Part shown: piece after piece, positions 1 through 64,000 of the stretch | Layout: every line of letters begins with the position of its first letter | How positions within the stretch are numbered: the stretch's first letter is position 1 | Origin: Xanthomonas bonasiae | Lineage (GTDB): Bacteria > Pseudomonadota > Gammaproteobacteria > Xanthomonadales > Xanthomonadaceae | Reading direction: 5' to 3' | DNA: 64,000 bases | NCBI RefSeq assembly: GCF_017163705.1 | Contig: NZ_JAFIWB010000019.1 | Span: 1 to 64,000 of the forward strand | The notes under the pieces: generated by a model | What the model was told of the DNA's origin: nothing | Database searches by the model: none | What the model saw: only the letters and a program-made list of their open reading frames with translations | Made by a program: the position numbers and the translations under genes

Positions 1-310
1 CCAATCACCAGCCCGCCTCAAATCCCCTGTAGGAGCGGCTTCAGCCGCGACCGCCTCACCGACCAACCACCAGCCCGCCTCAACTCCCCTGTAGGAGCGG
101 CTTCAGCCGCGACCGCCTCACCGACCAATCACCAGCCCGCCTCAACTCCCCTGTAGGAGCGGCTTCAGCCGCGACCGCCTGACCGACCAATCACCAGCCC
201 GCCTCAACTCTCCTGTAGGAGCGGCTTCAGCCGCGACCGCCTCACCGACCAACCACCAGCTCGCCTCAGCTCCACTGTGGGAGGGACTTCAGTCCCGACA
301 GCCTTACCGA
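1..310. repeat. Five tandem 62-bp repeats, each with a REP hairpin
   Basis: Five head-to-tail copies of a 62-bp unit begin at 1, 63, 125, 187 and 249. Each unit starts with CCAAYCACCAG and contains one REP-like palindrome (GGAGCGGCTTCAGCCGC core) at 28-51, 90-113, 152-175 and 214-237. The fifth copy is divergent and carries the variant core GGGAGGGACTTCAGTCCC at 276-299. Copies one to four differ by only a few bases, so the expansion looks recent. The array runs up to the 5' end of the UxuB-like gene and may continue left of the window. The same REP core recurs alone at 11890, 14114 and as an inverted pair at 35501-35570. Confidence 0.93.
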
Positions 311-348
311 CCAAGCCTCAGACCGAACGCCTCCCCCATGGAAATCCC

Positions 349-1812
349 GTGACCGAACCACGCCTCACCGCCGCCAAGCTCCCCAACCTGCCGCCGGCCA
401 TCGCGCGCCCAACCTACGCCTTGGACCGCGTCCGCATCGGCATCGTCCACCTCGGCGCCGGCGCCTTCCACCGCGCCCACCAGGCGGTCTATCTCGACGA
501 CCTGCTCGCCGACGAACCGGACTGGGCGATCAGCGCCGTCTCCCTGTACAGCCCGCAGGTCCGCGACGCATTGCGCCCACAGGACGGCCTCTACACCCTA
601 GCCCTGCTCGACGAACCCCCCGAGCTGCGCATCATCGGCGCCATCCGCGAAGTGCTCTGCGCGCAGGACGAACAGCCCGCCGTCCTCGCCCGCCTGGCCG
701 ACCCCGCGGTGCGCCTGGTCACCCTCACCGTCACCGAGAAAGGCTACTGCCTGGCCGGCGAACAGCTCGACTTCGCCCATCCGGACATCGTCCACGACCT
801 CGCCGCCCCGCACGCCCCGCGCAGCGCCATCGGCTACCTCGTCGCCGGCCTGCGCGAACGTCTGCGCCTGGGCCTGGCGCCGTACACCGTGCTCAGCTGC
901 GACAACCTGCCCGACAACGGCGGCAAGCTGCGCCGCGCCGTCCTGCAGTTCGCCCACACCATCGACCCCGCACTGGCCGCCTGGATCGAGACCGAAGCCG
1001 CGTTCCCGCGCTCGATGGTCGACAGCATCACCCCGGCCAGCGACGACGCCCTGCGCGACCGCGTCGCCGCGCAACTCGGTTGCCACGACGCCTGGCCGAT
1101 CCAGCGCGAGCGCTACAGCCAATGGGTGATCGAAGACAATTTCTGTAACGGCCGCCCCGCCTTCGAGCGCGCCGGCGTCACCCTGAGCGACGACATCGCC
1201 GGCTTCGACCGCGCCAAGCTGCGCCTGCTCAACGGCCCGCACTCCGCGCTGGCCTACCTAGGCTCCCTGCTCGGCCTGGATACCGTCGCCGACGCCATGC
1301 GCCACCCGCAGCTGGCCGCCTTCGTCGAAACCCTGATGCGCGAAGACATCGCGCCGACGCTACAGCCGATGCCCGGCTTCGACCCGCAGCACTACACCGG
1401 CGCCATCCTCGCCCGCTTCCGCAACCCCGCCATCGCCCACCGCCTGGCGCAGATCGCCTGGGACGGCTCACAGAAACTCCCGGTGCGCCTGCTCGGCACC
1501 ATCGCCGACGCCCTGGCCGCCGGCCGCCGTATCGACCGCCTGTGCCTGCCGATCGCAGCGTGGATGCAGTTCGTGCGGCGGCAGGCGCGCGACGGTGTGG
1601 CGTTGGTGGATCCAATGAGCGAGGTGCTGACCGAGATCGGACGTGGTGCGACTGGCGATGCGGGCCATGACATCGATGCGTTCCTTGCACTGGAAGCAGT
1701 ATTTGCCCCGCTATCGGGAGATGTGCGTTTTGTCCGGGCCTTGCGAAGTGCCTATGCCGCGCTCGGCGATGGCAACGCTGCTGGAGTACAGCGCGCTCTC
1801 GAGCCGAAGTAG
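349..1812 (+). CDS. uxuB: Mannitol dehydrogenase-family oxidoreductase, probable fructuronate reductase (UxuB)
   Basis: A 487-residue polyol-specific long-chain dehydrogenase, predicted to interconvert D-fructuronate and D-mannonate with NAD(H) in the cytoplasm. An N-terminal Rossmann motif (GIVHLGAGAFHRAHQ) is followed by the C-terminal family signature K-x5-N-x2-H in AKLRLLNGPHSALAYLG, the lysine, asparagine and histidine being catalytic in characterised mannitol dehydrogenases. The reading frame is open from GTG 277, but that codon lies inside the fifth REP copy. The in-frame GTG at 349 gives a protein that starts just before the conserved region, so I chose it. UxuB fits the glucuronate pathway served by UxaC and the ExuT-like transporter 22-27 kb away. 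Mannitol or arabinitol 2-dehydrogenase activity cannot be excluded from sequence. Confidence 0.75.
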   Translation: MTEPRLTAAKLPNLPPAIARPTYALDRVRIGIVHLGAGAFHRAHQAVYLDDLLADEPDWAISAVSLYSPQVRDALRPQDGLYTLALLDEPPELRIIGAIREVLCAQDEQPAVLARLADPAVRLVTLTVTEKGYCLAGEQLDFAHPDIVHDLAAPHAPRSAIGYLVAGLRERLRLGLAPYTVLSCDNLPDNGGKLRRAVLQFAHTIDPALAAWIETEAAFPRSMVDSITPASDDALRDRVAAQLGCHDAWPIQRERYSQWVIEDNFCNGRPAFERAGVTLSDDIAGFDRAKLRLLNGPHSALAYLGSLLGLDTVADAMRHPQLAAFVETLMREDIAPTLQPMPGFDPQHYTGAILARFRNPAIAHRLAQIAWDGSQKLPVRLLGTIADALAAGRRIDRLCLPIAAWMQFVRRQARDGVALVDPMSEVLTEIGRGATGDAGHDIDAFLALEAVFAPLSGDVRFVRALRSAYAALGDGNAAGVQRALEPK

Positions 1813-2004
1813 CTGCCGAAGCGCGCCGCTCGCCTCGTCTCCAATCAACGCCGACCGCGCTCACGGAGTCGGGTGGGTATTCCTCCAACGCCAGAAAGCG
1901 TGGAAGATCCGGGGACTAGCATCGCAATTCGTGAAGTGACCATGCCGCGCCAGTTGCTGGAAGGGTTGAGTTGGGCCGCGCGATGTCAGCCATTTGGCTG
2001 GTCG

Positions 2005-2397
2005 ATGATGAAATTTCGCTTGGCCGCTGCTATGGGTTTGCCGGCGATGCTTGCGGGTTGCTGCCACTTGGTGGCATGCCATCCCGCGGCCTATATCGCT
2101 GGCGCCACAAAGGACGCCATTACCGATCAGCCCATCGCCGATGCCGCCGTAAGCCTCTATGGCTACGAAACGCGCTCGGCAGCATCTGGCTGCTTCCAAC
2201 TTGGCGGTCCGGATGCATTGCCATTCGAGTTTGGCGTGTCGGCACCCGGTTACAAGCCTGTGGTGGTCAAGCCAACACCTGGCAGCTATGAAGCAAGCGT
2301 TAGACTTGCGCCTGTAGGAACTTCCGTCACAAGCACCGTGACGACAAGCAAACTCTCGCAGGAACAGTATGCTGAACTGGCGCGCAGTTGCCTTTGA
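2005..2397 (+). CDS. Small lipoprotein with carboxypeptidase-regulatory-like fold
   Basis: About 130 residues. The start MMKFRLAAAMGLPAMLAGC has a short basic n-region, a hydrophobic stretch and a lipobox LAGC with the lipidated cysteine at about residue 19, so it is a predicted lipoprotein. After it, roughly residues 30-100 (AGATKDAITDQPIADAAVSLYGYETRSAASGCFQL) resemble the beta-sandwich 'carboxypeptidase regulatory-like' pattern in which a transthyretin-like module ends in a GY/PGSY segment. The frame is open upstream to 1873, but only the start at 2005 or 2008 places the signal peptide at the N-terminus. No enzyme motif is visible and I do not recognise a function. Confidence 0.6.
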   Translation: MMKFRLAAAMGLPAMLAGCCHLVACHPAAYIAGATKDAITDQPIADAAVSLYGYETRSAASGCFQLGGPDALPFEFGVSAPGYKPVVVKPTPGSYEASVRLAPVGTSVTSTVTTSKLSQEQYAELARSCL

Positions 2398-2444
2398 CAT
2401 GTCGTCCAAGCGGTGCTGTTTCGCCGCAGCGGTAGCGAGCATGG

Positions 2445-2780
2445 GTGTTTCCAAGACGCCATGACATACGAATCGGGTTCGCCTTCGATGCCGGCAGCGG
2501 CATTTGCCTCTGGGCGAAGAACGATGCCGCCCGCGCGCGATACGGCTATCCAATCGAGCATCGGGAGTTGCCGCTGTCGGAGGACACTAAGCGCCACCTG
2601 ACGCATTTGATCACATGGTTCGACATGTCGATCGACTGGGCATCGCCATCGGATTCCAGCAAGGCTTGGACAGACGAAGAACGCAAACGCTTCATGCGCG
2701 CCGCGCAGGAGGGGTATCGCCTGCTATGCCGGGAACTTCCGCCACCGCAGTTCGTCTTCGTCGATGAGGTGGTCGCCTGA
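2445..2780 (+). CDS. Hypothetical protein, 111 residues
   Basis: Not recognised as a named family. The protein is soluble and acidic, with a DIRIGFAFDAGSGICLWAKND start, a central LITWFDMSIDWASP segment and a C-terminal ERKRFMRAAQEGYRLLCRELPP helix. It has no signal peptide and no membrane segment. The listed start is a GTG without a convincing ribosome-binding site, and the true start may differ by several codons. It sits between a lipoprotein and another hypothetical gene on the same strand, with no clear operon. Confidence 0.45.
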   Translation: MFPRRHDIRIGFAFDAGSGICLWAKNDAARARYGYPIEHRELPLSEDTKRHLTHLITWFDMSIDWASPSDSSKAWTDEERKRFMRAAQEGYRLLCRELPPPQFVFVDEVVA

Positions 2781-2864
2781 CTTGCCGAGCGGGCAGATAT
2801 CCGACAGCGTGTTACACCGTCCGTCGGATTTCGCTGTGTCGAGCATCACGTACTTTGGAAGCGC

Positions 2865-3263
2865 ATGGAACGTTCGAAAATCGATCCCGCCTGGCCCAAC
2901 GCACTGCGCTGGTTCCTTGCGCAGGACCTGACCAGCTTCACCCCCTGGCACTTCATCACCGAAGCGTCGGAGCTGGCGTTCGCGTCGCGCGCATTCGCCC
3001 GCGAGGATGTCAGCGGTGGCGACGTCTTCACCTTCGCCAGGCGCCAGGACCGCGACGACTTCGCCGGGTTGCTGGTGGTCGATGGCCGCATCAGCGACAC
3101 CGTCGTCTACTTTCATCCCGTGTTCGCCGACAGCCCCACGCCATCGCCTCGCACCTGGAACATCGTCGTCGCCAGCTATGAAGACGTGTTCGCGTTCGTG
3201 GCGGGGCAGGTGATCCCGGACATGAAGGAGTGGGCGCTTGCGGAGGATGCCACGGAGTTGTGA
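2865..3263 (+). CDS. Hypothetical protein, 132 residues
   Basis: A soluble protein rich in aromatic and acidic residues, of no family I can name. The body reads like a small alpha/beta domain: WHFITEASELAFASRAFA, then FTFARRQDRDDFAGLLVVDG, then a C-terminal helix VFAFVAGQVIPDMKEW. The layout recalls SMI1/KNR4-like or other immunity-type domains, but there is no diagnostic motif. The ATG at 2865 follows a weak GGAA. It lies 70 bp before the VOC-family gene on the same strand. Confidence 0.55.
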   Translation: MERSKIDPAWPNALRWFLAQDLTSFTPWHFITEASELAFASRAFAREDVSGGDVFTFARRQDRDDFAGLLVVDGRISDTVVYFHPVFADSPTPSPRTWNIVVASYEDVFAFVAGQVIPDMKEWALAEDATEL

Positions 3264-3333
3264 GCAAGACCCGGCTCTTCTCGGTGTTACCTTAGCTCTG
3301 GCCGCCAGCAGGCTTCCAACGCAGGAGACCCTA

Positions 3334-3696
3334 ATGTTCAAGAACCTCATTCCGAAGATCTTCTACGACCGCCTGCAGGACGGACTCGACTTCTTCGTCG
3401 ATGGCCTGGGCTTTGCCGTCCTCTACAAGGACGCGACGATGGCCGTCGTCGCCCGCGACGGCGCCAAGGCCTATCTGGTCGAGAACCCCGAGTGGGCGGC
3501 GAAGGACCGTCCGGAGCTCAGCATCGAGACCGATGATGTCGATGCGATCTTCGCGGAAATGTCCGCACGCGTGCCGCATCTACTACACCCGAATTGCAAC
3601 ACCGTCGCGCTCAGGCCATGGGGCTCGCGCGAGTTCGCGATGCTGGACAAGACCACGGTGTGCGTGAACTTTCGCGAGTGGCCGGCCGAGGGGTGA
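3334..3696 (+). CDS. VOC / glyoxalase-bleomycin-resistance-fold protein
   Basis: A 120-residue single-module vicinal-oxygen-chelate protein. The frame MFKNLIPKIFYDRLQDGLDFFVDGLGFAVLYKD shows the typical first beta-alpha-beta unit. The second half carries the matching LSIETDDVDAIFAEM and PWGSREFAMLDKTTVCVNF segments. The ATG at 3334 is preceded by AGGAG (about 3323), so the longer open frame beginning at 3238 is not used. Members include metal-dependent enzymes and antibiotic-sequestering proteins. The usual metal-binding His/Glu pattern is not complete here, so a specific activity cannot be assigned. Confidence 0.7.
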   Translation: MFKNLIPKIFYDRLQDGLDFFVDGLGFAVLYKDATMAVVARDGAKAYLVENPEWAAKDRPELSIETDDVDAIFAEMSARVPHLLHPNCNTVALRPWGSREFAMLDKTTVCVNFREWPAEG

Positions 3697-3736
3697 GGAC
3701 ACTCGGCGTGGCTGTCTCGGTTGCGCGCCAAGCAGT

Positions 3737-4645
3737 TCACCGCACCTTCGCGTGATAGAGCTCGGACAGGGTTTTCTTGTAGTCGGCGATCGGCGGCAGC
3801 CCCATCGCCTGGCGACGTGCATCCAGGCCGTCGAGGTCCTGGGTGGTGTCCAGGAACATCGTTCCGTCCGGATCTGTTCCGAACTGGGTTCCATAGAGTT
3901 GCGGCTTGCCTTGGTGTAACAGGACGCGATCCTTGAGCAGCGCGAAATCGGCAGGGTCGGTCTCCTTCTGTTCGAGCGCTGCCTGCATCTGCGCCAGAAC
4001 CTGCTCCTGGAAGGTAGGGTCGAGCGTGGCGTGCTGGGCGATCAGGAAGGCGGCCTTGGAGCCGTCTTCGCCGACCATCGACTTGGTAGGCCATCCTTTC
4101 TCCGCCACCACCTTCTTCAACCACGCGGTGTTGTCTCGGTCTACCGGCACCGTCCGCTCCCACGCTTCGGCAGTGTTGCCGTCAGCAACGGCCTGCTGCC
4201 TTACGGCCTGATCCTTCTCCACGCGTGCCAGCAACTCCCGCCGCAGCGGCTGGTCGATACGCGCCTGGCGTGCGGCATCGAGCCGCTCGGCCTTGGCTAG
4301 CATCGTTTCCCAACCTGGAGTGGTGCGGAGTTTGTCGAGGCCTGGACGGTCCTTGTGCTTCAGATCCTCCACATCGATTCGCCCCTGGGGCAGCTGCGTG
4401 TCGAGGACAGCAAACGCGGCATCCGTTCTTCCGGCAGCGGACAAGCACTCGATGTAGAAGAGATCCGCGCCACTCGGCAGCCCTTCAGTTGTTTGGTCGA
4501 TCGCGGCCAGGGTGTCGGCACACTTCCCGTAGTCTTTCGCGTCGTAGGCCTGGAAGGCCGCGGCAAGGTTTGGGGTGTCAGCGGCATGGGCCGTAGCGAT
4601 GCCGGCGACAAGCAGCGAGGCAAAAAGCACATAGCCATGTTTCAT
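3737..4645 (-). CDS. Exported DUF6624-like protein
   Basis: A 302-residue protein with a cleavable signal peptide (MKHGYVLFASLLVAGIATAHA, cleavage before ADT). Residues 25-140 form a helical, tetratricopeptide-like region (AFQAYDAKDYGKCADTLAAI and following). Residues 170-300 hold the DUF6624-type signature: DRDNTAWLKKVVAEKGWP, AFLIAQHATLDPTFQEQVL, then LLKDRVLLHQGKPQLYGTQF and a C-terminal RRQAMGLPPI. The start at 4645 is chosen because it puts the signal peptide at the N-terminus; the frame itself is open to 4687. Function of the family is unknown, and the location is probably periplasmic. Confidence 0.7.
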   Translation of the reverse strand: MKHGYVLFASLLVAGIATAHAADTPNLAAAFQAYDAKDYGKCADTLAAIDQTTEGLPSGADLFYIECLSAAGRTDAAFAVLDTQLPQGRIDVEDLKHKDRPGLDKLRTTPGWETMLAKAERLDAARQARIDQPLRRELLARVEKDQAVRQQAVADGNTAEAWERTVPVDRDNTAWLKKVVAEKGWPTKSMVGEDGSKAAFLIAQHATLDPTFQEQVLAQMQAALEQKETDPADFALLKDRVLLHQGKPQLYGTQFGTDPDGTMFLDTTQDLDGLDARRQAMGLPPIADYKKTLSELYHAKVR

Positions 4646-4837
4646 GCGAATCCCATGCTTCCCATCGCCCATGCTTGCGGGCGCCATTGGGATGAGACCT
4701 TACATCAACCGTTCTTCCATGGCATAGGCCAAGCGGTGCGATGGTGAAGAAGGCGACCACAGGGATCGCAACAGCTGCATCAGAGGGAGTACGCGATTGA
4801 AAAAAATCTTTCCTCGTGCGCCCAATACGACGCGTCG

Positions 4838-5236
4838 CTACAGTGCCTCGGGCAATGTCGCGATCACCTTGATCTCGAACTGGAACCCGTACAGCCAGGT
4901 CACGCCGATGGCGGTTACGGTCGGGTAGGGGGCCTCGCCCCAGTACGAGGGCAGGACGGCCCAGACCGTGTCGAGCGTCGTCTCGGGGTCGACCAGGAAG
5001 AAGGTGACATCGACCACGTCATCGAATGTGCAACCTGCCGCGGCGAGGATGGCGTTGAGGTTGTCGAACGCCAGCCGCACCTGCGCTTCCAGGTCCGGCT
5101 CGGGCGAGCCGTCCTCGCGGCTGCCGACCTGTCCGGACACGAACAGCAGGCCGTTGGCCCGCACCGCCGGCGAATAGCGGTTGCGCTCGTACAGGGCCTG
5201 TCGCCCGGGCGGGAAAACAACGTCGCGTGTGGCCAT
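4838..5236 (-). CDS. RidA-family (YjgF/YER057c/UK114) protein
   Basis: A 132-residue member of the RidA superfamily, small trimeric enzymes. Archetypal RidA hydrolyses reactive enamine/imine intermediates released by PLP enzymes. The conserved segments are YSPAVRANGLLFVSGQVG, LEAQVRLAFDNLNAILAAAGCTFDDVVDVTFFLVD and YPTVTAIGVTWLYGFQFEIKVIATLP. In archetypal RidA the C-terminal part carries an arginine that binds the keto-acid carboxylate. Here that region reads TAIGV..LYGFQFEIK without an obvious Arg, so this is more likely a divergent Rid subfamily with a different substrate. The ATG at 5236 has a GAAGAGAAGA purine tract upstream. It is transcribed divergently from the adjacent LysR gene, which may regulate it. 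Confidence 0.82.
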   Translation of the reverse strand: MATRDVVFPPGRQALYERNRYSPAVRANGLLFVSGQVGSREDGSPEPDLEAQVRLAFDNLNAILAAAGCTFDDVVDVTFFLVDPETTLDTVWAVLPSYWGEAPYPTVTAIGVTWLYGFQFEIKVIATLPEAL

Positions 5237-5375
5237 CTGTCTTCTCTTCCTCGGCCCGCGCGGGCCAGTCATGACAAGGGCAAGACGGTACGCGCAGGAT
5301 GCCGGTGGATAAACCGGCGCCTCGCTGCATCACTGTTTGTAGAATCCGAACAATCCCAACCACACTGGAGCACGG

Positions 5376-6305
5376 ATGGATCGGTTCGAGGCGATGCTGG
5401 CCTTCGCGCGGGTGGTCGAAACCGGCAGCTTCACCAAGGCGGCGGAGACCTTGCGCGTCGGCAAGGCCAGCGTCACCCAAGCGGTGCAGCAGCTGGAAGC
5501 ACGCCTGCGCGTGAAGTTGCTCAATCGCACCACGCGCAAGGTCGCCGCGACGGCCGATGGCGCGGCGTTCTACGAGCGCGTGATCCAGCTGCTGGCGGAT
5601 CTGGACGATGCCGAAACCAGCTTGTCCGGCGCGGCCGCCGCGCCACGCGGCCGGCTGCGGGTGGATGTGCCCAGCCCGTTGGCGCGCCTGATCCTGGTGC
5701 CGGCGCTACCGGCGTTCCACGCGCGCTACCCGGAGATCCAGCTCGATCTGGGGGTCAGCGACCGCCACGTGGATCTGATCGGCGAGAACGTGGACTGCGT
5801 GGTGCGCGGCGGTGTCCCCAACGAGCAATCGCTGAGCGCCCGGCGCATCGGCGAGCTGCAGGCCGGCGTGTTCGCCGCCCCGGCCTATCTGGATCGCGCC
5901 GGCATGCCGGCGCATCCGCGCGAACTGGAAGACACGCACCATCGCATCGTCGGCTTCACCGGCTCCAGTCGCGGCAGGAAGGTCATGGCCTATGCCATGC
6001 AGCGCGACGGCGAGCGGCTGAACGTGCAAGGCCGCCATGTGCTGGCGGTGGACGACGGCAATGCCTATCTCGCCGCCGGATTGGCGGGCATGGGTGTGCT
6101 GTGGCTGCCGGACTACATGTCCGGGCCGCATGTGGCCAGTGGCGAGCTGGTGCCGGTGTTCGCCGACTGGCGGCTGGAGCCGATGCCGCTGTACGTCGCG
6201 TTTCCACCCAGCCGCCATGTAAGCGCCAAGTTGCGCGTGTTCATCGAATGGATCGCGGCGCTGATGGCGGTGCATGCGCCTGTGCGGCCTCCGTCGAAAG
6301 AGTGA
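5376..6305 (+). CDS. LysR-family transcriptional regulator
   Basis: A 309-residue LysR-type regulator. The N-terminal winged helix-turn-helix occupies about residues 1-60 (FARVVETGSFTKAAETLRVGKASVTQAVQQLEARL). The periplasmic-binding-like effector domain follows from about residue 90 (GRLRVDVPSPLARLILVPALPAF). The sequence groups with the CrgA/DsdC-like 'LysR substrate-binding' type common next to oxidoreductases. It is divergent from the RidA-family gene across a 139-bp gap, the classical LysR arrangement in which the regulator controls its divergent neighbour and itself. The effector is unknown. Confidence 0.88.
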   Translation: MDRFEAMLAFARVVETGSFTKAAETLRVGKASVTQAVQQLEARLRVKLLNRTTRKVAATADGAAFYERVIQLLADLDDAETSLSGAAAAPRGRLRVDVPSPLARLILVPALPAFHARYPEIQLDLGVSDRHVDLIGENVDCVVRGGVPNEQSLSARRIGELQAGVFAAPAYLDRAGMPAHPRELEDTHHRIVGFTGSSRGRKVMAYAMQRDGERLNVQGRHVLAVDDGNAYLAAGLAGMGVLWLPDYMSGPHVASGELVPVFADWRLEPMPLYVAFPPSRHVSAKLRVFIEWIAALMAVHAPVRPPSKE

Positions 6306-6399
6306 GACGGCTCGCAGTCGAGCGGCGAAGGGAACGACAACGGGCCGGGTACTCGTATGGCCTACGTTGCCTGGTGCGACAGCGGGAGGAAAGCGTGCA

Positions 6400-6621
6400 C
6401 TAAGGGGCGGGGCGAACGTCTGATCCGCAAACGACACAGCGGCCCTGCGCTCTAGAACATGTGTCACACAGCATCCAGGCGTTGTTGCGGTAGTGCCTCT
6501 GATCGCCAGTACCTTGCATGTTCCAAATTTGGTTGCATTCGGGACATTTCCCGAAAGACCGAACGATCATCGTGTTTTCGCAAACTTCGCTGCAGTAGAG
6601 TTCTGTCCTAAGATTTGGCAT
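6400..6621 (-). CDS. Small Cys-rich zinc-ribbon protein
   Basis: A 73-residue protein with eight cysteines in pairs: YCSEVC, CPEC, CDTC and CVVC. The last three are CxxC knuckles able to bind one or two zinc ions. The pattern resembles stand-alone double zinc ribbons that act as nucleic-acid or protein adaptors, but I cannot name the family. It is convergent with the LysR gene on its left and divergent from the exported protein at 6772 on its right. The DNA is less GC-rich than the neighbouring LysR gene. Confidence 0.6.
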   Translation of the reverse strand: MPNLRTELYCSEVCENTMIVRSFGKCPECNQIWNMQGTGDQRHYRNNAWMLCDTCSRAQGRCVVCGSDVRPAP

Positions 6622-6771
6622 TGGCTGATCCTGTGAAGTCTAAGGATTCTACGATCAAGCCAAGTGCGACAACCCCCTCCATCGGATTCCAATTCCAGGA
6701 GGTGTCCGATGCATCGGGGAATCGCGATGAAACGTCACGCTGAAATGTTCGTCAGTCCATGGAGAGTTCAT

Positions 6772-7251
6772 ATGAAGAAGCCTCTTGCAATGCTGCTGAT
6801 CGCGTGCCTCGCTTACAGTGCGCCAATGCTCGCCCAATCGCCTAAGTCTCCATTGCTCGGCAAATGGGTGCTCGATGTCGAAAGCGTGCAGGCTCCACTT
6901 GAGATGCGACCGAAAAGTGTGACGATGACGTACAGCGAGGCAGGCGACGGTAAGTGGCGGACGGATACCGACGTCGTTGGTCGCGAAGGAAATAAAATCC
7001 ATGCCACCGCGACCTATCCGCTCAATGGAACCGCTGCGCCAAGCAAGGGATATCCGACGGTCGATACCACGGCGGTGGCGCTGCCGACGCCGAACGTCAT
7101 GGTTGCAGCGTTCTACCTGAAGGGAATGCCGCGCACCACACGCACTTACACTGTGGCCGCGGACGGCAAGACGATGCTCGAAACCGTTGTCTGGCTGAAC
7201 ATCAACGGCAAGCCGGAGATAACGACGAACCATTTCAATCGTGTGGAATAG
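6772..7251 (+). CDS. Small exported protein, lipocalin-like
   Basis: A 159-residue protein with signal peptide MKKPLAMLLIACLAYSAPMLAQ. The mature part begins SPLLGKWVLDVES, the GxW start typical of small calycin/lipocalin-like beta barrels, and continues with strand-rich segments (PKSVTMTYSEAGDGKWRTDTDV, RTYTVAADGKTMLETVVW). The start at 6772 has GGAGAG six bases upstream; the frame is open to 6664, but the longer form would bury the signal peptide. Function is unknown and the location is probably periplasmic. Confidence 0.65.
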   Translation: MKKPLAMLLIACLAYSAPMLAQSPKSPLLGKWVLDVESVQAPLEMRPKSVTMTYSEAGDGKWRTDTDVVGREGNKIHATATYPLNGTAAPSKGYPTVDTTAVALPTPNVMVAAFYLKGMPRTTRTYTVAADGKTMLETVVWLNINGKPEITTNHFNRVE

Positions 7252-7335
7252 CCGATAACGGGAAATGGGGTCGGGGAATATCGCTTGAGCTGAATATTTC
7301 CTCTGGCCCCATTGTTGGATCCGCTCTATTTAGAA

Positions 7336-7402
7336 GCGGTAACGGGGTCAGGCTGACTTCTTAAGTGTACCTGACCCTATTATCTTGAGTGAATTGTTAG
7401 GA
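7336..7402 (-). other. Degenerate attC site
   Basis: Read on the minus strand, CCTAAC-AATTCACTCAAG gives a good R''/L'' half and overlaps the TAA stop of the gene at 7397-7963. The middle is a palindrome, GGGTCAGG...CCTGACCC (7344-7378), and the far end reads GTTACCG as a possible R' box. The second half is therefore weak; a palindromic repeat may have replaced it. Confidence 0.4.
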
Positions 7403-7963
7403 GGCAACTGCCAAGCCCCATGAGTACGCCGCCAGCCTTACTAGTGCTACGAATATGGCGACTACACCGATTGCAATGAGGGTGGCGCTAAGGTATCTAC
7501 GCCATGCCGGAGGCTGCGGATTCCACAGGACGTTGACGATCTTAGCAAAGCCCTCGTCCGACTTGCATGAGGTATTGATTTGGCTAAACAAGAGTGGTGG
7601 ATAGTAAATATATATTATTGATACTTGTTCGTAGGAAACAAGCTTTGGAAAAGCTATATCCGCGCTCCCATTTTGTAGGTGCTCTACCGTGAAAGGCACC
7701 GATGGAAATACCGAGAAGTCTTGCGGGAGTGTTGCATGCGACAGTCTCACATTTGTTGCTGCGGCCTTTCCGGAGTTGCGGACAACCACTGTGTGAGTAT
7801 GAACGTTGAACATTTGACCATTTTGAGGTCGGACCGGTACGGCAGCAGAATGCGACATAAAAGACACGAGCTTTGGTCGCCTCTCTAGGTATCGATTCGC
7901 AATGAAGCCAATCCAGAACGCAACGATCGGAGCCGCGATTGTCGCTATTGGTTGCCAGTTCAT
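7397..7963 (-). CDS. Cassette gene: two-helix membrane protein of unknown function
   Basis: A 188-residue protein, not recognised as a named family. An N-terminal membrane helix (IATIAAPIVAFWIGFIANRY, residues 6-25) is followed by a soluble beta-rich region of about 110 residues that includes VVVRNSGKAAATNVRLSH, a pattern seen in immunoglobulin-like extracellular or periplasmic domains. A second helix (YLSATLIAIGVVAIFVALVRL) lies near the C-terminus. The stop codon TAA is the TTA inside the GAATTGTTAGG of the attC-like site, as expected for a cassette gene. The start is 16 bp from an element homologous to 10033-10070. Confidence 0.6.
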   Translation of the reverse strand: MNWQPIATIAAPIVAFWIGFIANRYLERRPKLVSFMSHSAAVPVRPQNGQMFNVHTHTVVVRNSGKAAATNVRLSHATLPQDFSVFPSVPFTVEHLQNGSADIAFPKLVSYEQVSIIYIYYPPLLFSQINTSCKSDEGFAKIVNVLWNPQPPAWRRYLSATLIAIGVVAIFVALVRLAAYSWGLAVAS

Positions 7964-8136
7964 GAGAATCCTTTTGGCCAGAAGCTACTATTCGGCTACA
8001 GTTTGGATTGTAATCAATAATAACGGGTCAGGTTTGCTTATTAAGTGAACCTGACCCTATTACTTGCAGTATCCGGCAGCGCGGGAAGAGTAGGGTTGCT
8101 AGGAGTTAGTTGTCCGCTCATGAAAATTCCCTTATA

Positions 8137-8188
8137 AGCTAATGCTTGAGTTAAGCCGCGCCGAAGGTGTCGTATGGAATTATTAATT
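8137..8188 (-). other. Degenerate attC site
   Basis: On the plus strand AGCTAAT-GCTTGAGTTAAGCCGCGCCG is followed by GTGTCGTATGGAATT-ATTAATT. The left half matches the GCCTGAGTTAAG half of the site at 9649 nearly base for base, and the outer boxes are imperfect complements (AGCTAAT against AATTAAT). The TAA stop of the 8187-8429 gene overlaps the right box. Confidence 0.55.
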
Positions 8189-8429
8189 AAGAGCGAAAAT
8201 ATATGCCGCGCTCAATGTCCGCTTGAGCAATGCCGAAAAGATTCTCGGTCAGGCGCTGCTTGTGCTGCATAAAGTAATCCATGTGCGTGATGAAGTCGAC
8301 GCTATACGCGGGACTAATTTGGCACTCACCAAGAAATGCAACTACGGAGTAGCCATTCTCCGTCTGTGAGAGTTTCAGAGTGAAGTCCTGATCTCTATGG
8401 CGGAAAGTGCGAAGTTCAATCTCTTGCAT
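8187..8429 (-). CDS. Cassette gene: 80-residue hypothetical protein
   Basis: A small soluble protein with a predicted beta-beta-alpha start (IELRTFRHRDQDFTLKLSQTENGYSVVAFLG) and a C-terminal helix pair (FITHMDYFMQHKQRLTENLFGIAQADIERG). It has no recognisable motif. The stop codon lies in the attC-like site to its left. The roughly 250 bp upstream (8430-8682) hold no convincing gene, which is long for a cassette leader and suggests deletion or decay there. Confidence 0.55.
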   Translation of the reverse strand: MQEIELRTFRHRDQDFTLKLSQTENGYSVVAFLGECQISPAYSVDFITHMDYFMQHKQRLTENLFGIAQADIERGIYFRS

Positions 8430-8604
8430 GAGGATGCTCCATGATTGGCCAGAAGGTCTGAAATGGGTCTACCGGCGAAGCGGGAAAGGCTCGAATGAGA
8501 CTTTCTCTAGGTGTAGCCAACACTAGACCCAATAGCAAGACATTAGAAGAGCTTCGGCGACGAATTCTTTGAGTTCCATCGCTCCCCGCGCGATTGTTCA
8601 AATA

Positions 8605-8686
8605 CTAGAACAAAGGGATCAGAGGAAAAAATATGTGTTTGAAATAGACATTTACTCTGGCCCCGTTGTTCCGAATGAATTTTTAA
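8605..8686 (-). other. Relic attC site with palindromic insert
   Basis: On the minus strand ATTTAAA-AATTCATTC resembles the R''/L'' half of the site at 9184 and overlaps the stop of the 8683-9174 gene. The interior is a long imperfect palindrome (GGGATCAGAGGAAAAA...ATTTACTCTGGCCCC) related to one at 7266-7308. A final TTTGAACAATC on the minus strand may be the last trace of L'. No R' box is left. Confidence 0.3.
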
Positions 8687-9174
8687 ATTGCACCTGCCTC
8701 ATCTGAGATGACGCGAGAGGCACATGCCGCTGTGCTGATATCAATATTGCGAGCCAGTTCTGTTGGTTCATATGCGTAGCGCCAGCTAGTAAATACATCC
8801 TTGGTAGCAGCGAAAACCTCGGCGATTTCTACGGTCTGATTGCCACCGCTGCTCTTGTTCCTCGTTTTAGCAATCCGCGCGTACCGCTGCTCAAGGTTGC
8901 GCCTTACGTCAGTTGGCAGGGCATTGAAGAGCTTAACGTGATCATGCGTACGTAAAGCTTTCCCATGATGCTTGAGTAGCAAGGCCTTAAGTGCAACTTC
9001 TATGCTCAGCGATGTCAGTACTACTGCGCCAACAATCGGCCCGAGTGTAGCCAGATGAACCATGCCGGATTTGGTCTTCTTGGTGTTGCTGAAATCAAAA
9101 TCATCCAAGAGCTTGTAAGCAGCCCACTCGTACGCTTTCGCAAGATTTGTTGCTGCTTCAGCTAGAGAGGACAT
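8683..9174 (-). CDS. Cassette gene: HEPN-like helical protein
   Basis: 163 residues, all helical. The segment LTSLSIEVALKALLLKHHGKALRTHDHVKLFNALP (about residues 52-86) has the SxExxLKALL...H..HdhxkLfxxL pattern of HEPN-type domains, a fold used by toxins, defence RNases and nucleotidyltransferase partners. A canonical RxxxxH RNase motif is not obvious, so nuclease activity is not claimed. The frame is open to 9285, but that would run through the attC at 9184-9248. The ATG at 9174 starts ten bases after the attC boundary, as expected for a cassette. Confidence 0.65.
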   Translation of the reverse strand: MSSLAEAATNLAKAYEWAAYKLLDDFDFSNTKKTKSGMVHLATLGPIVGAVVLTSLSIEVALKALLLKHHGKALRTHDHVKLFNALPTDVRRNLEQRYARIAKTRNKSSGGNQTVEIAEVFAATKDVFTSWRYAYEPTELARNIDISTAACASRVISDEAGAI

Positions 9175-9183
9175 GTCTGTGCG

Positions 9184-9248
9184 GTCTAACGCCTGAATTA
9201 AGTCGACTGGTGGAGACAGTTCAGTTCGGCTTGAATGAATTGTTAGAC
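9184..9248 (-). other. attC recombination site, near-canonical, 65 bp
   Basis: The outer boxes GTCTAAC (9184-9190) and GTTAGAC (9242-9248) are perfect inverse complements and fit RYYYAAC/GTTRRRY. The inner arms GCCTGAATTAAGTCG and CGGCTTGAATGAATT are imperfect complements, the normal attC asymmetry. The TAA stop of the 9243-9632 gene is inside the right-hand box. Confidence 0.82.
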
Positions 9249-9632
9249 CCCACTGCCACCATACGTACTCTGGCATACCGGGCACATATGGCTAGCCAAA
9301 TCTTTGAACGTTGTGGGTACTGGAGCCAAGCGGATTGTTTTACGCGAATTGTCGTAGCAGCCGGAGCAAAACGGACCTTCACCGTCTTGCTTGAAGTACG
9401 CGCCATTTTTGAACTCAAGGACAGGCGTAGATTGCTTGACGGCCAACTGCATTTTGAGGTCTGTGTTCTCGTCCAAGACACTGGCCAGCTCAGATTTAAG
9501 CTTTGCGAGCTCCAAACCGAGATCGGCAAGCGCATTGCTGAACTCTGCGTTCTCAATGTTCTTGTTTATCTCTCTGAGGCGCGAGACAAGTTGCATTGAT
9601 GTTGCTACTGCCGCGAGTACGGTGGCTGCCAT
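9243..9632 (-). CDS. Cassette gene: coiled coil plus zinc ribbon
   Basis: 129 residues in two parts. Residues 1-70 form a heptad-patterned helix (LVSRLREINKNIENAEFSNALADLGLELAKLKSELASVLDENTDLKMQL). Residues 75-129 form a zinc-ribbon module, CSGCYD...MCPVC, preceded by YFKQDGEGPF. Proteins with this build are frequent in integron cassettes and phages; their partner is unknown. The ATG is 17 bp from the attC at 9649-9706 and the stop lies in the attC at 9184-9248, so the cassette is about 465 bp and complete. Confidence 0.7.
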   Translation of the reverse strand: MAATVLAAVATSMQLVSRLREINKNIENAEFSNALADLGLELAKLKSELASVLDENTDLKMQLAVKQSTPVLEFKNGAYFKQDGEGPFCSGCYDNSRKTIRLAPVPTTFKDLASHMCPVCQSTYGGSGV

Positions 9633-9648
9633 TGACTTTCCTTATGGG

Positions 9649-9706
9649 GTCTAACGCCTGAGTTAAGACGGCACGATTTGGGCTTGGCTTGAACGAATTG
9701 TTAGGC
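9649..9706 (-). other. attC recombination site, near-canonical, 58 bp
   Basis: The outer boxes are GTCTAAC (9649-9655) and GTTAGGC (9700-9706). The inner arms are GCCTGAGTTAAGACG and GGCTTGAACGAATT. The left half is nearly identical to that of the site at 9184 and the right half matches the standard GGCTTGAACGAATTGTTAGGC-type ending. The stop of the 9701-10021 gene (TTA on plus) lies in the right box. Confidence 0.82.
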
Positions 9707-10021
9707 GGCATTGCCATGGAATCTGGAGACGACGTCCTTAACGAGCATAGGCTCATCGCTGTCCTCCCAGAATAGCTTGCCGCCATCTTGAACGAAGTAA
9801 GTAAGAAGTTGCTCCGCCAACGCAAAGGCCAAGCTCAGCGCCTGCCATGAATCCTGTCCTACAACCTGATGTGGCTTATCGCCAAATCCGACCATCTTAA
9901 CCTGGCATCCCCACGATTCATCGTCGATCTTCTCTGGCGCCTCAAGTGAGAACAAGAACTTGATTCGCTTACCGTGAGGATCAACTCCATCAAAAATTCG
10001 CTCTGCTATAAGTGCTGTCAT
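9701..10021 (-). CDS. Cassette gene: DUF6968-like protein
   Basis: 106 residues. A beta-rich N-terminal half (ERIFDGVDPHGKRIKFLFSLEAPEKIDDESWGCQVKMVGFGD) precedes a helix GQDSWQALSLAFALAEQLLTYFVQDGGKLFW. The GxDSxQALxLA...L..F....G..L.W pattern is that of DUF6968, small proteins of unknown function. The start at 10021 is chosen because it lies 12 bases after a GCCTAAC box at 10033-10039 that looks like the preceding recombination point; the frame itself is open to 10138. The cassette is about 384 bp. Confidence 0.68.
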   Translation of the reverse strand: MTALIAERIFDGVDPHGKRIKFLFSLEAPEKIDDESWGCQVKMVGFGDKPHQVVGQDSWQALSLAFALAEQLLTYFVQDGGKLFWEDSDEPMLVKDVVSRFHGNAA

Positions 10022-10032
10022 TGTGTGGTGCC

Positions 10033-10070
10033 GCCTAACTACTATTCGACGACAGTCTGGGTTGTAAACG
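10033..10070 (-). other. Cassette boundary or attI-like element
   Basis: On the minus strand the box GTTAGGC (10039-10033) fits an integron recombination point immediately upstream of the first recognised cassette gene. The adjoining sequence ACTACTATTCGACGACAGTCTGGGTTGTAA has no attC partner arm. A diverged copy of it lies at 7978-8010, just upstream of the start of the 7397-7963 gene. It may be attI or an unusual attC family. Confidence 0.35.
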
Positions 10071-10357
10071 AGGTGTCTATCCTCGCTTCCGCTAGGCCTA
10101 GCTGCAATAGCGGCCTTATCACACCAACAGATTTCCACGAAGTAGGTGTGTAAACCCCGTGCCTAATCATGGTGTCCTTCCCGTGAAAGCCGATTAGTGT
10201 GACGCTATCAGCATAATTCGACGGTCGCAAGGACTCTTGCGATTCGGATGGTAGACATCCGATTCGTTGTGGCCGGCCGTGTTCTTACTAGCAAGCTTTT
10301 TGAAAGGATGGAGGGACATCTATTGACAGGATTTAAGACTCAGCCGCATGATTAGTC

Positions 10358-10443
10358 CGTTGCGGCAAATCCCGCAGCCGAGTTTGACAGCTCGAACGAC
10401 CGAGGCGCACAGCGCCCATCGTCGATGCCGGCGCTTTTTTTGT
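10358..10443 (+). ncRNA. Candidate short leader or small RNA ahead of the SymE-like gene
   Basis: A TTGACA box at 10323-10328 is followed about 18 bases later by CATGAT/GATTAG. Some 85 bases further on lies an intrinsic terminator at 10411-10441. Between them TGCGG-CAAATC-CCGCA can form a hairpin. This is consistent with a short RNA of about 80 nt or an attenuated leader. It rests only on these motifs. The stretch 10040-10598 otherwise holds no gene I can support. Confidence 0.25.
10411..10441 (+). terminator. Intrinsic terminator
   Basis: The stem AGCGCC-CATCG / CGATG-(CC)-GGCGCT is followed immediately by TTTTTTT (10435-10441). It lies upstream of the SymE-like gene on the same strand, so it would end an upstream RNA or attenuate the leader. 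Confidence 0.55.
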
Positions 10444-10524
10444 GCCTGCATGGCGATGGGAACGTGCCTGCTTTCTGGCGGGCGGTGCGCGGAGACCGCA
10501 AGGTCTGCCGGTCCTCGGTCCGGT

Positions 10525-10561
10525 CTGTCAACCGCGTACCGTCCGCCACCTCGGTTGACAG
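10525..10561. promoter_or_regulatory. Perfect inverted repeat with facing TTGACA boxes
   Basis: CTGTCAACCG (10525-10534) and CGGTTGACAG (10552-10561) are a perfect 10-bp inverted repeat with a 17-bp spacer. Each arm contains TTGACA, on opposite strands. It lies 38-74 bp before the SymE-like start. It could be an operator, an RNA hairpin, or a pair of -35 boxes for sense and antisense transcripts. Confidence 0.4.
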
Positions 10562-10598
10562 CGTGGAGGTGGACTCCAATCCAACCGAGGAGTCCGAC

Positions 10599-11036
10599 AT
10601 GCATCGTTTCAACAGAACCACCTTCATTCCCCCCAAGGCTGCATCCGCGTCGCGTACACCCAAGCGCAGCGCTCGATCAGCCGACACGCAGGCCGCTGAG
10701 CACCCCGCGACCGCCGATGCCTCCCCATTCGCCACACCTACCGCGTCGCGCCTACGCTTCCGCGTGCCCGAGCGCTGCACGATGAGTTACCAGCACTACG
10801 ACGTGCGCCGCGCCGAGGATGTCGTCGGCTGTGCCGTGCCCAAGCTGCGCCTGTCCGGGCGCTGGCTGGAGCAGTACGGTTTTGCGGTGGGCGATGCGTT
10901 GCGGGTGACGGTGGGGCGCGGGGTGTTGTTGATCAGTCGCGTGCCGGCTGCGGTCGTGCCATCGGCGCAGGCTGCGGGGAAGAAGAAGGCGCGCGCAACG
11001 CGCGCCGCTTCGCCTCCGCTGCGAGCCAAGGTCTGA
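10599..11036 (+). CDS. SymE-like type I toxin-family protein
   Basis: 145 residues. Residues 1-55 are a low-complexity basic/Ala-rich stretch. Residues 60-118 hold the SymE/AbrB-like swapped-hairpin signature: VPKLRLSGRWLEQYGFAVGDALRVTVGRGVLLISRV. In E. coli SymE is an SOS-induced protein whose synthesis is blocked by the antisense RNA SymR. Xanthomonas genomes carry many relatives, usually annotated as type I addiction toxins. The ATG at 10599 follows CCGAGGAG. The long N-terminal extension and basic tail (GKKKARATRA) are not in E. coli SymE. The structured leader upstream may be regulatory. Confidence 0.72.
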   Translation: MHRFNRTTFIPPKAASASRTPKRSARSADTQAAEHPATADASPFATPTASRLRFRVPERCTMSYQHYDVRRAEDVVGCAVPKLRLSGRWLEQYGFAVGDALRVTVGRGVLLISRVPAAVVPSAQAAGKKKARATRAASPPLRAKV

Positions 11037-11244
11037 TGTCATTGGTGTGCGCACGTCCGTGTGGCGTGCGCTGCCATAGCCACGCCAGCGTCGCGTGAGG
11101 TGGCGACTGGCGTGGTGTCGGTGGCCGGCTTTTGCTTCGATAGCGCTGGCCTCGATCCTTAGATTCACTCGGCGTTTCCAAGATCGAAACGTCGCCCTGC
11201 TACCGTGCGCGCCAGGCAAGTGCCTGGCCTCCAAAGGAGCGAGC

Positions 11245-11808
11245 GTGAACGACACCGATGCGTATGTCCTCGATTCGATCCGGAAGTGGGTCTGGTCCGG
11301 CTACTACTCTGAGTCCGAGATCCGCGAGGAGATGCTCGACGACATTCTGGAAGACGATTGCGACGAACCGATGCTGCGTGCCGCGGTCGGCAGCCAGTGG
11401 CAGGCCAAGCAGCAGGCTGAGCACGGTTGGCCTGTGCTAACCGATTGCGATCGTCTGGATGCGGTGTTCGAGCAGCTGCACGATGCGGGCATCTGCGCGC
11501 TGGCCAATGCCGGCTACACGATGTCCGATGGCCACACCGAGGTGACCGAGGCGGTGGCGGAGGCGCCGGAGGGCGAGTACCGCGGCTATTGTTTCTACCA
11601 CGGGCAGGATGTGGAGTGCGCGGTGGACGGCGGCGGGTTGTTGATCGCGTTCGGGGATTTGCAGGGTGGGGCGGATGCGGATCTTGCGGTCGGGCGGCAG
11701 GTCGCTGCGGCGTTGGTGGATGCGGGGTTTGTGCTGGCGTGGGATGGGACGTCGAAGATGCGGATCGCGGTGCCTGGGTTTGTTTGGTTGCGGCGGTTTC
11801 GGGAGTAG
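11245..11808 (+). CDS. DUF6891-like protein
   Basis: 187 residues, soluble, strongly acidic. The GTG at 11245 is preceded by AAAGGAGC at optimal distance, so the longer frame from 11095 is rejected. Features are DSIRKWVWSGYYSESEIREEMLDDIL at the N-terminus, LDAVFEQLHDAGICALANAGYTMSDGHTEV in the middle and a conserved-looking RGYCFYHGQDVECAV.GGGLLIAFGD motif, followed by a VGRQVAAALVDAGFVLAWDGTSKMRI C-terminal unit. These are the hallmarks of DUF6891, a family of unknown function. Confidence 0.68.
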   Translation: MNDTDAYVLDSIRKWVWSGYYSESEIREEMLDDILEDDCDEPMLRAAVGSQWQAKQQAEHGWPVLTDCDRLDAVFEQLHDAGICALANAGYTMSDGHTEVTEAVAEAPEGEYRGYCFYHGQDVECAVDGGGLLIAFGDLQGGADADLAVGRQVAAALVDAGFVLAWDGTSKMRIAVPGFVWLRRFRE

Positions 11809-11889
11809 TTGGGAGTTTTCTTGCAAGTGGTGGGGGCGGTGCAGATGGCGCGCCTCCGGCTGGCGCGCTGGGCGTTGTCGGTGTGGCGG

Positions 11890-11913
11890 GTCGCGGCTGA
11901 AGCCGCTCCTACA
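11890..11913 (-). repeat. Single REP element, inverted orientation
   Basis: The exact reverse complement of the 24-bp REP found in the 62-bp array at the left edge (core GCGGCTGAAGCCGC). It lies between the DUF6891-like gene and the convergent LysR gene. Confidence 0.85.
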
Positions 11914-11994
11914 GGGAGCAGGGAGCGGGGAGCAGCGGTTAGCGATGTATTCCGAATGCCGGAGCGGCGTCGTGGCGTCTCCCCTGCACCGCAC

Positions 11995-12891
11995 TCACGG
12001 CGTCCGAATGAAATCCACGAACGCGCGCAGCGGGGCGGGCAGATGGCGGCGCCCGGGGTAGTACAGGAACGGGCCGCTGAAACTCTGCCACCACGGTTCC
12101 AGCACCGGCTCGAGCGCGCCACTGTCCAGGTGCGGGCGCAGCCAGTCTTCGAACAGGTGGATCACGCCCAGGCCGCCGACCGCGGCGTCGATGGCCAGGT
12201 CTACGGCGGCGCCCAGGCGCACCAACAACGGGCCGGTCGGTTCGACCAGCACGACCTCGCCGTCGCGTTCGAATTCCCAGGCCGGTATGGCGCCGCTGGC
12301 GAACTGGCCGCGCAGGCAGGCGTGCGCGAGCAGGTCGCGGGGGTGTTGCGGGTGGCCGTGCACGGCGAGGTACTCGGGCGCCGCGGCGGTGGCGAAGCGC
12401 TGCACGCGCGGGCCGATCGGCACGGCGATCATGTCTTGCTCCAGCCGCTCGTCGTAGCGGATGCCGGCATCGCAGCCGGCCGCCAGCATGTCGACGAAGC
12501 TGTCTTCCACGATCACCTCCAGCCTGATCTCCGGATAGGCCTTCAGGAACGGGGTGACGATCGCCGGCAGCACCAGGCGCGCGGCGGCGCCCGGCACGTT
12601 GAGGCGCAGGGTGCCGCTGGGGCGGTCGCGGAAGCCGTTGACCACGTCCAGCGCCGCTTCCACTTCGCCGAGGGCGGGGATCAGGCGTTCGGCGAGGCGC
12701 GCGCCGGCCTCGGTGGGCAGCACGCTGCGGGTGGTGCGGTTGAACAGGCGCACGCCGAGGCGGGCTTCCAGGCGCCGCACGGCCTCGCTCAGGCTGGAGG
12801 CGGAGCTGCCGCTGAGCCGCGCGCCTTCGCGAAAGCCGCCGCCGCGCAGTACCGCCAGGAAGGCGAAAAGGTCTTGCAGGTCCGTGGTCAT
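11995..12891 (-). CDS. LysR-family transcriptional regulator
   Basis: 298 residues. The helix-turn-helix is at about residues 1-60 (LFAFLAVLRGGGFREGARLSGSSASSLSEAVRRLEARL), followed by the substrate-binding domain (GTLRLNVPGAAARLVLPAIVTPFLKAYPEIRLEVIVEDSFVD). It is divergent from the aldo-keto reductase gene across 112 bp, which makes that gene its likely target. An LNRTT-type turn (LFNRTTRSVLPTEAG) identifies the common CrgA-like subgroup. The effector is unknown. Confidence 0.9.
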   Translation of the reverse strand: MTTDLQDLFAFLAVLRGGGFREGARLSGSSASSLSEAVRRLEARLGVRLFNRTTRSVLPTEAGARLAERLIPALGEVEAALDVVNGFRDRPSGTLRLNVPGAAARLVLPAIVTPFLKAYPEIRLEVIVEDSFVDMLAAGCDAGIRYDERLEQDMIAVPIGPRVQRFATAAAPEYLAVHGHPQHPRDLLAHACLRGQFASGAIPAWEFERDGEVVLVEPTGPLLVRLGAAVDLAIDAAVGGLGVIHLFEDWLRPHLDSGALEPVLEPWWQSFSGPFLYYPGRRHLPAPLRAFVDFIRTP

Positions 12892-13003
12892 TGTTCGAGA
12901 TCCCGCACAGCCCGTGCCGATTCGACCGGATTATCGCGCATCGGCGCGCGGCCTACAGTGCAGGCCTCACCCGGGCTTCGGCCCACCCCTTCTGGAGGCA
13001 GTC

Positions 13004-13876
13004 ATGAGCAAGCTTTCGACAGCTGGCACCTTTTCCCTCGGCGACCGCCGCGTGACCCGCATCGGCTACGGCGCGATGCAGCTGGCCGGACCGGGCGTGT
13101 TCGGGCCGCCCAAGGACCGCGACGCCGCGCTGGCGGTGCTGCGCGAGGCGGTGGCCTCCGGCGTGGACCACATCGACACCAGCGACTTCTACGGGCCGCA
13201 CATCACCAACCAGCTGATCCGCGAGGCGCTGCATCCGTACCCGCAGCAGCTGACCATCGTCACCAAGGTCGGCGCCGTGCGCGGCGACGACGCGTCGTGG
13301 CAGGTGGCGCAGAGCCCCGCCGAGCTGACCCAGGCGGTGCACGACAATCTGCGCAACCTCGGCGTGGATGTGTTGGACGTGGTCAACCTGCGGGTGATGC
13401 TGGATGTGTACAAGCCCAGCGAAGGCTCGATCGAGGCGCAGTTCAGCGCGCTCGCGGAGCTGCAGCAGCGCGGGCTGATCCGGCATCTGGGCATCAGCAA
13501 CGCCACGGCCACGCAGGTGCAGGAAGCGCGGGGCATCGCCAAGGTGGTCTGCGTGCAGAACCACTACAACCTGGCGCACCGCGCCGACGATGTGCTGATC
13601 GATGCGCTAGGCCGCGACGGTATCGCCTATGTGCCGTTCTTCCCGCTCGGCGGCTTCAGCCCGCTGCAGTCCGACGCGCTGTCGTCGATCGCGCAGGAAC
13701 TCGGCGCCACGCCGATGCAGGTGGCGCTGGCCTGGCTGCTGGCGCGCGCGCCGAACATCCTGCTGATCCCGGGCACCTCGTCGGTTGCGCATCTGCGGGA
13801 GAACCTGGCGGCGGCGGAGCTGTCGTTGTCGCCGGAGGTGCTGGCTGCGTTGGATCGCATCGGGCAAGGCGGCTGA
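13004..13876 (+). CDS. Aldo-keto reductase family oxidoreductase
   Basis: 290 residues forming a TIM barrel, NADPH-dependent and cytoplasmic. The catalytic Asp and Tyr are in DHIDTSDFYGP, the Lys in TIVTKVG. The position usually occupied by His reads VVNLRV, with Asn instead, a variation frequent in the subfamily with the start TRIGYGAMQLAGPGVFGPPKD. NADP-binding residues lie in the C-terminal LIPGTSSVAHLRENLAAAELSLS. The ATG at 13004 has GGAGG seven bases upstream. It is divergent from the LysR gene. The substrate is not predictable. Confidence 0.88.
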   Translation: MSKLSTAGTFSLGDRRVTRIGYGAMQLAGPGVFGPPKDRDAALAVLREAVASGVDHIDTSDFYGPHITNQLIREALHPYPQQLTIVTKVGAVRGDDASWQVAQSPAELTQAVHDNLRNLGVDVLDVVNLRVMLDVYKPSEGSIEAQFSALAELQQRGLIRHLGISNATATQVQEARGIAKVVCVQNHYNLAHRADDVLIDALGRDGIAYVPFFPLGGFSPLQSDALSSIAQELGATPMQVALAWLLARAPNILLIPGTSSVAHLRENLAAAELSLSPEVLAALDRIGQGG

Positions 13877-13928
13877 AGCTGGCGTTTGACGGAGACTTTG
13901 GCCAAAGTCTCCGTCCGCCAGAAAGCGA

Positions 13929-13954
13929 AAAGCCCCGGTGATCGCACCGAGGCT
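13929..13954 (-). terminator. Possible intrinsic terminator, minus direction
   Basis: GCCCCGGTG (13933-13941) and CACCGAGGC (13946-13954) form a 9-bp stem with one mismatch and a 4-nt loop. Read on the minus strand it is followed by TTTTCGCTTT. No minus-strand gene directly upstream is certain, so it may serve as a bidirectional end for the aldo-keto reductase gene. The rest of 13877-14349 holds one REP and no supportable gene. Confidence 0.35.
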
Positions 13955-14113
13955 ATGACGCCGACCGGGAACTTCCTGTCCACTTAGATCTGGATCCTAT
14001 GGCGTATGGCTGAAAAGTTCAACGCAAATCAGCAGGCCTTTCGCAACAACGCTATCTCTCACTCCTCCAAGCAGGTAGACGTTCGGTAAATTCAAGTCGG
14101 TTCGAATTCTTCC

Positions 14114-14137
14114 TGTAGGAGCGGCTTCAGCCGCGAC
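14114..14137 (+). repeat. Single REP element
   Basis: A 24-bp copy identical in its GGAGCGGCTTCAGCCGC core to those at 28-51 and 35501-35524. It lies in the non-coding stretch between the aldo-keto reductase gene and the decayed DUF1877-like remnant. Confidence 0.85.
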
Positions 14138-14349
14138 GAACGAAGCGGCAGACATTACGGTGGCGGAAATCGTTGGATTGAAGAGCATCCACCGCGGACG
14201 CGGGCCGTGAAAGAAGCAGCTTGGCGCGCCGTGCAAATGCCTCGGGCGGACGTACCCTCATTCTGCGCTGCGCGCCACCTTCCCCTCGAAAAGGGGCCAT
14301 GGTCCCGGTGGGAGAAGGGAATGTAGGTTCTGGGCAGCTCGAAGTGGCG

Positions 14350-14459
14350 CCCTTGATTTCCTCTTGAACGACGGCCAGACGTTCTTCGTTACATTGCTCA
14401 GATAGAAGAACGGCAACATCTTCGTCCGACAGGACGAAATGGGCACCAAGGCGAGCCAT
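14350..14459 (-). pseudogene. Remnant of a DUF1877-like gene (N-terminus only)
   Basis: The minus strand encodes MARLGAHFVLSDEDVAVLLSEQCNEERLAVVQEEIK, which looks like the beginning of a YfbM/DUF1877-type protein (aromatic F.LSDEDV..LL..D...ERL.FVQEEIE). After about 36 residues the frame runs into Pro/Gly/Arg-rich codons and REP-related intergenic sequence, so about three-quarters of a normal 160-residue member is missing. It starts 36 bp downstream of the DUF4375-like gene, consistent with a former two-gene operon. Confidence 0.4.
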
Positions 14460-14494
14460 CGAATGCGTCCCAAGAGGCCGAACGTTGGAGCGGA

Positions 14495-14983
14495 TCAGGC
14501 TCTGATCGACGCATTGGGGTGCTCGGCCACATACGAGTTCAGCAGTGAACCCAGATTGTCCTCGTACTTGTAGAACTCCGCATCCAGCCTGTCCAGCTCC
14601 GCCTCGTACTCAGGCGTGTCGGAAAAGGACTCACGTTGCGACCACCTGACCTGGCGATCTCTGGACGGCGTTGAGTTCGGAAACCACGAAACTGCTTTGG
14701 ACAGAAGGTCGTGGGACTTGCCCGCGCCGATGGTCTGCAAGTGGCCAAGGATCTCGAGGCAATGGTTGCCCAGCGAGTTCGTGAAAAGCTGGTCGAAGCC
14801 ACCATTGTGGATCTCTCCGTCGAAGCACCACAGCAAGTAGACAAGCCGCGCTTCAGGAGAGAGGCGATCGATATGCTCCGTAACGCCGTCGCCCTTGTCG
14901 AAGACTACGCCGAGCGCAGCCTTGAAGACCGCATATGCGGGTTCATCCAGCTCTACTGCATCCGCGAATCGCATGATTTCCAT
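14495..14983 (-). CDS. DUF4375 / DMP19-like protein
   Basis: 162 residues, soluble and acidic. The core LSPEARLVYLLWCFDGEIHNGGFDQLFTNSLGNHCLEILGHLQTIGA matches the DMP19/DUF4375 pattern: E..NGGF.Q.F.N..G......L..IGA. A C-terminal LDRLDAEFYKYEDNLGSLLNSYV follows. DMP19 of Neisseria is a DNA-mimic protein; most relatives are uncharacterised, and immunity-like roles are often suggested. The gene is upstream of the DUF1877-like remnant on the same strand. Confidence 0.75.
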   Translation of the reverse strand: MEIMRFADAVELDEPAYAVFKAALGVVFDKGDGVTEHIDRLSPEARLVYLLWCFDGEIHNGGFDQLFTNSLGNHCLEILGHLQTIGAGKSHDLLSKAVSWFPNSTPSRDRQVRWSQRESFSDTPEYEAELDRLDAEFYKYEDNLGSLLNSYVAEHPNASIRA

Positions 14984-15047
14984 AGACCCAATGTCCGCAT
15001 TGGCCGCCCGAGGCGGCTTGAATGGACGGGCGGAACCCGTCGGTCAG

Positions 15048-16085
15048 CTACGGCGCAAAACCGAGCCCCGTCGCCTTCACCCGCACCCGCGCCAAAATCT
15101 TGTGCGAGGTCATGTACAGCGTGCGGCCGTCGTCGCCGAAGGCGCAGTTGGCGACGGGGCCGCCGGTTTCGATGCGGCCCAGGCGGCGGCCGTCGGGTGC
15201 GAACACCAGCACGCCGCCGGGGCCGGTGGCGAACAGGCGGCCGTCGCTGGCCACGGCGATGCCGTCCGGCAGGCCGGGGTTGGCGTCGCCGACGATGTCG
15301 GACGCGTCGGCGAAGAGGCGCTTGCCGGTGACTTCGCCGCGCGCGTCGAGCGTGTACGCGGTCCAGATCGGTCGCGCCGGATCGGAATTGGCCACGTACA
15401 GGGTGCGCTCGTCGGGCGACAGGGCGATGCCGTTGGGCAGGCTCAGGCTGTCGTCGAGCAGGTGCACGCTGCCGTCGGTGTCCAGGCGATAGACGCCGTT
15501 GAAGCGCAGTTCCTTGACCGGGGAGTTGTCCCCGTCCTTCAGGCCGTACGGCGGGTCGGTGAAGAACACCACGCCGTCGCTGCGCTGGATCAGGTCGTTG
15601 GGGCTGTTGAGGCGGTGGCCGTCGTAGGCGCTGGCCAGGATCGTCTTGCGTCGCGTGGCCGGATCGAGCCGGGCCACGGCGCGCGTACCCGAATCGGCGA
15701 GCAGCACGCTGCCGGACGGCTCGGCGTGCATGCCGTTGGCGCCAGCCTCGCGCAAGGCGTCCAGCGGCGGGCCGGCGTAGCCGGAGGGCTTGAGGAACAC
15801 CGACAGGCCGTCGCGCTCGGACCAGCGGTACATGGTGTTCTGCGGAACGTCGTTGAACAGCAGGTAGCCGCCGTCGCGGACCCAGGCCGGGCCTTCCGAC
15901 CAGGTGAAGCCTTCGGCGATGCGTTCGATGCGCGCGTCCGCCGCCACCGTGTCGCTGAACGCGGGGTCGAACGCGGTGACATGGCCGATCACGGGGAAGC
16001 GCGGCGCGGGCGGCTGGCTCTTCGCACAGCAGGCGAGCAACGCCAGCACGGAGGCGGCGAGCAGGACGCGGGTCGGCAATCGCAT
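15048..16085 (-). CDS. SMP-30/gluconolactonase-family exported protein
   Basis: 345 residues. The N-terminus MRLPTRVLLAASVLALLACC carries a hydrophobic stretch and a plausible lipobox (LLAC), so it is exported and possibly a lipoprotein. The six-bladed propeller shows the metal-site positions typical of the family: Glu in AEGFTWSEGPAW, Asn in LNSPNDLI, Asp in LPDGIAVASDG, plus LSLPNGIALSPDE. Members hydrolyse sugar lactones or related esters. A role in the periplasmic oxidation of aldoses to aldonates is possible. The start at 16085 is chosen over the longer frame from 16160 to place the signal peptide first. It is divergent from the lipoprotein gene at 16290. Confidence 0.8.
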   Translation of the reverse strand: MRLPTRVLLAASVLALLACCAKSQPPAPRFPVIGHVTAFDPAFSDTVAADARIERIAEGFTWSEGPAWVRDGGYLLFNDVPQNTMYRWSERDGLSVFLKPSGYAGPPLDALREAGANGMHAEPSGSVLLADSGTRAVARLDPATRRKTILASAYDGHRLNSPNDLIQRSDGVVFFTDPPYGLKDGDNSPVKELRFNGVYRLDTDGSVHLLDDSLSLPNGIALSPDERTLYVANSDPARPIWTAYTLDARGEVTGKRLFADASDIVGDANPGLPDGIAVASDGRLFATGPGGVLVFAPDGRRLGRIETGGPVANCAFGDDGRTLYMTSHKILARVRVKATGLGFAP

Positions 16086-16289
16086 CGGAGGATTCCTGGG
16101 TGGTGTGGGGCGATGATGCCATCTGCCGGGCGCGTGCTCTTCACCTCCGCGCGCCCGCACGGCTGCGTATGCTCGCGGCCACGGTGGCGCGCCCGTGCGG
16201 GCTGCAGCGCGCCGACGCGATGGCTACAATCGCCGGCAACATGCCTGGCCGCGGACACGCGCGACAGGCGTTCAAAGGAGAGGCGCACC

Positions 16290-16919
16290 ATGGACTCTGT
16301 TTCCCCCGGCGACATCCGCCCACCGCCGCGCGCTGGGCGCCGGCTCGTGCAGCGCGGCGCGACGCTGCTGGCGGCGGCGCTGCTGGCCGCCTGCGCCGGT
16401 GCGCAACCCCCACCTTCATCGATTCCCACTACAAAGGAGCGGGCCATGTCGGAGATGACGCCAGAGCAACTGGCACAAGGCGTAGTGCGGCTGATCCTGG
16501 CGATCGGCGGCAAGCAGGACCTGACCCCGGCGCAGGTCGCCACGCATGCGGGCCTGCAGGTGGAGGCCGGCGACACCGCGCATGCGTTCAGCGCGTCGGG
16601 CCCGGTCGCCGGCGGCGGGCGCTATGCGCTGGAGTCGGTCGCCGATGCCGATGGAGAGCTGCCGTCGCGGCTGGACTTCGCCTTCGCACCGGCATCCGCT
16701 GCGCCGGCGCGCTGCACGCAGCCGCTCGGTGCGTACAAGCAGGCGTTGACCGAGGCCGGCTTCGCCGCGCAGTGGATCGCGCCGCCGCGCCCGGGCAGCC
16801 CCGGCCGCTGGCATTTCGAACGCGGCGCCGTGGTGGTGTACGCGTTCGTCGGCCACGCTGCCGGCGCGGATGATGCGCAGGCCTGCGTGTCGCTGTTGCA
16901 GATCCTGGCCACCGCATAA
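16290..16919 (+). CDS. Lipoprotein, probable immunity protein to the adjacent type IV effector
   Basis: 209 residues from ATG 16290 (CAAAGGAG upstream). The start has a basic n-region, the hydrophobic stretch ATLLAAALLAACAG and a lipobox LAAC with Cys at residue 35, so the protein should sit in the periplasm as a lipoprotein. The globular part runs from about residue 53 to the end and contains two Cys in APARCTQPLGAY and AQACVSLL. A second ATG at 16446 is also preceded by CAAAGGAG and would give a 157-residue form without signal. It is followed after 11 bp by the effector gene on the same strand. In Xanthomonas, immunity lipoproteins (X-Tfi) are encoded directly beside type IV effectors (X-Tfe), which is the basis of the call. 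Confidence 0.68.
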   Translation: MDSVSPGDIRPPPRAGRRLVQRGATLLAAALLAACAGAQPPPSSIPTTKERAMSEMTPEQLAQGVVRLILAIGGKQDLTPAQVATHAGLQVEAGDTAHAFSASGPVAGGGRYALESVADADGELPSRLDFAFAPASAAPARCTQPLGAYKQALTEAGFAAQWIAPPRPGSPGRWHFERGAVVVYAFVGHAAGADDAQACVSLLQILATA

Positions 16920-16930
16920 GGAGATGGGTG

Positions 16931-18274
16931 ATGGCGACCGACGATGACCTGAAGAAGATGGTGGATACGTTCGAGGCGGCGCACGCCAAGGAAGGCCAGG
17001 CGCTGCGCAAGATGCTGGACAACACGCCCGAGCTCAAGGCGCGGGTGGAGCAGGCGATCGAGCAGAAGCAGCTGTCCGGGTTCGGGCCGCATCCGCGCGA
17101 CGGCGGCGGCGCGTACCGGCCGAGTACCGGCGAGATTCTGTTGCCGATGGACGTGCTGCGTACCGCCAAGATGGACGCGCCGCGCGACGATTCGGCCAAT
17201 ACCGCGCGGATCATCCTCGGCCACGAGATCGGCCATGCGATCAACAAGGCGGCGATCGACAAGTCCGATGCCGCGTTCAAGGACAAGATCGACGAGATCG
17301 CCAGGTCGCCTTCGCCGCACGACTACACCGCGGCACTGAAGGCGCATGGCGCGGAGGAGCGCACGCGCGAGTCCAAGGACGAGATCGCCGGGATCAACAC
17401 GCTGGCCGACTACGTCAAGCACAGCAATCCCAAGGCGACGCTGAAGGACCTGTACAACGCCAGCACGGAGATGGCCAACTACATCGACAAGGATGGCGAG
17501 GGCGCCAAGGCGACCTACAAGGCCAAGGACGGGCTGACCTTCGGCAACGACCTGAAGATCGACGCGAACGCGCCGAAGAACGTCGAGGCGATGGGCAAGC
17601 TGTTCTACGACGCGCGCGGCTATCCGCAGAACTACGGTGCGCGCGACCTGGGCATGGTCGCCGAGGCCGAGGATGCTGCGCAGTTGCGCGATCCCAAGCG
17701 TGCGCCGCCGGAAGTGCGCGCCGACCTGAAAGCGTTGGGCATCGACCAAGCCAAGGTGCCGGCGGCGTGGATCCCGAACGGTTTCCGCGATACCGGCGCG
17801 ACGCCGCCGGCGCCGCGTGCCGGCGCACCTACGGCCGAGCCGACCGGCGCGGACCGCGCGCTGCACGACAAGGTGCGCAGCGGTGTGGCCCAGGCCGAGC
17901 AGGCGCTGGGCAAGGGCTGGGACGACAACAGCGAACGCATGACCGCCAGCCTGACCCTGCTGGCCAGGCAGAGCGGTTTCAGCGAGCGCGACCAGCTGTC
18001 GGTGGGCTTCAACCGGCCCACCGGCGCGCACCAGGGCGGCGAGCTGGCGTTCGTGTACCGCGACGGCGCCACGGCGTCGCCCGATCCCTACGCCAACCGC
18101 GCGCACATGACGACCAGTGAGGCGATCGCGCGGCCGGCGCAGGAGACCTACCAGCAGCTGCAGGAGCAGACCGCGCAGCAGGCGCAGACCCAGCGCACGG
18201 TGCAGGCGCAGGAACAGGCCACGCAAGCGCAGGCACAGACCCAGGCCACGTCGCCGCCGGTCCTGACGCGCTGA
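16931..18274 (+). CDS. Putative type IV secretion effector: HEXXH metallopeptidase with XVIPCD-like C-terminus
   Basis: 447 residues. A zinc-protease motif HEIGH at about residues 98-102 (ARIILGHEIGHAINKAA) is followed by a DDDxAN-like and ESKDEIAG acidic stretch that may give the third ligand. The N-terminal 300 residues have no signal peptide. From about residue 307 the sequence has the XVIPCD layout: ADRALHDKVRSGVAQAEQALGKGWDDNSERMTASLTLLARQSGFSERDQL, then AFVYRDG, then a tail of repeated Gln/Ala (QEQTAQQAQTQRT...). XVIPCDs are the secretion signal recognised by VirD4 of the antibacterial type IV system of Xanthomonadales. The GLxRIDHV box is degenerate (GFSERDQL). GTG 16928 is an alternative start. 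The protein would act on rival bacteria; its target is unknown. Confidence 0.78.
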   Translation: MATDDDLKKMVDTFEAAHAKEGQALRKMLDNTPELKARVEQAIEQKQLSGFGPHPRDGGGAYRPSTGEILLPMDVLRTAKMDAPRDDSANTARIILGHEIGHAINKAAIDKSDAAFKDKIDEIARSPSPHDYTAALKAHGAEERTRESKDEIAGINTLADYVKHSNPKATLKDLYNASTEMANYIDKDGEGAKATYKAKDGLTFGNDLKIDANAPKNVEAMGKLFYDARGYPQNYGARDLGMVAEAEDAAQLRDPKRAPPEVRADLKALGIDQAKVPAAWIPNGFRDTGATPPAPRAGAPTAEPTGADRALHDKVRSGVAQAEQALGKGWDDNSERMTASLTLLARQSGFSERDQLSVGFNRPTGAHQGGELAFVYRDGATASPDPYANRAHMTTSEAIARPAQETYQQLQEQTAQQAQTQRTVQAQEQATQAQAQTQATSPPVLTR

Positions 18275-18554
18275 GCCGCAGCCGTATTGCACGTCGGAGC
18301 CGCGCCATCTCTCGCCGCGCGGCGCCAGGCAGGGGCCGCCGCCGTGGCGCGGCCCCTGCGTTCGCCTCATCCGCGACGACAACGGCACCGTGTCGCCGGA
18401 CGGTCGCTTTCCCTCGCGGTCATGGCCAGAAGGCGTCGGCCGCCTGCACCGCGGGTTGTACGCATAGCCCGCTAGTCACCCTGACTTAATGGCGCTGCCG
18501 CGCGACGCCTGCCGCCCTATCGTGCAGCCATGACGAACTAGGGAGGAAGAGGTC

Positions 18555-19724
18555 ATGCGTCTGCGCCGATATGCTGCCGCCCTGCTGGCCGTGTGTCCCT
18601 TGCTTGCGTTGGCAACAGAGCCACATCCGACACGGTTGCCCAACGCCAGCGCGCTGGATGCGCAAGTGGCGCGTGCGCTGGCCGCCACGCATGCCAACGG
18701 CCTCGCGCTGGCGGTGATCGACCAGGGGCGGGTCGTGCACGTGCGCGCCTATGGCAAGCGCAACGCCGCTGGCGATCCCTTGCAGCCCGACACGGTGATG
18801 TATGGCGCATCGCTGACCAAGATGGCGTTCGCCTACATGGTGATGCAACTGGCCGAGCAGGGCGTGCTGGACCTGGATCGCCCGATCGCCGACTACCTGG
18901 ACAAACCGCTCCCCGACTATCCGGCCGACCCGAAATACGGACCCTGGGCGGACCTCGCCGGCGATCCCCGCTGGCGCATGTTGACCGCGCGCATGCTGCT
19001 GACCCACAGCGCCGGCTTCGCCAACTTCGCGTTCGTGGAGCCCGACGGCAAGCTGCGCATCCACTTCGCTCCCGGCAGCCGCTACGCCTATTCCGGCGAA
19101 GGCCTGATCCTGCTGCAGTTCGTGCTCGAACGCGGCCTGGGTCTGGACGTGGGTCAGGAAATGCAGCGCCGCGTGTTCGACCGCTTCGGCATGCAGCGCA
19201 CCAGCATGACCTGGCGGCCGGACTTCGCCGCCAACCTGGCCGATGGATGGACCGCGGACGGCAGCGTGGAGCCGCACGATGAACGCGGCACGGTGCGCGC
19301 GGCAGGCTCGATGGACACGACGATCGCCGACATGGCCAAGTTCGCGGCAGGCTATCTCGCGGGCAAGGGGCTTTCGCCGCGGGGCGCGTCGATGCTGACC
19401 GCGCCGCAGCTGGCGATCACCACCGCGTCGCAGTTCCCGACGCTGCAGGACGAACTCCCGCCCGAGCGCCGGCGCGCCGACCTCGCCGCGGGCCTGGGCG
19501 TAGTGGCGTTCCGCGGAGCGCAAGGCGCCGCGTTCCTGAAAGGCGGGCACAACGACAGCACCGGCAATCTGCTGGTCTGCGCCAGGCGCTACCAGCGCTG
19601 CGTGGTCATCCTGTCGAACGACGTGCGCGCCGAGCGCGCGTTCCCGGCCCTGATCGACTTCGCCATGGGCAAGACCGGTGCGCCGTGGACGTGGGAGTAC
19701 GGCGACATGCAGTTCGTCCGTTGA
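18555..19724 (+). CDS. Beta-lactamase-family serine hydrolase, exported
   Basis: 389 residues with signal peptide MRLRRYAAALLAVCPLLALA. The serine beta-lactamase/DD-peptidase fold is shown by S-x-x-K (SLTK at about 86-89), a YxxS/N-like YAYSGEG motif (Tyr general base) and a C-terminal KGGHND in the KTG/HxG position. This is the class C-like 'estB/AmpC-related' family, which includes esterases, D-aminopeptidases and peptidoglycan enzymes rather than true antibiotic resistance. RBS is GGGAGGAAGAGG. It is monocistronic, convergent with the GH10 gene on its right. The 280 bp to its left (18275-18554) show no other feature. Confidence 0.85.
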   Translation: MRLRRYAAALLAVCPLLALATEPHPTRLPNASALDAQVARALAATHANGLALAVIDQGRVVHVRAYGKRNAAGDPLQPDTVMYGASLTKMAFAYMVMQLAEQGVLDLDRPIADYLDKPLPDYPADPKYGPWADLAGDPRWRMLTARMLLTHSAGFANFAFVEPDGKLRIHFAPGSRYAYSGEGLILLQFVLERGLGLDVGQEMQRRVFDRFGMQRTSMTWRPDFAANLADGWTADGSVEPHDERGTVRAAGSMDTTIADMAKFAAGYLAGKGLSPRGASMLTAPQLAITTASQFPTLQDELPPERRRADLAAGLGVVAFRGAQGAAFLKGGHNDSTGNLLVCARRYQRCVVILSNDVRAERAFPALIDFAMGKTGAPWTWEYGDMQFVR

Positions 19725-19772
19725 ACGGCGTCTGTCGATCGCCGATCGCAGCCGCGCGCTGTTGGGCGCGCG

Positions 19773-20972
19773 CTACTGCGCCTGCGCCGGCACCGCCAGC
19801 ACCGCGTCGAACGCAGGCTTGGGCTTGCGTTCGCGGTCGAACAGCAGCGGATAGTTGCGGCGCCCCGGCACCGGGTAGTCGTTCTTCCACGACATGCCGT
19901 CGTCCACGCCCCACACGCTGACCCGCGCCAGCTTGTCGCGCTTGCGCCAGAACAGCCGGAACAGTTCGGCATAGCGGTCGCGCAGCTGCGCCTGCACGTC
20001 CGCCGGCAGGCCGTCGCGGTACGGATCGAGGTAGCGCTTGAACTCCGGCAGCTGGAACTGCTTGTGCGCCATCCCGGTGCCGATCACCTGGCCTTCCTTG
20101 GTCAGCGGCAGCACGTCCACGTCCAGTTCGGTGATCATCACCTTAACCCCGAGCGCGGCGTAGGCGTCGATCGCCGCCTCGATGTCGTGCTGGCTGGGGT
20201 AGTCCAGGCCCCAGTGGCCCTGCATGCCGACGCCGTCGATGCGGATGCCGGCGCGCTGCAGCATCTTCACCATGCGCACGATGCCGTCGCGCTTTTCCGG
20301 GCGCCAGGCGTTGAAATCGTTGTAGTACAGCTGCGCATCCGGCGCGTACTGCGCGGCGAAGCGAAACGCCTGCCGCACCAGTTCGTCGCCGTCGCCGACG
20401 CGCTCCACCCACTTGGTGTTGCGGTAGCTGCCGTCCTCGTCGATCACCTCGTTGACCACGTCCCAGGCCTGCACCTTGCCGACGTAGCGCCCGGCCACCG
20501 CCTGGATGTGCGCGCGCATGCGTTCGATCTGCGCGTCGCGGCCGTTGGGCCTGCCCTGCGCATCGACGAAGAACCAATCCGGGGTCTGGTTGTGCCAGAC
20601 CAGGGTATGGCCGACCACGAACATGCCGTGGCGGCGGCCGTAGTCGACGAAGGCATCGGCGGCGGCGAAGTCGAAGACGCCCGGGCGCGGATTGACCACT
20701 TCGGCCTTCATCGCGTTCTCGGCAGTGATCGCGTTGAACTGCCGCGGCACCAGCGCGGCGGAGGCGGCGTCCTTGCCGGAGACGATGTCGGCGTTGACCG
20801 CGGTGCCGATCAGGAACGCGCCGGCATAGGCGTCCTTGAGGCCGCGGCCGTCCGCCGCTGCGTTCGGCGTGCGCGACGCGGCGGCAGGTCGGTCGGCGGC
20901 GCCCGCCGTCGCCGTGCCGAGCAGGCAGGCCAACAGCAGGGTCGCGACGCGTGTCTTGCGCAATGCAGGCAT
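19773..20972 (-). CDS. GH10 endo-xylanase, secreted (Xyn10C-like)
   Basis: 399 residues with signal peptide MPALRKTRVATLLLACLLGTATAGAA. It cleaves internal beta-1,4 bonds of xylan by retaining catalysis. The acid/base Glu is at about 175 in WDVVNEVIDE and the nucleophile Glu at about 282 in VMITELDVDV. The substrate-site motifs FNAITAENAMK, GHTLVWHNQTP and YYNDFN are intact. A start at 20972 is supported by AAGGA and the signal peptide. An earlier ATG at 21071 overlaps the GH2 stop codon in ATGA and would add 33 residues. It is the last gene of the minus-strand xylan operon. Similar order is described near xytB in X. campestris. Confidence 0.92.
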   Translation of the reverse strand: MPALRKTRVATLLLACLLGTATAGAADRPAAASRTPNAAADGRGLKDAYAGAFLIGTAVNADIVSGKDAASAALVPRQFNAITAENAMKAEVVNPRPGVFDFAAADAFVDYGRRHGMFVVGHTLVWHNQTPDWFFVDAQGRPNGRDAQIERMRAHIQAVAGRYVGKVQAWDVVNEVIDEDGSYRNTKWVERVGDGDELVRQAFRFAAQYAPDAQLYYNDFNAWRPEKRDGIVRMVKMLQRAGIRIDGVGMQGHWGLDYPSQHDIEAAIDAYAALGVKVMITELDVDVLPLTKEGQVIGTGMAHKQFQLPEFKRYLDPYRDGLPADVQAQLRDRYAELFRLFWRKRDKLARVSVWGVDDGMSWKNDYPVPGRRNYPLLFDRERKPKPAFDAVLAVPAQAQ

Positions 20973-21067
20973 GGCGGCGGTCCTTGTTCGAGCGTGGGGG
21001 TCGCGTGGAAGCGTGGTACGCGTGCGGCGACGTGCAGGCGGCGCCTGCGTGCCGACGGGCGCGTCGT

Positions 21068-23809
21068 TCATGGCTGCACCCGCAGTTGCGTGTGCGCGGC
21101 CTGCAGCGTGTCCGCTTCGACGTGCAGGGTAATGGTGCCGCTCTCACCCGGCAGGGCGCGCACGATCGCCAGCGCCAGGCCGTTGAACGCATTGCGTGCG
21201 GGCGCGGCGAACGACTCCAGGTCGGTGGGATCGCCGTTGTCGGTGGCGACGAGTTCGCCCGGGCCCTCGACGCGGAAGCGCAGCCGGTCCCCGGCGGTGG
21301 GCGCGGGAGTGCCGTCGCGGTCGAGCAGGCGCACGGTCACGAAGGCCAGGTCGCGGCCGTCGCTGTGAAGCGTGGTGCGGTCCGGCGTGACCTGCAGCCG
21401 CGCGGCCGGGCCGGCGGTGCGCACGCGCTCGCTGGCCCACGGCTTGCCGTCCTTGTAGGCCTGCACGCGCAGTTCGCCCGGCGCGTAGACCACCTCGTCC
21501 CAGCGCAGCCGGTACTGCAGCGGCGCCTTCTTCTTGCGTCCCTGCGAGACGCCGTTGACGAACAGTTCGGCCTCGTCGCCGGAGGTGAACACGTGCACCG
21601 GTGTGACCTGGCCCTCGCGGCCCGGCCAGGTCCAGTGCGGCAGCAGGTGCGCGATCGGCAGCTCGGGGCGCCAGCGCGCCTGGTACAGCCAGTAGCGGTC
21701 CTTGGGAAAGCCGGCCAGGTCGAAGATGCCGGAGTAGGAACTGCGCGAGGAGTAGTACGGGGTCGGTTCGCCCAGATAGTCGAAGCCGGTCCAGACGAAT
21801 TCGCCGGCGACGAACGGGTGCGTGTCGAGCGAAGCGAACACCTTGTCGGCACTGGCGCCGAAATCCACCGCGTGCAGTTCGTAGGCGCTGACCTGGTGGG
21901 CCACCGAATCGCCACCGCGGCCGTCGCGTACCGGCGCGCTGCTCTCAGCGGTGACCGGGAACAGATACACGCCGCGGCTGCTCAGCGCCGAGGCGGTCTC
22001 GCTGCTGAAGATCGGTTTGTGTGGGAAGCGCGCATGGAACAGCGGATATTGCGGCGGCTTGCGGATGCGCTCGGTGCCCGCGAACTCCGGCGTGTCGCGA
22101 ATGCCTTCGCCCTGGTAGTTGAGGCCGATCACGTCCAGCGCCGCGGGCAGCGGCATGTCCGCCGCGGCGTAGTTCATCGCCGCGGTGGCCAGGCGGGTGG
22201 GATCTTCTTCGTGCACGATGGCCTGCAGGCGCTGCGCGATCGCCGCGCCGGCCTCGCCGGTGTATTGCTCGCCGACTTCGTTGCCCACGCTCCACAGGAT
22301 CACCGACGGATGATTGCGGTCGCGGCGCAGCAGCGCGCGCAGGTCCGGTTCGTGCCAATCGCGAAACACCAGGTGGAAATCCAGCGGGGTCTTCTTCATT
22401 TCCCAGCTGTCGAACAGTTCGTCGACGACCAGCAGGCCCATGCGGTCGGTCAGTTCCAGCAGTTCCGGTGCCGGCGGGTTGTGGCTCATGCGGATCGCGT
22501 TGGCGCCCATCCCCTGCAGCAATTGCAGCTGGCGCTCGGCGGCGCGCAGGTTGAACGCGGCGCCGAGCGCGCCGAGGTCGTGGTGGTTGTTGACGCCGCG
22601 GATCGGCACGTGTTCGCCGTTGACCAGCAGGCCGCGGTCCGGATCCCAGCGCAGCGTGCGCACGCCGAACGGGGTTTCGTAGCGATCGACCACGCGGCCG
22701 TCCTGCGTCACTTCGGTGACTGCGACGTAGCGGTGCGGCCGTTGCGTCGGCGGCGGACCCCATAACCGTGGCTTGGCGATGCGCGCGCTGCCGTCGAGCG
22801 TGGCGCTGGCGCGCGCGGCGATGCAGGTACTGGCCGCGGCGATCCGCGCCACCGCCGCGCCTTGCCGGCGGCCCTCGGCATCGAGCGCATAGATCGCGGT
22901 GCTGGTTTGTACCTCTGCTTCCGCGTCGCTGCTGTTGTCCAGCGTCACCGCCACGCGCACCGTCGCCGCCTGCGCCGATACCTGCGGCGTGCTGACCTGC
23001 GTGCCCCACTGGCCGACATGCACCGGCGCGGTCTTGCTCAGCCACACGCTGCGGTACAGGCCGCCGCCGGGATACCAGCGCGCCGATTCGGGCGGGTTGT
23101 CCAGGCGGATCGCCAGCTGGTTGCTGCCGCCGGGCACCAGGTACGGGGTCAGGTCCACGCGCCAGGAGCTGTAGCCGTACGGCCAGCCGCCGACCAGGCG
23201 GCCGTTGAGCCAGACCGTGGCGTAGGACATCGCACCGTCGATGTCGAGGAACACCGCGCGGCCGCGGTCGCTGGCGGGAATGTCCAGGCGCTTGCGGTAC
23301 CAGCCCACGCCCCAGCTCGGCAGACGGCCCATGCCGCCGTACGGCCCGTCCTTCAGGAACGGCCCGGCGATCGCCCAGTCGTGCGGCAGGTCCACGCGCG
23401 TCCACGCGCTGTCGTCGAAGTCGGCGCGCACGAAGGCCACGTCGCTGCCCGGGTCGCCGGGCGGGCGCGGGTGGCGCTGCGCCGGGTCGGCGATGAAGGC
23501 GTTGCCGGTGGGCAGGATCCACGGCTTGAGCACTGGCCGCGTGCGCGGCACCACACGTTCGGCGGCGTCGGGCCGGGCATCGGCGACCTTGCCGTCGGCG
23601 CTGCGCGCGATGTCCGGGCGCACGTCGTAGTCCAGCGTGTCGCCGACGCCGGGCGCGTCGCCGCGATGGAAGCGCCAATCGGCATCGAGCGACAGCCGCT
23701 CGCGCGGGGGCGGCGACTGCGGCGCCGGCGCCGCGTCGACGCGGCCGACGGCAAGCATGGCCAGCACCAGCAACGGTGCGAGCGCGCGTTGCAGCGCGCG
23801 CCTGGGCAT
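21068..23809 (-). CDS. GH2-family glycosidase (beta-galactosidase/mannosidase/glucuronidase type), exported
   Basis: 913 residues. Signal peptide MPRRALQRALAPLLVLAMLAVGRVDA, then a GH2 jelly-roll domain (RLSLDADWRFHRGD...WYRKRLDIP), an Ig-like domain, the TIM barrel and C-terminal DUF4982-like and Ig-like modules. The barrel carries the acid/base Glu in WSVGNEVGEQ and the nucleophile Glu in KPIFSSETASALSSRG. The bulky size matches SusB-locus beta-galactosidases. In a xylan locus it probably removes galactosyl or other side groups from xylo-oligosaccharides. An in-frame GTG at 23872 overlaps the UxaC stop codon as GTGA and is an alternative, coupled start. Confidence 0.88.
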   Translation of the reverse strand: MPRRALQRALAPLLVLAMLAVGRVDAAPAPQSPPPRERLSLDADWRFHRGDAPGVGDTLDYDVRPDIARSADGKVADARPDAAERVVPRTRPVLKPWILPTGNAFIADPAQRHPRPPGDPGSDVAFVRADFDDSAWTRVDLPHDWAIAGPFLKDGPYGGMGRLPSWGVGWYRKRLDIPASDRGRAVFLDIDGAMSYATVWLNGRLVGGWPYGYSSWRVDLTPYLVPGGSNQLAIRLDNPPESARWYPGGGLYRSVWLSKTAPVHVGQWGTQVSTPQVSAQAATVRVAVTLDNSSDAEAEVQTSTAIYALDAEGRRQGAAVARIAAASTCIAARASATLDGSARIAKPRLWGPPPTQRPHRYVAVTEVTQDGRVVDRYETPFGVRTLRWDPDRGLLVNGEHVPIRGVNNHHDLGALGAAFNLRAAERQLQLLQGMGANAIRMSHNPPAPELLELTDRMGLLVVDELFDSWEMKKTPLDFHLVFRDWHEPDLRALLRRDRNHPSVILWSVGNEVGEQYTGEAGAAIAQRLQAIVHEEDPTRLATAAMNYAAADMPLPAALDVIGLNYQGEGIRDTPEFAGTERIRKPPQYPLFHARFPHKPIFSSETASALSSRGVYLFPVTAESSAPVRDGRGGDSVAHQVSAYELHAVDFGASADKVFASLDTHPFVAGEFVWTGFDYLGEPTPYYSSRSSYSGIFDLAGFPKDRYWLYQARWRPELPIAHLLPHWTWPGREGQVTPVHVFTSGDEAELFVNGVSQGRKKKAPLQYRLRWDEVVYAPGELRVQAYKDGKPWASERVRTAGPAARLQVTPDRTTLHSDGRDLAFVTVRLLDRDGTPAPTAGDRLRFRVEGPGELVATDNGDPTDLESFAAPARNAFNGLALAIVRALPGESGTITLHVEADTLQAAHTQLRVQP

Positions 23810-23868
23810 CGCCACGACGGTGTGCGCACGTTCGCGCGCCGACGCGGCGCCGCAGGTGGCACCCGCTG

Positions 23869-25293
23869 TCACAGCCTGTAGGCCCGCTTCGGCAACCGAT
23901 ACGCCAGATCCAGCGCGACCTCGGCGGCTTCGTCCTCGTCGAGGCGATGCTCGGCCACAAGTTTGGCCAGGAATGCGCAATCGACGCGGCGGGCGACATC
24001 GTGCCGCGCCGGGATCGACAGGAACGCGCGGGTGTCGTCGTTGAAGCCGACCGTGTTGTAGAAACCGGCGCTGGCCAGGGTCTGCTCGCGAAAGCGCCAC
24101 ATGCCTTCCGGCGCGTCGTGGAACCACCACGCCGGGCCGAGCAGCAGCGCCGGATAGTGCCCGGCCAGCGGTGCCAGTTCGCGCGCGTAGGTGCTCTCGT
24201 CCAGGGTGAACAGGATCAGGGTGAAGCCCGGTGTGTTGCCGAAGCGGTCCAGCAGCGGCTTGAGTGCGTGCACGTAGTCGGTGCGCAGCGGCAGGTCGGC
24301 GCCCTTGTCGCGGCCGTAGCGCGCGAACAGGCGGCGGTTGTGGTTGCGGAAGCAGCCCGGATGCAGTTGCATCACCAGGCCGTCGTCCACGCTCATCGCC
24401 GCCATCTCGGTCAGCATCTGCGCGCGGAACAGTTCCGCGTCCGCGGCGCTGGCACCGCCGCCGCGCACCCGCGCGAACAGCCGCGCGGCCTCGGCCGCGG
24501 GCAGGTCGGCGGTGGCCGCGCTGGGGTGGCCGTGGTCGGTGGAGGTGGCGCCCATCTGTGCGAAGAACGCACGGCGCTGGCGGTGCGCGCGCAGGTAGCC
24601 GTCCCAGGCGTACACGTCCTCGCCGGTCAGCTCGCCGAAACGGTGCAACGCATCGGGGAACTGCTCGTGTTCCGGATCGATCACCGCGTCGGGACGGTAG
24701 GCGGTGATCACCCGTCCGCCCCAGCCGCTGGCGCGGATCGTGGCGTGGTGCTGCAGCGGATCCAGCGGCGATTCGGTGGTGGCGATCACCTCGATGCCGA
24801 AGCGGTCGAACAGCGCGCGCGGCCGGAACGCCGCGGTCTGCAACGCCTCGCCGATGCGGTCGTAGTACAGGTCGGCGCTGGCCGCGTCCAGGCGCACGCG
24901 CAGGCCGAACACCTCGTGGAAGACATGGTTCAACCATAGCGCCGAGGGCGTGCCGCGCAGCAGCTGGAAGCGCTCGGCGAACACGCGCCAGGCCGCGCGC
25001 GGATCCACCGCCGCGCGGCTGCCGTCGGCGCGCGGGATGCCCAGCGCGTCCAGGTCCACGCCCTGGCTGTAGAGCATGCGGAACACGTAGTGGTCGGGCA
25101 CCAGCAGCAGTTCGGTGGCGTTGGCGAACGGCGCATCCTCGGCGAACCAGGCCGGATCGGTGTGTCCGTGCGGGCTGACGATCGGCAGCGCGGCGACCTG
25201 CGCGTACAGGCGGCGCGCGATCGCGCGCAGGCCCGGCTCCGGCGGCAGCAGACGGTCGGGATGCAGGGACAGGGCGGGGGAGGACAGGGTCAT
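23869..25293 (-). CDS. uxaC: Glucuronate isomerase
   Basis: 474 residues, the usual size for UxaC. It isomerises D-glucuronate to D-fructuronate (and galacturonate to tagaturonate) in the cytoplasm, the first step of hexuronate catabolism. Family signatures are LPIVSPHGHTDPAW (metal-binding His-x-His), NHVFHEVFGL, VIATTESPLDPLQHH and LFTLDESTYARELAPLAGHYPALLLGPAWWFHDAPEGM. It lies within the xylan operon, upstream of the GH2 gene with a possible GTGA overlap and 52 bp downstream of the GH10 gene. It would process glucuronate released from glucuronoxylan. Confidence 0.96.
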   Translation of the reverse strand: MTLSSPALSLHPDRLLPPEPGLRAIARRLYAQVAALPIVSPHGHTDPAWFAEDAPFANATELLLVPDHYVFRMLYSQGVDLDALGIPRADGSRAAVDPRAAWRVFAERFQLLRGTPSALWLNHVFHEVFGLRVRLDAASADLYYDRIGEALQTAAFRPRALFDRFGIEVIATTESPLDPLQHHATIRASGWGGRVITAYRPDAVIDPEHEQFPDALHRFGELTGEDVYAWDGYLRAHRQRRAFFAQMGATSTDHGHPSAATADLPAAEAARLFARVRGGGASAADAELFRAQMLTEMAAMSVDDGLVMQLHPGCFRNHNRRLFARYGRDKGADLPLRTDYVHALKPLLDRFGNTPGFTLILFTLDESTYARELAPLAGHYPALLLGPAWWFHDAPEGMWRFREQTLASAGFYNTVGFNDDTRAFLSIPARHDVARRVDCAFLAKLVAEHRLDEDEAAEVALDLAYRLPKRAYRL

Positions 25294-25345
25294 GGTCGGC
25301 AGGCGGGTCGTGGAGGGATGATGGTCGGAAGCAGCGCGCTTGGCG

Positions 25346-26329
25346 CTACGGCTTGCTCGCCACGTAGCCGCGCAGCCACGCCAGCGCCGGGCGCTCGCTG
25401 CCGTCGTCGCGGATCAGGTACGCGCCTTCCTTGTCGCGCCACAGGCCGCGGCGAAAGCCCCACAGGGTCACGCCGCGCACGCTCGGGTGCTCCCAGAACA
25501 GCGGGAACACGCGCTGGTAGTCGGCCAGTTGCTGCGCATCGGTGGGCCCGTCCAGGTCGAGTTCGGTGACGTAGATCGGCAGGCCGGTCGCGGCCAGCGT
25601 GTCGAGGTTGGCGCGGTGGACCGAGATCGGCACGTCCGCCCGCGTCTCGAAGGCATGTTGCTGCAGGCCGATCGCATCGATCAGGCGCTCGCGCTGCAGC
25701 AGCTGGATGACCTGCAGATACTGGCGCGTGGCGTCGGCACTGTTGGTGATGCCGTAGTCGTTGATCATCAGCTTGGCATGGGGGAAATGGCGCCGCGCCA
25801 GACGGAACGACTGCAGCACCCAATCCCAGCCGGTGCTGCCGGCGCCGCCCAGCGCCTGCAGGTAGTTGCCGCTGTCGTCTTTCCTGTCGTCGGGCTGATT
25901 GTGGCCCGGCAGGGTTTCGTTGGCCACCTCCAGCAGGTCGATGTCCGGATAGCGCTGCGCCACCGCGGCGAACCACTGCTCGATCGCGGCGCGCTGTTCC
26001 GTGGGCGGCAGCGTCCGCATCCACAGCGGCTGTTGGCTGCCCCAGATCAGCACGTGCATCTGGAACGGCATGTTGTTGCGCTTGGCCAGGTTATAGGCGT
26101 CATCGAGCGCGCTCCAGTCCATGCGTCCGCGCACCGCTTCCACGCTGCCCCATTTGCCGGCGTTCTCGGGCGTGACCTTGTTCCAGTACCGGGTGAAGCC
26201 CTGCGCCTGCGATGGGCTGTAGGCGCTGCCCAGGAAGCGCTGCTTGCCGGTGGCCAGCGGCGCGGCGCCCGCTGCGGCGGAAACGGCCAGCAACAGCGAC
26301 AACAAAAGCGAAGCGATCGTTTTCATCAT
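25346..26329 (-). CDS. GH10 endo-xylanase (Xyn10A-like)
   Basis: 327 residues with signal peptide MMKTIASLLLSLLLAVSAAAGA. It is a compact GH10 enzyme: acid/base Glu at about 138 in LLEVANETLPG and nucleophile Glu at about 256 in IYVTELDLDG. Unlike the second GH10 at 19773 it has the shorter N-terminal KQRFLGSAYSPSQAQGFTRYWNKVTPENAGKW subsite region. The start at 26329 (or 26326) is fixed by the signal peptide; the open frame continues to 26422. The two distant GH10 types probably differ in cleavage of decorated xylan. Confidence 0.92.
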   Translation of the reverse strand: MMKTIASLLLSLLLAVSAAAGAAPLATGKQRFLGSAYSPSQAQGFTRYWNKVTPENAGKWGSVEAVRGRMDWSALDDAYNLAKRNNMPFQMHVLIWGSQQPLWMRTLPPTEQRAAIEQWFAAVAQRYPDIDLLEVANETLPGHNQPDDRKDDSGNYLQALGGAGSTGWDWVLQSFRLARRHFPHAKLMINDYGITNSADATRQYLQVIQLLQRERLIDAIGLQQHAFETRADVPISVHRANLDTLAATGLPIYVTELDLDGPTDAQQLADYQRVFPLFWEHPSVRGVTLWGFRRGLWRDKEGAYLIRDDGSERPALAWLRGYVASKP

Positions 26330-26428
26330 GGCGTCTCGATGGGGGGGGAGCAGGGATGGAACGCTGTCGGGATGGACGCGGGCACGCCCGCACGTCCGCG
26401 CCTCCCGGCCTGCACCAGGCAAGCCCGG

Positions 26429-27739
26429 TCAGGCATGGTCTTGCAACTGCGCCGGCTGCAGGCGCGGCGCCAGCCACTGCACCAGCGCCAGCGCCAGCAG
26501 GTAGGCCGAGCCGGCCATCAGGAACACCGGCACGTAACTGCCGGTGGCCTCGAGCAGGAAGCCGATGAAGGTGGCGATCAGCATGCCGCCGACCGCGCCG
26601 GCGAAGCCGCCGATGCCGACCACGGTGGCCACCGCGTGGCGCGGGAACATGTCCGAGGGCAGGGTGAACAGGTTCGCCGACCAGCCCTGGTGCGCGGCGG
26701 TGGCCAGGCCGATCAGCCCCACCGCCAGCCACAGGTTGTCGGCGCGCGCGGCGAACACGATCGGCACCACCGCCAGCGCGCAGATCAGCATCGCGGTCTT
26801 GCGCGCGCGGTTGACGCTCCAGCCGCGGGCGATGAAGCGCCCGGCGATCCAGCCGCCGGTGATGCTGCCGACGTCGGCGAGCACGAAGATCACGATCAGC
26901 GGCGCGCCGAGCTGCAGCAGGCTCAGCCCATACTCGGCATGCAGGAACTTGGGCAGCCAGAACAGGAAGAACCACCAGATCGGATCGGTGACGAACTTCG
27001 CCACCACGAACGCCCAGGCCTGGCGGTGGCGCAGCACCTGCGCCCAGCTCAGCCGTTGCACGGGTTCGGGCGGATCGCTGCGGATATGCGCCAGTTCCGC
27101 CGCGCTCAGGCGCGGCTGCTGCTCCGGCGCGCGATAGTTCAGCCACCACACCGCCAGCCAGGTGGCGCTGAGCGCGCCGGTGAACAGGAACGCCGACTGC
27201 CAGCCCCAGGTGCTGGCGATCACCGGCACCAGCAGGGGGGCGACGATGGCGCCGATGTTGGAGCCGGAATTGAAGATGCCGGTGGCCAGCGCGCGCTCGC
27301 GCCGCGGAAACCATTCGGCCACGGTCTTGATCGCCGCCGGGAAGTTGCCCGATTCGCCCAGGCCCAGGAAGAAGCGCGCGATCGCGAAGCCGACGACGCT
27401 GGTGGCCAGCGCATGGCTCATCGCCGCCAGGCTCCAGATGCCGATCGCCAGCGCGTAGCCGGCGCGCGTGCCGAAGCGGTCGATCACCGCGCCGCTGCAC
27501 AGCAGGCCCAGCGCGTAGGCGGCCTGGAACGCGGTGACGATGTAGCCGTATTCGATCTCGTTCCAGCCGATCTGCACCTGCAGGAACGGCGCCAGCACGC
27601 CGAGCACCTGGCGGTCGATGTAGTTGATGGTGGTGGCGGCGAGCAGCAGCGCGCAGATGCGCCAGCGCATGCGCCCCAGACGCGAGCCGGCGGCGGTGCC
27701 GGCGGTGTCGGTCGCATCGGCGCCGGGCGAGGGCATCAT
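26429..27739 (-). CDS. MFS hexuronate transporter, ExuT-like
   Basis: 436 residues with about twelve membrane helices, of the anion:cation symporter branch. Family marks are TINYIDRQVLGVLAPFLQ in the first helix, DRFGTRAGYALAIGIWSLAAMSHA in loop 2-3, and GLGESGNFPAAIKTVAEWFPRRERALATGIFNSGSNIGA. It would take up glucuronate or galacturonate across the inner membrane. It is the first gene of the minus-strand xylan operon, 177 bp from one xyl-box, and followed after 99 bp by the GH10 gene. The start is MMPSP at 27739; the open frame continues to 27802. Confidence 0.85.
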   Translation of the reverse strand: MMPSPGADATDTAGTAAGSRLGRMRWRICALLLAATTINYIDRQVLGVLAPFLQVQIGWNEIEYGYIVTAFQAAYALGLLCSGAVIDRFGTRAGYALAIGIWSLAAMSHALATSVVGFAIARFFLGLGESGNFPAAIKTVAEWFPRRERALATGIFNSGSNIGAIVAPLLVPVIASTWGWQSAFLFTGALSATWLAVWWLNYRAPEQQPRLSAAELAHIRSDPPEPVQRLSWAQVLRHRQAWAFVVAKFVTDPIWWFFLFWLPKFLHAEYGLSLLQLGAPLIVIFVLADVGSITGGWIAGRFIARGWSVNRARKTAMLICALAVVPIVFAARADNLWLAVGLIGLATAAHQGWSANLFTLPSDMFPRHAVATVVGIGGFAGAVGGMLIATFIGFLLEATGSYVPVFLMAGSAYLLALALVQWLAPRLQPAQLQDHA

Positions 27740-27915
27740 GTCCGCGATACCGGCATGGCGGCCTGGATGCGCGCAGTGCGTCGCGAAGGTCGGCGGCAAC
27801 ATGCGGCGCCGCTTCTATGCAGCTGTCGGATATTGCGATGCAGCACGCAATCTGCGCTGTTCCCAGTTCGGTGCATACGCTTCGATCCCCACAGGGCGCG
27901 GCGGTCGCCGCCGTT

Positions 27916-27929
27916 TGGTAGCGCTATCA
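27916..27929. promoter_or_regulatory. xyl-box (one mismatch), XylR operator
   Basis: TGGTAGCGCTATCA differs at one position from TGGTAGCGCTAACA, the 14-bp operator reported for xylan genes of X. campestris and bound by the LacI-family repressor XylR. It lies 177 bp before the ExuT-like start, facing the minus-strand operon. Confidence 0.8.
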
Positions 27930-28085
27930 TTAGCACGCCGCCGCAGGCGATCCATCGTGCACAGCAGCACGAGACGCGATGCCGACACCGAGATGCGACG
28001 CGCATCCGCCGTACCCATGCGCACGTTTTCCGGAATGTATCGGTGCGTGGCGGGCTTATGTTGCCCTGCAGCGTGACAGCCATCT

Positions 28086-28099
28086 TGGTAGCGCTAACA
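28086..28099. promoter_or_regulatory. xyl-box (exact), XylR operator
   Basis: TGGTAGCGCTAACA matches the published xyl-box exactly. It is 133 bp upstream of the TonB-dependent receptor start and 157 bp from the centre of the other xyl-box, so each divergent arm has its own operator. Confidence 0.88.
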
Positions 28100-28231
28100 T
28101 CCGCGGCCACGGCCCAGCCACGGGCCTTGAAGTCGCTGCACGTTTTTCCGTCGCTCGGGCAATTCGTCGGCTGGTCGCTCCGCGTCACCTTCACGGAGCC
28201 GCAGGTCGCCTGTTTTTTGGGGAGGATCACG

Positions 28232-31171
28232 GTGAAGAACAGTTACGCGCGCACCACGTTGTCTCATGCACTGGCCACCGCATTGCTCGGCATGGCTGCC
28301 GGCAGCGCCTGGGCGCAGACCGCGCCACCCACGCAGGCGCCTGCGGCGCAGGCGGCGCCATCGCCCGCACCGGCCGGCGACGATGCGGTGAAGCAACTGG
28401 ATACGGTCACTGTCTCCGGCTACCGCCGCAGCATCCAGTTCTCCACCGACGCCAAGCGCGATTCGGTGACCTTCAGCGATACCGTGTTCGCCGAGGACAT
28501 CGGCAAGTTCCCGGACATGAACATCGCCGAGTCGCTCAACCGCATTCCCGGCGTGCAGCTCTCGCGCGACGTCAATGGCGAAGGCCTGAACATCGCCATC
28601 CGCGGCCTGGGCACCAGCTTCACCAAGACCACGCTCAACGGCGCCAGCATCGCCACCGCCTCGATCGGCCTCAATGCGCAGAACCAGAACCGCGAAGTGG
28701 ATCTGAATCTGTTCCCGACCGAGTTCTTCACCCAGCTGACGGTGAGCAAGACGCCGACCGCGAGCATGCTCGAAGGCGGCGTGTCCGGCGTGGTCGACAT
28801 GCGCAGCGCGCGGCCGTTCGATCGGCCCGGCACGCATCTGACCTACCAGCTGCAAGGCGACTGGAACAGCACCAGCGAAAAGACCACGCCGCGCGGCGCG
28901 CTGATGGGCAGCTGGACCAACGCGGCCGGTACCTTCGGCGCGCTGTTCGGCGTGGCCTCGGTGCGCAGCAAGCTCGGCGTGGAAGGCTTCGAGAGCGTGG
29001 GCTGGACCAATCCGGGCCTGACCTACGCGCAGTGCGGGCTGACCCCGCCGGCCGGCACGCCATCGACCAACCAGCCGGCCGCGTGCAATGCCAACGGCGG
29101 CGGCAACTGGCGCATTCCCGATACCGTGCCGGTCACCGCCGGCGCCGGCCTCACCCCCGGGCAGAGCATCGACGCCGCCTGGCTGCTGGCGCACAACCCC
29201 GGCCTGAGCATCGAACAGATCAGCGACGCGCTGATCCCGCGCCTGGGTCGCCGCGTGCAGATGCAGGGCGACCGCAGCCGCGACGCGTCGGTGATGTCGC
29301 TGGAATGGCGGCCCAGCGACACCGCGCATTTCTACCTGGACACGCTGTTCTCCAAGGCCAAGCGCGACACCGAACGCACCAGCATGAACCTGATCGGGCG
29401 CAACGGGAACATGATTCCGTTGGACATGCAGGTGGACGGCAACGGCGTCGTCACCGATGCCACCTTCACCAATGCCCAGTACTTCCTGGAAGCGCGCCCG
29501 TACCATGAGAACGTCAAGTTCTGGAGCGTCAATCCGGGCGCCGAACTGCTGTTCGGCGCGAACCAGGACATCAAGCTCAACGTGCAGGCCAACGCCACGC
29601 GCAGCTGGATGTACCGGCAGTCGCCGAGCATCCTGGTGACCTCGCCGTTCACCACGGTGGACTACAGCAATACGGGTGGCGACCAGCCCTCGATCGACAG
29701 CCCGCTGGACCTCAACGATCCGAACCTGGGCTGGAGCTGGACCGGCGGCCGGCTCAACATCAGCAACGAGAAGCGCGAGACCGAGACCCGCGGCGCGCGC
29801 GCCGACTTGCAGTTCGGCGAAGACAAGCGCAACGTCAAGGTCGGCGTCGCCTACGATCAGGCCGAGCGCCATATCCGCGGCTTCGACAACAGCGCCGCGT
29901 GGGAGACCCTGGTCTGCCGCGGCGCCGCCGCCACCTGCACCGGCGGCGCCGGCTCGCTGATCCCGCAGTCGGCGCTGGCCTCCTACCTCAAGCCCGGCCA
30001 GGGCGGCTTCATCACCGTGGACTTCGACCGCTTCCTGCGCGACAGCGGCTACTACGGCCTGAGCGACAGTGCGCCGGAGACCAACGCGGCCAACACCGGC
30101 GCTTCCACCGGCGGCATCCTGGAGAAGAACTGGGGCTTCTACGTCGAGGCCAACGGCGAGACCGACGTATGGAACCGGTCGATGCGCTTCAACGCCGGCG
30201 TGCGCTACGTGACCACCGACCAGACGATCAGCGGCCCTGTCACCATCGGCGGGGTGCGCCGCTACCAGGTGCTGAACTCGGACTACAACGAACTGCTGCC
30301 TTCGTTCAACGTGGCCTGGGACGTGGCCGACAGCGTGGTGCTGCGCCTGTCGGGCTCGCGCACGCTGACCCGGCCCGATCCCAGCGCGATGCTGCCCAAC
30401 ACCAACTTCAGCGATCCCTCCGCGCAGACCGCCACCCAGGGCAATTCCAACCTGGCGCCGTACCGGTCCACCAACGTGGACATCGGCGGCGAGTGGTACA
30501 CCGGCGGCGAAGGCTTCGTCGGCCTGACCCTGTTCGACAAGCGCATCGACGGCTTCACCGTCAACGGCGTGCGCCGCATTCCGTTCCAGGACCTGGGCGT
30601 GGCCTACAGCGACCTGACCGCGACCCAGCAGGCCGCGATCGACCAGCGCGGCGGGCCGAACGCGGCCACCGTGGACGTGCAGACCCAGGTCAACGCCGAC
30701 GGCACGCTCAACATCCGCGGCCTGGAAGCGATCTGGGTGCAGCCGCTGGACCGCCTGCTCGACGGCCTGGGCTTCAGCCTCAACTACACCCACGTCAAGC
30801 AGGAGTCCGAGGGCGATGGCATCCAGGCGGTGGCGGTGGGCGTGGCGCCGAACCTGTGGAACGGCACGGTGTACTGGGAGAAGAACAACGCCTCGGTGCG
30901 CCTGTCCTACGCCTGGAACGACGACATGATCATCTCCGGCGCCAACCAGAACGGCATTCCCGATGCGCGGCTGATGGCCGATGCGCGCGGGCAGCTGGAC
31001 CTGTCGGCCAGCTACACGCTGGCGTGGGTCCGCTCGGCGCCGCAGATCACCCTCAACGTCACCAACCTCACCAACGAACCGCTGCGCACCACCTTCCAGT
31101 ATCCGAACGCCACCTACGACCTGTACCAGCCCGGACGCACCATCATGCTCGGCATCCGCGGCTCGTTCTGA
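28232..31171 (+). CDS. TonB-dependent receptor for xylo-oligosaccharides
   Basis: 979 residues. The signal peptide runs to AWAQ (LSHALATALLGMAAGSAWAQ). A TonB-box-like DTVTVSGYR precedes the plug (FSDTVFAEDIGKFPDMNIAESLNRIPGVQ...GEGLNIAIRGLG), and a 22-strand barrel ends in the aromatic YDLYQPGRTIMLGIRGSF. It imports oligosaccharides through the outer membrane. The GTG start follows GGGGAGG at 28218-28224. Position next to GH10/UxaC genes and a xyl-box matches the described xytB neighbourhood of X. campestris, so xylan products are the likely ligand. The upstream gap 27740-28231 holds both xyl-boxes and no gene. Confidence 0.92.
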   Translation: MKNSYARTTLSHALATALLGMAAGSAWAQTAPPTQAPAAQAAPSPAPAGDDAVKQLDTVTVSGYRRSIQFSTDAKRDSVTFSDTVFAEDIGKFPDMNIAESLNRIPGVQLSRDVNGEGLNIAIRGLGTSFTKTTLNGASIATASIGLNAQNQNREVDLNLFPTEFFTQLTVSKTPTASMLEGGVSGVVDMRSARPFDRPGTHLTYQLQGDWNSTSEKTTPRGALMGSWTNAAGTFGALFGVASVRSKLGVEGFESVGWTNPGLTYAQCGLTPPAGTPSTNQPAACNANGGGNWRIPDTVPVTAGAGLTPGQSIDAAWLLAHNPGLSIEQISDALIPRLGRRVQMQGDRSRDASVMSLEWRPSDTAHFYLDTLFSKAKRDTERTSMNLIGRNGNMIPLDMQVDGNGVVTDATFTNAQYFLEARPYHENVKFWSVNPGAELLFGANQDIKLNVQANATRSWMYRQSPSILVTSPFTTVDYSNTGGDQPSIDSPLDLNDPNLGWSWTGGRLNISNEKRETETRGARADLQFGEDKRNVKVGVAYDQAERHIRGFDNSAAWETLVCRGAAATCTGGAGSLIPQSALASYLKPGQGGFITVDFDRFLRDSGYYGLSDSAPETNAANTGASTGGILEKNWGFYVEANGETDVWNRSMRFNAGVRYVTTDQTISGPVTIGGVRRYQVLNSDYNELLPSFNVAWDVADSVVLRLSGSRTLTRPDPSAMLPNTNFSDPSAQTATQGNSNLAPYRSTNVDIGGEWYTGGEGFVGLTLFDKRIDGFTVNGVRRIPFQDLGVAYSDLTATQQAAIDQRGGPNAATVDVQTQVNADGTLNIRGLEAIWVQPLDRLLDGLGFSLNYTHVKQESEGDGIQAVAVGVAPNLWNGTVYWEKNNASVRLSYAWNDDMIISGANQNGIPDARLMADARGQLDLSASYTLAWVRSAPQITLNVTNLTNEPLRTTFQYPNATYDLYQPGRTIMLGIRGSF

Positions 31172-31347
31172 GCCTGGCGCCGGGCGCGGTGCCCCGCTGC
31201 GGCGAGGCATCGCGCGCGCGGCCGGCGCAGGCCTGCCGCCTGGCGCGCCGCCACCGCTGCACCTGCTTCCGCCTTCGCCGTACCCTCGTCCTCCGGCCCC
31301 TCTCCCGGCGGAGAGGGCAGCAAGCTCCTCCCGCGACTCCCAGGCCC

Positions 31348-32832
31348 ATGACCAGCACGCACCGCCTCCCGCTCAGCGAAAAGATCGGCTACAGCCTGGG
31401 CGACCTGGCCGCCAACCTGATCTTCCAGACCCTGATCACGTTCCTGGCGTTCTTCTACACCGACATCTACCGCATCCCCGCCGGCACCGCGGCCACGCTG
31501 ATCTCGGTGGTCGGCCTGTTCGGCGCGCTGGTGTTCACGCCGCTGGTGGGCGTGCTCGCCGACCGCACGCGCACGCGCTGGGGCAAGTTCCGGCCGTGGA
31601 TCCTGTGGACCGCGCTGCCGTTCGGCGCGATCTCGCTGCTCGCCTTCAGCACCCCGGCGCTGAGCGAGCAGGGCAAGGTGATCTACGCGTTCACCACCTA
31701 CACCCTGCTGGTGCTGATCTACGTCGCCAACAACCTGCCGTATTCGGCGCTCAGCGGCGTGCTCACCGGCAGCATGGAGCAGCGCAACAGCCTGTCGGCG
31801 TACCGCTTCTTCGCGGTCACCATCGCCCAGTTCGTGATCCAGGTGCTGCTGCTGCCGCTGGTGCTGATCCTCGGCAACGGCGACAAGGCGCAGGGCTTCC
31901 AGCGCACCATGGCGCTGTTCGCGGTGGTCGGCACGCTGTGCTTCCTGATCACCTTCCTCACCACCCGCGAGCGGGTGCTGCCGATCGCCGCGGAACCGTC
32001 CAGCGTGCGCAAGGACCTGGGCGACCTGGTCCGCAACAAGCCATGGCTGGTGATGCTGGCCCTGACCATCCTGGTGTTCGTCAACCTGGCGATGAAGGGC
32101 GGCATGTACGTGTACTACTTCAAGTACTACCTGGATGCGGCGGCGTTGACCCGCTTCCTCGACCAGGCCGGGTTCAACGGCTTCATCGCCGGCATCAACG
32201 GCTTGCTCGCCAGCGCCGGGCTGACCGCGTTGCACTGGCCGCAGGATGCGCCGACCTCCGCCTTCAGCGTGTTCAGCGCCGGCGGCATCCTGGCGATGAT
32301 CGTCGGCATCGGCTGCTCCAAGCGCCTGGCCGACCGCTACGGCAAGCGCAACGTGTTCGGTGCGGCGCTGCTGGTGTCCACGCTGTTCCTGCTGGCGTTC
32401 GCGGTCTATCCGCCGCAGGCGATCGGCCTGGTGTTCGGCTCCTACGTGCTGCACGGATTCTTCTACGGCATCACCATCCCGCTGCTGTGGGCGATGATCG
32501 CCGACGTGGCCGACTACTCGGAGTGGAAGAACCACCGCCGCGCCACCGCGATCATCTTCTCGGCGATGCTGTGCGGGCTGAAGGTCGGCCTGAGCGTCGG
32601 CGGGGCGCTGGTCGCCGGCCTGCTCGCCTTCTACGGCTACGACGCCGCGCTGCCGCAGCAGAGCGCTGCGGTGACCGGCGGCATCCGCCTGGCGGTCAGC
32701 GTGTACTGCGCGATCCCGTTCCTGCTCGGCGTGGCGCTGCTGTTCCTGTACGAGATCGACAAGGCGCTGGAGTCGCGCATCGAACGCGACCTGGACACGC
32801 GCCGCCTGCAGGCCGCCGCGCTCGGCAACTGA
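31348..32832 (+). CDS. GPH-family sugar:cation symporter
   Basis: 494 residues with about twelve helices, of the glycoside-pentoside-hexuronide symporter family. Marks: KIGYSLGDLAANLIFQTLITFLAFFYTDIY at the start, DRTRTRWGKFRPWILWTALPFG in the 2-3 loop and WAMIADVADYSEWKNHRRATAIIFSAM, the highly conserved D..DY.E...G.R loop. It would import xylose, xylobiose or related products from the periplasm. It follows the receptor after 176 bp, which include the hairpin CCCTCTCC-CGGC-GGAGAGGG (31298-31317) and lack a T-run, so read-through is likely. The start at 31348 lacks a strong Shine-Dalgarno. Confidence 0.9.
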   Translation: MTSTHRLPLSEKIGYSLGDLAANLIFQTLITFLAFFYTDIYRIPAGTAATLISVVGLFGALVFTPLVGVLADRTRTRWGKFRPWILWTALPFGAISLLAFSTPALSEQGKVIYAFTTYTLLVLIYVANNLPYSALSGVLTGSMEQRNSLSAYRFFAVTIAQFVIQVLLLPLVLILGNGDKAQGFQRTMALFAVVGTLCFLITFLTTRERVLPIAAEPSSVRKDLGDLVRNKPWLVMLALTILVFVNLAMKGGMYVYYFKYYLDAAALTRFLDQAGFNGFIAGINGLLASAGLTALHWPQDAPTSAFSVFSAGGILAMIVGIGCSKRLADRYGKRNVFGAALLVSTLFLLAFAVYPPQAIGLVFGSYVLHGFFYGITIPLLWAMIADVADYSEWKNHRRATAIIFSAMLCGLKVGLSVGGALVAGLLAFYGYDAALPQQSAAVTGGIRLAVSVYCAIPFLLGVALLFLYEIDKALESRIERDLDTRRLQAAALGN

Positions 32833-32862
32833 CGCTTCCTCCCCTCACGCTCTAGGTACGCA

Positions 32863-33879
32863 ATGTCCGCCGACACCGATGCCGCAGACCTGCAGAGGCT
32901 GGCCAGCAAGGCCATCTCGCAGCCCCTGGTCACCCACATGTACACCGCCGATCCGTCGGCGCACGTGTTCGAGGGCGCGTTGTACATCTATCCCTCGCAC
33001 GACATCGACGCCGGCATCGCCTTCAACGACGACGGCGGCCATTTCGACATGGAGGACTACCACGTGTTCCGCATGGACAGCGCCGACGGCCCGGTGGTGG
33101 ACTGCGGCGTGGCACTGCACGTGAAGGATGTGCCGTGGGCCGAGCGGCAGATGTGGGCGCCGGACGCGGCGTGCAAGGACGGACGCTACTACCTGTACTT
33201 CCCGGCCAAGCGCGCCGACGGCATCTTCCAGATCGGCGTGGCCATCGGTGCGCGCCCGGAAGGGCCGTTCACCGCCGAGCCGCAGGCCATCGACGGCAGC
33301 TACTCGATCGATCCGGCCGCGTTCGCCGACGACGACGGCGAGCACTACCTGTATTTCGGCGGGATCTGGGGCGGGCAGCTGCAGAAGTACCGCGACAACG
33401 CGTATGCGCAGGCGCACGAGGAACCGGCCGATGCCGAGCCGGCGCTGGGGCCGCGCGTGGCGCGGCTGCGCGCGGACATGACCCAGTTCGCCGAGCCGCC
33501 GCGCGAGATCAGCATCGTCGACGAGCAGGGCCAGCCGTTGCTGGCCGGCGACCATGCGCGCCGCTTCTTCGAGGCGCCGTGGCTGCACAAGTACGGCGGC
33601 CGCTACTACCTGTCGTACTCGACCGGCGACACGCACCTGCTGTGCTACGCGATCGGCGATTCGCCCTACGGTCCGTTCACCTACCAGGGGCCGTTGCTGA
33701 GCCCGGTGATCGGCTGGACCACGCACCACTCCATCTGCGAGTTCCAGGGCACCTGGTACCTGTTCTATCACGACGCCATGCTGTCCGGCGGCGTCACCCA
33801 TCTGCGTTCGATCAAGCTCACCGAGTTGCAGCACGACGCGCAGGGGCGCATCGCGCTGGTCCATCCGTACGGGGAGTGA
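32863..33879 (+). CDS. GH43-family glycosidase
   Basis: 338 residues with no signal peptide, so cytoplasmic. This five-bladed propeller acts as beta-xylosidase, alpha-arabinofuranosidase or both. The catalytic Asp base is in YTADPSAHVFEGALYIYPSHD, the pKa-modulating Asp in YSIDPAAFADDDGEHYLYFG and the acid Glu in FFEAPWLHKYGGRYYLSYS. It is 30 bp downstream of the GPH symporter and likely co-transcribed. It would hydrolyse short xylo-oligosaccharides after import. Matches the position of gly43E in the X. campestris cluster, though I have not verified the symbol. Confidence 0.92.
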   Translation: MSADTDAADLQRLASKAISQPLVTHMYTADPSAHVFEGALYIYPSHDIDAGIAFNDDGGHFDMEDYHVFRMDSADGPVVDCGVALHVKDVPWAERQMWAPDAACKDGRYYLYFPAKRADGIFQIGVAIGARPEGPFTAEPQAIDGSYSIDPAAFADDDGEHYLYFGGIWGGQLQKYRDNAYAQAHEEPADAEPALGPRVARLRADMTQFAEPPREISIVDEQGQPLLAGDHARRFFEAPWLHKYGGRYYLSYSTGDTHLLCYAIGDSPYGPFTYQGPLLSPVIGWTTHHSICEFQGTWYLFYHDAMLSGGVTHLRSIKLTELQHDAQGRIALVHPYGE

Positions 33880-33960
33880 GGACGGCGCGGGGCCGGTTCG
33901 CCGACCCGCGCCGCACGCGCAGCGCCGACCGCCGCTGCACGTGCGCAGGCGCTGCGCGGC

Positions 33961-34533
33961 CTACGGCATCCAGACCAGGTTCTGGGTCTGCGGATCGGCA
34001 GTGACCTTCTCGATCTTGCCGGCATCGTCGAAGGACACCTGGAACTCGCCAAAGCTGGTCAGCCAGTAGCGCCACAGCTTGGCGTCCAGGTTCGGATTCT
34101 CGCTGCTGATCGGGTAGCCCAGCGCCATCAGCGTCTGTTCGCGGGTCATGCCCTTGGTGACCCGGCTGCTGCCGATCGCCTCGCGGATCTTCGGCGGATA
34201 CGCCGCCAGCTTGAGCTTGGGATCCTGCGCGATCACGTAGCGCTGAGCGAAGGCCTCGTTGCCGAGGTCGCGGCTGTAGTCGTTGCCGATCGACTGCTTC
34301 TGGCCATCGATCAGCACGTTGACCCGATAGCGGCCGTAGCCGGTGACCTTGACCGGGGTGCCGGCGGGGATCACCCGCTTGCCGTTCTCGGCGTAGTTGC
34401 TGTCGCTGATCCAGCTGCCGTCGCTGCGCATGTTGCAGCACAGGAAGCCGTCGTACTTGGTGTCCGCCGCCGCGGCCAGGCCGGGGAGGGCGGTGGCCAG
34501 GACCAGGGCGAGCAGGGACTGGGTGGGGCGCAT
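33961..34533 (-). CDS. Exported protein, possibly outer-membrane SmpA/OmlA-like
   Basis: 190 residues with signal peptide MRPTQSLLALVLATALPGLAAA. The C-terminal part (SRVTKGMTREQTLMALGYPISSENPNLDAKLWRYWLTSFGEFQVSFDDAGKIEKV) has the GMTREQ....LG.P....D...W.Y......V.FD..GKV pattern of the SmpA/BamE-like BLIP fold. The N-terminal half (KYDGFLCCNMRSDGSWISDSNYAENGKRVIPAGTPVKVTGYGRYRVNVLIDG) is unfamiliar and contains a Cys pair. The ATG at 34533 has AAAGGAG upstream. The function is unknown and it probably acts in the cell envelope. It is convergent with the GH43 gene and divergent from the YdcH-like gene. Confidence 0.7.
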   Translation of the reverse strand: MRPTQSLLALVLATALPGLAAAADTKYDGFLCCNMRSDGSWISDSNYAENGKRVIPAGTPVKVTGYGRYRVNVLIDGQKQSIGNDYSRDLGNEAFAQRYVIAQDPKLKLAAYPPKIREAIGSSRVTKGMTREQTLMALGYPISSENPNLDAKLWRYWLTSFGEFQVSFDDAGKIEKVTADPQTQNLVWMP

Positions 34534-34696
34534 GGAAGACTCCTTTCTGGCGGCGCGGCGGCCGCGGTTGGCGGTGCCGCAACGCGGCGCCGTGCCGGTT
34601 CCCGGCGCGTGCATTGTGCCGGCAAGCGCGGTCGCGGAAAACGCCGGCGCCGCACACGGTGACGGCGGGTGCGCTGGCTGTGTATGCTCGGACGCA

Positions 34697-34900
34697 ATGG
34701 ACGACATGACGCCCGCCGAGATCTCCTTGCGCATCGACGCCCTGCGGCGCGAGCACCGTGCGCTCGACGAACAGATCCAGCGCACCCCGGCCAACCTCGA
34801 CGACGAACTGCAGGCCAAGCGGCTGAAGAAGCGCAAGCTGCAGCTCAAGGATTGCATCATGCGCCTGGAAAACCTGCTGATCCCCGACGAACCGGCGTGA
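34697..34900 (+). CDS. YdcH-like (DUF465) small coiled-coil protein
   Basis: 67 residues, one long amphipathic helix hairpin: ISLRIDALRREHRALDEQIQR and DELQAKRLKKRKLQLKDCIMRLEN. The motif L..EH..LD..I......D......LKK.KL.LKD.I is typical of the DUF465/YdcH family of unknown function. Its TGA overlaps the GTG start of the DUF488 gene as GTGA, so translation is coupled. Confidence 0.8.
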   Translation: MDDMTPAEISLRIDALRREHRALDEQIQRTPANLDDELQAKRLKKRKLQLKDCIMRLENLLIPDEPA

Positions 34901-35475
34901 GCGCGGCGACGTTCTTCAGCATCGGCCACTCCACGCGTGGCCTGGACGCGTTCCTGGAGATCCTGCACGGCGCGCAGATCGCGCACCTGGCCGACGTGCG
35001 CGCGTTTCCGTCTTCGCGGCGCTTTCCGCAGTTCGACGGCAGCGCGCTGGCGCGCAGCCTGGCCGCGGCCGGCATCGGCTATACGCACTTTCGTGCGCTC
35101 GGCGGGCGCCGCGACAGGCAACCCGGCATCGACCCGCAACGCAACGGCCACTGGCGCAGCGCCGGTTTCCACAACTACGCCGACTACGCGCTGGGCGCCG
35201 ACTTCGGCGAGGCCTTCGCCCAGTTGCGCGCGCTCGGCAACCGCGGCGCCTGCGCGGTGATGTGCGCCGAAGCCGACTGGCGCCAATGCCACCGCCAGAT
35301 CGTCTGCGACCACCTGCTGCACCACGGCCACCCGGTGATCCACCTGCTCGACGCCAGGCGCCGCGAGCCGGCGACGCTCAACCCCGCCGCGCGCAGCGAT
35401 GCGAATGGGCAACTGGTCTATCCGGCGAACGTCGCGCCTGCCGGGCCGGTCACTGGCGATCTGTTCGGCGGCTGA
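34897..35475 (+). CDS. DUF488 family protein
   Basis: 192 residues. Family signatures: FFSIGHSTRGLDAFLEIL, HLADVRAFPSSRRFPQFDGSAL, YTHFRALGGRR, GACAVMCAEADWRQCHRQIVCDHLL with conserved Cys/His. Proteins of this family are uncharacterised, possibly redox- or nucleic-acid-linked, and often occur as small stress or housekeeping genes. The GTG start at 34897 overlaps the preceding TGA, an obligate coupling with the YdcH-like gene. Confidence 0.85.
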   Translation: MSAATFFSIGHSTRGLDAFLEILHGAQIAHLADVRAFPSSRRFPQFDGSALARSLAAAGIGYTHFRALGGRRDRQPGIDPQRNGHWRSAGFHNYADYALGADFGEAFAQLRALGNRGACAVMCAEADWRQCHRQIVCDHLLHHGHPVIHLLDARRREPATLNPAARSDANGQLVYPANVAPAGPVTGDLFGG

Positions 35476-35500
35476 GCGATTCGATCCGTACGATGTCACC

Positions 35501-35570
35501 TGTAGGAGCGGCTTCAGCCGCGACAGGGTCTCGCCGGGCGGTGTCTGTCGCGGCTGAAGCCGCTCCTACA
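35501..35570. repeat. Inverted pair of REP elements (REPIN)
   Basis: A forward REP (35501-35524) and its perfect reverse complement (35547-35570) are separated by 22 bp. Together they form a 70-bp cruciform-capable unit between the convergent DUF488 and plsB genes. It may act as a bidirectional terminator or transcript stabiliser; the copy layout is that of REPINs, which spread with RayT transposases. No RayT gene is in the window. Confidence 0.88.
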
Positions 35571-35613
35571 GGGCTGTCGCTAGCGGCGAGAAAAGCAGCA
35601 TGCGGTGGCCGCC

Positions 35614-38286
35614 TCAATCCTGCGGCACCACCGGCTCTTCCGGCTTCGCCGCCTCCGGGCTGACCCGTTCGATGGTGTGGCGGAGTTCGCGGCCAAGAAT
35701 GAACTTGGCATCTTTCGCCCATGCGTCCAGGCGCTCGTCGAACATCAGCTTGCTGTTCTCGTCCGGCCACACCAGTTTCAGTTCGCGCAGCTTCTGGATG
35801 AAGCCGCGGAACAGGGTCTTGTCGAAGAACTCCGGCGCGGCCGGGGCGTACAGCAGGCTCAGGCGTTGCGCGGCCTGCTGGCACAGGCTTTCCAGTTCGC
35901 CGGCGCCGAGTTTGCCGGGGCCGTTCTTGACCAGCACCGAAATGGCGATGTAGTAGCGCTCGAACGCCTGCTGCAGCGAATGCCCGATCGCGCGCAGGCG
36001 GAACACTTCGTCGGTCTGTCCGGTGTTGCGCGCCAGCACGCCGCCGTCGTCGTCGTTGACCTGCAGCAGCAAGCCTTCGCGCACGAACACCTCGATGGTG
36101 CGCTCGATGCGTTCGGCGAACTGGTCTTCGCTCCACGGCAGGAACAGTTCGGCCTGCAGGAACGGGTACACGGTGCGGCCCAGCCGCAGCAGGCCGGAGC
36201 GGCTCATGCGGCGGTTGTTCTGGAAGCAGCACGCCACCCACGAGGAAGCGGTGAACAGGTGCAGCACGTTGTTGCGGAAGTAGCTCAGCAGCACCGCGTT
36301 GTCGCCGTTGACGCTGAGCACGTCGCCGAGCGGATGCGGCGTGCGGGTCAGCACGTTGATCTCCTCGGCGTGGGCGATGATGCGCTCGGGCGAATGCGGG
36401 GTGACGGTGACCCGGTCCGAGTACGGCAGTTCGGCCAGCAGCTTCTTGCACAGTTCGATCTGCGCGATCAGGTCGGCTTCGCCCATCGCGTGCTTGGGCG
36501 TGGACAGCAGCGCCAGCGCCAGCAGGTTGACCGGATTGACGTCGGCGGCGGCGTTGATGTGCACCTGGATCTGCTCGGCCAGCGCATCGACGGTGCCGTT
36601 CAACCAGCTCGGTTTTTCGTCCTCGCCCAGCGGCTGGCCGTCCCAGTCCGGCGCGCGCTGCGCCAGCACCTGGCTCAGCGCGATCGGCTCGCCGAAGTTC
36701 ACCACCACCTGGCCGTAGTTCTGCTTGAGCACCTTGGGGATGCTCCACAGCAGGCCCCAGATCGATTCCTTCTCCTTGGGCCGGCCGCTGAGTTCGTCGA
36801 GATAGCTGTTGCCTTCCATCAGCTTCTCGTAGCCGACGTAGATCGGCTGGAACAGCACCGGCTTGCGCGGCTGGCGCAGGAACGCGCGCAGGGTCATCGC
36901 GATCATGCCGCCCTTGGGCTGCAGCAGACGGCCGGTGCGCGAGCGCCCGCCTTCGACGAAGTATTCGATCGAGTAGCCGCCGGCCACCAGCTGCGCCACG
37001 TATTCGCTGAGCACCGCCGAGTACAGCGCGTTGCCGCGAATCGAGCGGCGGATGAAGAACGCGCCGCCCTTGCGCAGCAGCGTGCCGACCACCGGCAGGT
37101 TGAGGTTGATGCCGGCCACGATGTGCGGCGGCACGATGCCGCGTTCGTACAGCAGGTAGGACAGCAGCAGGTAGTCCATGTGGCTGCGGTGGCTGGGCAC
37201 GTAGATCACTTCGTGCCCGGGCGCGGCTTCTTTCAGCTTGTCCAGGTGGTGCACCAGCACGCCGGCGTAGATGCGGTTCCACACGTGGGTGAGCAGGAAG
37301 CTGGCCGAGCGCACCACCGGGCTGGAATAGTCGGCGGCGATCTCCCAGGCATAGGCATGGGCCTTGCGCCAGGCGTCCATCGGCTTGCTGTTGTCGCGCT
37401 TGGCCTGCGCGGCGATCGCCTCGCGCACCGGTTCGGCGGCCAGCACCTGGTCCACCAGCAGCCGGCGGGTCGACAGGTCCGGCCCGATCACCGCCTCGCG
37501 GATGCGCCGGAAGTGGGTACGCAGCACGCGCTGCAGCTTGCGCACGGTGCGTTCCGGCGGCAGCCCTTCCTCGATCGTCAGCCGCATCGACACCGGCGGG
37601 GCGAAGCGCACGATGGTGCTGCGGCCGTTGAGCAGCACGCCGAGCAGGCGGCGGAAGCTGCCGACCAGCGCCCAGTTTTCCGAGAACAGCACCGCGAACC
37701 AGCCGCTCTGCTTGTCCGGGGCGCGGCCGACGAAGATCGACACCGGCACCAGGTGGATGTCCAGGTCCGGGCGCTCGCGGTGTGCCTGCAGCAGTTTGGC
37801 CAGCGAATCGGAATGGGTCTTGGCGCCGCGCTGCTCGGGGATCAGCGCGTTGTTGCTGCTGCGCCGCGACAGCGCCAGGTAGGCGCGCTTGCGCCCCAGC
37901 GGGTCGCCGGGCAGCGGCACCAGCGGCGACGGCAGGCCGGCCTCGCGGCACGCCTTGTCCAGGATCAGCGCGTTGGACAGGCCGTAGTCCTCCAGCACGT
38001 AGACCACCGGGCGGCCGTCGTCGTACTGGCCGGGTTCGGCCGGTTCGATGTTCAGGCCCAGCCACGGATCGGCCACGCGCCCGAGCAGGCGCGCCCACAG
38101 CGGCCGCTTGGCGGCGCGCGCGGCGAGCACCGGGCTCGGCAGCGCTGCAGTGCCGGTAGCCGGCGGCACGCTGCCGGCGGCATCGCCGCTGGCCGGAGAG
38201 GCGGGCGCGTGCGCCGGGTCCGAGGCGCGCGCAGCCGCAGCGTCGTCGGGAAAGGGGAGGGGATTTTGTTCTGGCATCGGCGTCAT
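35614..38286 (-). CDS. plsB: Glycerol-3-phosphate 1-O-acyltransferase
   Basis: 890 residues, the large inner-membrane-associated PlsB that transfers an acyl chain from acyl-ACP or acyl-CoA to glycerol-3-phosphate, the first step of phospholipid synthesis. The acyltransferase blocks are intact: block I SHRSHMDYLLLSY (H-x4-D, catalytic), block II GGAFFIRRSIRGN, block III FVEGGRSRTGRLLQPK and block IV PVLFQPIYVGYEKLMEGNSYLDELSGRPKEKES. The N-terminal 60 residues are Ala/Pro-rich and variable. The start codon overlaps the stop of the upstream lipoprotein gene by one base (TAATG), so the two are translationally coupled. Confidence 0.95.
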   Translation of the reverse strand: MTPMPEQNPLPFPDDAAAARASDPAHAPASPASGDAAGSVPPATGTAALPSPVLAARAAKRPLWARLLGRVADPWLGLNIEPAEPGQYDDGRPVVYVLEDYGLSNALILDKACREAGLPSPLVPLPGDPLGRKRAYLALSRRSSNNALIPEQRGAKTHSDSLAKLLQAHRERPDLDIHLVPVSIFVGRAPDKQSGWFAVLFSENWALVGSFRRLLGVLLNGRSTIVRFAPPVSMRLTIEEGLPPERTVRKLQRVLRTHFRRIREAVIGPDLSTRRLLVDQVLAAEPVREAIAAQAKRDNSKPMDAWRKAHAYAWEIAADYSSPVVRSASFLLTHVWNRIYAGVLVHHLDKLKEAAPGHEVIYVPSHRSHMDYLLLSYLLYERGIVPPHIVAGINLNLPVVGTLLRKGGAFFIRRSIRGNALYSAVLSEYVAQLVAGGYSIEYFVEGGRSRTGRLLQPKGGMIAMTLRAFLRQPRKPVLFQPIYVGYEKLMEGNSYLDELSGRPKEKESIWGLLWSIPKVLKQNYGQVVVNFGEPIALSQVLAQRAPDWDGQPLGEDEKPSWLNGTVDALAEQIQVHINAAADVNPVNLLALALLSTPKHAMGEADLIAQIELCKKLLAELPYSDRVTVTPHSPERIIAHAEEINVLTRTPHPLGDVLSVNGDNAVLLSYFRNNVLHLFTASSWVACCFQNNRRMSRSGLLRLGRTVYPFLQAELFLPWSEDQFAERIERTIEVFVREGLLLQVNDDDGGVLARNTGQTDEVFRLRAIGHSLQQAFERYYIAISVLVKNGPGKLGAGELESLCQQAAQRLSLLYAPAAPEFFDKTLFRGFIQKLRELKLVWPDENSKLMFDERLDAWAKDAKFILGRELRHTIERVSPEAAKPEEPVVPQD

Positions 38287-39230
38287 TATCGCTTAGCCGG
38301 CGCTGCGGGGTCGGCGGGCGGGGCCGTGGGCGCCTCGGCCGGGGCCGTATGCGGTGCCGCGGCGGTGGCCAGCAGCGCGTCCACCTCGTGCAGGGTATCG
38401 CGCAAATACCAACGGCCCTGGCGGCGCACCAGGACCGCGGTGGTGTCGATCTGCGCGCCGCCCAGCGGGTACTGGATGCGCACCACCGCCTGATCGCCCT
38501 GCTGGCTGACCAGCCCGGTGCGCAATTCGCGCGCGCTGGCGTCCAGGTCCAGGCCGTAGCCGGCCAGCACCGTCTTCAGCTCGCCCAGGAACGGCCCGAG
38601 CCGCTGCAGGCTCTGCTCCATGCCCAGGCCATGCAGGTCGGCGTCGCTGCGCAGGCCGGTGCGGCGCGCGGCGGCGCTGAGCTGCGCGATCGCCGCCTGC
38701 GCGCGCTTGCGCTCGGCCAGCGGCGCGTGTTCGGCCCAGCCGCTCAGCGCCTGGACCAGCTGCACGTAGTGGCCACGCTGTTCCGGGGTGTAGTCGCCCT
38801 GGTTGCGCAGGTATTGCACGCCGAACAGGCCCAGCGAGTGCGCGGCCTGGCGCAGGCTCGCGCTCTGCCCGCCGAACTGCGCGTCGAAGGCGCGCTGCAG
38901 CTGGCGTTCGGCGTCCGGCGCGGACAGCGTGTCGAGCACCTCGGGCAGGCGTTCGGCCAGCGGCGACTGGGTCAGCGGCCAGCGGCTGCGGTCCTCGTTC
39001 CAGGCCTGCTGCAGCCGTTGATAGTGCGCGGGCGGCACCGCGGCGCGGGCATAGCCGGCCAGGTCGTTGCGCTGCAGCGTATGCGCCAGTTCGCGCACGG
39101 CCGCGGCCGGTTCGGCGCTGGCGCCGGGCAGCTCGGCGGGGCTGCGCTTGCACCCGGACAGGGCCAGGGCGGCCAGCAGCAGCGCGGGAACGACATGCAA
39201 GGGTGTGAGCCGGGTCGGACGTGGCGGCAT
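38286..39230 (-). CDS. Conserved lipoprotein upstream of plsB
   Basis: 314 residues with a signal sequence and lipobox ALSGC (Cys27). The body is helical and Ala/Gln/Leu-rich (AELPGASAEPAAAVRELAHTLQRNDLAGYARA.., LAERKRAQAAIAQLSAAARRTG). It ends in a beta-strand segment (GDQAVVRIQYPLGGAQIDTTAVLVRRQGRWYLRDTLHEVDALL) that resembles a lumicin-like DUF, then a Pro/Ala tail. Function unknown. The coupling with plsB suggests an envelope or lipid-related role. Confidence 0.7.
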   Translation of the reverse strand: MPPRPTRLTPLHVVPALLLAALALSGCKRSPAELPGASAEPAAAVRELAHTLQRNDLAGYARAAVPPAHYQRLQQAWNEDRSRWPLTQSPLAERLPEVLDTLSAPDAERQLQRAFDAQFGGQSASLRQAAHSLGLFGVQYLRNQGDYTPEQRGHYVQLVQALSGWAEHAPLAERKRAQAAIAQLSAAARRTGLRSDADLHGLGMEQSLQRLGPFLGELKTVLAGYGLDLDASARELRTGLVSQQGDQAVVRIQYPLGGAQIDTTAVLVRRQGRWYLRDTLHEVDALLATAAAPHTAPAEAPTAPPADPAAPAKR

Positions 39231-39459
39231 ATGGTGCTAGCTCGTTCCCCAAAACGTTCCGCATCTTGCTGGGCGCGCGCGATTCGGGCAAGCCGTGCGC
39301 CGCTGGCAGTGCGGTCGTGGCGATTGTCGGGGGCTGGATACCGATGTCGTGCCGGGACAATTCTTGGCCCGATCGGACTGGTCGAGACAACGATGTCGGC
39401 GCGATGTCGGTGTATCGCACAGTGTGCCGCCACATTGCGCAATGTTGCGGCGCATCATG

Positions 39460-39471
39460 TAACCGCTTGCA
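39460..39471. promoter_or_regulatory. Candidate LacI operator, site 1
   Basis: TAACCGCTTGCA, 65-76 bp upstream of the 39536 gene. Ten of twelve positions match a motif upstream of the TonB-dependent receptor (43763-43774). The core AACCGCTT is a quasi-palindrome around a central CG step, the usual shape of LacI-family operators. The encoded LacI regulator lies between the two sites. Confidence 0.45.
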
Positions 39472-39535
39472 GTTGCTGTTACCGTCCGCCCACCTTGCCT
39501 CGAGGTGGTACTGGACGGGGGTCCCAGTGCGATAC

Positions 39536-42500
39536 ATGTCCGAAATCTTCCGAGCACTGTGTCACGCTGGTAGCGGCCGTGGCGGATTGGCCCTGGCCGG
39601 CGTCCTGTGTGGCCTGGCCATGACCCTGTCCGCGTACGCGCAGGACGGCCGTTTGCCGCCGCGCGAGGCATGGCGCGCCTCCAGTTCTTCCAGCCAGGTC
39701 AAGGCGCAGGCGATCGGCTACCTGATCGACGGCGATGCCACGACTCGCACCGGCGGCGCGTTCAGTCCCGGCCATTGGTTCCAGGTCGACCTGGGCCGCG
39801 AGGCGCGGCTTGGCGGTGTGCGCCTGCAATGGGACAGCGCCAATCCGGAAGGTTTCCTGCTGCAGGCCTCGCGCGACGGCCAGCGCTGGGACACGGTCTA
39901 CACCATGGCCGATTCGATGGGCGGCACCGAGACGCTGTTCTTCGCGCCGCGTAGCGCGCGCTACCTGCGCCTGGCCAGTCCCGAACGCACCGCCGACTGG
40001 GGCATCTCGATCTTCGAGATGGAGCCGCTGGGCGCAGCGGACAGCGCGCGGCTGCGCGGCGTGCCGGCCGGCGCGGCGGCGGCACTGTGGCAAGGCGGTG
40101 CGGCGCTGGCCATGCCCGGCAAGGGCGCGCAGCCGCGGCAGCTGGAGATCGCGTTCCCGAGGGCCTTCGCCAGCGCCGGCCTGATCGTCGAATTCGCCGG
40201 CGCGCATGGCGCGGCGCGGCTGCAGGCGCAGGACGCCGCGGGCCGCTGGCGCACGCTGGCCGAGGATCCGCAGGCCGGGCAGAGCGACAGCGCCTATCTG
40301 GCCGGCACCGCGCCGGTCGAGGCGCGCGCGCTGCGGCTGAGCGTGGATGCCGTGCCGGGCGCGGCCGCACCGGCGCTGCGCCGCCTGCGCCTGCTCGGGC
40401 CGAAGGCGGTGATGACGCCGATGAAGCGCTACCAGGTTGCCGCGCAGCGCGGCCAGGGCGCGCTGTTCCCGGCCTCGCTGCACATGCAGCAGACCTACTG
40501 GACCGCGGTCGGCATCCACGCCGGCCGGCAGAAATCGATCTTCGACGAATACGGCAACCTGGAAGCGTGGAAGGGCGCGCCGCTGGTGCAGCCGCTGTGG
40601 CGCGACGCCTCCGGCACTGCCGCCGGCGCCGACGGCCACGCGCTGACGCATGCGCTGCGCGATGGCTGGAAGCCGATGCCGTCGGTGAGCTGGTCGCCGC
40701 AGCCGGGGCTGGAACTGCGCAGCGAGACCTTCACCATCGAACACGGCGGGCAACCGGTGACGATGTTGCGCCACCGCCTGCGCAATACCGGCAGCAGCCC
40801 GGTCAGCGGCACGCTGTCGCTGCTGGTGCGGCCGATGCAGATGAACCCGCCGTGGCAGAACGGCGGCCTGTCGCCGATCCACGACATCGCCGTCGAGGAC
40901 GCCGCGGTGCGCGTCAACGGCCGCCTGCTGCTGGAATCGCTGAGCGCGCCCAGCGGCGCCGGCGCCGAGGCGTTCGGCCCGCACGGGGAAACCGAGATCA
41001 CCCGCCACGTCGCCGCCGGCACGTTGCCCGCGCAGCGCGATGCGCACGACGCCGACGGCCTTGCCGCAGCGATGCTGAACTACGCGGTGACGCTGGCGCC
41101 GGGCGCGCAGCAGGACGTGGTGCTGGCGTTCCCGCTCGGCACCGCCAGCGCCGACGCGCAGGGCCGGCTGCCGCCGGCACCGGCGCTGGATCGCGCCGCG
41201 CTGCTCGGCGCCGAGGCGCGCGACCCGGGCCGCGGCTTCGATGCGCTGGCCGAGCGCGTGTCCGCCGACTGGCAACGCCGGTTGGGCAACGTCGGCCTGA
41301 GCCTGCCCGACGCCAGCCTGGTCGACATGCTGCGCGCGCAGGCCGCGTACATGCTGATCAACCAGACCGGCCCGGCGATGCAGCCCGGCCCGCGCAACTA
41401 CAACCGCTCCTTCATCCGCGACGGCATGGCCACCTCGGCGATCCTGCTGCGCATGGGCCAGGCCAAGGTCGCGCGCGACTACCTGCAGTGGTACAGCGAC
41501 CACGCGGTGCATGCGAACGGGCTGGTGTCGCCGATCCTCAACGACGACGGCAGCGTCAACGACGGCTTCGGCTCGGACCTGGAATACGACAGCCAGGGCG
41601 AATACATCACCCTGGTCGCCGACGTGGCGCGCCTGGACGGCGGCCCGGACAGCGTGCGCGCCTACCTGCCGAAGGTGAAGCTGGCGATGCAGTTCATGCA
41701 GGAACTGCGCGAGCGCACCCTGGTGCCCGGTTACATGGGCGAGCAGCCGGCGCCGGAGCGCTTCCGCGGCATCCTGGCGCCGTCGATCAGCCACGAAGGC
41801 TATTCCAGCCCCACCCACAGCTACTGGGACGACTACTGGGCGCTGAAGGGCTGGCACGACGGCGCGTGGCTGGCCGAGTCGCTGGGCGATGCGGCGACCG
41901 CGGCCTGGGCGCGCGAACAGTACGCCGCGCTGCGCACCTCGCTGGCCGCCTCGATCCGCGCCACGATGGCGTGGAAGGGCGCCGACTTCATCCCCGCCGC
42001 GGCCGATCTGGGCGACGGCGATCCGAGCAGCGTGTCGATCGCGCTGGATCCCACCGGCCAGCAGGACCTGCTGCCGGAACAGGCGCTGCGCACCACCTTC
42101 GCGCGTTATCTCGACGACGTGCGCAAGCGCAAGCAGCCCAATGCGCTGTGGGCGTATTCGCCGTACGAGATGCGCAACGTGCTGACCTACGTGCACCTGG
42201 ACCAGCCGCAGGTCGCCGACGAACTGCTGCAGGACATGCTGCGCGACCGCCGCCCGTTCGAATGGCAGGTGCTGGCCGAAGTGGTGCATTCGCGGCCGCG
42301 TTTCCCGCGCTATCTCGGCGACATGCCGCACACCTGGATCGGCGCCGAGTACGCGCGCACCGTGTTCGGCATGCTGATGCACGAGGGCGACGACGCGCTG
42401 GTGCTGCTGCCGGGCACGCCGCCGGCCTGGGTCGAGGGCGAGGGCCTGGCGGTGCAGCGCCTGCCGACCGCCTATGGCCAGCTGAGCATGCGCGCGCGCC

Positions 42501-42685
42501 AGCGCGACGACGTGCTGCGGATCGATCTCGGCAGCGGCCTGCGCGCGGGCACCGCGGTGCGCGTGGCCTGGCCCTCGCGCACGCGGCCGGCGCAGGTGCG
42601 CGTGGACGGGCGGCGCATCGACGCCTACGACGCCGCCGGGGTGGTGTTGAGCAAGCCGTTCCGGACCCTGGAGGCACGCTGGTGA
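39536..42685 (+). CDS. Large exported protein: discoidin domain plus (alpha/alpha)6-like glycosidase region
   Basis: 1049 residues. Signal peptide ends near LSAYAQ. Residues about 45-165 form an F5/8 type C (discoidin-like) carbohydrate-binding domain (SSSQVKAQAIGYLIDGDATTRTGGAF...WFQVDLG). The central and C-terminal parts resemble (alpha/alpha)6-barrel enzymes (YNRSFIRDGMATSAILLRMG, NDGFGSDLEYDSQGEYITLVADVARLDG, SYWDDYWALKGWHDGAWLAESLGD) with acidic residues that could be catalytic, as in GH15/GH94/GH116-like enzymes. The exact family is not certain. The gene's stop overlaps the LacI start as GTGA. Location is probably periplasm or outer membrane. The 305-bp gap upstream (39231-39535) holds the candidate operator. 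Confidence 0.78.
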   Translation: MSEIFRALCHAGSGRGGLALAGVLCGLAMTLSAYAQDGRLPPREAWRASSSSSQVKAQAIGYLIDGDATTRTGGAFSPGHWFQVDLGREARLGGVRLQWDSANPEGFLLQASRDGQRWDTVYTMADSMGGTETLFFAPRSARYLRLASPERTADWGISIFEMEPLGAADSARLRGVPAGAAAALWQGGAALAMPGKGAQPRQLEIAFPRAFASAGLIVEFAGAHGAARLQAQDAAGRWRTLAEDPQAGQSDSAYLAGTAPVEARALRLSVDAVPGAAAPALRRLRLLGPKAVMTPMKRYQVAAQRGQGALFPASLHMQQTYWTAVGIHAGRQKSIFDEYGNLEAWKGAPLVQPLWRDASGTAAGADGHALTHALRDGWKPMPSVSWSPQPGLELRSETFTIEHGGQPVTMLRHRLRNTGSSPVSGTLSLLVRPMQMNPPWQNGGLSPIHDIAVEDAAVRVNGRLLLESLSAPSGAGAEAFGPHGETEITRHVAAGTLPAQRDAHDADGLAAAMLNYAVTLAPGAQQDVVLAFPLGTASADAQGRLPPAPALDRAALLGAEARDPGRGFDALAERVSADWQRRLGNVGLSLPDASLVDMLRAQAAYMLINQTGPAMQPGPRNYNRSFIRDGMATSAILLRMGQAKVARDYLQWYSDHAVHANGLVSPILNDDGSVNDGFGSDLEYDSQGEYITLVADVARLDGGPDSVRAYLPKVKLAMQFMQELRERTLVPGYMGEQPAPERFRGILAPSISHEGYSSPTHSYWDDYWALKGWHDGAWLAESLGDAATAAWAREQYAALRTSLAASIRATMAWKGADFIPAAADLGDGDPSSVSIALDPTGQQDLLPEQALRTTFARYLDDVRKRKQPNALWAYSPYEMRNVLTYVHLDQPQVADELLQDMLRDRRPFEWQVLAEVVHSRPRFPRYLGDMPHTWIGAEYARTVFGMLMHEGDDALVLLPGTPPAWVEGEGLAVQRLPTAYGQLSMRARQRDDVLRIDLGSGLRAGTAVRVAWPSRTRPAQVRVDGRRIDAYDAAGVVLSKPFRTLEARW

Positions 42686-43740
42686 ATCCGCGCATCGCAC
42701 ACGCGCCGGAACAGCGCGCCAGCATCACCATCAAGGACGTGGCGCGCCTGGCCAACGTCTCGGTGGCGACGGTGTCGCGCACCATGAACGGCCACCAGCA
42801 CGTGGCCGAGCCGGTGCGCGCGCGCGTGCTGGAAGCCGCGCGCACCCTGCACTACGTGCCGCACCATGCCGCGCGCAGCCTCAGCAGTCGCCGCACCCAC
42901 ACCATCGGCGTGGTGCTGCCCGACCTGCACGGCGAATTCTTTTCCGAGCTGATCCGCGGCATCGACACGGTCGCGCGCGAGCGCGGCCTGCACCTGCTGG
43001 TGTCCAGCTACCACGGCGAGCCGGAAGAGCAGCGGCTGGCGGTGCGGCGCATGCCCGGGCGCGTGGACGGGCTGCTGATCATGTCGCCCTATCTGAGCAC
43101 CAACGCCGACGAAGCCGCCGACATGCTGCCCGGCACGCTGCCGGCGGTGCTGATGAACTGCGCCGAGCGCATCGCCGACGCGCAGGTGCTCAACGTGGAC
43201 AACTACGGCGGCGCACGAGCGATGACCCGCCACCTGCTGGACAGCGGCCATCGCCGCATCGCCTTCATCGCCGGGCCGGACGACAACTTCGATGCGCGCG
43301 AACGCCTGCGCGGCTACCGCGACGAACTGCACGAGCGTTGCCCGGACGTGGCGCCGCGGGTGTTGCCGGGCGATTTCGACGAAGCCTCCGGCTATCGCGC
43401 GGGGCAGGCGCTGCTGCAGGGTGAGCGTCCGGACGTGGTGTTCGCGGCCAACGACATGATGGCGCTCGGCTGCCTGTTCGCCTTCACTCACGCCGGCCTG
43501 CGCGTGCCCGACGACATCGCCCTGGCCGGGTTCGACGACGTGCCGATGGCGCGCTACGTGCACCCGGCGCTGACCACGATGCGGGTGGACATCGCCGGCT
43601 TCGGCGCGCGCGCGATGCAGCTGCTGCTCGCCGCGCTGGAGCCGCAGACCGCAGGCGCGGATGCGCCGCTTTCCTCCGATATCGCTCCCCAATTGATCGT
43701 CCGTGCGTCCAGTGCCCAGCGAGGACCCGCCATGGACTGA
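42682..43740 (+). CDS. LacI-family transcriptional regulator
   Basis: 352 residues. The N-terminal LacI helix-turn-helix is intact (ITIKDVARLANVSVATVSRTMNGHQHVAEPVRARV, about residues 14-50). The ligand domain has the standard periplasmic-binding fold: TIGVVLPDLHGEFFSELIRGID, RVDGLLIMSPYL, GHRRIAFIAGP, PDVVFAANDMMALG, DDIALAGFDDVPMARYVHPALTTMR. The GTG start overlaps the preceding stop as GTGA. It likely represses or activates the surrounding sugar locus, using the motif at 39460 and 43763. Confidence 0.92.
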   Translation: MNPRIAHAPEQRASITIKDVARLANVSVATVSRTMNGHQHVAEPVRARVLEAARTLHYVPHHAARSLSSRRTHTIGVVLPDLHGEFFSELIRGIDTVARERGLHLLVSSYHGEPEEQRLAVRRMPGRVDGLLIMSPYLSTNADEAADMLPGTLPAVLMNCAERIADAQVLNVDNYGGARAMTRHLLDSGHRRIAFIAGPDDNFDARERLRGYRDELHERCPDVAPRVLPGDFDEASGYRAGQALLQGERPDVVFAANDMMALGCLFAFTHAGLRVPDDIALAGFDDVPMARYVHPALTTMRVDIAGFGARAMQLLLAALEPQTAGADAPLSSDIAPQLIVRASSAQRGPAMD

Positions 43741-43762
43741 CACCGCCCGTCGCGCTCCACCC

Positions 43763-43774
43763 TTACCGTTTGCA
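43763..43774. promoter_or_regulatory. Candidate LacI operator, site 2
   Basis: TTACCGTTTGCA, 58-69 bp upstream of the receptor's probable start at 43832. It shares ten of twelve bases with the site at 39460-39471 and sits between the LacI gene and the TonB-dependent receptor. Confidence 0.42.
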
Positions 43775-43831
43775 TCCAACTAGAAGAAACAACGAATGAA
43801 CCCGTTTACTGCCCTGGGAGGGGTTTCTGTC

Positions 43832-46800
43832 ATGAAGAGAAAGCGTTCTGCTTCCAATATGCCCGCACGCAGCCTGCTGTGCTGCGCCCTGGCGACCAGC
43901 CTGTTCGCGACGATGCCGGCGATGGCGCAGACCAGCACCGCGATCCTGCGCGGCCAGGCCCAGGCCGGCGCCGAAGTGGTCGTCACCAATACCGCCACCG
44001 GTTCGGTGCGACGTACGCCGGCGGGGCCCAACGGCACCTACACCGTGATTGGCCTGCCACCGGGCAGCTATACGGTCGAGGCCAACGGCGTCAAGCGCAG
44101 CGTGACGCTGCAGGTCGCCTCCTCGTCCACGGTCGATCTCGACGCCGGCACGGCCGCAGCGCCGAGCGGCGACGCCACCACGCTGGGGACGGTCAACGTC
44201 ACGGCGCCGCCGTCGATGAAGGACGTCAAGACCTCCGAGGTCGGCAATGTTGTCTCGTTGCGCCAGATCCAGCAGCTGCCGCAGGCCACGCGCAACTTCC
44301 TCGAGTTCGCCGACACCGTGCCGGGCATGGTGTTCCAGATCGATGGCAATGGAAATACCAAGCTGCGTGGCGGCGCCTCCAACGCCAGTGCCGGCAACCT
44401 GTATATCGATGGCGTCGGCCAGAAGAGCTACGTCAAGGGCGGCGGCATCGCCGGCCAGAGCGATACCCAGGGCAATCCGTTCCCGCAGCTGGCGATCGGC
44501 GAATACAAGGTCATCACCTCCAACTACAAGGCCGAGTACGGCCAGATCAGCGGCGCGGCGATCACCGCGGCGACCAAGTCGGGCACCAACGAGTTCCACG
44601 GCGAGGCGTTCTACCGCTATACCGACCAGGACCTGCGCGACAAGCGCCCGGACGAGGACAACGGCAAGATCGATTCGCAGACCAAGGAGTACGGCTTCGC
44701 CCTGGGCGGCCCGATCCTGCAGGACCGCATGCACTTCTTCGTCGCCTACGAAGGCAAGGAGAACGTGGTGCCCAAGAGCGTGCAGGCTGACGCCAATGCA
44801 CAGCCTCAGATCGGTCTTCTGCCGTCCAACCTGTCCAGCCAGCTCGGCGCGGCCAACATGCCATTCACCGAAGACCTGTACTTCGGTAAGATCGATTTCG
44901 AACCGACCGACCGCGACCGCATCGAATTGAGCGGGCAGTATCGCGATGAAACCCAGACCGGCAACGTGGGCGGCACCAGCACCCCTGAGCACGGCACCAA
45001 CAAGGTCAACAAGGATAAGCGCGCCAGCCTGCGTTGGCAGCACAGCGCCGACAACTGGTTCAACGAGTTGATTGTCGGCACCGAGGACTCGGAGAACAAC
45101 CCGACGCCCAAGAGCATCGGTAACGGCATCATTTACAAGTATCTGAACTATAACGACCCGAACATCGGCGAATACACTTATCTGGAAACCGGCTCGGCCG
45201 GCGGTCTCAACGTGCAACGCAAGAGTCAGAAGGGCTGGTTCCTGCAGAACGACCTGACGTTCACCAGCTTCGAATGGCATGGCGAGCACACCATCAAGAT
45301 GGGCGTGAGCTACAAGGACATCAAGCTGACCTCGCAGGACGCGGCCGCGCTCAATCCGCAATTCAGCTACTCGGTCGATGCCAACGGTGTCGCCTCCATC
45401 CCGTACCGAGTGGATTTCATCGCGCCGTACACCACGCCGGGCCAGAAGGCCACGGTGGAGTCGCCGTCCAAGCAGTACGGCATCTACATCCAGGACGACT
45501 GGGCCGCGACCGACAAGCTGATGATCAACGTCGGCGTGCGCTGGGACTACGAGAAGAATCCGGCTTATACGGATTTCGTGACCTCGCAGGCGTTCGTCGA
45601 CGCACTGTACGGCGACGATCCGGATAACCCGGGCCATCCGTGGGCCGACCGCCTGCTGCCCAGCGGCATCAATGCGGCTAACTACATCAGCACCGGTAAC
45701 AACCGCAAGAACTTCAAGGATGCCTGGGCGCCACGCCTGGGCTTCTCCTACGACTTCTTCGGCGACGAGACCGCAGTGCTGCACGGCGGTGCCGGCCGGT
45801 CCTACGACCGCAACCTGTTCGAACAGCTGGCCTTGGAAACCAGCAAGGCGGCGCTATCGCCGGTGGTGGTGTACTTCAAGGATCCCGCCGCCTCGTCCTG
45901 CTACAAGGCCGACCGCGTTTGCTTCGATTGGGATCCCAGGTTCCTGCAGGGCGTGGATCAACTCAACACCATTCCCGGCGTCAGTGGCAGCGCCGAATTG
46001 TTCATGTTCAACAACAAGATCAAGACCCCTTACAGCGACCAGTACAGCATCGGCATCAGCAACCAGGTTGGCGACTGGCTGACGGATGTGACCTTCCAGC
46101 GCATCCTGAGCTACGACGGCTTCGTGATGTCGCTGATCAACCGCTACCCCGACGGCGCGTACTTCGATGCGACCGGCGCCGCGCCGTGGGGCGAGCCGGT
46201 GCCCGGCTACCAGAACACGATCATCGGCAACAACGGTCTGGAGCAGCGCAGCAGCCAGGTGTTGTTGTCCGCGGAGAAGCCCTACACCAAGGAATCGGGA
46301 TGGGGTTTGACGCTGTCCTACACCCACACCAGCGCGCGCCAGAACCGCAAGATCGACGAGCCATACGCGTTCGACAAGCCGACCATTCGCGACTATCCAT
46401 TCGTGAAGTCCGACGCAGCGTCGGCGCATCGTTTCGTCGCGTCGGGTTCGATCGATGGCCCGTGGGGCGTGACCTTCGGCGCCAAGGTGGTGTTGGCGAC
46501 CCCGGAGCCCATCAACGAAATCGCCTGCTACGGCAGGGTCGATGCGGACAATGGCACGTGCCAGCAGGTCGGCGTCACGCCCCCGGGCAGTGGCAAGTTC
46601 CTGGTTGGCGGCAAGATCTGGGGCTACCGTACCGTCGACTTCCAGGCCACCAAGGACTTCGCCGTGTACAACGACTTCAAGCTGTCGGCGCGCATCAACC
46701 TGCTCAACGCCTTCAACTTCAAGAACTACTCCTCGTATGCTTACAACGGTTGGGGCAGCAACGGGAACTTCGAGCCGGACATCACCATCAACAGGACCGG

Positions 46801-46855
46801 CGACATCAACTACGTGCCGCGCACCGTGACCTTCGAGATCGGCGCCAAGTTCTGA
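43832..46855 (+). CDS. OAR-type TonB-dependent receptor
   Basis: 1007 residues. Signal peptide MKRKRSASNMPARSLLCCALATSLFATMPAMAQ. Residues about 35-85 hold a carboxypeptidase-regulatory-like module (ILRGQAQAGAEVVVTNTATGSVRRTPAGPNGTYTVIGLPPGSYTVE), then a TonB-box-like TTLGTVNVTAP, plug and long barrel ending FEIGAKF. The ATG at 43832 follows GGGAGGGG; the in-frame ATG at 43796 would add twelve residues. Such receptors often import large or branched sugars. It is followed after a terminator by the halogenase. Ligand unknown. Confidence 0.88.
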   Translation: MKRKRSASNMPARSLLCCALATSLFATMPAMAQTSTAILRGQAQAGAEVVVTNTATGSVRRTPAGPNGTYTVIGLPPGSYTVEANGVKRSVTLQVASSSTVDLDAGTAAAPSGDATTLGTVNVTAPPSMKDVKTSEVGNVVSLRQIQQLPQATRNFLEFADTVPGMVFQIDGNGNTKLRGGASNASAGNLYIDGVGQKSYVKGGGIAGQSDTQGNPFPQLAIGEYKVITSNYKAEYGQISGAAITAATKSGTNEFHGEAFYRYTDQDLRDKRPDEDNGKIDSQTKEYGFALGGPILQDRMHFFVAYEGKENVVPKSVQADANAQPQIGLLPSNLSSQLGAANMPFTEDLYFGKIDFEPTDRDRIELSGQYRDETQTGNVGGTSTPEHGTNKVNKDKRASLRWQHSADNWFNELIVGTEDSENNPTPKSIGNGIIYKYLNYNDPNIGEYTYLETGSAGGLNVQRKSQKGWFLQNDLTFTSFEWHGEHTIKMGVSYKDIKLTSQDAAALNPQFSYSVDANGVASIPYRVDFIAPYTTPGQKATVESPSKQYGIYIQDDWAATDKLMINVGVRWDYEKNPAYTDFVTSQAFVDALYGDDPDNPGHPWADRLLPSGINAANYISTGNNRKNFKDAWAPRLGFSYDFFGDETAVLHGGAGRSYDRNLFEQLALETSKAALSPVVVYFKDPAASSCYKADRVCFDWDPRFLQGVDQLNTIPGVSGSAELFMFNNKIKTPYSDQYSIGISNQVGDWLTDVTFQRILSYDGFVMSLINRYPDGAYFDATGAAPWGEPVPGYQNTIIGNNGLEQRSSQVLLSAEKPYTKESGWGLTLSYTHTSARQNRKIDEPYAFDKPTIRDYPFVKSDAASAHRFVASGSIDGPWGVTFGAKVVLATPEPINEIACYGRVDADNGTCQQVGVTPPGSGKFLVGGKIWGYRTVDFQATKDFAVYNDFKLSARINLLNAFNFKNYSSYAYNGWGSNGNFEPDITINRTGDINYVPRTVTFEIGAKF

Positions 46856-46868
46856 TCCACCGCCATCG

Positions 46869-46905
46869 CCCACGCGCGTGCCCGACCGGCGCGCGTGGGG
46901 TTTTT
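46869..46905 (+). terminator. Intrinsic terminator after the TonB-dependent receptor
   Basis: CCCACGCGCG (46869-46878) and CGCGCGTGGG (46890-46899) are a perfect 10-bp stem, followed by G and TTTTT (46901-46905). A second hairpin GGGGCC-GCTT-GGCCCC follows at 46912-46927. The halogenase starts at 46975, so it is either attenuated or has its own promoter. Confidence 0.75.
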
Positions 46906-46974
46906 CCGGACGGGGCCGCTTGGCCCCGTTCGCGTATCGGATACTCCCTTCTTTCCGCACAGGACCGCGCACGC

Positions 46975-48492
46975 ATGATCGCCGCCCCTCTCCGCAACCT
47001 GGTCATCGTCGGCGGCGGTACCGCCGGCTGGATGGCCGCCGCCGCGCTGGCGCGCGTGCTGGGCCCGGACTACCGCATCACCCTGATCGAATCGGAACAG
47101 ATCGGCATCGTCGGCGTCGGCGAGGCCACCGTGCCGCACATCAAGGCCTTCAACAATCTGCTCGGCATCAACGAAGCCGAGTTCGTGCGCCAGACCCAGG
47201 GCAGCTTCAAGCTCGGCATCGAGTTCGTCGACTGGCACCGGCCGGGCACCTCCTACATCCACGGCTTCGGCACCGAGATCGGGCATTCGCTCGGGCTGCT
47301 GCCGTTCCAGCAGTACTGGTTCAAGCAGGCGCTGGCCGGCAAGGCCAAGCCGCTGGGCGCCTACACGCTCAACACCGTGGCCGCCAAGCGCGGCAAGTTC
47401 ATGACCTCGGCCAGCGACGCGCCGCCCAACTCGCCGCTGGCCAACATCGCCTACGCCTACCATTTCGACGCCTCGCTGTACGCGGCGTTCCTGCGCCGCT
47501 TTTCCGAGCAGCGCGGGGTGACCCGGCGCGAAGGCATCGTCGAGGAGGTGCAGCTGCATCCGGAATCGGGCGATGTGCTCTCGGTGCGGCTGGCCTCGGG
47601 CGACACGATCGCCGGCGACCTGTTCATCGACTGCTCCGGTTTCCGCGGCCTGCTGATCGAGCAGGCGCTGCATACCGGCTATCACGATTTCACCCACTGG
47701 CTGCCGTGCGACCGCGCGCTGGCGGTGCCCTGCGCCAAGGTCGGCCCGCCGACGCCGTACACCCGCGCCACCGCGCGCGCGGCCGGCTGGCAGTGGCGCA
47801 TCCCGCTGCAGCACCGCACCGGCAACGGCTACGTGTATTCCAGCGCGCACATCAGCGACGACGAAGCCGCAGCCACGCTGCTGGCCAACCTGGACGGCGC
47901 GGCGCTGGCCGATCCGCGCCCGCTGCGCTTCGTCACCGGGCGCCGCAAGCAGGTGTGGAACCGCAACGTGGTCGCGCTGGGCCTGGCCAGCGGCTTCATG
48001 GAACCGCTGGAATCCACCAGCATCCACCTGATCCAGTCGGGCATCTCCAAGCTGCTGGAGCTGTTCCCGCGCGAGAGCATCAGCCCGGTGCTGGTGCAGC
48101 GCTACAACGACCGCATCGCCTTCGAGTTCGACCGCATCCGCGATTTCCTGGTGCTGCACTACACCGCCACCGAGCGCGACGACAGCGACTTCTGGCGGCA
48201 GTGCCGCAGCATGGCGATCACCCCGGAGCTGCAGGCGACGCTGGACCTGTTCGCCGACAGCGGCCGCTTCTACCGCAACGGCGAGGAGATGTTCGCCGAG
48301 ATCAGTTGGGTGCAGGTGATGGTCGGGCAGGGCATCCTGCCGCGCGCCTACCACCCGCTGGTGGACCAGGTGCCGGCCGCGGACATCGAACGCTTCGTCG
48401 CCAGCATCGAGCAGACCATCGGCCATTGCGTGGACGCGATGCCGCCGCACCAGGCCTTCATCGACCGCTACTGCGCCGCCGCGCCACGCTGA
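46975..48492 (+). CDS. Flavin-dependent tryptophan-halogenase-like protein
   Basis: 505 residues. The FAD-binding GGGTAGW is at residues 13-19, the catalytic Lys at 79 (GSFKLGIEF), the WQWRIP block at 272-277 (family WxWxIP), and Glu346-Ser347 in EPLESTSI. The catalytic Lys and Glu fall at the same numbers as K79 and E346 of PrnA, so a working halogenase is plausible. Halogenases of this group from X. campestris act on indole-type substrates and prefer bromide. It is typical next to TonB-dependent receptor loci. Native substrate is unknown. A second enzyme, a flavin reductase, is required and none is nearby. Confidence 0.88.
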   Translation: MIAAPLRNLVIVGGGTAGWMAAAALARVLGPDYRITLIESEQIGIVGVGEATVPHIKAFNNLLGINEAEFVRQTQGSFKLGIEFVDWHRPGTSYIHGFGTEIGHSLGLLPFQQYWFKQALAGKAKPLGAYTLNTVAAKRGKFMTSASDAPPNSPLANIAYAYHFDASLYAAFLRRFSEQRGVTRREGIVEEVQLHPESGDVLSVRLASGDTIAGDLFIDCSGFRGLLIEQALHTGYHDFTHWLPCDRALAVPCAKVGPPTPYTRATARAAGWQWRIPLQHRTGNGYVYSSAHISDDEAAATLLANLDGAALADPRPLRFVTGRRKQVWNRNVVALGLASGFMEPLESTSIHLIQSGISKLLELFPRESISPVLVQRYNDRIAFEFDRIRDFLVLHYTATERDDSDFWRQCRSMAITPELQATLDLFADSGRFYRNGEEMFAEISWVQVMVGQGILPRAYHPLVDQVPAADIERFVASIEQTIGHCVDAMPPHQAFIDRYCAAAPR

Positions 48493-48521
48493 GCGGGCTG
48501 CCCGGATCGCGTGCCGGGCGT

Positions 48522-48557
48522 AAAAAAAGAGGCCTCGCGCACCAAGGCGCGGGCCTC
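48522..48557 (-). terminator. Intrinsic terminator, minus direction (pyrF side)
   Basis: Read on the minus strand, GAGGCCCGCGC-loop-GCGCGAGGCCTC is followed by TTTTTTT (48528-48522). It lies about 140 bp past the pyrF stop and 30 bp past the convergent halogenase stop, so it probably ends pyrF and serves as a two-way barrier. Confidence 0.7.
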
Positions 48558-48695
48558 TTCAAAATCCGACCGAAGCCGGAGAACGGTTTGTGGCGCATCT
48601 CCGGCAACGCCGGACGCTGCGCATGCTACCGGCAGTGCGCAGCTAATGCAATGGTTTAAGTTTTATTAGCTAAGTCGTTGATATTTATTGATCGA

Positions 48696-49430
48696 TCAAC
48701 GCGCCGCCGCATGCGCCAGGGTCGCGGCGATCTCGTGCTGGATCGCTTCGGCCGCGGCGCGCGGATCGGCGGCCTGGCGGATCGGGCGGCCGACCACGAT
48801 CGCATCGGCGCCATCGGCGAAGGCCTGGGCCACACCGACGGTGCGCTGCTGGTCGTCGCCGACCGGGCCGCCGGGGCGGATGCCCGGACACACGATCGAG
48901 AAGCCGGCACCGGTGGCGCGGCGGATCGGCGCCGCTTCCTGGCCGGAGGCGATCACCCCGTCGATGCCGGCGGCCTGCGCGGCCAGGGCGCGTTCCACCA
49001 CGACGTCCTGCGGTTCGCGGTCGATGCCCATCGACGCCAGGTCGGCGCGGCCCATCGAGGTCAGCACGGTCACCGCCAGCAGGCGCATGTCGCCGCCATT
49101 GGCCGCGGCCGCGGCCTGCATCATCGCCGGATGCCAGCCGTGGATCGTGCAGTAGTCCACCGGCCACTGCGACAGGCGCCGGATCACCCCGCCGACGGTG
49201 GCCGGGATGTCGAAGAACTTCAGGTCCACGAACACGCGCTTGCCGCGCGCGGCCAGGGTCTCCAGCACGTCGAAGTATTCGCCGGAGGCCAGCAGCTCCA
49301 TGCCGATCTTGTAGAACGCCACCGCGTCGTCGAGCCGCTCGATCCACTCGATCGCCTCGGCGCGGCCGGGCACGTCCAGGGCGAAGATCAGCCGTTCGCG
49401 CGCCTCCAGCGCCAGCGGCGCGCGGCTCAC
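48696..49430 (-). CDS. pyrF: Orotidine 5'-phosphate decarboxylase
   Basis: 244 residues, the final enzyme of UMP synthesis. Signature [11 protein letters not shown] (catalytic Asp-x-Lys-x2-Asp) is at about residues 70-80. Others: [49 protein letters not shown] and [15 protein letters not shown] (phosphate-binding loop). The GTG start at 49430 overlaps the stop of the acid phosphatase gene as GTGA, hence the two are translationally coupled. Confidence 0.95.
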
Positions 49431-50323
49431 TGCGCCAGCTCCAGCGCGTCGCGCTTGGCCTGGTGGCGCGCGGCGCGCGGCTGCGCGAAGTCGTTGTTGA
49501 ACAGCGCCGGTTCCCAGGAGCCGTAGCTGGGGTTGGGCAGCATCCACCAGCGCTCGCCGAACCAGTCGTGGTACTGCTGCAGCAGCTGTGCGCGGCCGTC
49601 CGGGGTGTTGGCCACGACCTGCACGAAATCGCCGAGCTGGTCGCCGAACTGCATCAGCACGCGGTACTGCTGGCCGACCAGCTTGCGCCGGCAGTTCTTC
49701 TCCGAGCCGTTCTGCTCGCAGTCCTTGACCACCGTGCCCAGGCCCAGCAGCACGCTGTTGTCGGCCACCGGCAGGCCGGCGCTGCGCAGGTTGGCCAGGG
49801 TCGCGTCGGTCAGGTGCACCGCGCGGTTGGACACGTACAGCACGGTGATGCCCTTGGCGGTGGCCGCCTTGGCGAAATCGACCACGCCGGGGATCGGCTT
49901 GGCCTTCTTCTCGGCCACCCACTGGTCCCAGCTGACCTCGTCGTATTCCTTGCCGTTGCGGATCAGCCGCGCCTGGTACGGGGAGTTGTCCAGCACCGTC
50001 TCGTCCACGTCCATCACCACCGCCGGCTTCAGCCCGGCCGCGGTGTTGCCGCGCTCCTCCGGCACCAGCGCGTCCCAGTTCGGCTCCTTCAGCGCCGCAT
50101 CCAGGCGGTCGGCGGCGGCGCGGTAGGTCTGCTCGGCCACGGCCCGGTATTCGGCCGAGCGCTGCATCCACAGCACCGCGTTGAGGTTGTCGTCGCCGGC
50201 CACGGCGGTGTCGGCGGTCTTGGCGGCCGGCGTCGCCGCGGCATCGGTGGCCGGCGCCTGCGGCTTGCAGGCGGACAGGGCGAGCACGGCGCAGGCCAGT
50301 GCGGTGCGGGCGATCGGGGTCAT
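49427..50323 (-). CDS. 5'-nucleotidase, lipoprotein e(P4) family
   Basis: 298 residues. Lipobox LSAC places the lipidated Cys at 19. The HAD-superfamily motif I is [13 protein letters not shown] with Asp105 and Asp107 as nucleophile and acid, matching the class C acid phosphatases that dephosphorylate NMN and nucleotides in the periplasm. Other marks: [13 protein letters not shown] (motif II) and the C-terminal [20 protein letters not shown]. Located upstream of pyrF in an overlapped two-gene unit, an odd pairing of a periplasmic nucleotidase with a cytoplasmic pyrimidine enzyme. Confidence 0.88.
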
Positions 50324-50518
50324 CGGGCGCGGGGACCTAGCGAATTAGTCCGCCGATTTTAGCCGGTTGCGCTCGCCGTCGTAGCACGGCGACGGCAAAC
50401 GCCGGTCGCGGCAAAATCGCCGCGGGGCTCGGCAATTGTCTACTGCGTCCGTGCAGCAGCCAGATCGTGATGGGCCAGCCACGCCTGCATGAGCGATTGC
50501 CGGACAAGCGGTCGGAGC

Positions 50519-51820
50519 TCAACTGAGGCGGATCCTGGGGCGCACCATGGCGTTGATGCGCTCTGCGACCCAGAGCAGCGCGGCGCGCGGAACGCCATGC
50601 AGCGAGACCTGGTGTTGGCGGTACAACCAGGCGTGGCTCAACTGTGCGAAGCGGCCCTTGATGAAGCGGGCCCGGAAGAACCCGAAGCGCCCTAGCGTTC
50701 CGAACGCGTTGTAGTCGCTGAGCGAGACCAAAGACCCCAGGTCACGGAAGCGGAACGCAGGTGGCCCCCTGCCTTCCAGCAGATACGCTGGAAGGTGCCT
50801 AGCCAGATGCAATGCCTGCTGGTTGGCGACCTGGGCTGTGGCCGGAAGTGGCCGCGCGGCGCCTTCCGGAATAAGGCTGGCGCAATCGCCCAACGCGAAT
50901 ATCCGCTGTTGTCCTTCGACCACCAAGTTGTCCGCAACGACAATCTGGCCAGCGCCATTCAACTGGAAACCGCTCTCGACAAGCGCGCTCGAAGCACGGA
51001 TCCCCGCTGCCCAAACCTTGAGCGGTGCCTCCACGCGTCCACCATCGGCAAGCGCGAATCCAGCGGCATCGGCGCTGACGACACGCACGCCGGTGCGTAC
51101 ATCCACTCCCAGCGCGCGCAACTGCGCGGTGGCGGAGGCAGCGACATCGTCCGGAAATGCGCCGAGGATGCGCGGTCCGCTCTCCAGAAGCGTCAAGCGC
51201 AGGCGCGTCTGGATGCCGTTCGCCCCATAGCCGGAGGCCAGGTCGATCATCCTGCTGAGCTCGGCGGCGAGTTCGACGCCGGTCGCGCCCCCACCGACGA
51301 TCGCGATCTGCACCTCGCCCACGCCCGAGAAGCTGCGCGCGACGTAGGCGCGCAGCCGCATGTTGAACGCATCGGCCTGCTGCTGCCCATCGATGAAGTG
51401 GCAGTACTGCATGACCCCGGGCGTGCCGAAGTCGTTTGCGCGGCTTCCGTACGCCAGGACGGCGACATCGAACGGGACATCGCGCGCCTTGGCGATCGTT
51501 TCGCCGGAGAGCACGAGCGGCGCCAGGCGCAGGCGCCGGCCTGGTGGATCGATGTGGTCGAGCTGCCCGGGCACATAGTCGAAATGGTGCGTCCTGGCAT
51601 GGGCGAGGAGCTGTACCTGCTGCTGGTAGATGTTCCACGTCCCGGCCGCGAACGTGTGCAGCATCGGCTTCCACACATGGGTCGGCTCGCGGTCGATCAG
51701 CAGGATCCTGGCCTTGCCGCGCTTGCCCAGTCGATGGCCCAGACGGGTGGCCAGCACCAGCCCGGCGATGCCAGCGCCGACGATGGCGATGCGCGGCAAC
51801 GATTCGGCGGTACCGGCCAT
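50519..51820 (-). CDS. NAD(P)/FAD-dependent oxidoreductase, NDH-2-like
   Basis: 433 residues. Two Rossmann motifs (IVGAGIAGLVLATRLG and IVGGGATGVELAAELSRM) and the FALGDCASL tail place it in the type II NADH dehydrogenase / disulphide-reductase-like family. The C-terminal segment (FRARFIKGRFAQLSHAWLYRQHQVSLHGVPRAALLWVAERIN) provides the amphipathic membrane anchor seen in NDH-2 enzymes that reduce quinone without pumping protons. Start overlaps the TetR stop by one base (TGATG), so it forms a coupled unit with the regulator. Confidence 0.85.
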   Translation of the reverse strand: MAGTAESLPRIAIVGAGIAGLVLATRLGHRLGKRGKARILLIDREPTHVWKPMLHTFAAGTWNIYQQQVQLLAHARTHHFDYVPGQLDHIDPPGRRLRLAPLVLSGETIAKARDVPFDVAVLAYGSRANDFGTPGVMQYCHFIDGQQQADAFNMRLRAYVARSFSGVGEVQIAIVGGGATGVELAAELSRMIDLASGYGANGIQTRLRLTLLESGPRILGAFPDDVAASATAQLRALGVDVRTGVRVVSADAAGFALADGGRVEAPLKVWAAGIRASSALVESGFQLNGAGQIVVADNLVVEGQQRIFALGDCASLIPEGAARPLPATAQVANQQALHLARHLPAYLLEGRGPPAFRFRDLGSLVSLSDYNAFGTLGRFGFFRARFIKGRFAQLSHAWLYRQHQVSLHGVPRAALLWVAERINAMVRPRIRLS

Positions 51821-52437
51821 CAGCGTTCTCCCAGGAGCAGTTGCACGATCTCGTTGACCAGGCGTACGGTCGCGGCCTGATCCCGATCAGGCTCTAATAA
51901 CGCCCGCATTGCCAGCCCCCGGAACAGGGTCGCGAGCATTCCGGTACGCAACTGCAATTCCTGCGCGTCGAGCCAGGCCGGAGCGCCGATGCGATCGACC
52001 AGCGCGGAGAACTGGCGCGCGATGGCTTGGTCGGTGCGATAGAGGATCCGTGCGATCGCCGGGTTCCTGGCGGCCTCCGCACCGAGTTCGAGCATCAGCC
52101 CGACGGTCGCCGGATCGCTGTTGCGTTCGACCACCTCCGCGGTGTGTCGGGTCAGGCGCGCGACCAGGTCGCCGCCGACACGATCCTGCTCCATCTTCAG
52201 CAGCAACTCGGCCATCTCGTCCCGCTCGCGCTCGGCGATCGCCTCGACGATGGCTTCCTTGTTGGCGAAGTAGTGGTAGATGTGGCCAGGGCTCATCCCG
52301 GCGACTTTCGAGATCCGCGCGATGCTGCTCCCGTGGAACCCCTCGCGGCGGAAGCACTCGGTCGCGGCATCGAGAACCTGGCGGCGCCGGAGTTCGCTTT
52401 TGTCGGACTCCTGCTGCTTAGGCGGCAATGTGGTCAT
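51820..52437 (-). CDS. TetR/AcrR-family transcriptional regulator
   Basis: 205 residues. The HTH is at about residues 15-60 (RRRQVLDAATECFRREGFHGSSIARISKVAGMSPGHIYHYFANKEAIVEAI). The C-terminal ligand domain resembles the BetI-like subgroup (DPATVGLMLELGAEAARNPAIARILYRTDQAI). It is the first gene of a unit with the NDH-2-like gene. The palindrome 46-67 bp upstream is its probable operator. Confidence 0.9.
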   Translation of the reverse strand: MTTLPPKQQESDKSELRRRQVLDAATECFRREGFHGSSIARISKVAGMSPGHIYHYFANKEAIVEAIAERERDEMAELLLKMEQDRVGGDLVARLTRHTAEVVERNSDPATVGLMLELGAEAARNPAIARILYRTDQAIARQFSALVDRIGAPAWLDAQELQLRTGMLATLFRGLAMRALLEPDRDQAATVRLVNEIVQLLLGER

Positions 52438-52482
52438 CGGTCTGCTCCTTGGGGGCCTGGGCTTACAGCGTTCTCGCGTAGT

Positions 52483-52504
52483 ATGTTCATACTAGAATGA
52501 ACAT
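52483..52504. promoter_or_regulatory. Palindromic operator for the TetR regulator
   Basis: ATGTTCAT (52483-52490) and ATGAACAT (52497-52504) are perfect inverted repeats with a six-base spacer, spaced as for a TetR dimer. It lies 46-67 bp upstream of the TetR start. Confidence 0.68.
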
Positions 52505-52853
52505 TCAATCTATTTTTCAGCAACGCGCCGATGGAGCCTGGATGGCGGAGCGCCATGCTGTCAGGCAACCAAGGAAACTCCCTAGGCGCTTGGAAAACGC
52601 CGGATGGTGCGTTTCGTAGACAAATACAGGCAAGAGCGCAGCCGTTCCATATCAAACGGGGTGTGAGTCACGCAATCCCCCGAGCGTTAGGGAATCTCCC
52701 GACAGCGCGCCGGGGCCACCCGGATTCTCGGTTCCCGTGGTGTGCACCACAGTTCGCGCTGCCTGCACGCGACGTGCAGCGCAAGTCGGAAGGATGCGAA
52801 CGACGCCCTGCGCAGGCAGGGAGACGCCGGATGCGTAACAGGGGACTGCCGTA
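52505..52853. other. Structured leader region before fhaC, no gene
   Basis: No gene is supported here; the open frame 52531-52854 has no recognisable content. Two hairpins stand out: CTGCACG-CGA-CGTGCAG (52763-52779) and CCCTGC-GCAG-GCAGGG (52806-52821). The latter is flanked by the copies GGATGCG/GACGCC and GACGCC/GGATGCG. It may be an RNA switch or attenuator of the fhaC-fhaB unit, but it matches no riboswitch class I can confirm. Confidence 0.35.
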
Positions 52854-54560
52854 GTGCCGTGGAAAAAAGCAACGTTCCGTGCCGTGCTGGCCGTAGGCGC
52901 CTGGGCAGGCTGTGCGCTGTCCGCCCAGGCCCAGGACCCGCCCACTACGCTGGACCGCCAGGAACAGCTGCGCCAGGCCGAGGAAGTGCAGCGCAAGCAG
53001 GAACAGGACCGGCAGGCGCCGTTTGCCGGCCCGCGTGAGGCCGTGGCTCCCGCCGACATGCGCAGCATCGCGCTGCCCACCGAAACCCTGTGCTTCCCGA
53101 TCCAGCGCATCCAGTTGGGCGGCGCCGGCGCCGATGGCGCGCGCTTCGCCTGGCTGTGGCTGTCCCTGCGTCAGTACCAGGGGCGCTGCATCGGCCGCGA
53201 GGGCATCGATCTGATCCGCCGCCGCGCGCTCGACCAGCTGGTCGCACGCGGCCTGGTCACCACCCGCATCGGCGTGCCCGAGCAGGACCTGTCCAGCGGC
53301 CGCCTGCGCTTCGAGCTGATGCCCGGCCGCTTGCGCCAGGTCCGCGTTGAGTCTGCCGATGGCCGTGCGTTCTGGCGCAGCGCCTTGCCGCTGCGGCCGG
53401 GCGACCTGGTCGACCTGCGCGCGATCGAGCAGGCCGTGGAGCAGTTCAAGCGGGTGCCCTCGCAGGACGCCAAGATCGACATCGCCCCGGGCGAGCAGCC
53501 TGGCGAATCGGACCTGGTGATCACCCTGCAGCACAGCCGGCGCTGGCGCAGCGTGCTCAACGCCGACGACTCCGGCGTGCGCGCCACCGGCCGTGCGCAG
53601 GGCGGGATCGACTTCGCGCTGGACGCGCCGCTGGGCATCAACGACCTGCTGTCGATCGGCTACAACCACGACCTGGTGGATCACGGTGCCGAGCGCGGCA
53701 CGCGCGGCAACAGCCTCAGCTACAGCGTGCCGTGGGGCTGGTGGACGTTCGCGCTGTCGCTGTCGTCCTACCGCTACCACCAGCGCGTGGACGGCTACCT
53801 GCAGAGCTTCCAGTCCAGCGGCGAATCCAACAGTGCCCAGCTCGACCTGCAGCGCGTCGTCCATCGCAACGGCAGCAGCAAGACCACCGCCGGCGTGGTC
53901 GTGGCCAAGCGCGAGGCGCGCAGCTACCTGGACGGCATCGAGATCGGCATCCAGCGCCGCCACACCACCAGCGCCGAGGCCTACCTCAGCCACCGCCGTT
54001 ACCTGGGACCGATGCAGCTGGACCTGCGCCTGGCGCACCGCCGCGGCACGCCCTGGTTCGACGGGCAATGGACCGGCTACGACCCGGCGGTGGGTTTCCC
54101 CAGCTTCCGCTACGGCGTCACCACGCTGGATGTGAGCACCGGGCTGCCGTTCAAGCTCGGCAGCATTGCCGCCAGCTGGGACAGCAGCCTGCATGCGCAG
54201 ACTGCCTCGCAGCTGCTGCTCGGCTCGGAGTTCATCAGCATCGGCGGGCGCTACAGCGTGCGCGGCTTCGATGGCGAACGCACCCTCGGCGCGGAACGCG
54301 GCGCGTACTGGCGCAACACGCTCAATCTGCCGGTGCAGCGCCTGGGCATCGTCCCGTACCTGGGCATGGATGCCGGCCGCATCGGTGGCCCCAGCGCCAG
54401 CGGGCAGGACGGACGCAGCCTGGTCGGCGCTTTCGTCGGCGTGCGCGGCGCGCGCGGCGGACTCAGCTGGGACGGCTTCGCCGGCTGGGATCTGCACGCA
54501 CCACGCGATTTCGATACCGCGCAGCCGGCCTACGGCGTGCGTGTGACCTATCAGTTCTGA
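52854..54560 (+). CDS. fhaC: Two-partner secretion transporter, FhaC/ShlB/HecB type
   Basis: 568 residues. Signal peptide to SAQAQ (MPWKKATFRAVLAVGAWAGCALSAQAQ), followed by a Gln/Glu-rich linker helix. The POTRA region is at about 75-220 (FPIQRIQLGG..., LTTRIGVPEQDLSSGRLRFELMPGRLRQVRV). The 16-strand barrel has the conserved loop-6 motif YSVRGFDGE (about residue 466). It exports the FhaB/CdiA-type protein encoded just downstream. The start is GTG at 52854. Confidence 0.9.
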   Translation: MPWKKATFRAVLAVGAWAGCALSAQAQDPPTTLDRQEQLRQAEEVQRKQEQDRQAPFAGPREAVAPADMRSIALPTETLCFPIQRIQLGGAGADGARFAWLWLSLRQYQGRCIGREGIDLIRRRALDQLVARGLVTTRIGVPEQDLSSGRLRFELMPGRLRQVRVESADGRAFWRSALPLRPGDLVDLRAIEQAVEQFKRVPSQDAKIDIAPGEQPGESDLVITLQHSRRWRSVLNADDSGVRATGRAQGGIDFALDAPLGINDLLSIGYNHDLVDHGAERGTRGNSLSYSVPWGWWTFALSLSSYRYHQRVDGYLQSFQSSGESNSAQLDLQRVVHRNGSSKTTAGVVVAKREARSYLDGIEIGIQRRHTTSAEAYLSHRRYLGPMQLDLRLAHRRGTPWFDGQWTGYDPAVGFPSFRYGVTTLDVSTGLPFKLGSIAASWDSSLHAQTASQLLLGSEFISIGGRYSVRGFDGERTLGAERGAYWRNTLNLPVQRLGIVPYLGMDAGRIGGPSASGQDGRSLVGAFVGVRGARGGLSWDGFAGWDLHAPRDFDTAQPAYGVRVTYQF

Positions 54561-54564
54561 CCCT

Positions 54565-54600
54565 GGGCCGCCGCTGGGCGGACCGGGTTTTTGTTTTTTT
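54565..54600 (+). terminator. Hairpin with T-run between fhaC and fhaB
   Basis: GGGCCGCC-GCT-GGGCGGACC (54565-54584) is followed by GGG and a T-rich tract TTTTTGTTTTTTT (54588-54600). It sits directly after the fhaC stop and before the fhaB start, so partial termination would set transporter-to-exoprotein ratio. Confidence 0.55.
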
Positions 54601-54627
54601 GAGCGCCCATGGCGCGACGAGAGAGAA

Positions 54628-57600
54628 ATGGCGATGGACAAGGATTCCGCTGGGATGGGCACCACGATGGCCGACCGCTTCAAGCGCGGCGTGGCGATGC
54701 TGCTGTGCTGCACCGTCACCTGGACCTCGTTGCCGCTCTACGCGCAGGTCGTGCCGGTCGCCAATCCAGGCGGGCAACAGCCGGGCCAGCAGGCGGCGGC
54801 CAACGGCGTGCCGGTGGTCGACATCGTCGCCCCCAACGCGCGCGGCGTCTCGCACAACCGCTATTCGCGCTTCGACGTCGGCAGCAACGGCCTGATCCTC
54901 AACAACAGCGCCAACATCTCCAAGACCGAACTCGGCGGCTACATCGCCGGCAACGACAACCTGAAGAACAGCGGTGCGGCCACGCTGATCCTCAACGAAG
55001 TCACCAGCACCGCCAGCCGCCTGCAGGGCTATACCGAAATCGCCGGGGCCAGGGCGCAGCTGGTGATCGCCAACCCGAACGGCATCAGCTGCGACGGCTG
55101 CGGCTTCCTCAACGCCTCGCGGGTCACCCTGGCCACCGGCACGCCGCAACTCGGCAGCGACGGTGCGTTGAACGGCTTCGGCATCACCGGCGGCGTGCTC
55201 AGCATCGGCAGCAATGGCCTGGACGCGTCCAACGTCGATCGCCTGGATCTGCTGTCGCGGCAGCTCAGCGTGGACGGCTCGGTGTGGGCCAAGGACCTGC
55301 TCGCCAGCACCGGCGCGCAGCGCATCGGCTACGACGGCATGCTGCTGGAGCTGCTGCCGGGCAGCGATGGCGCGGCGCCGTCGATCGGCATCGACGTGGC
55401 CTATCTCGGCGGCATGTACGCCGACCGCATCCGCCTGATCGCCACCGAAGCCGGCGTCGGCGTGGTCAGCCGCGGCACCCTGGCCGCGCAGAGCGGCAGC
55501 CTGCAGATCGACAGCGCCGGCCAGCTCAGCCTGAGCGGCACCACGGTCGCCCGCGACGACGTGGACCTGCGCGCCGCAGGCGCGTTGACCCAGCAGGGCA
55601 CGCTCGGTTCGCAGCAGGCCGGCGTGCGCCTGCGCGCCGCGCAATTGAGCCTGAGCGGCGACACCGTCGCCAGCGGTCTGCTCGACGCGCGCGCCAGCGG
55701 CAGTTTCGACCACAGCGGGCGCAGCAGCGCCGGCGCGATCAGCCTGTTCGGCTCCGAACTCGATGCCGGCGGCACGTTGTACAGCAGCGGCGCGTTGAGC
55801 CTGGACGCGAGCGGCACCCTGCGCAACAGCGGCGTGGCCTACGCCGGCGCTGCGCTGACGTTGCATGCCGGCGGCAGCTGGCTGCAGAGCGCCGGGACGT
55901 TGCAGAGCGGTGGCGCGATGAGCGTGCAGGCGGCACGGATCGATGCCGCCGGCACGCTCGATGCCAGTGCCGGCCTTGGCGTGCGCAGCGACGGCGACAT
56001 GCGCCTGTCCGGGTTGGTCCAGTCCTGGCAGGACGCCGCGCTGCAGGCCGGCGGCCGCCTCGACAACGCCGGCCAGCTCAGCGCCGGCGGCCGCGTGGAC
56101 ATCGCTGCGGCGGCGATCGGCAACCGCGCCAACGGCGTGCTGTCCGCCAGCGGCGACGTCGCCCTGGCGACCGCCGGTACGCTGGACAATGCCGGCACCG
56201 TGTACGCCGGGCGCGACCTGCGGATCGACGCGGCGGCCTTCGCGAATGACGGCAGCAGCTATGCCGGCCGCAATGCGGACATCGCCAGCAGCGGCGTCAC
56301 CCGCAGCCGCGGCAGCCTGGTCGCTGGCGATGCGCTAAGCGTGAACGCGGCGCAGTTCGCCAGCAGCGGCGAACTCGGCAGCCAGCGCGGCACCACCAGC
56401 CTGTACAGCCGCGGCGATCTCGCGCTCGACGGCGCCGTGGCGGCGAAGGGGGCGCTGACGGCGCAGGCCGCGGGCGACCTGCACCAGTCCGGCACGCTCA
56501 GCGCGGCCAGCGCGCAGCTGCAGGCGGGCGGCGACGCGTCGCTTGACGGCACGCTGAAGACCGACGGCGCGTTGCAACTGAGCGCCGACGGGCAACTGCG
56601 CAGTTCCGCCACGATCGCCGCGGGCGGCGACGCCGATCTGCATGCGCAAAGCGCGCTGCTGCAGGCCGGGCAGATCCAGTCCGGTGGCGCGCTGCGCCTG
56701 CAAGGCGCGGACATCGACCAGTCCGGCGTGCTCGACGCGGGCACCACGCTGTCCCTGCGCAGCGCCAACGCGATGCGCCTGGCCGGCACGCTGCAGGCAC
56801 GCGGCGACGTCGCGCTCGACAGCGCCGCAACGCTGCAGAACCAGGCGCAGGTGATCGCCGGGGGCGACCTGGCGGTGGCCGCCGGCAGCCTGGACAACGC
56901 CAGCGGTGCGGCCTTGTCGGCGAGCGGCGATGCCGCCATCGCCAGTGTCGCCGCACTGCGCAACGACGGCAGCCTGCATGCCGATGGCGCCCTGCGCCTG
57001 AGCGCCGGCAGCTTCGCCCAGGCCGAAACCGGCAAGGCCTATGGCGGCACGAGCCTCGACCTCGCCGCGACCGATGCGCTGGACAACCGTGGCGACCTGG
57101 TCGGCGGCGGCGACGTGCGCATCGCCGCCGGCAGCATCGCCAGCAGCGGCCAGCTCGGCAGCCAGCGCGGCGAGCTCGCGCTCGACAGCCGCGGCGATCT
57201 GAACCTGGATGGCGTCGTGGTAGCGGCCGGTGCGCTGCGCGCCGCCGCGCTCGGCGATGTGCAACAGCGTGGCGGCGTGCAGGCGCAATCGGCACAGTTG
57301 CAGGCCGGCCGCGATCTGACCCTGGCCGGCTCGCTGCGCAGCGCGACGACGCTGCAGCTGCAGGCGCAGCGCGCGTTGAACGTGGGCGGCCAGGCGGTCG
57401 CAGGCGGCGATCTGGGCATGCGCGGCGCTAGCGTCGCGCTCGGCCAGGACGCCGTGGTGCAGACCGCCACGGCGCTGCAGGTGGACGCGGGCACGATCGA
57501 CAGCCGCGGCGCGCTGGATGCCGGCACGGATCTGAGCCTGCGCAGCAGCGGCGCCCTCTCTCTGTCGGGCATCGCCCAGGGCGGGCGCGATGTCGCGCTG

Positions 57601-60600
57601 CAGGCGGATCAGGCGTTGGACAACCAGGCCCGCGTCTTCGCCGGCCGCGATCTGACCCTGAGCGCGGCCAGTGCGACCAATCGGGCGCAGGGCGAACTCT
57701 CGGCGCAGGCGGCGCTCGATGCCCACGTGCAAGGCGCACTCGACAACGACGGCACGCTGCAGGCCGGACAGGCGCTGACCCTGAGCGCAGGCAGCCTGCA
57801 GCAGAGCGGCCGTGCCTACGCCGGCGACACGCTGACCGTGCAGGTCGATGGCGCACTCGACAACCGCGGCGACCTGATCGCCAAGCGCGATGTGCGCGTG
57901 GCCGCCGGCAGCGTCGCCAGCAGCGGCCAGCTCGGCAGCCAGGATGGACAGCTGCTGGTCGATAGCCGTGGCGACGTACAGCTCGACGGCAGCCAGATCG
58001 CGGCGACCACGCTGCGCGTGCAGGCGGTCGGCGATCTGCAACAGCGCGGCACCACCAAGGCGCAGTCGCTGCAGTTGAGCGCCGGGCGCGATCTGAGCGT
58101 CGCCGGTTCGCTGCAAAGTGCCGCGGACCTGCAATTGCAGGGGCAGCGCGCGCTGAGTCTGGATGGCCAGGCCGTGGCCGGCGGCGCTGCGCAATTGAGC
58201 GCGGCGAGCATCGCCACCGGCGGCAACGCCGTATTGCAGAGCGCCGCGGCGATCACGCTCGACGGCGCGACGATCGACAGCCGCGGCGCACTCGATGCCG
58301 GCACCGATCTGCGCCTGCGCAGCCAGGGCCAGCTGACCCTGGCCGGCATCGCCCAAGGCGGCGGCGATGTCGTGCTGGACGCCGGCGCTGCGCTGGACAA
58401 CAGCGCCCAGGTCGTCGCCGGTCGCGATCTGCACCTGAGCGCTGCCAGTGCGGTCAACCGCGCCACCGGCACGTTGGCGGCGGCGGCCACGCTCGACCTG
58501 CGCGTCTCCGGCCTGCTCGACAACGCCGGCCGCCTGCGCGGCCAGAATTCCCTTCTGCTGCAGGCCGGCAGCTTCCAGCACAGCGGTGAGCTGTACGCGG
58601 GCCAGGCGCTGGATCTGCACAGCGCCGGCGCGCTGGACAACCGCGGCACGCTGATCGCCGGCGGCGACCTGCGTATCGACGCTGGCAGCCTCAGCAACAG
58701 CGGCCAGCTCGGTAGCGAGACCGGCCAGGTGACGCTGAGCAGCCAGGGCGACATGCAACTGGGCGGCAGCGTGATCGCCGCGCAGGCGCTGAGCGCCAGT
58801 GCGCTCGGCGATCTGCAGGTGGATGGCGCGCTCAAGGCGCAGTCGGCCACGCTCGCCGCCGGCCGCGACCTGAGCGTCGCCGGTGGCGCGCAGACCGCCG
58901 CCGCGCTGGAGCTGCAGGCGCAGCGCGCGCTGCGCGTCGATGGCCAGGCATTGGCCGGCGGCGACCTGCGCCTGAGCGGCGCCAGCATCGCCACCGGTAC
59001 GGCCGCCGTGCTGCAAGGCGCGGCGGCCGTGACCCTGCAAGGCGGCGCCATCGACAGCCGCGGCACGCTCGATGCCGGCACCGACCTGACCTTGCGCAGC
59101 GACGGCGCGCTGGCGATCGCCGGCGTGGCGCAGGCCAAGCGCGACATCGCGCTCGATGCCGGTGCAGCGCTGAGCACTACCGGCCAGATCGTGGCCGGCC
59201 GCGACCTGAGCGTCGCCGCGCACAGCATCGACAACGCCGCCAGCGGCACGCTGGCCGCGCAGGGCGCGCTGCAACTGGCCACGCCTGGTACGGTCAGCAA
59301 CGCCGGCAGCCTGCAGGCCGGCCAGGCCATGACTCTCGACGTCGGCACGCTGCAACACAGCGGCCAGGCCTACGCGGGCGATCGCCTGACGTTGCGCGCC
59401 AACGGCGCGGTGGACAACCAGGGCGACCTGATCGCCAAGCGCGATCTGCAGGTAGACGCCGCCAGCATCGCCAGCAGCGGCCAGCTCGGCAGCGAGACCG
59501 GCCAGGTCGCGCTGACCAGCCAGGGCGACCTGCGTCTGGGCGGCACCGTCGCCGCGGCGACGCAACTGAAGGCGCAGGCGCTGGGCGATCTGCTGCAGTC
59601 GGGCACGCTCAGCGCGCAAGTGCTGGACCTGCATGCCGGGCGCGATATCGCCATGACCGGCCAGGTCGCGGCCATGCAGTCGCTGCAGATCCAGGCGCAG
59701 CGCGACCTGCGCGTGGACGGGCAAGCCAACGCCGGCCAGGCCGCGTCGCTGAGCGCAGGCGCCGCATTGAGCACCGGTAGCCAGGCCGTGCTGCACAGTG
59801 CCGGCGCGCTCGCACTGACCGGCGCGCGCATCGACAGCCAGGGCACGCTGGATGCCGGCACCACGCTGGCGCTGACCAGCAGCGGCGATCTCGCGCTCGC
59901 CGGCATCGCCCAGGCCGCGACAACGCTGAACGTGAATGCCGGCGGCGCGCTGAGCAACGCCGCGCAGGTCGTGGCCGGCAGCGATCTGATAGTGAGCGCG
60001 GCCAGCGTCGACAACGCCGCCAATAGCCTGCTCGCCGCGCAGGGCGATGCGACGCTGACCGTGAGCGGCGCGCTGGACAACGCGGGTGCGCTACGCGCGC
60101 GCCAGCGCCTGCAACTGGATGTCGGCTCGCTGCAGCAGACCGGGCAGAGCTACGGCCTGCAGCGCCTGGGCCTGACCGCCAGCGGCGCCGTCGACAACCG
60201 CGGCGACCTGATCGCCGGCAGCGCGCTGCGCGTGGAAGCGGCCAGCGTCGCCAGCAGCGGCCAGCTCGGTAGCGAAAGCGGCGACGTGGCGCTGGTCAGC
60301 CATGGCGATCTCGCGCTGGGCGGTACGCTGGCCGCGGCCGGTGCGTTCAGTGCCCAAGCCGGCGGCGCACTGTCGCAGACCGGCGCGCTCAGCGCCGCGA
60401 GCACGCTGCAACTGCAGTCGCACGGCGACCTGACCGTGGCCGGCACGCTCTCGGCCAATCAGCTCACCCTGACCAGCGATGCCGCACTGCTCCAGCGCGG
60501 CACCGTCAACGGCAGCGACGTCGCCTTGCAGGCGCAGCGCATCGACAACGCCGGGCAGACCCTGTCCAGCGGCAACCTGAGCCTGCGCGGCGGCGACATC

Positions 60601-63600
60601 GCCATCGGCGGCGTCGCCGCGGCCGGCGTGCGCAGCGACGGCAGCCTCGGCGGCAGCGGCGCGCTGGACCTGCATGCCGACCGCACCCTGAGCGCCAGTG
60701 GCAAGCTGATCGCCGCCGGCAACCTCACCGCGCAGGCCGCCCAACTCAACCTGGCCGGCAGCACCACCCGCGTCGGCGGCGATGCCAGCCTGACCGCGAG
60801 CAATGGCCTCGATCATCGCGGCGCCGATCTGCTCGCCGGCGGCCTGCTGACCGTGCGCGCCGGCGGCAGTCTCGACAACGGCACGCTCAACGGCATCGGC
60901 GGTCAAATGCAGGCCGCGCGCCTGGACCTGGGCGCAGCGTCGTTGCGCAACACCGGCGGCACCCTGGTGCAGAGCGGCAGCGGGCAGACCCGCATCGCCA
61001 TCACCGGCGCGTTCGACAACGGCAACGGCAAGCTGGCCACGAACGGGCAGGATCTCAGCCTCAGCGCTGCATCGCTGAACAATGCGCAGGGGCGCATCGA
61101 ACACGCCGGCACCGGCACCGCGACGCTGAACATCGGCGGAGCCGTCGCCAATGCCGGCGGCCGCCTCCTGACCCAGGGCCAGCTGCAACTCGGCGCCAAT
61201 GCCGGCATCGACAACCAGAACGGTGGGATCGCCGCCGCCGGCGACGCCACGTTGACCGCGGCCAGCCTGAGCAATGTCGGCGGCAGCGTGTCGGCACGCA
61301 GCTTGAACACCCAGCTCGGCGGCGCGCTCGACAACCGCAGCGGCGTGCTGCAGGCCTCCGGCGGCACCCTGACCGTACGCGCCGACAGTCTCGACAACCG
61401 CAGCGGCACGCTGCAGGCGATCGCCAGTGGCGGTACCGGCGGCGATCTGCGCGCCGACATCGCGCATACCTTGAACAACGATGGCGGCCTGCTCGGCGCC
61501 AGCAACGACGCCAGCGTCGGCGCCGAGAACCTCAGCAACAGCGCCGGCACCGTCCAGGCCGGACGCGACCTGGCGCTGACCGCGCGCGGCCAACTCGACA
61601 ACCACCAGGGCGGCCGCATCGGCGGCGGCCGCGATCTCAACGTCGCGGTCACCGGCGCACTGCTCAACAGCGGCGGCCAACTCGACAGCGGCAATGCGAT
61701 GACCCTGTCCGGCGGCCGCATCGACAACAGCCAGGGCAGCATCGCCAACAACGGCGGCGGCCTGACCCAGCTCACCACCGGCGGCGAATTGCGCAATGCC
61801 GGCGGCAGCCTGGGCGGACGCGGCAGCGTCGTGCTCAACGCCGCCAGCGTGGTCAACAGCGACGGCCAGCTGGTGGCCGGCGGCGATCTCGTCGCCAACA
61901 CCAACGCACTCGACAACCAGCGCGGCAACATCTACGCCGGCAACAGCTTCCTGTTGCAGCGCTCCGGCGCCACGCTCGACAACCGCAGCGGCACCATCAA
62001 GGCCGAGCAGGCGGTACGCCTGACCCTGCAGAGCCTGAGCAACAGCGGCGGTCGCATCGGCGCGGGCAGCAGCGTCGGGGGCACCGGCGACGTGGTCATC
62101 GATACCGTCGGCTTCGACGGCAGCGGCAACATCCTCGCGCAGAACCTGCTCGACCTGACCGTGCGCAGCGACTACACCCACCGCGCCGGCGCCGACATCA
62201 CCAGCAATGGCGACTTCCGCCTTAGCGTCGGCGGCAACATGGTCAATTCCTCCGCGCTGAAGGCCGGGCGCAGCCTGAGCGTGACCGCCAACAACATCAG
62301 CAACGGCGCCGGCGCGACGATGCAGGCGGGCAACACCCAGTTGACTACCGGCGGGACCATCGACAACGCCGGCGACATTTCCGCCAGCAACAACCTGCAG
62401 CTCACGGCCGGCAGCGTCACCAACACCGGCAGCCTGGTCGGCGGCAACGTGCTGGTGGACACCGGCACCCTGGTCAACGGCGCCGACCTGGGCAGCGCCA
62501 CCGACAACGCGGCCTACGGTTCGGCGCTGATCGGCGCGACCAACGGCATGACCCTGCTGGTCCGCGACCAGTTGCTCAACCGCGACGCGAAGATCTTCAG
62601 CCTGGGCAACATCGCCATCGGCGCCGCGCGCGACGGCGGTGGCACGCTCACCGCGCGCACCGGCTTGGTCAACAACCTGTCCGGCAGCATCGAGGCCGAT
62701 GGCAGCATCCTGATTGCGGCCAATCAGCTCAACAACCGGCGGCTGACGATCACGACGGCCACCTCGCAAGTGTCTGCCGACGAGCGCGCTGCGGCGAATC
62801 AGACCATGCCGGAGCAAGAGCTTCGCAACGATCCGGAGCCGGCCAACTACCACGGCCACAATCTCGGCGTCTTCCGAACCTTCGACGCACAGGAAAAGGA
62901 AAGAGTGACCGGCGCCAGCGCCGAAGGCCGCATCGCGGCGGGCGGCAATATCGCATTGTCCGGCAGCGTCACCAACACCGCTTCGACAATTGCGGCAGCG
63001 GGTGCGCTGTGGATCAACCAGCGCGGTGTCTCCGGCTTGGCCGACGGAATGATCGCAGGCAGCGAGAACGTGCTCAATCAGGCGCTCGCGCTGAACCAGC
63101 GGTTCAACTACACCGACAAGGAATACACGGCCAGCGTACGTCAAGGCGGCTGCACACCTCCTCCAGGGAAAATGGCCTGTAGTGCCGAGGACGCGGAAGA
63201 ACAGGCCAGTGGCGGCAACATCGGTGGGACGGCGGTATCCGTCGTCGGCTCCGGCACCACGGATAGTGCCTACATCGCCCTCGCCGCCAACATGACCGGC
63301 GGCCAAGGCGTGTCGATCAACGGCGCGACCATCAGCAACGGCGCCGTCGGTAGCGATGGCCGCAGCATCGGCGGTGCCGCGTTCAACGCCACGCAAGGTA
63401 CGGCACTGAACCGACGCAGCGCGCAGAGCGCCAGCGGCGTCGGCAATAAGGCCGTGCAGGCGCAGGCCGGCACGGCCGCGGGCGGCGCAACGGTCGGCAA
63501 CCGCATCGTCAGTGCCAGCATCGGCCCGATCCGCATCGCCGACGGCGAGGCCTCGCTGGTGAAAAGTGTCGAGACCTCCGCGGTCGATGTTCAGGCGCAA

Positions 63601-64000
63601 GGCGTACAGGCAGCGCTCGACGGCAGCGGCGATGCCACCCGCAGCCAGATCCAGGCCGGCGGCGCGCAGGCCGTGCTGGCCGGCGCCAACGTCGCCGGCC
63701 AGCGCCAGCAGATCGACCCCGGTACCGGCAACGTGCCGCAAGTGGTCGGCGGCATCGGCGCCCCGCTGGGCAATATCACCCTGCCGATCGGCGGCCTGTA
63801 CAGCCTGGTCGGCGCCAACGGCGCCAGTGTCAACGCGCTCGGGCGTGCAGCCAACGGCCTGGGTGGCGTCAACGCCAACCGCAGCGCTGGCCCCGGTCGC
63901 CGCTACCTGATCGAGACCGATCCGCGCTTCGTCAATTACGACAACTTCATCAGCAGCGATTACCTGCTCGACAAGCTCGGCGTGGATCCGGAGTGGACCC
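54628..64000 (+). CDS. fhaB: Filamentous hemagglutinin/CdiA-type two-partner exoprotein, 3' end outside window
   Basis: At least 3124 codons, open to the edge with no stop. An extended signal region (MAMDKDSAGMGTTMADRFKRGVAMLLCCTVTWTSLPLYAQ) is followed by the TPS secretion domain with NPNGISCDGCGF at about residues 149-160. Next comes a very long beta-helix of hemagglutinin repeats: units of 259-260 residues recur from about 56362 to 60460, then DNRSG..L.A-type repeats to about 62740. A different module (62.8-63.9 kb) ends in RRYLIETDPRFVNYDNFISSDYLLDKLG, a typical FhaB/CdiA segment. The C-terminus, where a CdiA toxin or FhaB adhesin end would lie, is beyond the window, so the biological role stays open. 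Confidence 0.93.
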   Translation, partial: MAMDKDSAGMGTTMADRFKRGVAMLLCCTVTWTSLPLYAQVVPVANPGGQQPGQQAAANGVPVVDIVAPNARGVSHNRYSRFDVGSNGLILNNSANISKTELGGYIAGNDNLKNSGAATLILNEVTSTASRLQGYTEIAGARAQLVIANPNGISCDGCGFLNASRVTLATGTPQLGSDGALNGFGITGGVLSIGSNGLDASNVDRLDLLSRQLSVDGSVWAKDLLASTGAQRIGYDGMLLELLPGSDGAAPSIGIDVAYLGGMYADRIRLIATEAGVGVVSRGTLAAQSGSLQIDSAGQLSLSGTTVARDDVDLRAAGALTQQGTLGSQQAGVRLRAAQLSLSGDTVASGLLDARASGSFDHSGRSSAGAISLFGSELDAGGTLYSSGALSLDASGTLRNSGVAYAGAALTLHAGGSWLQSAGTLQSGGAMSVQAARIDAAGTLDASAGLGVRSDGDMRLSGLVQSWQDAALQAGGRLDNAGQLSAGGRVDIAAAAIGNRANGVLSASGDVALATAGTLDNAGTVYAGRDLRIDAAAFANDGSSYAGRNADIASSGVTRSRGSLVAGDALSVNAAQFASSGELGSQRGTTSLYSRGDLALDGAVAAKGALTAQAAGDLHQSGTLSAASAQLQAGGDASLDGTLKTDGALQLSADGQLRSSATIAAGGDADLHAQSALLQAGQIQSGGALRLQGADIDQSGVLDAGTTLSLRSANAMRLAGTLQARGDVALDSAATLQNQAQVIAGGDLAVAAGSLDNASGAALSASGDAAIASVAALRNDGSLHADGALRLSAGSFAQAETGKAYGGTSLDLAATDALDNRGDLVGGGDVRIAAGSIASSGQLGSQRGELALDSRGDLNLDGVVVAAGALRAAALGDVQQRGGVQAQSAQLQAGRDLTLAGSLRSATTLQLQAQRALNVGGQAVAGGDLGMRGASVALGQDAVVQTATALQVDAGTIDSRGALDAGTDLSLRSSGALSLSGIAQGGRDVALQADQALDNQARVFAGRDLTLSAASATNRAQGELSAQAALDAHVQGALDNDGTLQAGQALTLSAGSLQQSGRAYAGDTLTVQVDGALDNRGDLIAKRDVRVAAGSVASSGQLGSQDGQLLVDSRGDVQLDGSQIAATTLRVQAVGDLQQRGTTKAQSLQLSAGRDLSVAGSLQSAADLQLQGQRALSLDGQAVAGGAAQLSAASIATGGNAVLQSAAAITLDGATIDSRGALDAGTDLRLRSQGQLTLAGIAQGGGDVVLDAGAALDNSAQVVAGRDLHLSAASAVNRATGTLAAAATLDLRVSGLLDNAGRLRGQNSLLLQAGSFQHSGELYAGQALDLHSAGALDNRGTLIAGGDLRIDAGSLSNSGQLGSETGQVTLSSQGDMQLGGSVIAAQALSASALGDLQVDGALKAQSATLAAGRDLSVAGGAQTAAALELQAQRALRVDGQALAGGDLRLSGASIATGTAAVLQGAAAVTLQGGAIDSRGTLDAGTDLTLRSDGALAIAGVAQAKRDIALDAGAALSTTGQIVAGRDLSVAAHSIDNAASGTLAAQGALQLATPGTVSNAGSLQAGQAMTLDVGTLQHSGQAYAGDRLTLRANGAVDNQGDLIAKRDLQVDAASIASSGQLGSETGQVALTSQGDLRLGGTVAAATQLKAQALGDLLQSGTLSAQVLDLHAGRDIAMTGQVAAMQSLQIQAQRDLRVDGQANAGQAASLSAGAALSTGSQAVLHSAGALALTGARIDSQGTLDAGTTLALTSSGDLALAGIAQAATTLNVNAGGALSNAAQVVAGSDLIVSAASVDNAANSLLAAQGDATLTVSGALDNAGALRARQRLQLDVGSLQQTGQSYGLQRLGLTASGAVDNRGDLIAGSALRVEAASVASSGQLGSESGDVALVSHGDLALGGTLAAAGAFSAQAGGALSQTGALSAASTLQLQSHGDLTVAGTLSANQLTLTSDAALLQRGTVNGSDVALQAQRIDNAGQTLSSGNLSLRGGDIAIGGVAAAGVRSDGSLGGSGALDLHADRTLSASGKLIAAGNLTAQAAQLNLAGSTTRVGGDASLTASNGLDHRGADLLAGGLLTVRAGGSLDNGTLNGIGGQMQAARLDLGAASLRNTGGTLVQSGSGQTRIAITGAFDNGNGKLATNGQDLSLSAASLNNAQGRIEHAGTGTATLNIGGAVANAGGRLLTQGQLQLGANAGIDNQNGGIAAAGDATLTAASLSNVGGSVSARSLNTQLGGALDNRSGVLQASGGTLTVRADSLDNRSGTLQAIASGGTGGDLRADIAHTLNNDGGLLGASNDASVGAENLSNSAGTVQAGRDLALTARGQLDNHQGGRIGGGRDLNVAVTGALLNSGGQLDSGNAMTLSGGRIDNSQGSIANNGGGLTQLTTGGELRNAGGSLGGRGSVVLNAASVVNSDGQLVAGGDLVANTNALDNQRGNIYAGNSFLLQRSGATLDNRSGTIKAEQAVRLTLQSLSNSGGRIGAGSSVGGTGDVVIDTVGFDGSGNILAQNLLDLTVRSDYTHRAGADITSNGDFRLSVGGNMVNSSALKAGRSLSVTANNISNGAGATMQAGNTQLTTGGTIDNAGDISASNNLQLTAGSVTNTGSLVGGNVLVDTGTLVNGADLGSATDNAAYGSALIGATNGMTLLVRDQLLNRDAKIFSLGNIAIGAARDGGGTLTARTGLVNNLSGSIEADGSILIAANQLNNRRLTITTATSQVSADERAAANQTMPEQELRNDPEPANYHGHNLGVFRTFDAQEKERVTGASAEGRIAAGGNIALSGSVTNTASTIAAAGALWINQRGVSGLADGMIAGSENVLNQALALNQRFNYTDKEYTASVRQGGCTPPPGKMACSAEDAEEQASGGNIGGTAVSVVGSGTTDSAYIALAANMTGGQGVSINGATISNGAVGSDGRSIGGAAFNATQGTALNRRSAQSASGVGNKAVQAQAGTAAGGATVGNRIVSASIGPIRIADGEASLVKSVETSAVDVQAQGVQAALDGSGDATRSQIQAGGAQAVLAGANVAGQRQQIDPGTGNVPQVVGGIGAPLGNITLPIGGLYSLVGANGASVNALGRAANGLGGVNANRSAGPGRRYLIETDPRFVNYDNFISSDYLLDKLGVDPEWT
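56362..60460 (+). repeat. Long-period repeat inside fhaB, 777-780 bp, six units
   Basis: The segment SSGQLGS(Q/E) with its coding DNA recurs at 56362, 57142, 57919, 58696, 59473 and 60253. The spacings are 780, 777, 777, 777 and 780 bp, i.e. 259-260 residues. Each unit also contains TLDAGT/ALDAGT and DNRGDLIA-type segments. The units are similar, not identical, so the array is older than the 62-bp array at the left edge. Confidence 0.88.

What the first reader, a model, noticed from the sequence alone, without database searches (positions are those of the whole stretch)
7336..10039. Integron gene-cassette cluster with no integrase in view
Two clear attC sites (9184-9248 and 9649-9706), with perfect or near-perfect outer boxes and GGCTTGAAYGAATTGTTAG-type arms, plus three degenerate ones, each overlap a stop codon of five consecutive minus-strand genes. 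Two cassettes can be cut out exactly as 465 and 384 bp. Cassette genes with a HEPN-like, a coiled-coil/zinc-ribbon and a DUF6968-like protein are candidates for novel defence or regulatory functions.
Basis: partly seen in the sequence, partly recalled or inferred. Interest (0 to 1): 0.82.

Follow-up and report, generated by a model that had tools for sequence, protein, structure and literature searches.

The report
Integrase-less cassette array with own attI
A small gene-capture array in a Xanthomonas-like bacterium has no integrase beside it but keeps a docking site (attI) of a second integron type, and related species carry the same integrase-less dock with different captured genes, which suggests that one integrase can serve several docks in a genome.

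Summary
The array is real. A covariance model trained only on attC sites from other contigs finds the two named attC sites (60.9 and 48.7 bits; E 3e-13, 4e-10). The three 'degenerate' ones are marginal. Cassettes of 384 and 465 bp are exact. But this is more than an array without an integrase. It starts at a complete attI-type site (R box 10033-10039, leader to ~10238) of a second type (attI-B). That type sits beside intI in three other genomes and is unlike the canonical ilvD-linked attI. Three further species share this locus: same intI-less flank, different cassettes, identity collapsing at the crossover point. Loci X and Z behave alike. Of 13 non-ilvD attC clusters found in 12 genomes, 12 begin at an attI-type site, some decayed. 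Best reading: orphan attI docks, loaded in trans by an integrase elsewhere. Here the ilvD-linked intI has an in-frame stop and the window array is decaying, so probably inactive now. Conserved integrase-less arrays in Xanthomonas are published; attI docks heading them I did not find in my paper searches. Cassette functions stay unknown.

The parts
10039..10238 (-). attI-B leader: homologous to the attI-intI leaders of G007, G020 and G061, without any intI
   Evidence: Excluding the last 20 nt, alignment z = 14.3, 7.2, 10.4 against 100 shuffles each; 0.4 and 1.0 against two type-A leaders; 0 of 2000 random non-overlapping window pieces score as high, for each of the three
10033..10047 (-). attI-type core GAATAGTAGTTAGGC; R box GTTAGGC at 10033-10039, crossover between 10039 and 10038
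   Evidence: one of 5 places in the own genome with CAATAGTAGTTRRRY at <=1 mismatch, each at the head of a cassette array, control 0
10041..10068 (-). promoter-like site (TTTACA, 16 nt, AATAGT) reading into the first cassette; possible Pc
   Evidence: consensus scan, 9 of 12; 2 sites found in 501 bases against 0.4 in shuffles; weak
9655..10038 (-). cassette 1, 384 bp; gene 9701-10021 (106 aa, DUF6968)
   Evidence: R boxes; PF22302 E 3.6e-7
9648..9707 (-). attC of cassette 1 (the model hits the + strand, i.e. the bottom strand)
   Evidence: 48.7 bits, E 4.2e-10
9190..9654 (-). cassette 2, 465 bp; gene 9243-9632 (129 aa, predicted coiled coil with CxxC pairs)
   Evidence: R boxes; tblastn relatives on 31 plasmid records, best 33.9% identity; no Pfam family above cut-off
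9183..9249 (-). attC of cassette 2
   Evidence: 60.9 bits, E 3.2e-13
8683..9174 (-). cassette 3 gene, HEPN-domain protein (163 aa)
   Evidence: PF05168 E 4.1e-5, 24.1 bits, cut-off 22; no plasmid relative at E<=1e-5
8448..8509 (-). degenerate attC-like site
   Evidence: 16.9 bits, E 0.055
8187..8429 (-). small gene (80 aa), no family
8137..8193 (-). degenerate attC-like site
   Evidence: 17.6 bits, E 0.036
7985..8013 (-). second, decayed attI-B-like head (GAATAGTAGCTTCTGG, R box lost)
   Evidence: 29 nt, 86% to 10039-10067, 93% to the heads of G006 and G012
7397..7963 (-). gene (188 aa) behind the second head, no family above cut-off
7368..7403 (-). attC-like remnant, not significant alone
   Evidence: 9.1 bits, E 0.41

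Best explanation
The cluster is an integron cassette array anchored at an orphan attI: an attI-type site (type B) with its leader, but no integrase gene. Shown: attC sites, attI-B head, absence of intI, the same intI-less head at the same place in four species, different cassettes behind it in each, and a conserved/variable boundary at the crossover point. Inferred: since the intI-less flank is shared, intI was already absent from this locus in the common ancestor, so the later cassette exchange at the dock was done in trans by an integrase encoded elsewhere (the ilvD locus). The same holds for locus X (type B) and locus Z (type A, same truncated intI stub in two species). One integrase gene would thus have served several attI docks in one genome, each a separate capture and probably expression slot. 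In this genome the ilvD-linked intI has an in-frame stop and the window array is decaying, so the dock is probably silent now.
Against: The window's own cassettes have no relative in the 20 other arrays compared, so traffic into this particular dock is not shown. Three of the four Y genomes now have broken integrases, so any trans action lies in the past. One genome per species: no strain-level comparison. Integrases beside attI-B in G020 and G061 are about equally far (70-72%) from the canonical one and from that of G007, so 'type B' is a class of attI, not proof of one cognate integrase. The leader match is weaker for X and G012_Y (z 1.9-5.0 and 2.3-3.4). One cluster (G007, 60 kb) has no head. 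X head in G010 has no attC at E<=1e-4. One search scored only 150 first-look candidates per genome.
Confidence: 0.68

Rival explanations
1. Frozen relic: duplicated integrons lost their intI separately in each lineage after their arrays had already diverged, so nothing ever acted in trans.
For: intI stubs and partial leaders show that integron heads do decay; the window array is degenerate.
Against: All four Y loci share the same intI-less flank and both Z loci share the same truncation; separate losses would have to reuse the same breakpoints.
Confidence: 0.17
2. Array exchange by homologous recombination: an intI-less flank spread between lineages that carried different arrays, with crossovers in or near attI.
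For: Xanthomonas species exchange DNA (Colombi 2025 passages); palindromic repeats lie within the window array and bracket the opposite-facing array of G017 at locus Y.
Against: At X, Y and Z identity falls at the crossover point itself and stays high upstream of it; repeated homologous crossovers would scatter.
Confidence: 0.1
3. Cassettes inserted at ordinary genomic attG sites and the head resemblance is a promoter or chance.
For: attG insertion is known (Loot 2024, seen here only as cited in PMC12901181 and PMC12444791); the core overlaps a promoter-like site.
Against: The resemblance extends over about 200 nt to leaders beside intI, and the core pattern was found beside attC in 19 of 19 cases.
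Confidence: 0.05

Closest known systems
CALIN (cluster of attC sites lacking an integron integrase), as described in Xanthomonas by Colombi et al. 2025 (PMC12444791; I saw abstract, outline, passages and section 11)
   Same: At least two attC sites, no intI nearby, away from ilvD, at chromosomal positions conserved between species. The paper reports non-ilvD CALINs in about half of the genomes and, in the well-sampled species, at seven loci.
   Different: Here the array has an attI-type head with leader. The passages I read do not mention attI at CALINs; they attribute conserved positions to ancestral integron activity.
Sedentary chromosomal integron (ilvD-linked Xanthomonas integron)
   Same: attI anchor, same attC family, outward array, promoter-like site at the core
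   Different: no intI beside it; attI of another type; several such docks per genome
Delta-attI-type unusual cassettes of mobile integrons (PMC12901181; abstract and passages seen)
   Same: attI sequence away from its integrase gene can be recombined by IntI1
   Different: those are attI pieces inside cassettes of class 1 integrons; here whole attI leaders anchor arrays at conserved chromosomal loci
attG insertion of cassettes (Loot et al. 2024, seen only as cited)
   Same: cassettes outside the main array without local intI
   Different: attG sites are neither attI nor attC; here an attI leader is present

Membership tests
CALIN | two or more attC sites | tested here: met
   two strong covariance hits
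CALIN | no integron integrase nearby | tested here: met
   tblastn with two integron integrases, nothing below E 5 in the window; TIGR02249 matches in the own genome lie on C55, C34 and C7, none on C10
complete integron | intI next to attI | tested here: not met
complete integron | attI site | tested here: met
   by sequence only: core and leader homology; recombination not tested
complete integron | Pc promoter reading into the array | tested here: inconclusive
   promoter-like site 9 of 12
complete integron | cassettes cut out at G|TTRRRY | tested here: met
   exact R boxes, 384 and 465 bp; excision itself not testable here
attG-inserted cassettes | insertion site is neither attI nor attC | tested here: not met
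   attI-B leader at the head
anti-phage defence system | match to a known defence protein | tested here: not met
   PADLOC, five proteins, best E 0.057
trans-served attI dock | recombination at the dock by an integrase encoded elsewhere | not testable with these tools
   inferred from comparison only

The most novel reading that the evidence does not exclude
Xanthomonas-type genomes hold a multi-dock integron: one integrase at ilvD and several orphan attI docks (up to six attI-type sites in this genome: ilvD, X on C44, Y in the window, Z on C55, C89, C32), including a second attI type inherited from an integron lineage of which an integrase gene was recognised in only one genus genome. Each dock is a separate, attI-anchored capture slot, so that conserved 'CALINs' of this genus are integron branches worked in trans rather than random insertions or dead relics.
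Probability: 0.5. Interest if true: 0.78.

Novelty: new variant of a known kind. Interest (0 to 1): 0.6.

Why it matters
Integrons are described as one integrase with one attI. If arrays without integrase are anchored at orphan attI sites that can be loaded in trans, a genome has several insertion slots for captured genes. CALIN surveys that report only intI and attC would miss the anchor, and the puzzle of why such arrays sit at the same places in different Xanthomonas species gets a direct, testable answer. Orphan attI-B sites in 9 of the 20 genus genomes (X or Y), against an integrase of that type recognised in one, also suggest that a second integron lineage was more widespread in the genus than its integrase genes show. 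That bears on the published view of a single ancestral acquisition with a rare later transfer into X. arboricola.

Tried and rejected
Considered and set aside. (1) The array as a plain decayed integron with intI next door: no trace at Y. (2) A C4/SymE unit as part of the integron: the block 10250-11199 is present without attI-B in G017 and not matched at the locus in G014, G015 and G004, so it is a separate neighbour. (3) attI-B as a mere promoter: rejected by the leader tests. (4) Defence function of the HEPN gene: PADLOC empty; I did not fold it. (5) Rfam at gathering thresholds gives no attC family, only a C4 RNA. (6) The genome-contig scan for the head gave only 3 loci, with records near the own genome possibly left out, so it gives no named Xanthomonas species. 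(7) Plasmid searches with the attI-intI regions mainly returned ordinary integron integrases and hit the 5000-record limit. (8) First X alignment was wrong because three loci lacked 600 bp of upstream sequence; redone with longer loci. (9) First random-piece control did not exclude pieces overlapping the dock (0, 1 and 0 of 500 scored as high); redone without overlap. (10) Dendrograms of integrases were not built; types rest on pairwise identity.

Full report
Observation. The window is 1-64000 of contig C10 of an unnamed 5.38-Mb genome. I built a covariance model from 24 attC sites of contigs C55 and C89 and searched the window with it: 9183-9249 (60.9 bits, E 3.2e-13) and 9648-9707 (48.7 bits, E 4.2e-10) stand out; 8137-8193 and 8448-8509 follow at E 0.036 and 0.055, and 7368-7403 is not significant. 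R boxes on the minus strand give cassettes of 384 and 465 bp.

The head. In the own genome the string CAATAGTAGTTRRRY with at most one mismatch occurs five times, control 0, each time at the head of a cassette array: twice on C55, once on C32, C89 and, at 10033-10047, in the window. In 20 genus genomes AATAGTAGTTRRRY has 19 hits in 11 genomes (control pattern 2 hits). All 19 have an attC hit on the cassette side within the 1.5 kb held. Nine of the 19 lie next to ilvD, ten do not. This is therefore the attI core of the genus.

Two attI types. Next to ilvD in most genomes the leader reads CCGCTTTTAGGCGGTCCAATAGTAG (type A). The window leader is different (type B) and matches the attI-intI leaders of G007 (whose intI lies next to ilvD), G020 and G061. 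Leaving out the last 20 nt, the window leader aligns to these with z = 14.3, 7.2 and 10.4 against shuffles, and to two type-A leaders with 0.4 and 1.0; 0 of 2000 random window pieces score as high in each of the three cases. The link is weaker for locus X (z 1.9-5.0) and for the G012 copy of this locus (z 2.3 to G061, 3.4 to G014X). The integrase of G007 is 60% identical to the canonical one; those of G020 and G061 are 70-72% identical to both, so attI-B is a class of sites and not the mark of one integrase.

The locus in relatives. Window 10030 onward is conserved in G007, G012 and G006, with the left end of the homology at the R box. Behind the head all four differ: no cassette is shared by nucleotide comparison, and the matches seen lie beyond the last detected attC. 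tblastn with two integron integrases finds no trace of intI at any of the four. Identity is 0.78 in -200..-40, 0.92 in -40..0 and 0.34 in +4..+120. In G014 only 717 bp lie between the two flanks and I saw no attI-B; G015 keeps a type-A-like leader remnant, G017 has a type-A head with cassettes facing the other way, and G004 has an attC remnant without a head (heads judged by eye).

How general. [quoted passage not shown] Twelve begin at an attI-type site: seven with the exact core, five diverged or decayed (C89, C44, G011, G017, G019). The cluster of G007 near 60 kb does not. Single attC sites without any head also exist (for example G000 C33).

Mechanism. An intI-less head shared by several species, followed by different cassettes joined exactly at G|TTRRRY, means that site-specific recombination went on at the head after intI had gone. 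Whether by insertion or by excision of cassettes from a longer ancestral array, exact junctions need an integrase, hence one acting from elsewhere. Cassette traffic supports this: the C89 array, which has a head but no intI, shares 742, 497 and 398 bp (92-96%) with the ilvD array of the same genome, and the G007 and G012 docks at the window locus share more diverged cassettes with ilvD arrays. The window's own cassettes have no relatives there. In this genome the ilvD-linked intI has an in-frame stop; of 20 genus genomes, 5 have an intI over the family cut-off, and only in G015 and G007 does the match run over at least 305 of the 315 model positions without a stop. The dock is thus most likely idle here.

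Cargo. DUF6968 and HEPN matches are just above cut-off, the third protein has distant relatives (best 33.9%) on 31 plasmid records and no family, and PADLOC is empty. I make no claim of function.

Literature. Searches of the held library: 'orphan attI' 0 papers, 'CALIN' with 'attI-like' 0 papers. Colombi et al. 2025 (abstract, outline, passages and section 11 seen; supplements not seen) report conserved CALIN loci and integrase decay in Xanthomonas, without attI at CALINs in what I read. Subscription papers, including the original Xanthomonas integron survey that they cite, were not seen.

Noticed in passing
window 10471-10553 and 10599-11036: A C4 antisense RNA match (RF01695, 69.7 bits) directly upstream of a SymE-family gene. 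The block 10250-11199 comes and goes as a unit at this locus, and similar pieces occur elsewhere in several genomes.
   Followed up: partly
window 7267-7310, 7344, 8025-8057, 8664: Palindromic repeats (GGGGYCRGR ends; GGGTCAGG..CCTGACCC) inside the array; similar ones bracket the opposite-facing type-A array of G017 at the same locus (L173).
   Followed up: partly
window 7985-8013: A second, decayed attI-B-like head inside the cluster, closer to the heads of G006 and G012 (93%) than to the window's own head (86%): two dock generations may be stacked.
   Followed up: partly
L117 (JAFKNA010000004.1, Lysobacterales MAG) 2219-2239: A type-B-like head followed by an attC (83.4 bits) with no integrase hit at E<=1e-10 in the 8 kb held: a possible orphan dock outside the genus. 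L115 and L116 are MAG contigs that end just after such a head.
   Followed up: partly
plasmid NZ_CP045288.2 (Curtobacterium flaccumfaciens) about 130003-131032: A stretch 81-89% identical to the attI-intI-ilvD region queries of this genus on a plasmid of a Gram-positive plant bacterium.
   Followed up: no
window 1-314: Tandem repeat, 62-bp unit, 5.1 copies.
   Followed up: no
L188 (G007 54-68 kb): attC cluster without a head; its upstream flank is shared with G011 (88% over 1.8 kb), where the cluster has a decayed type-A head.
   Followed up: partly
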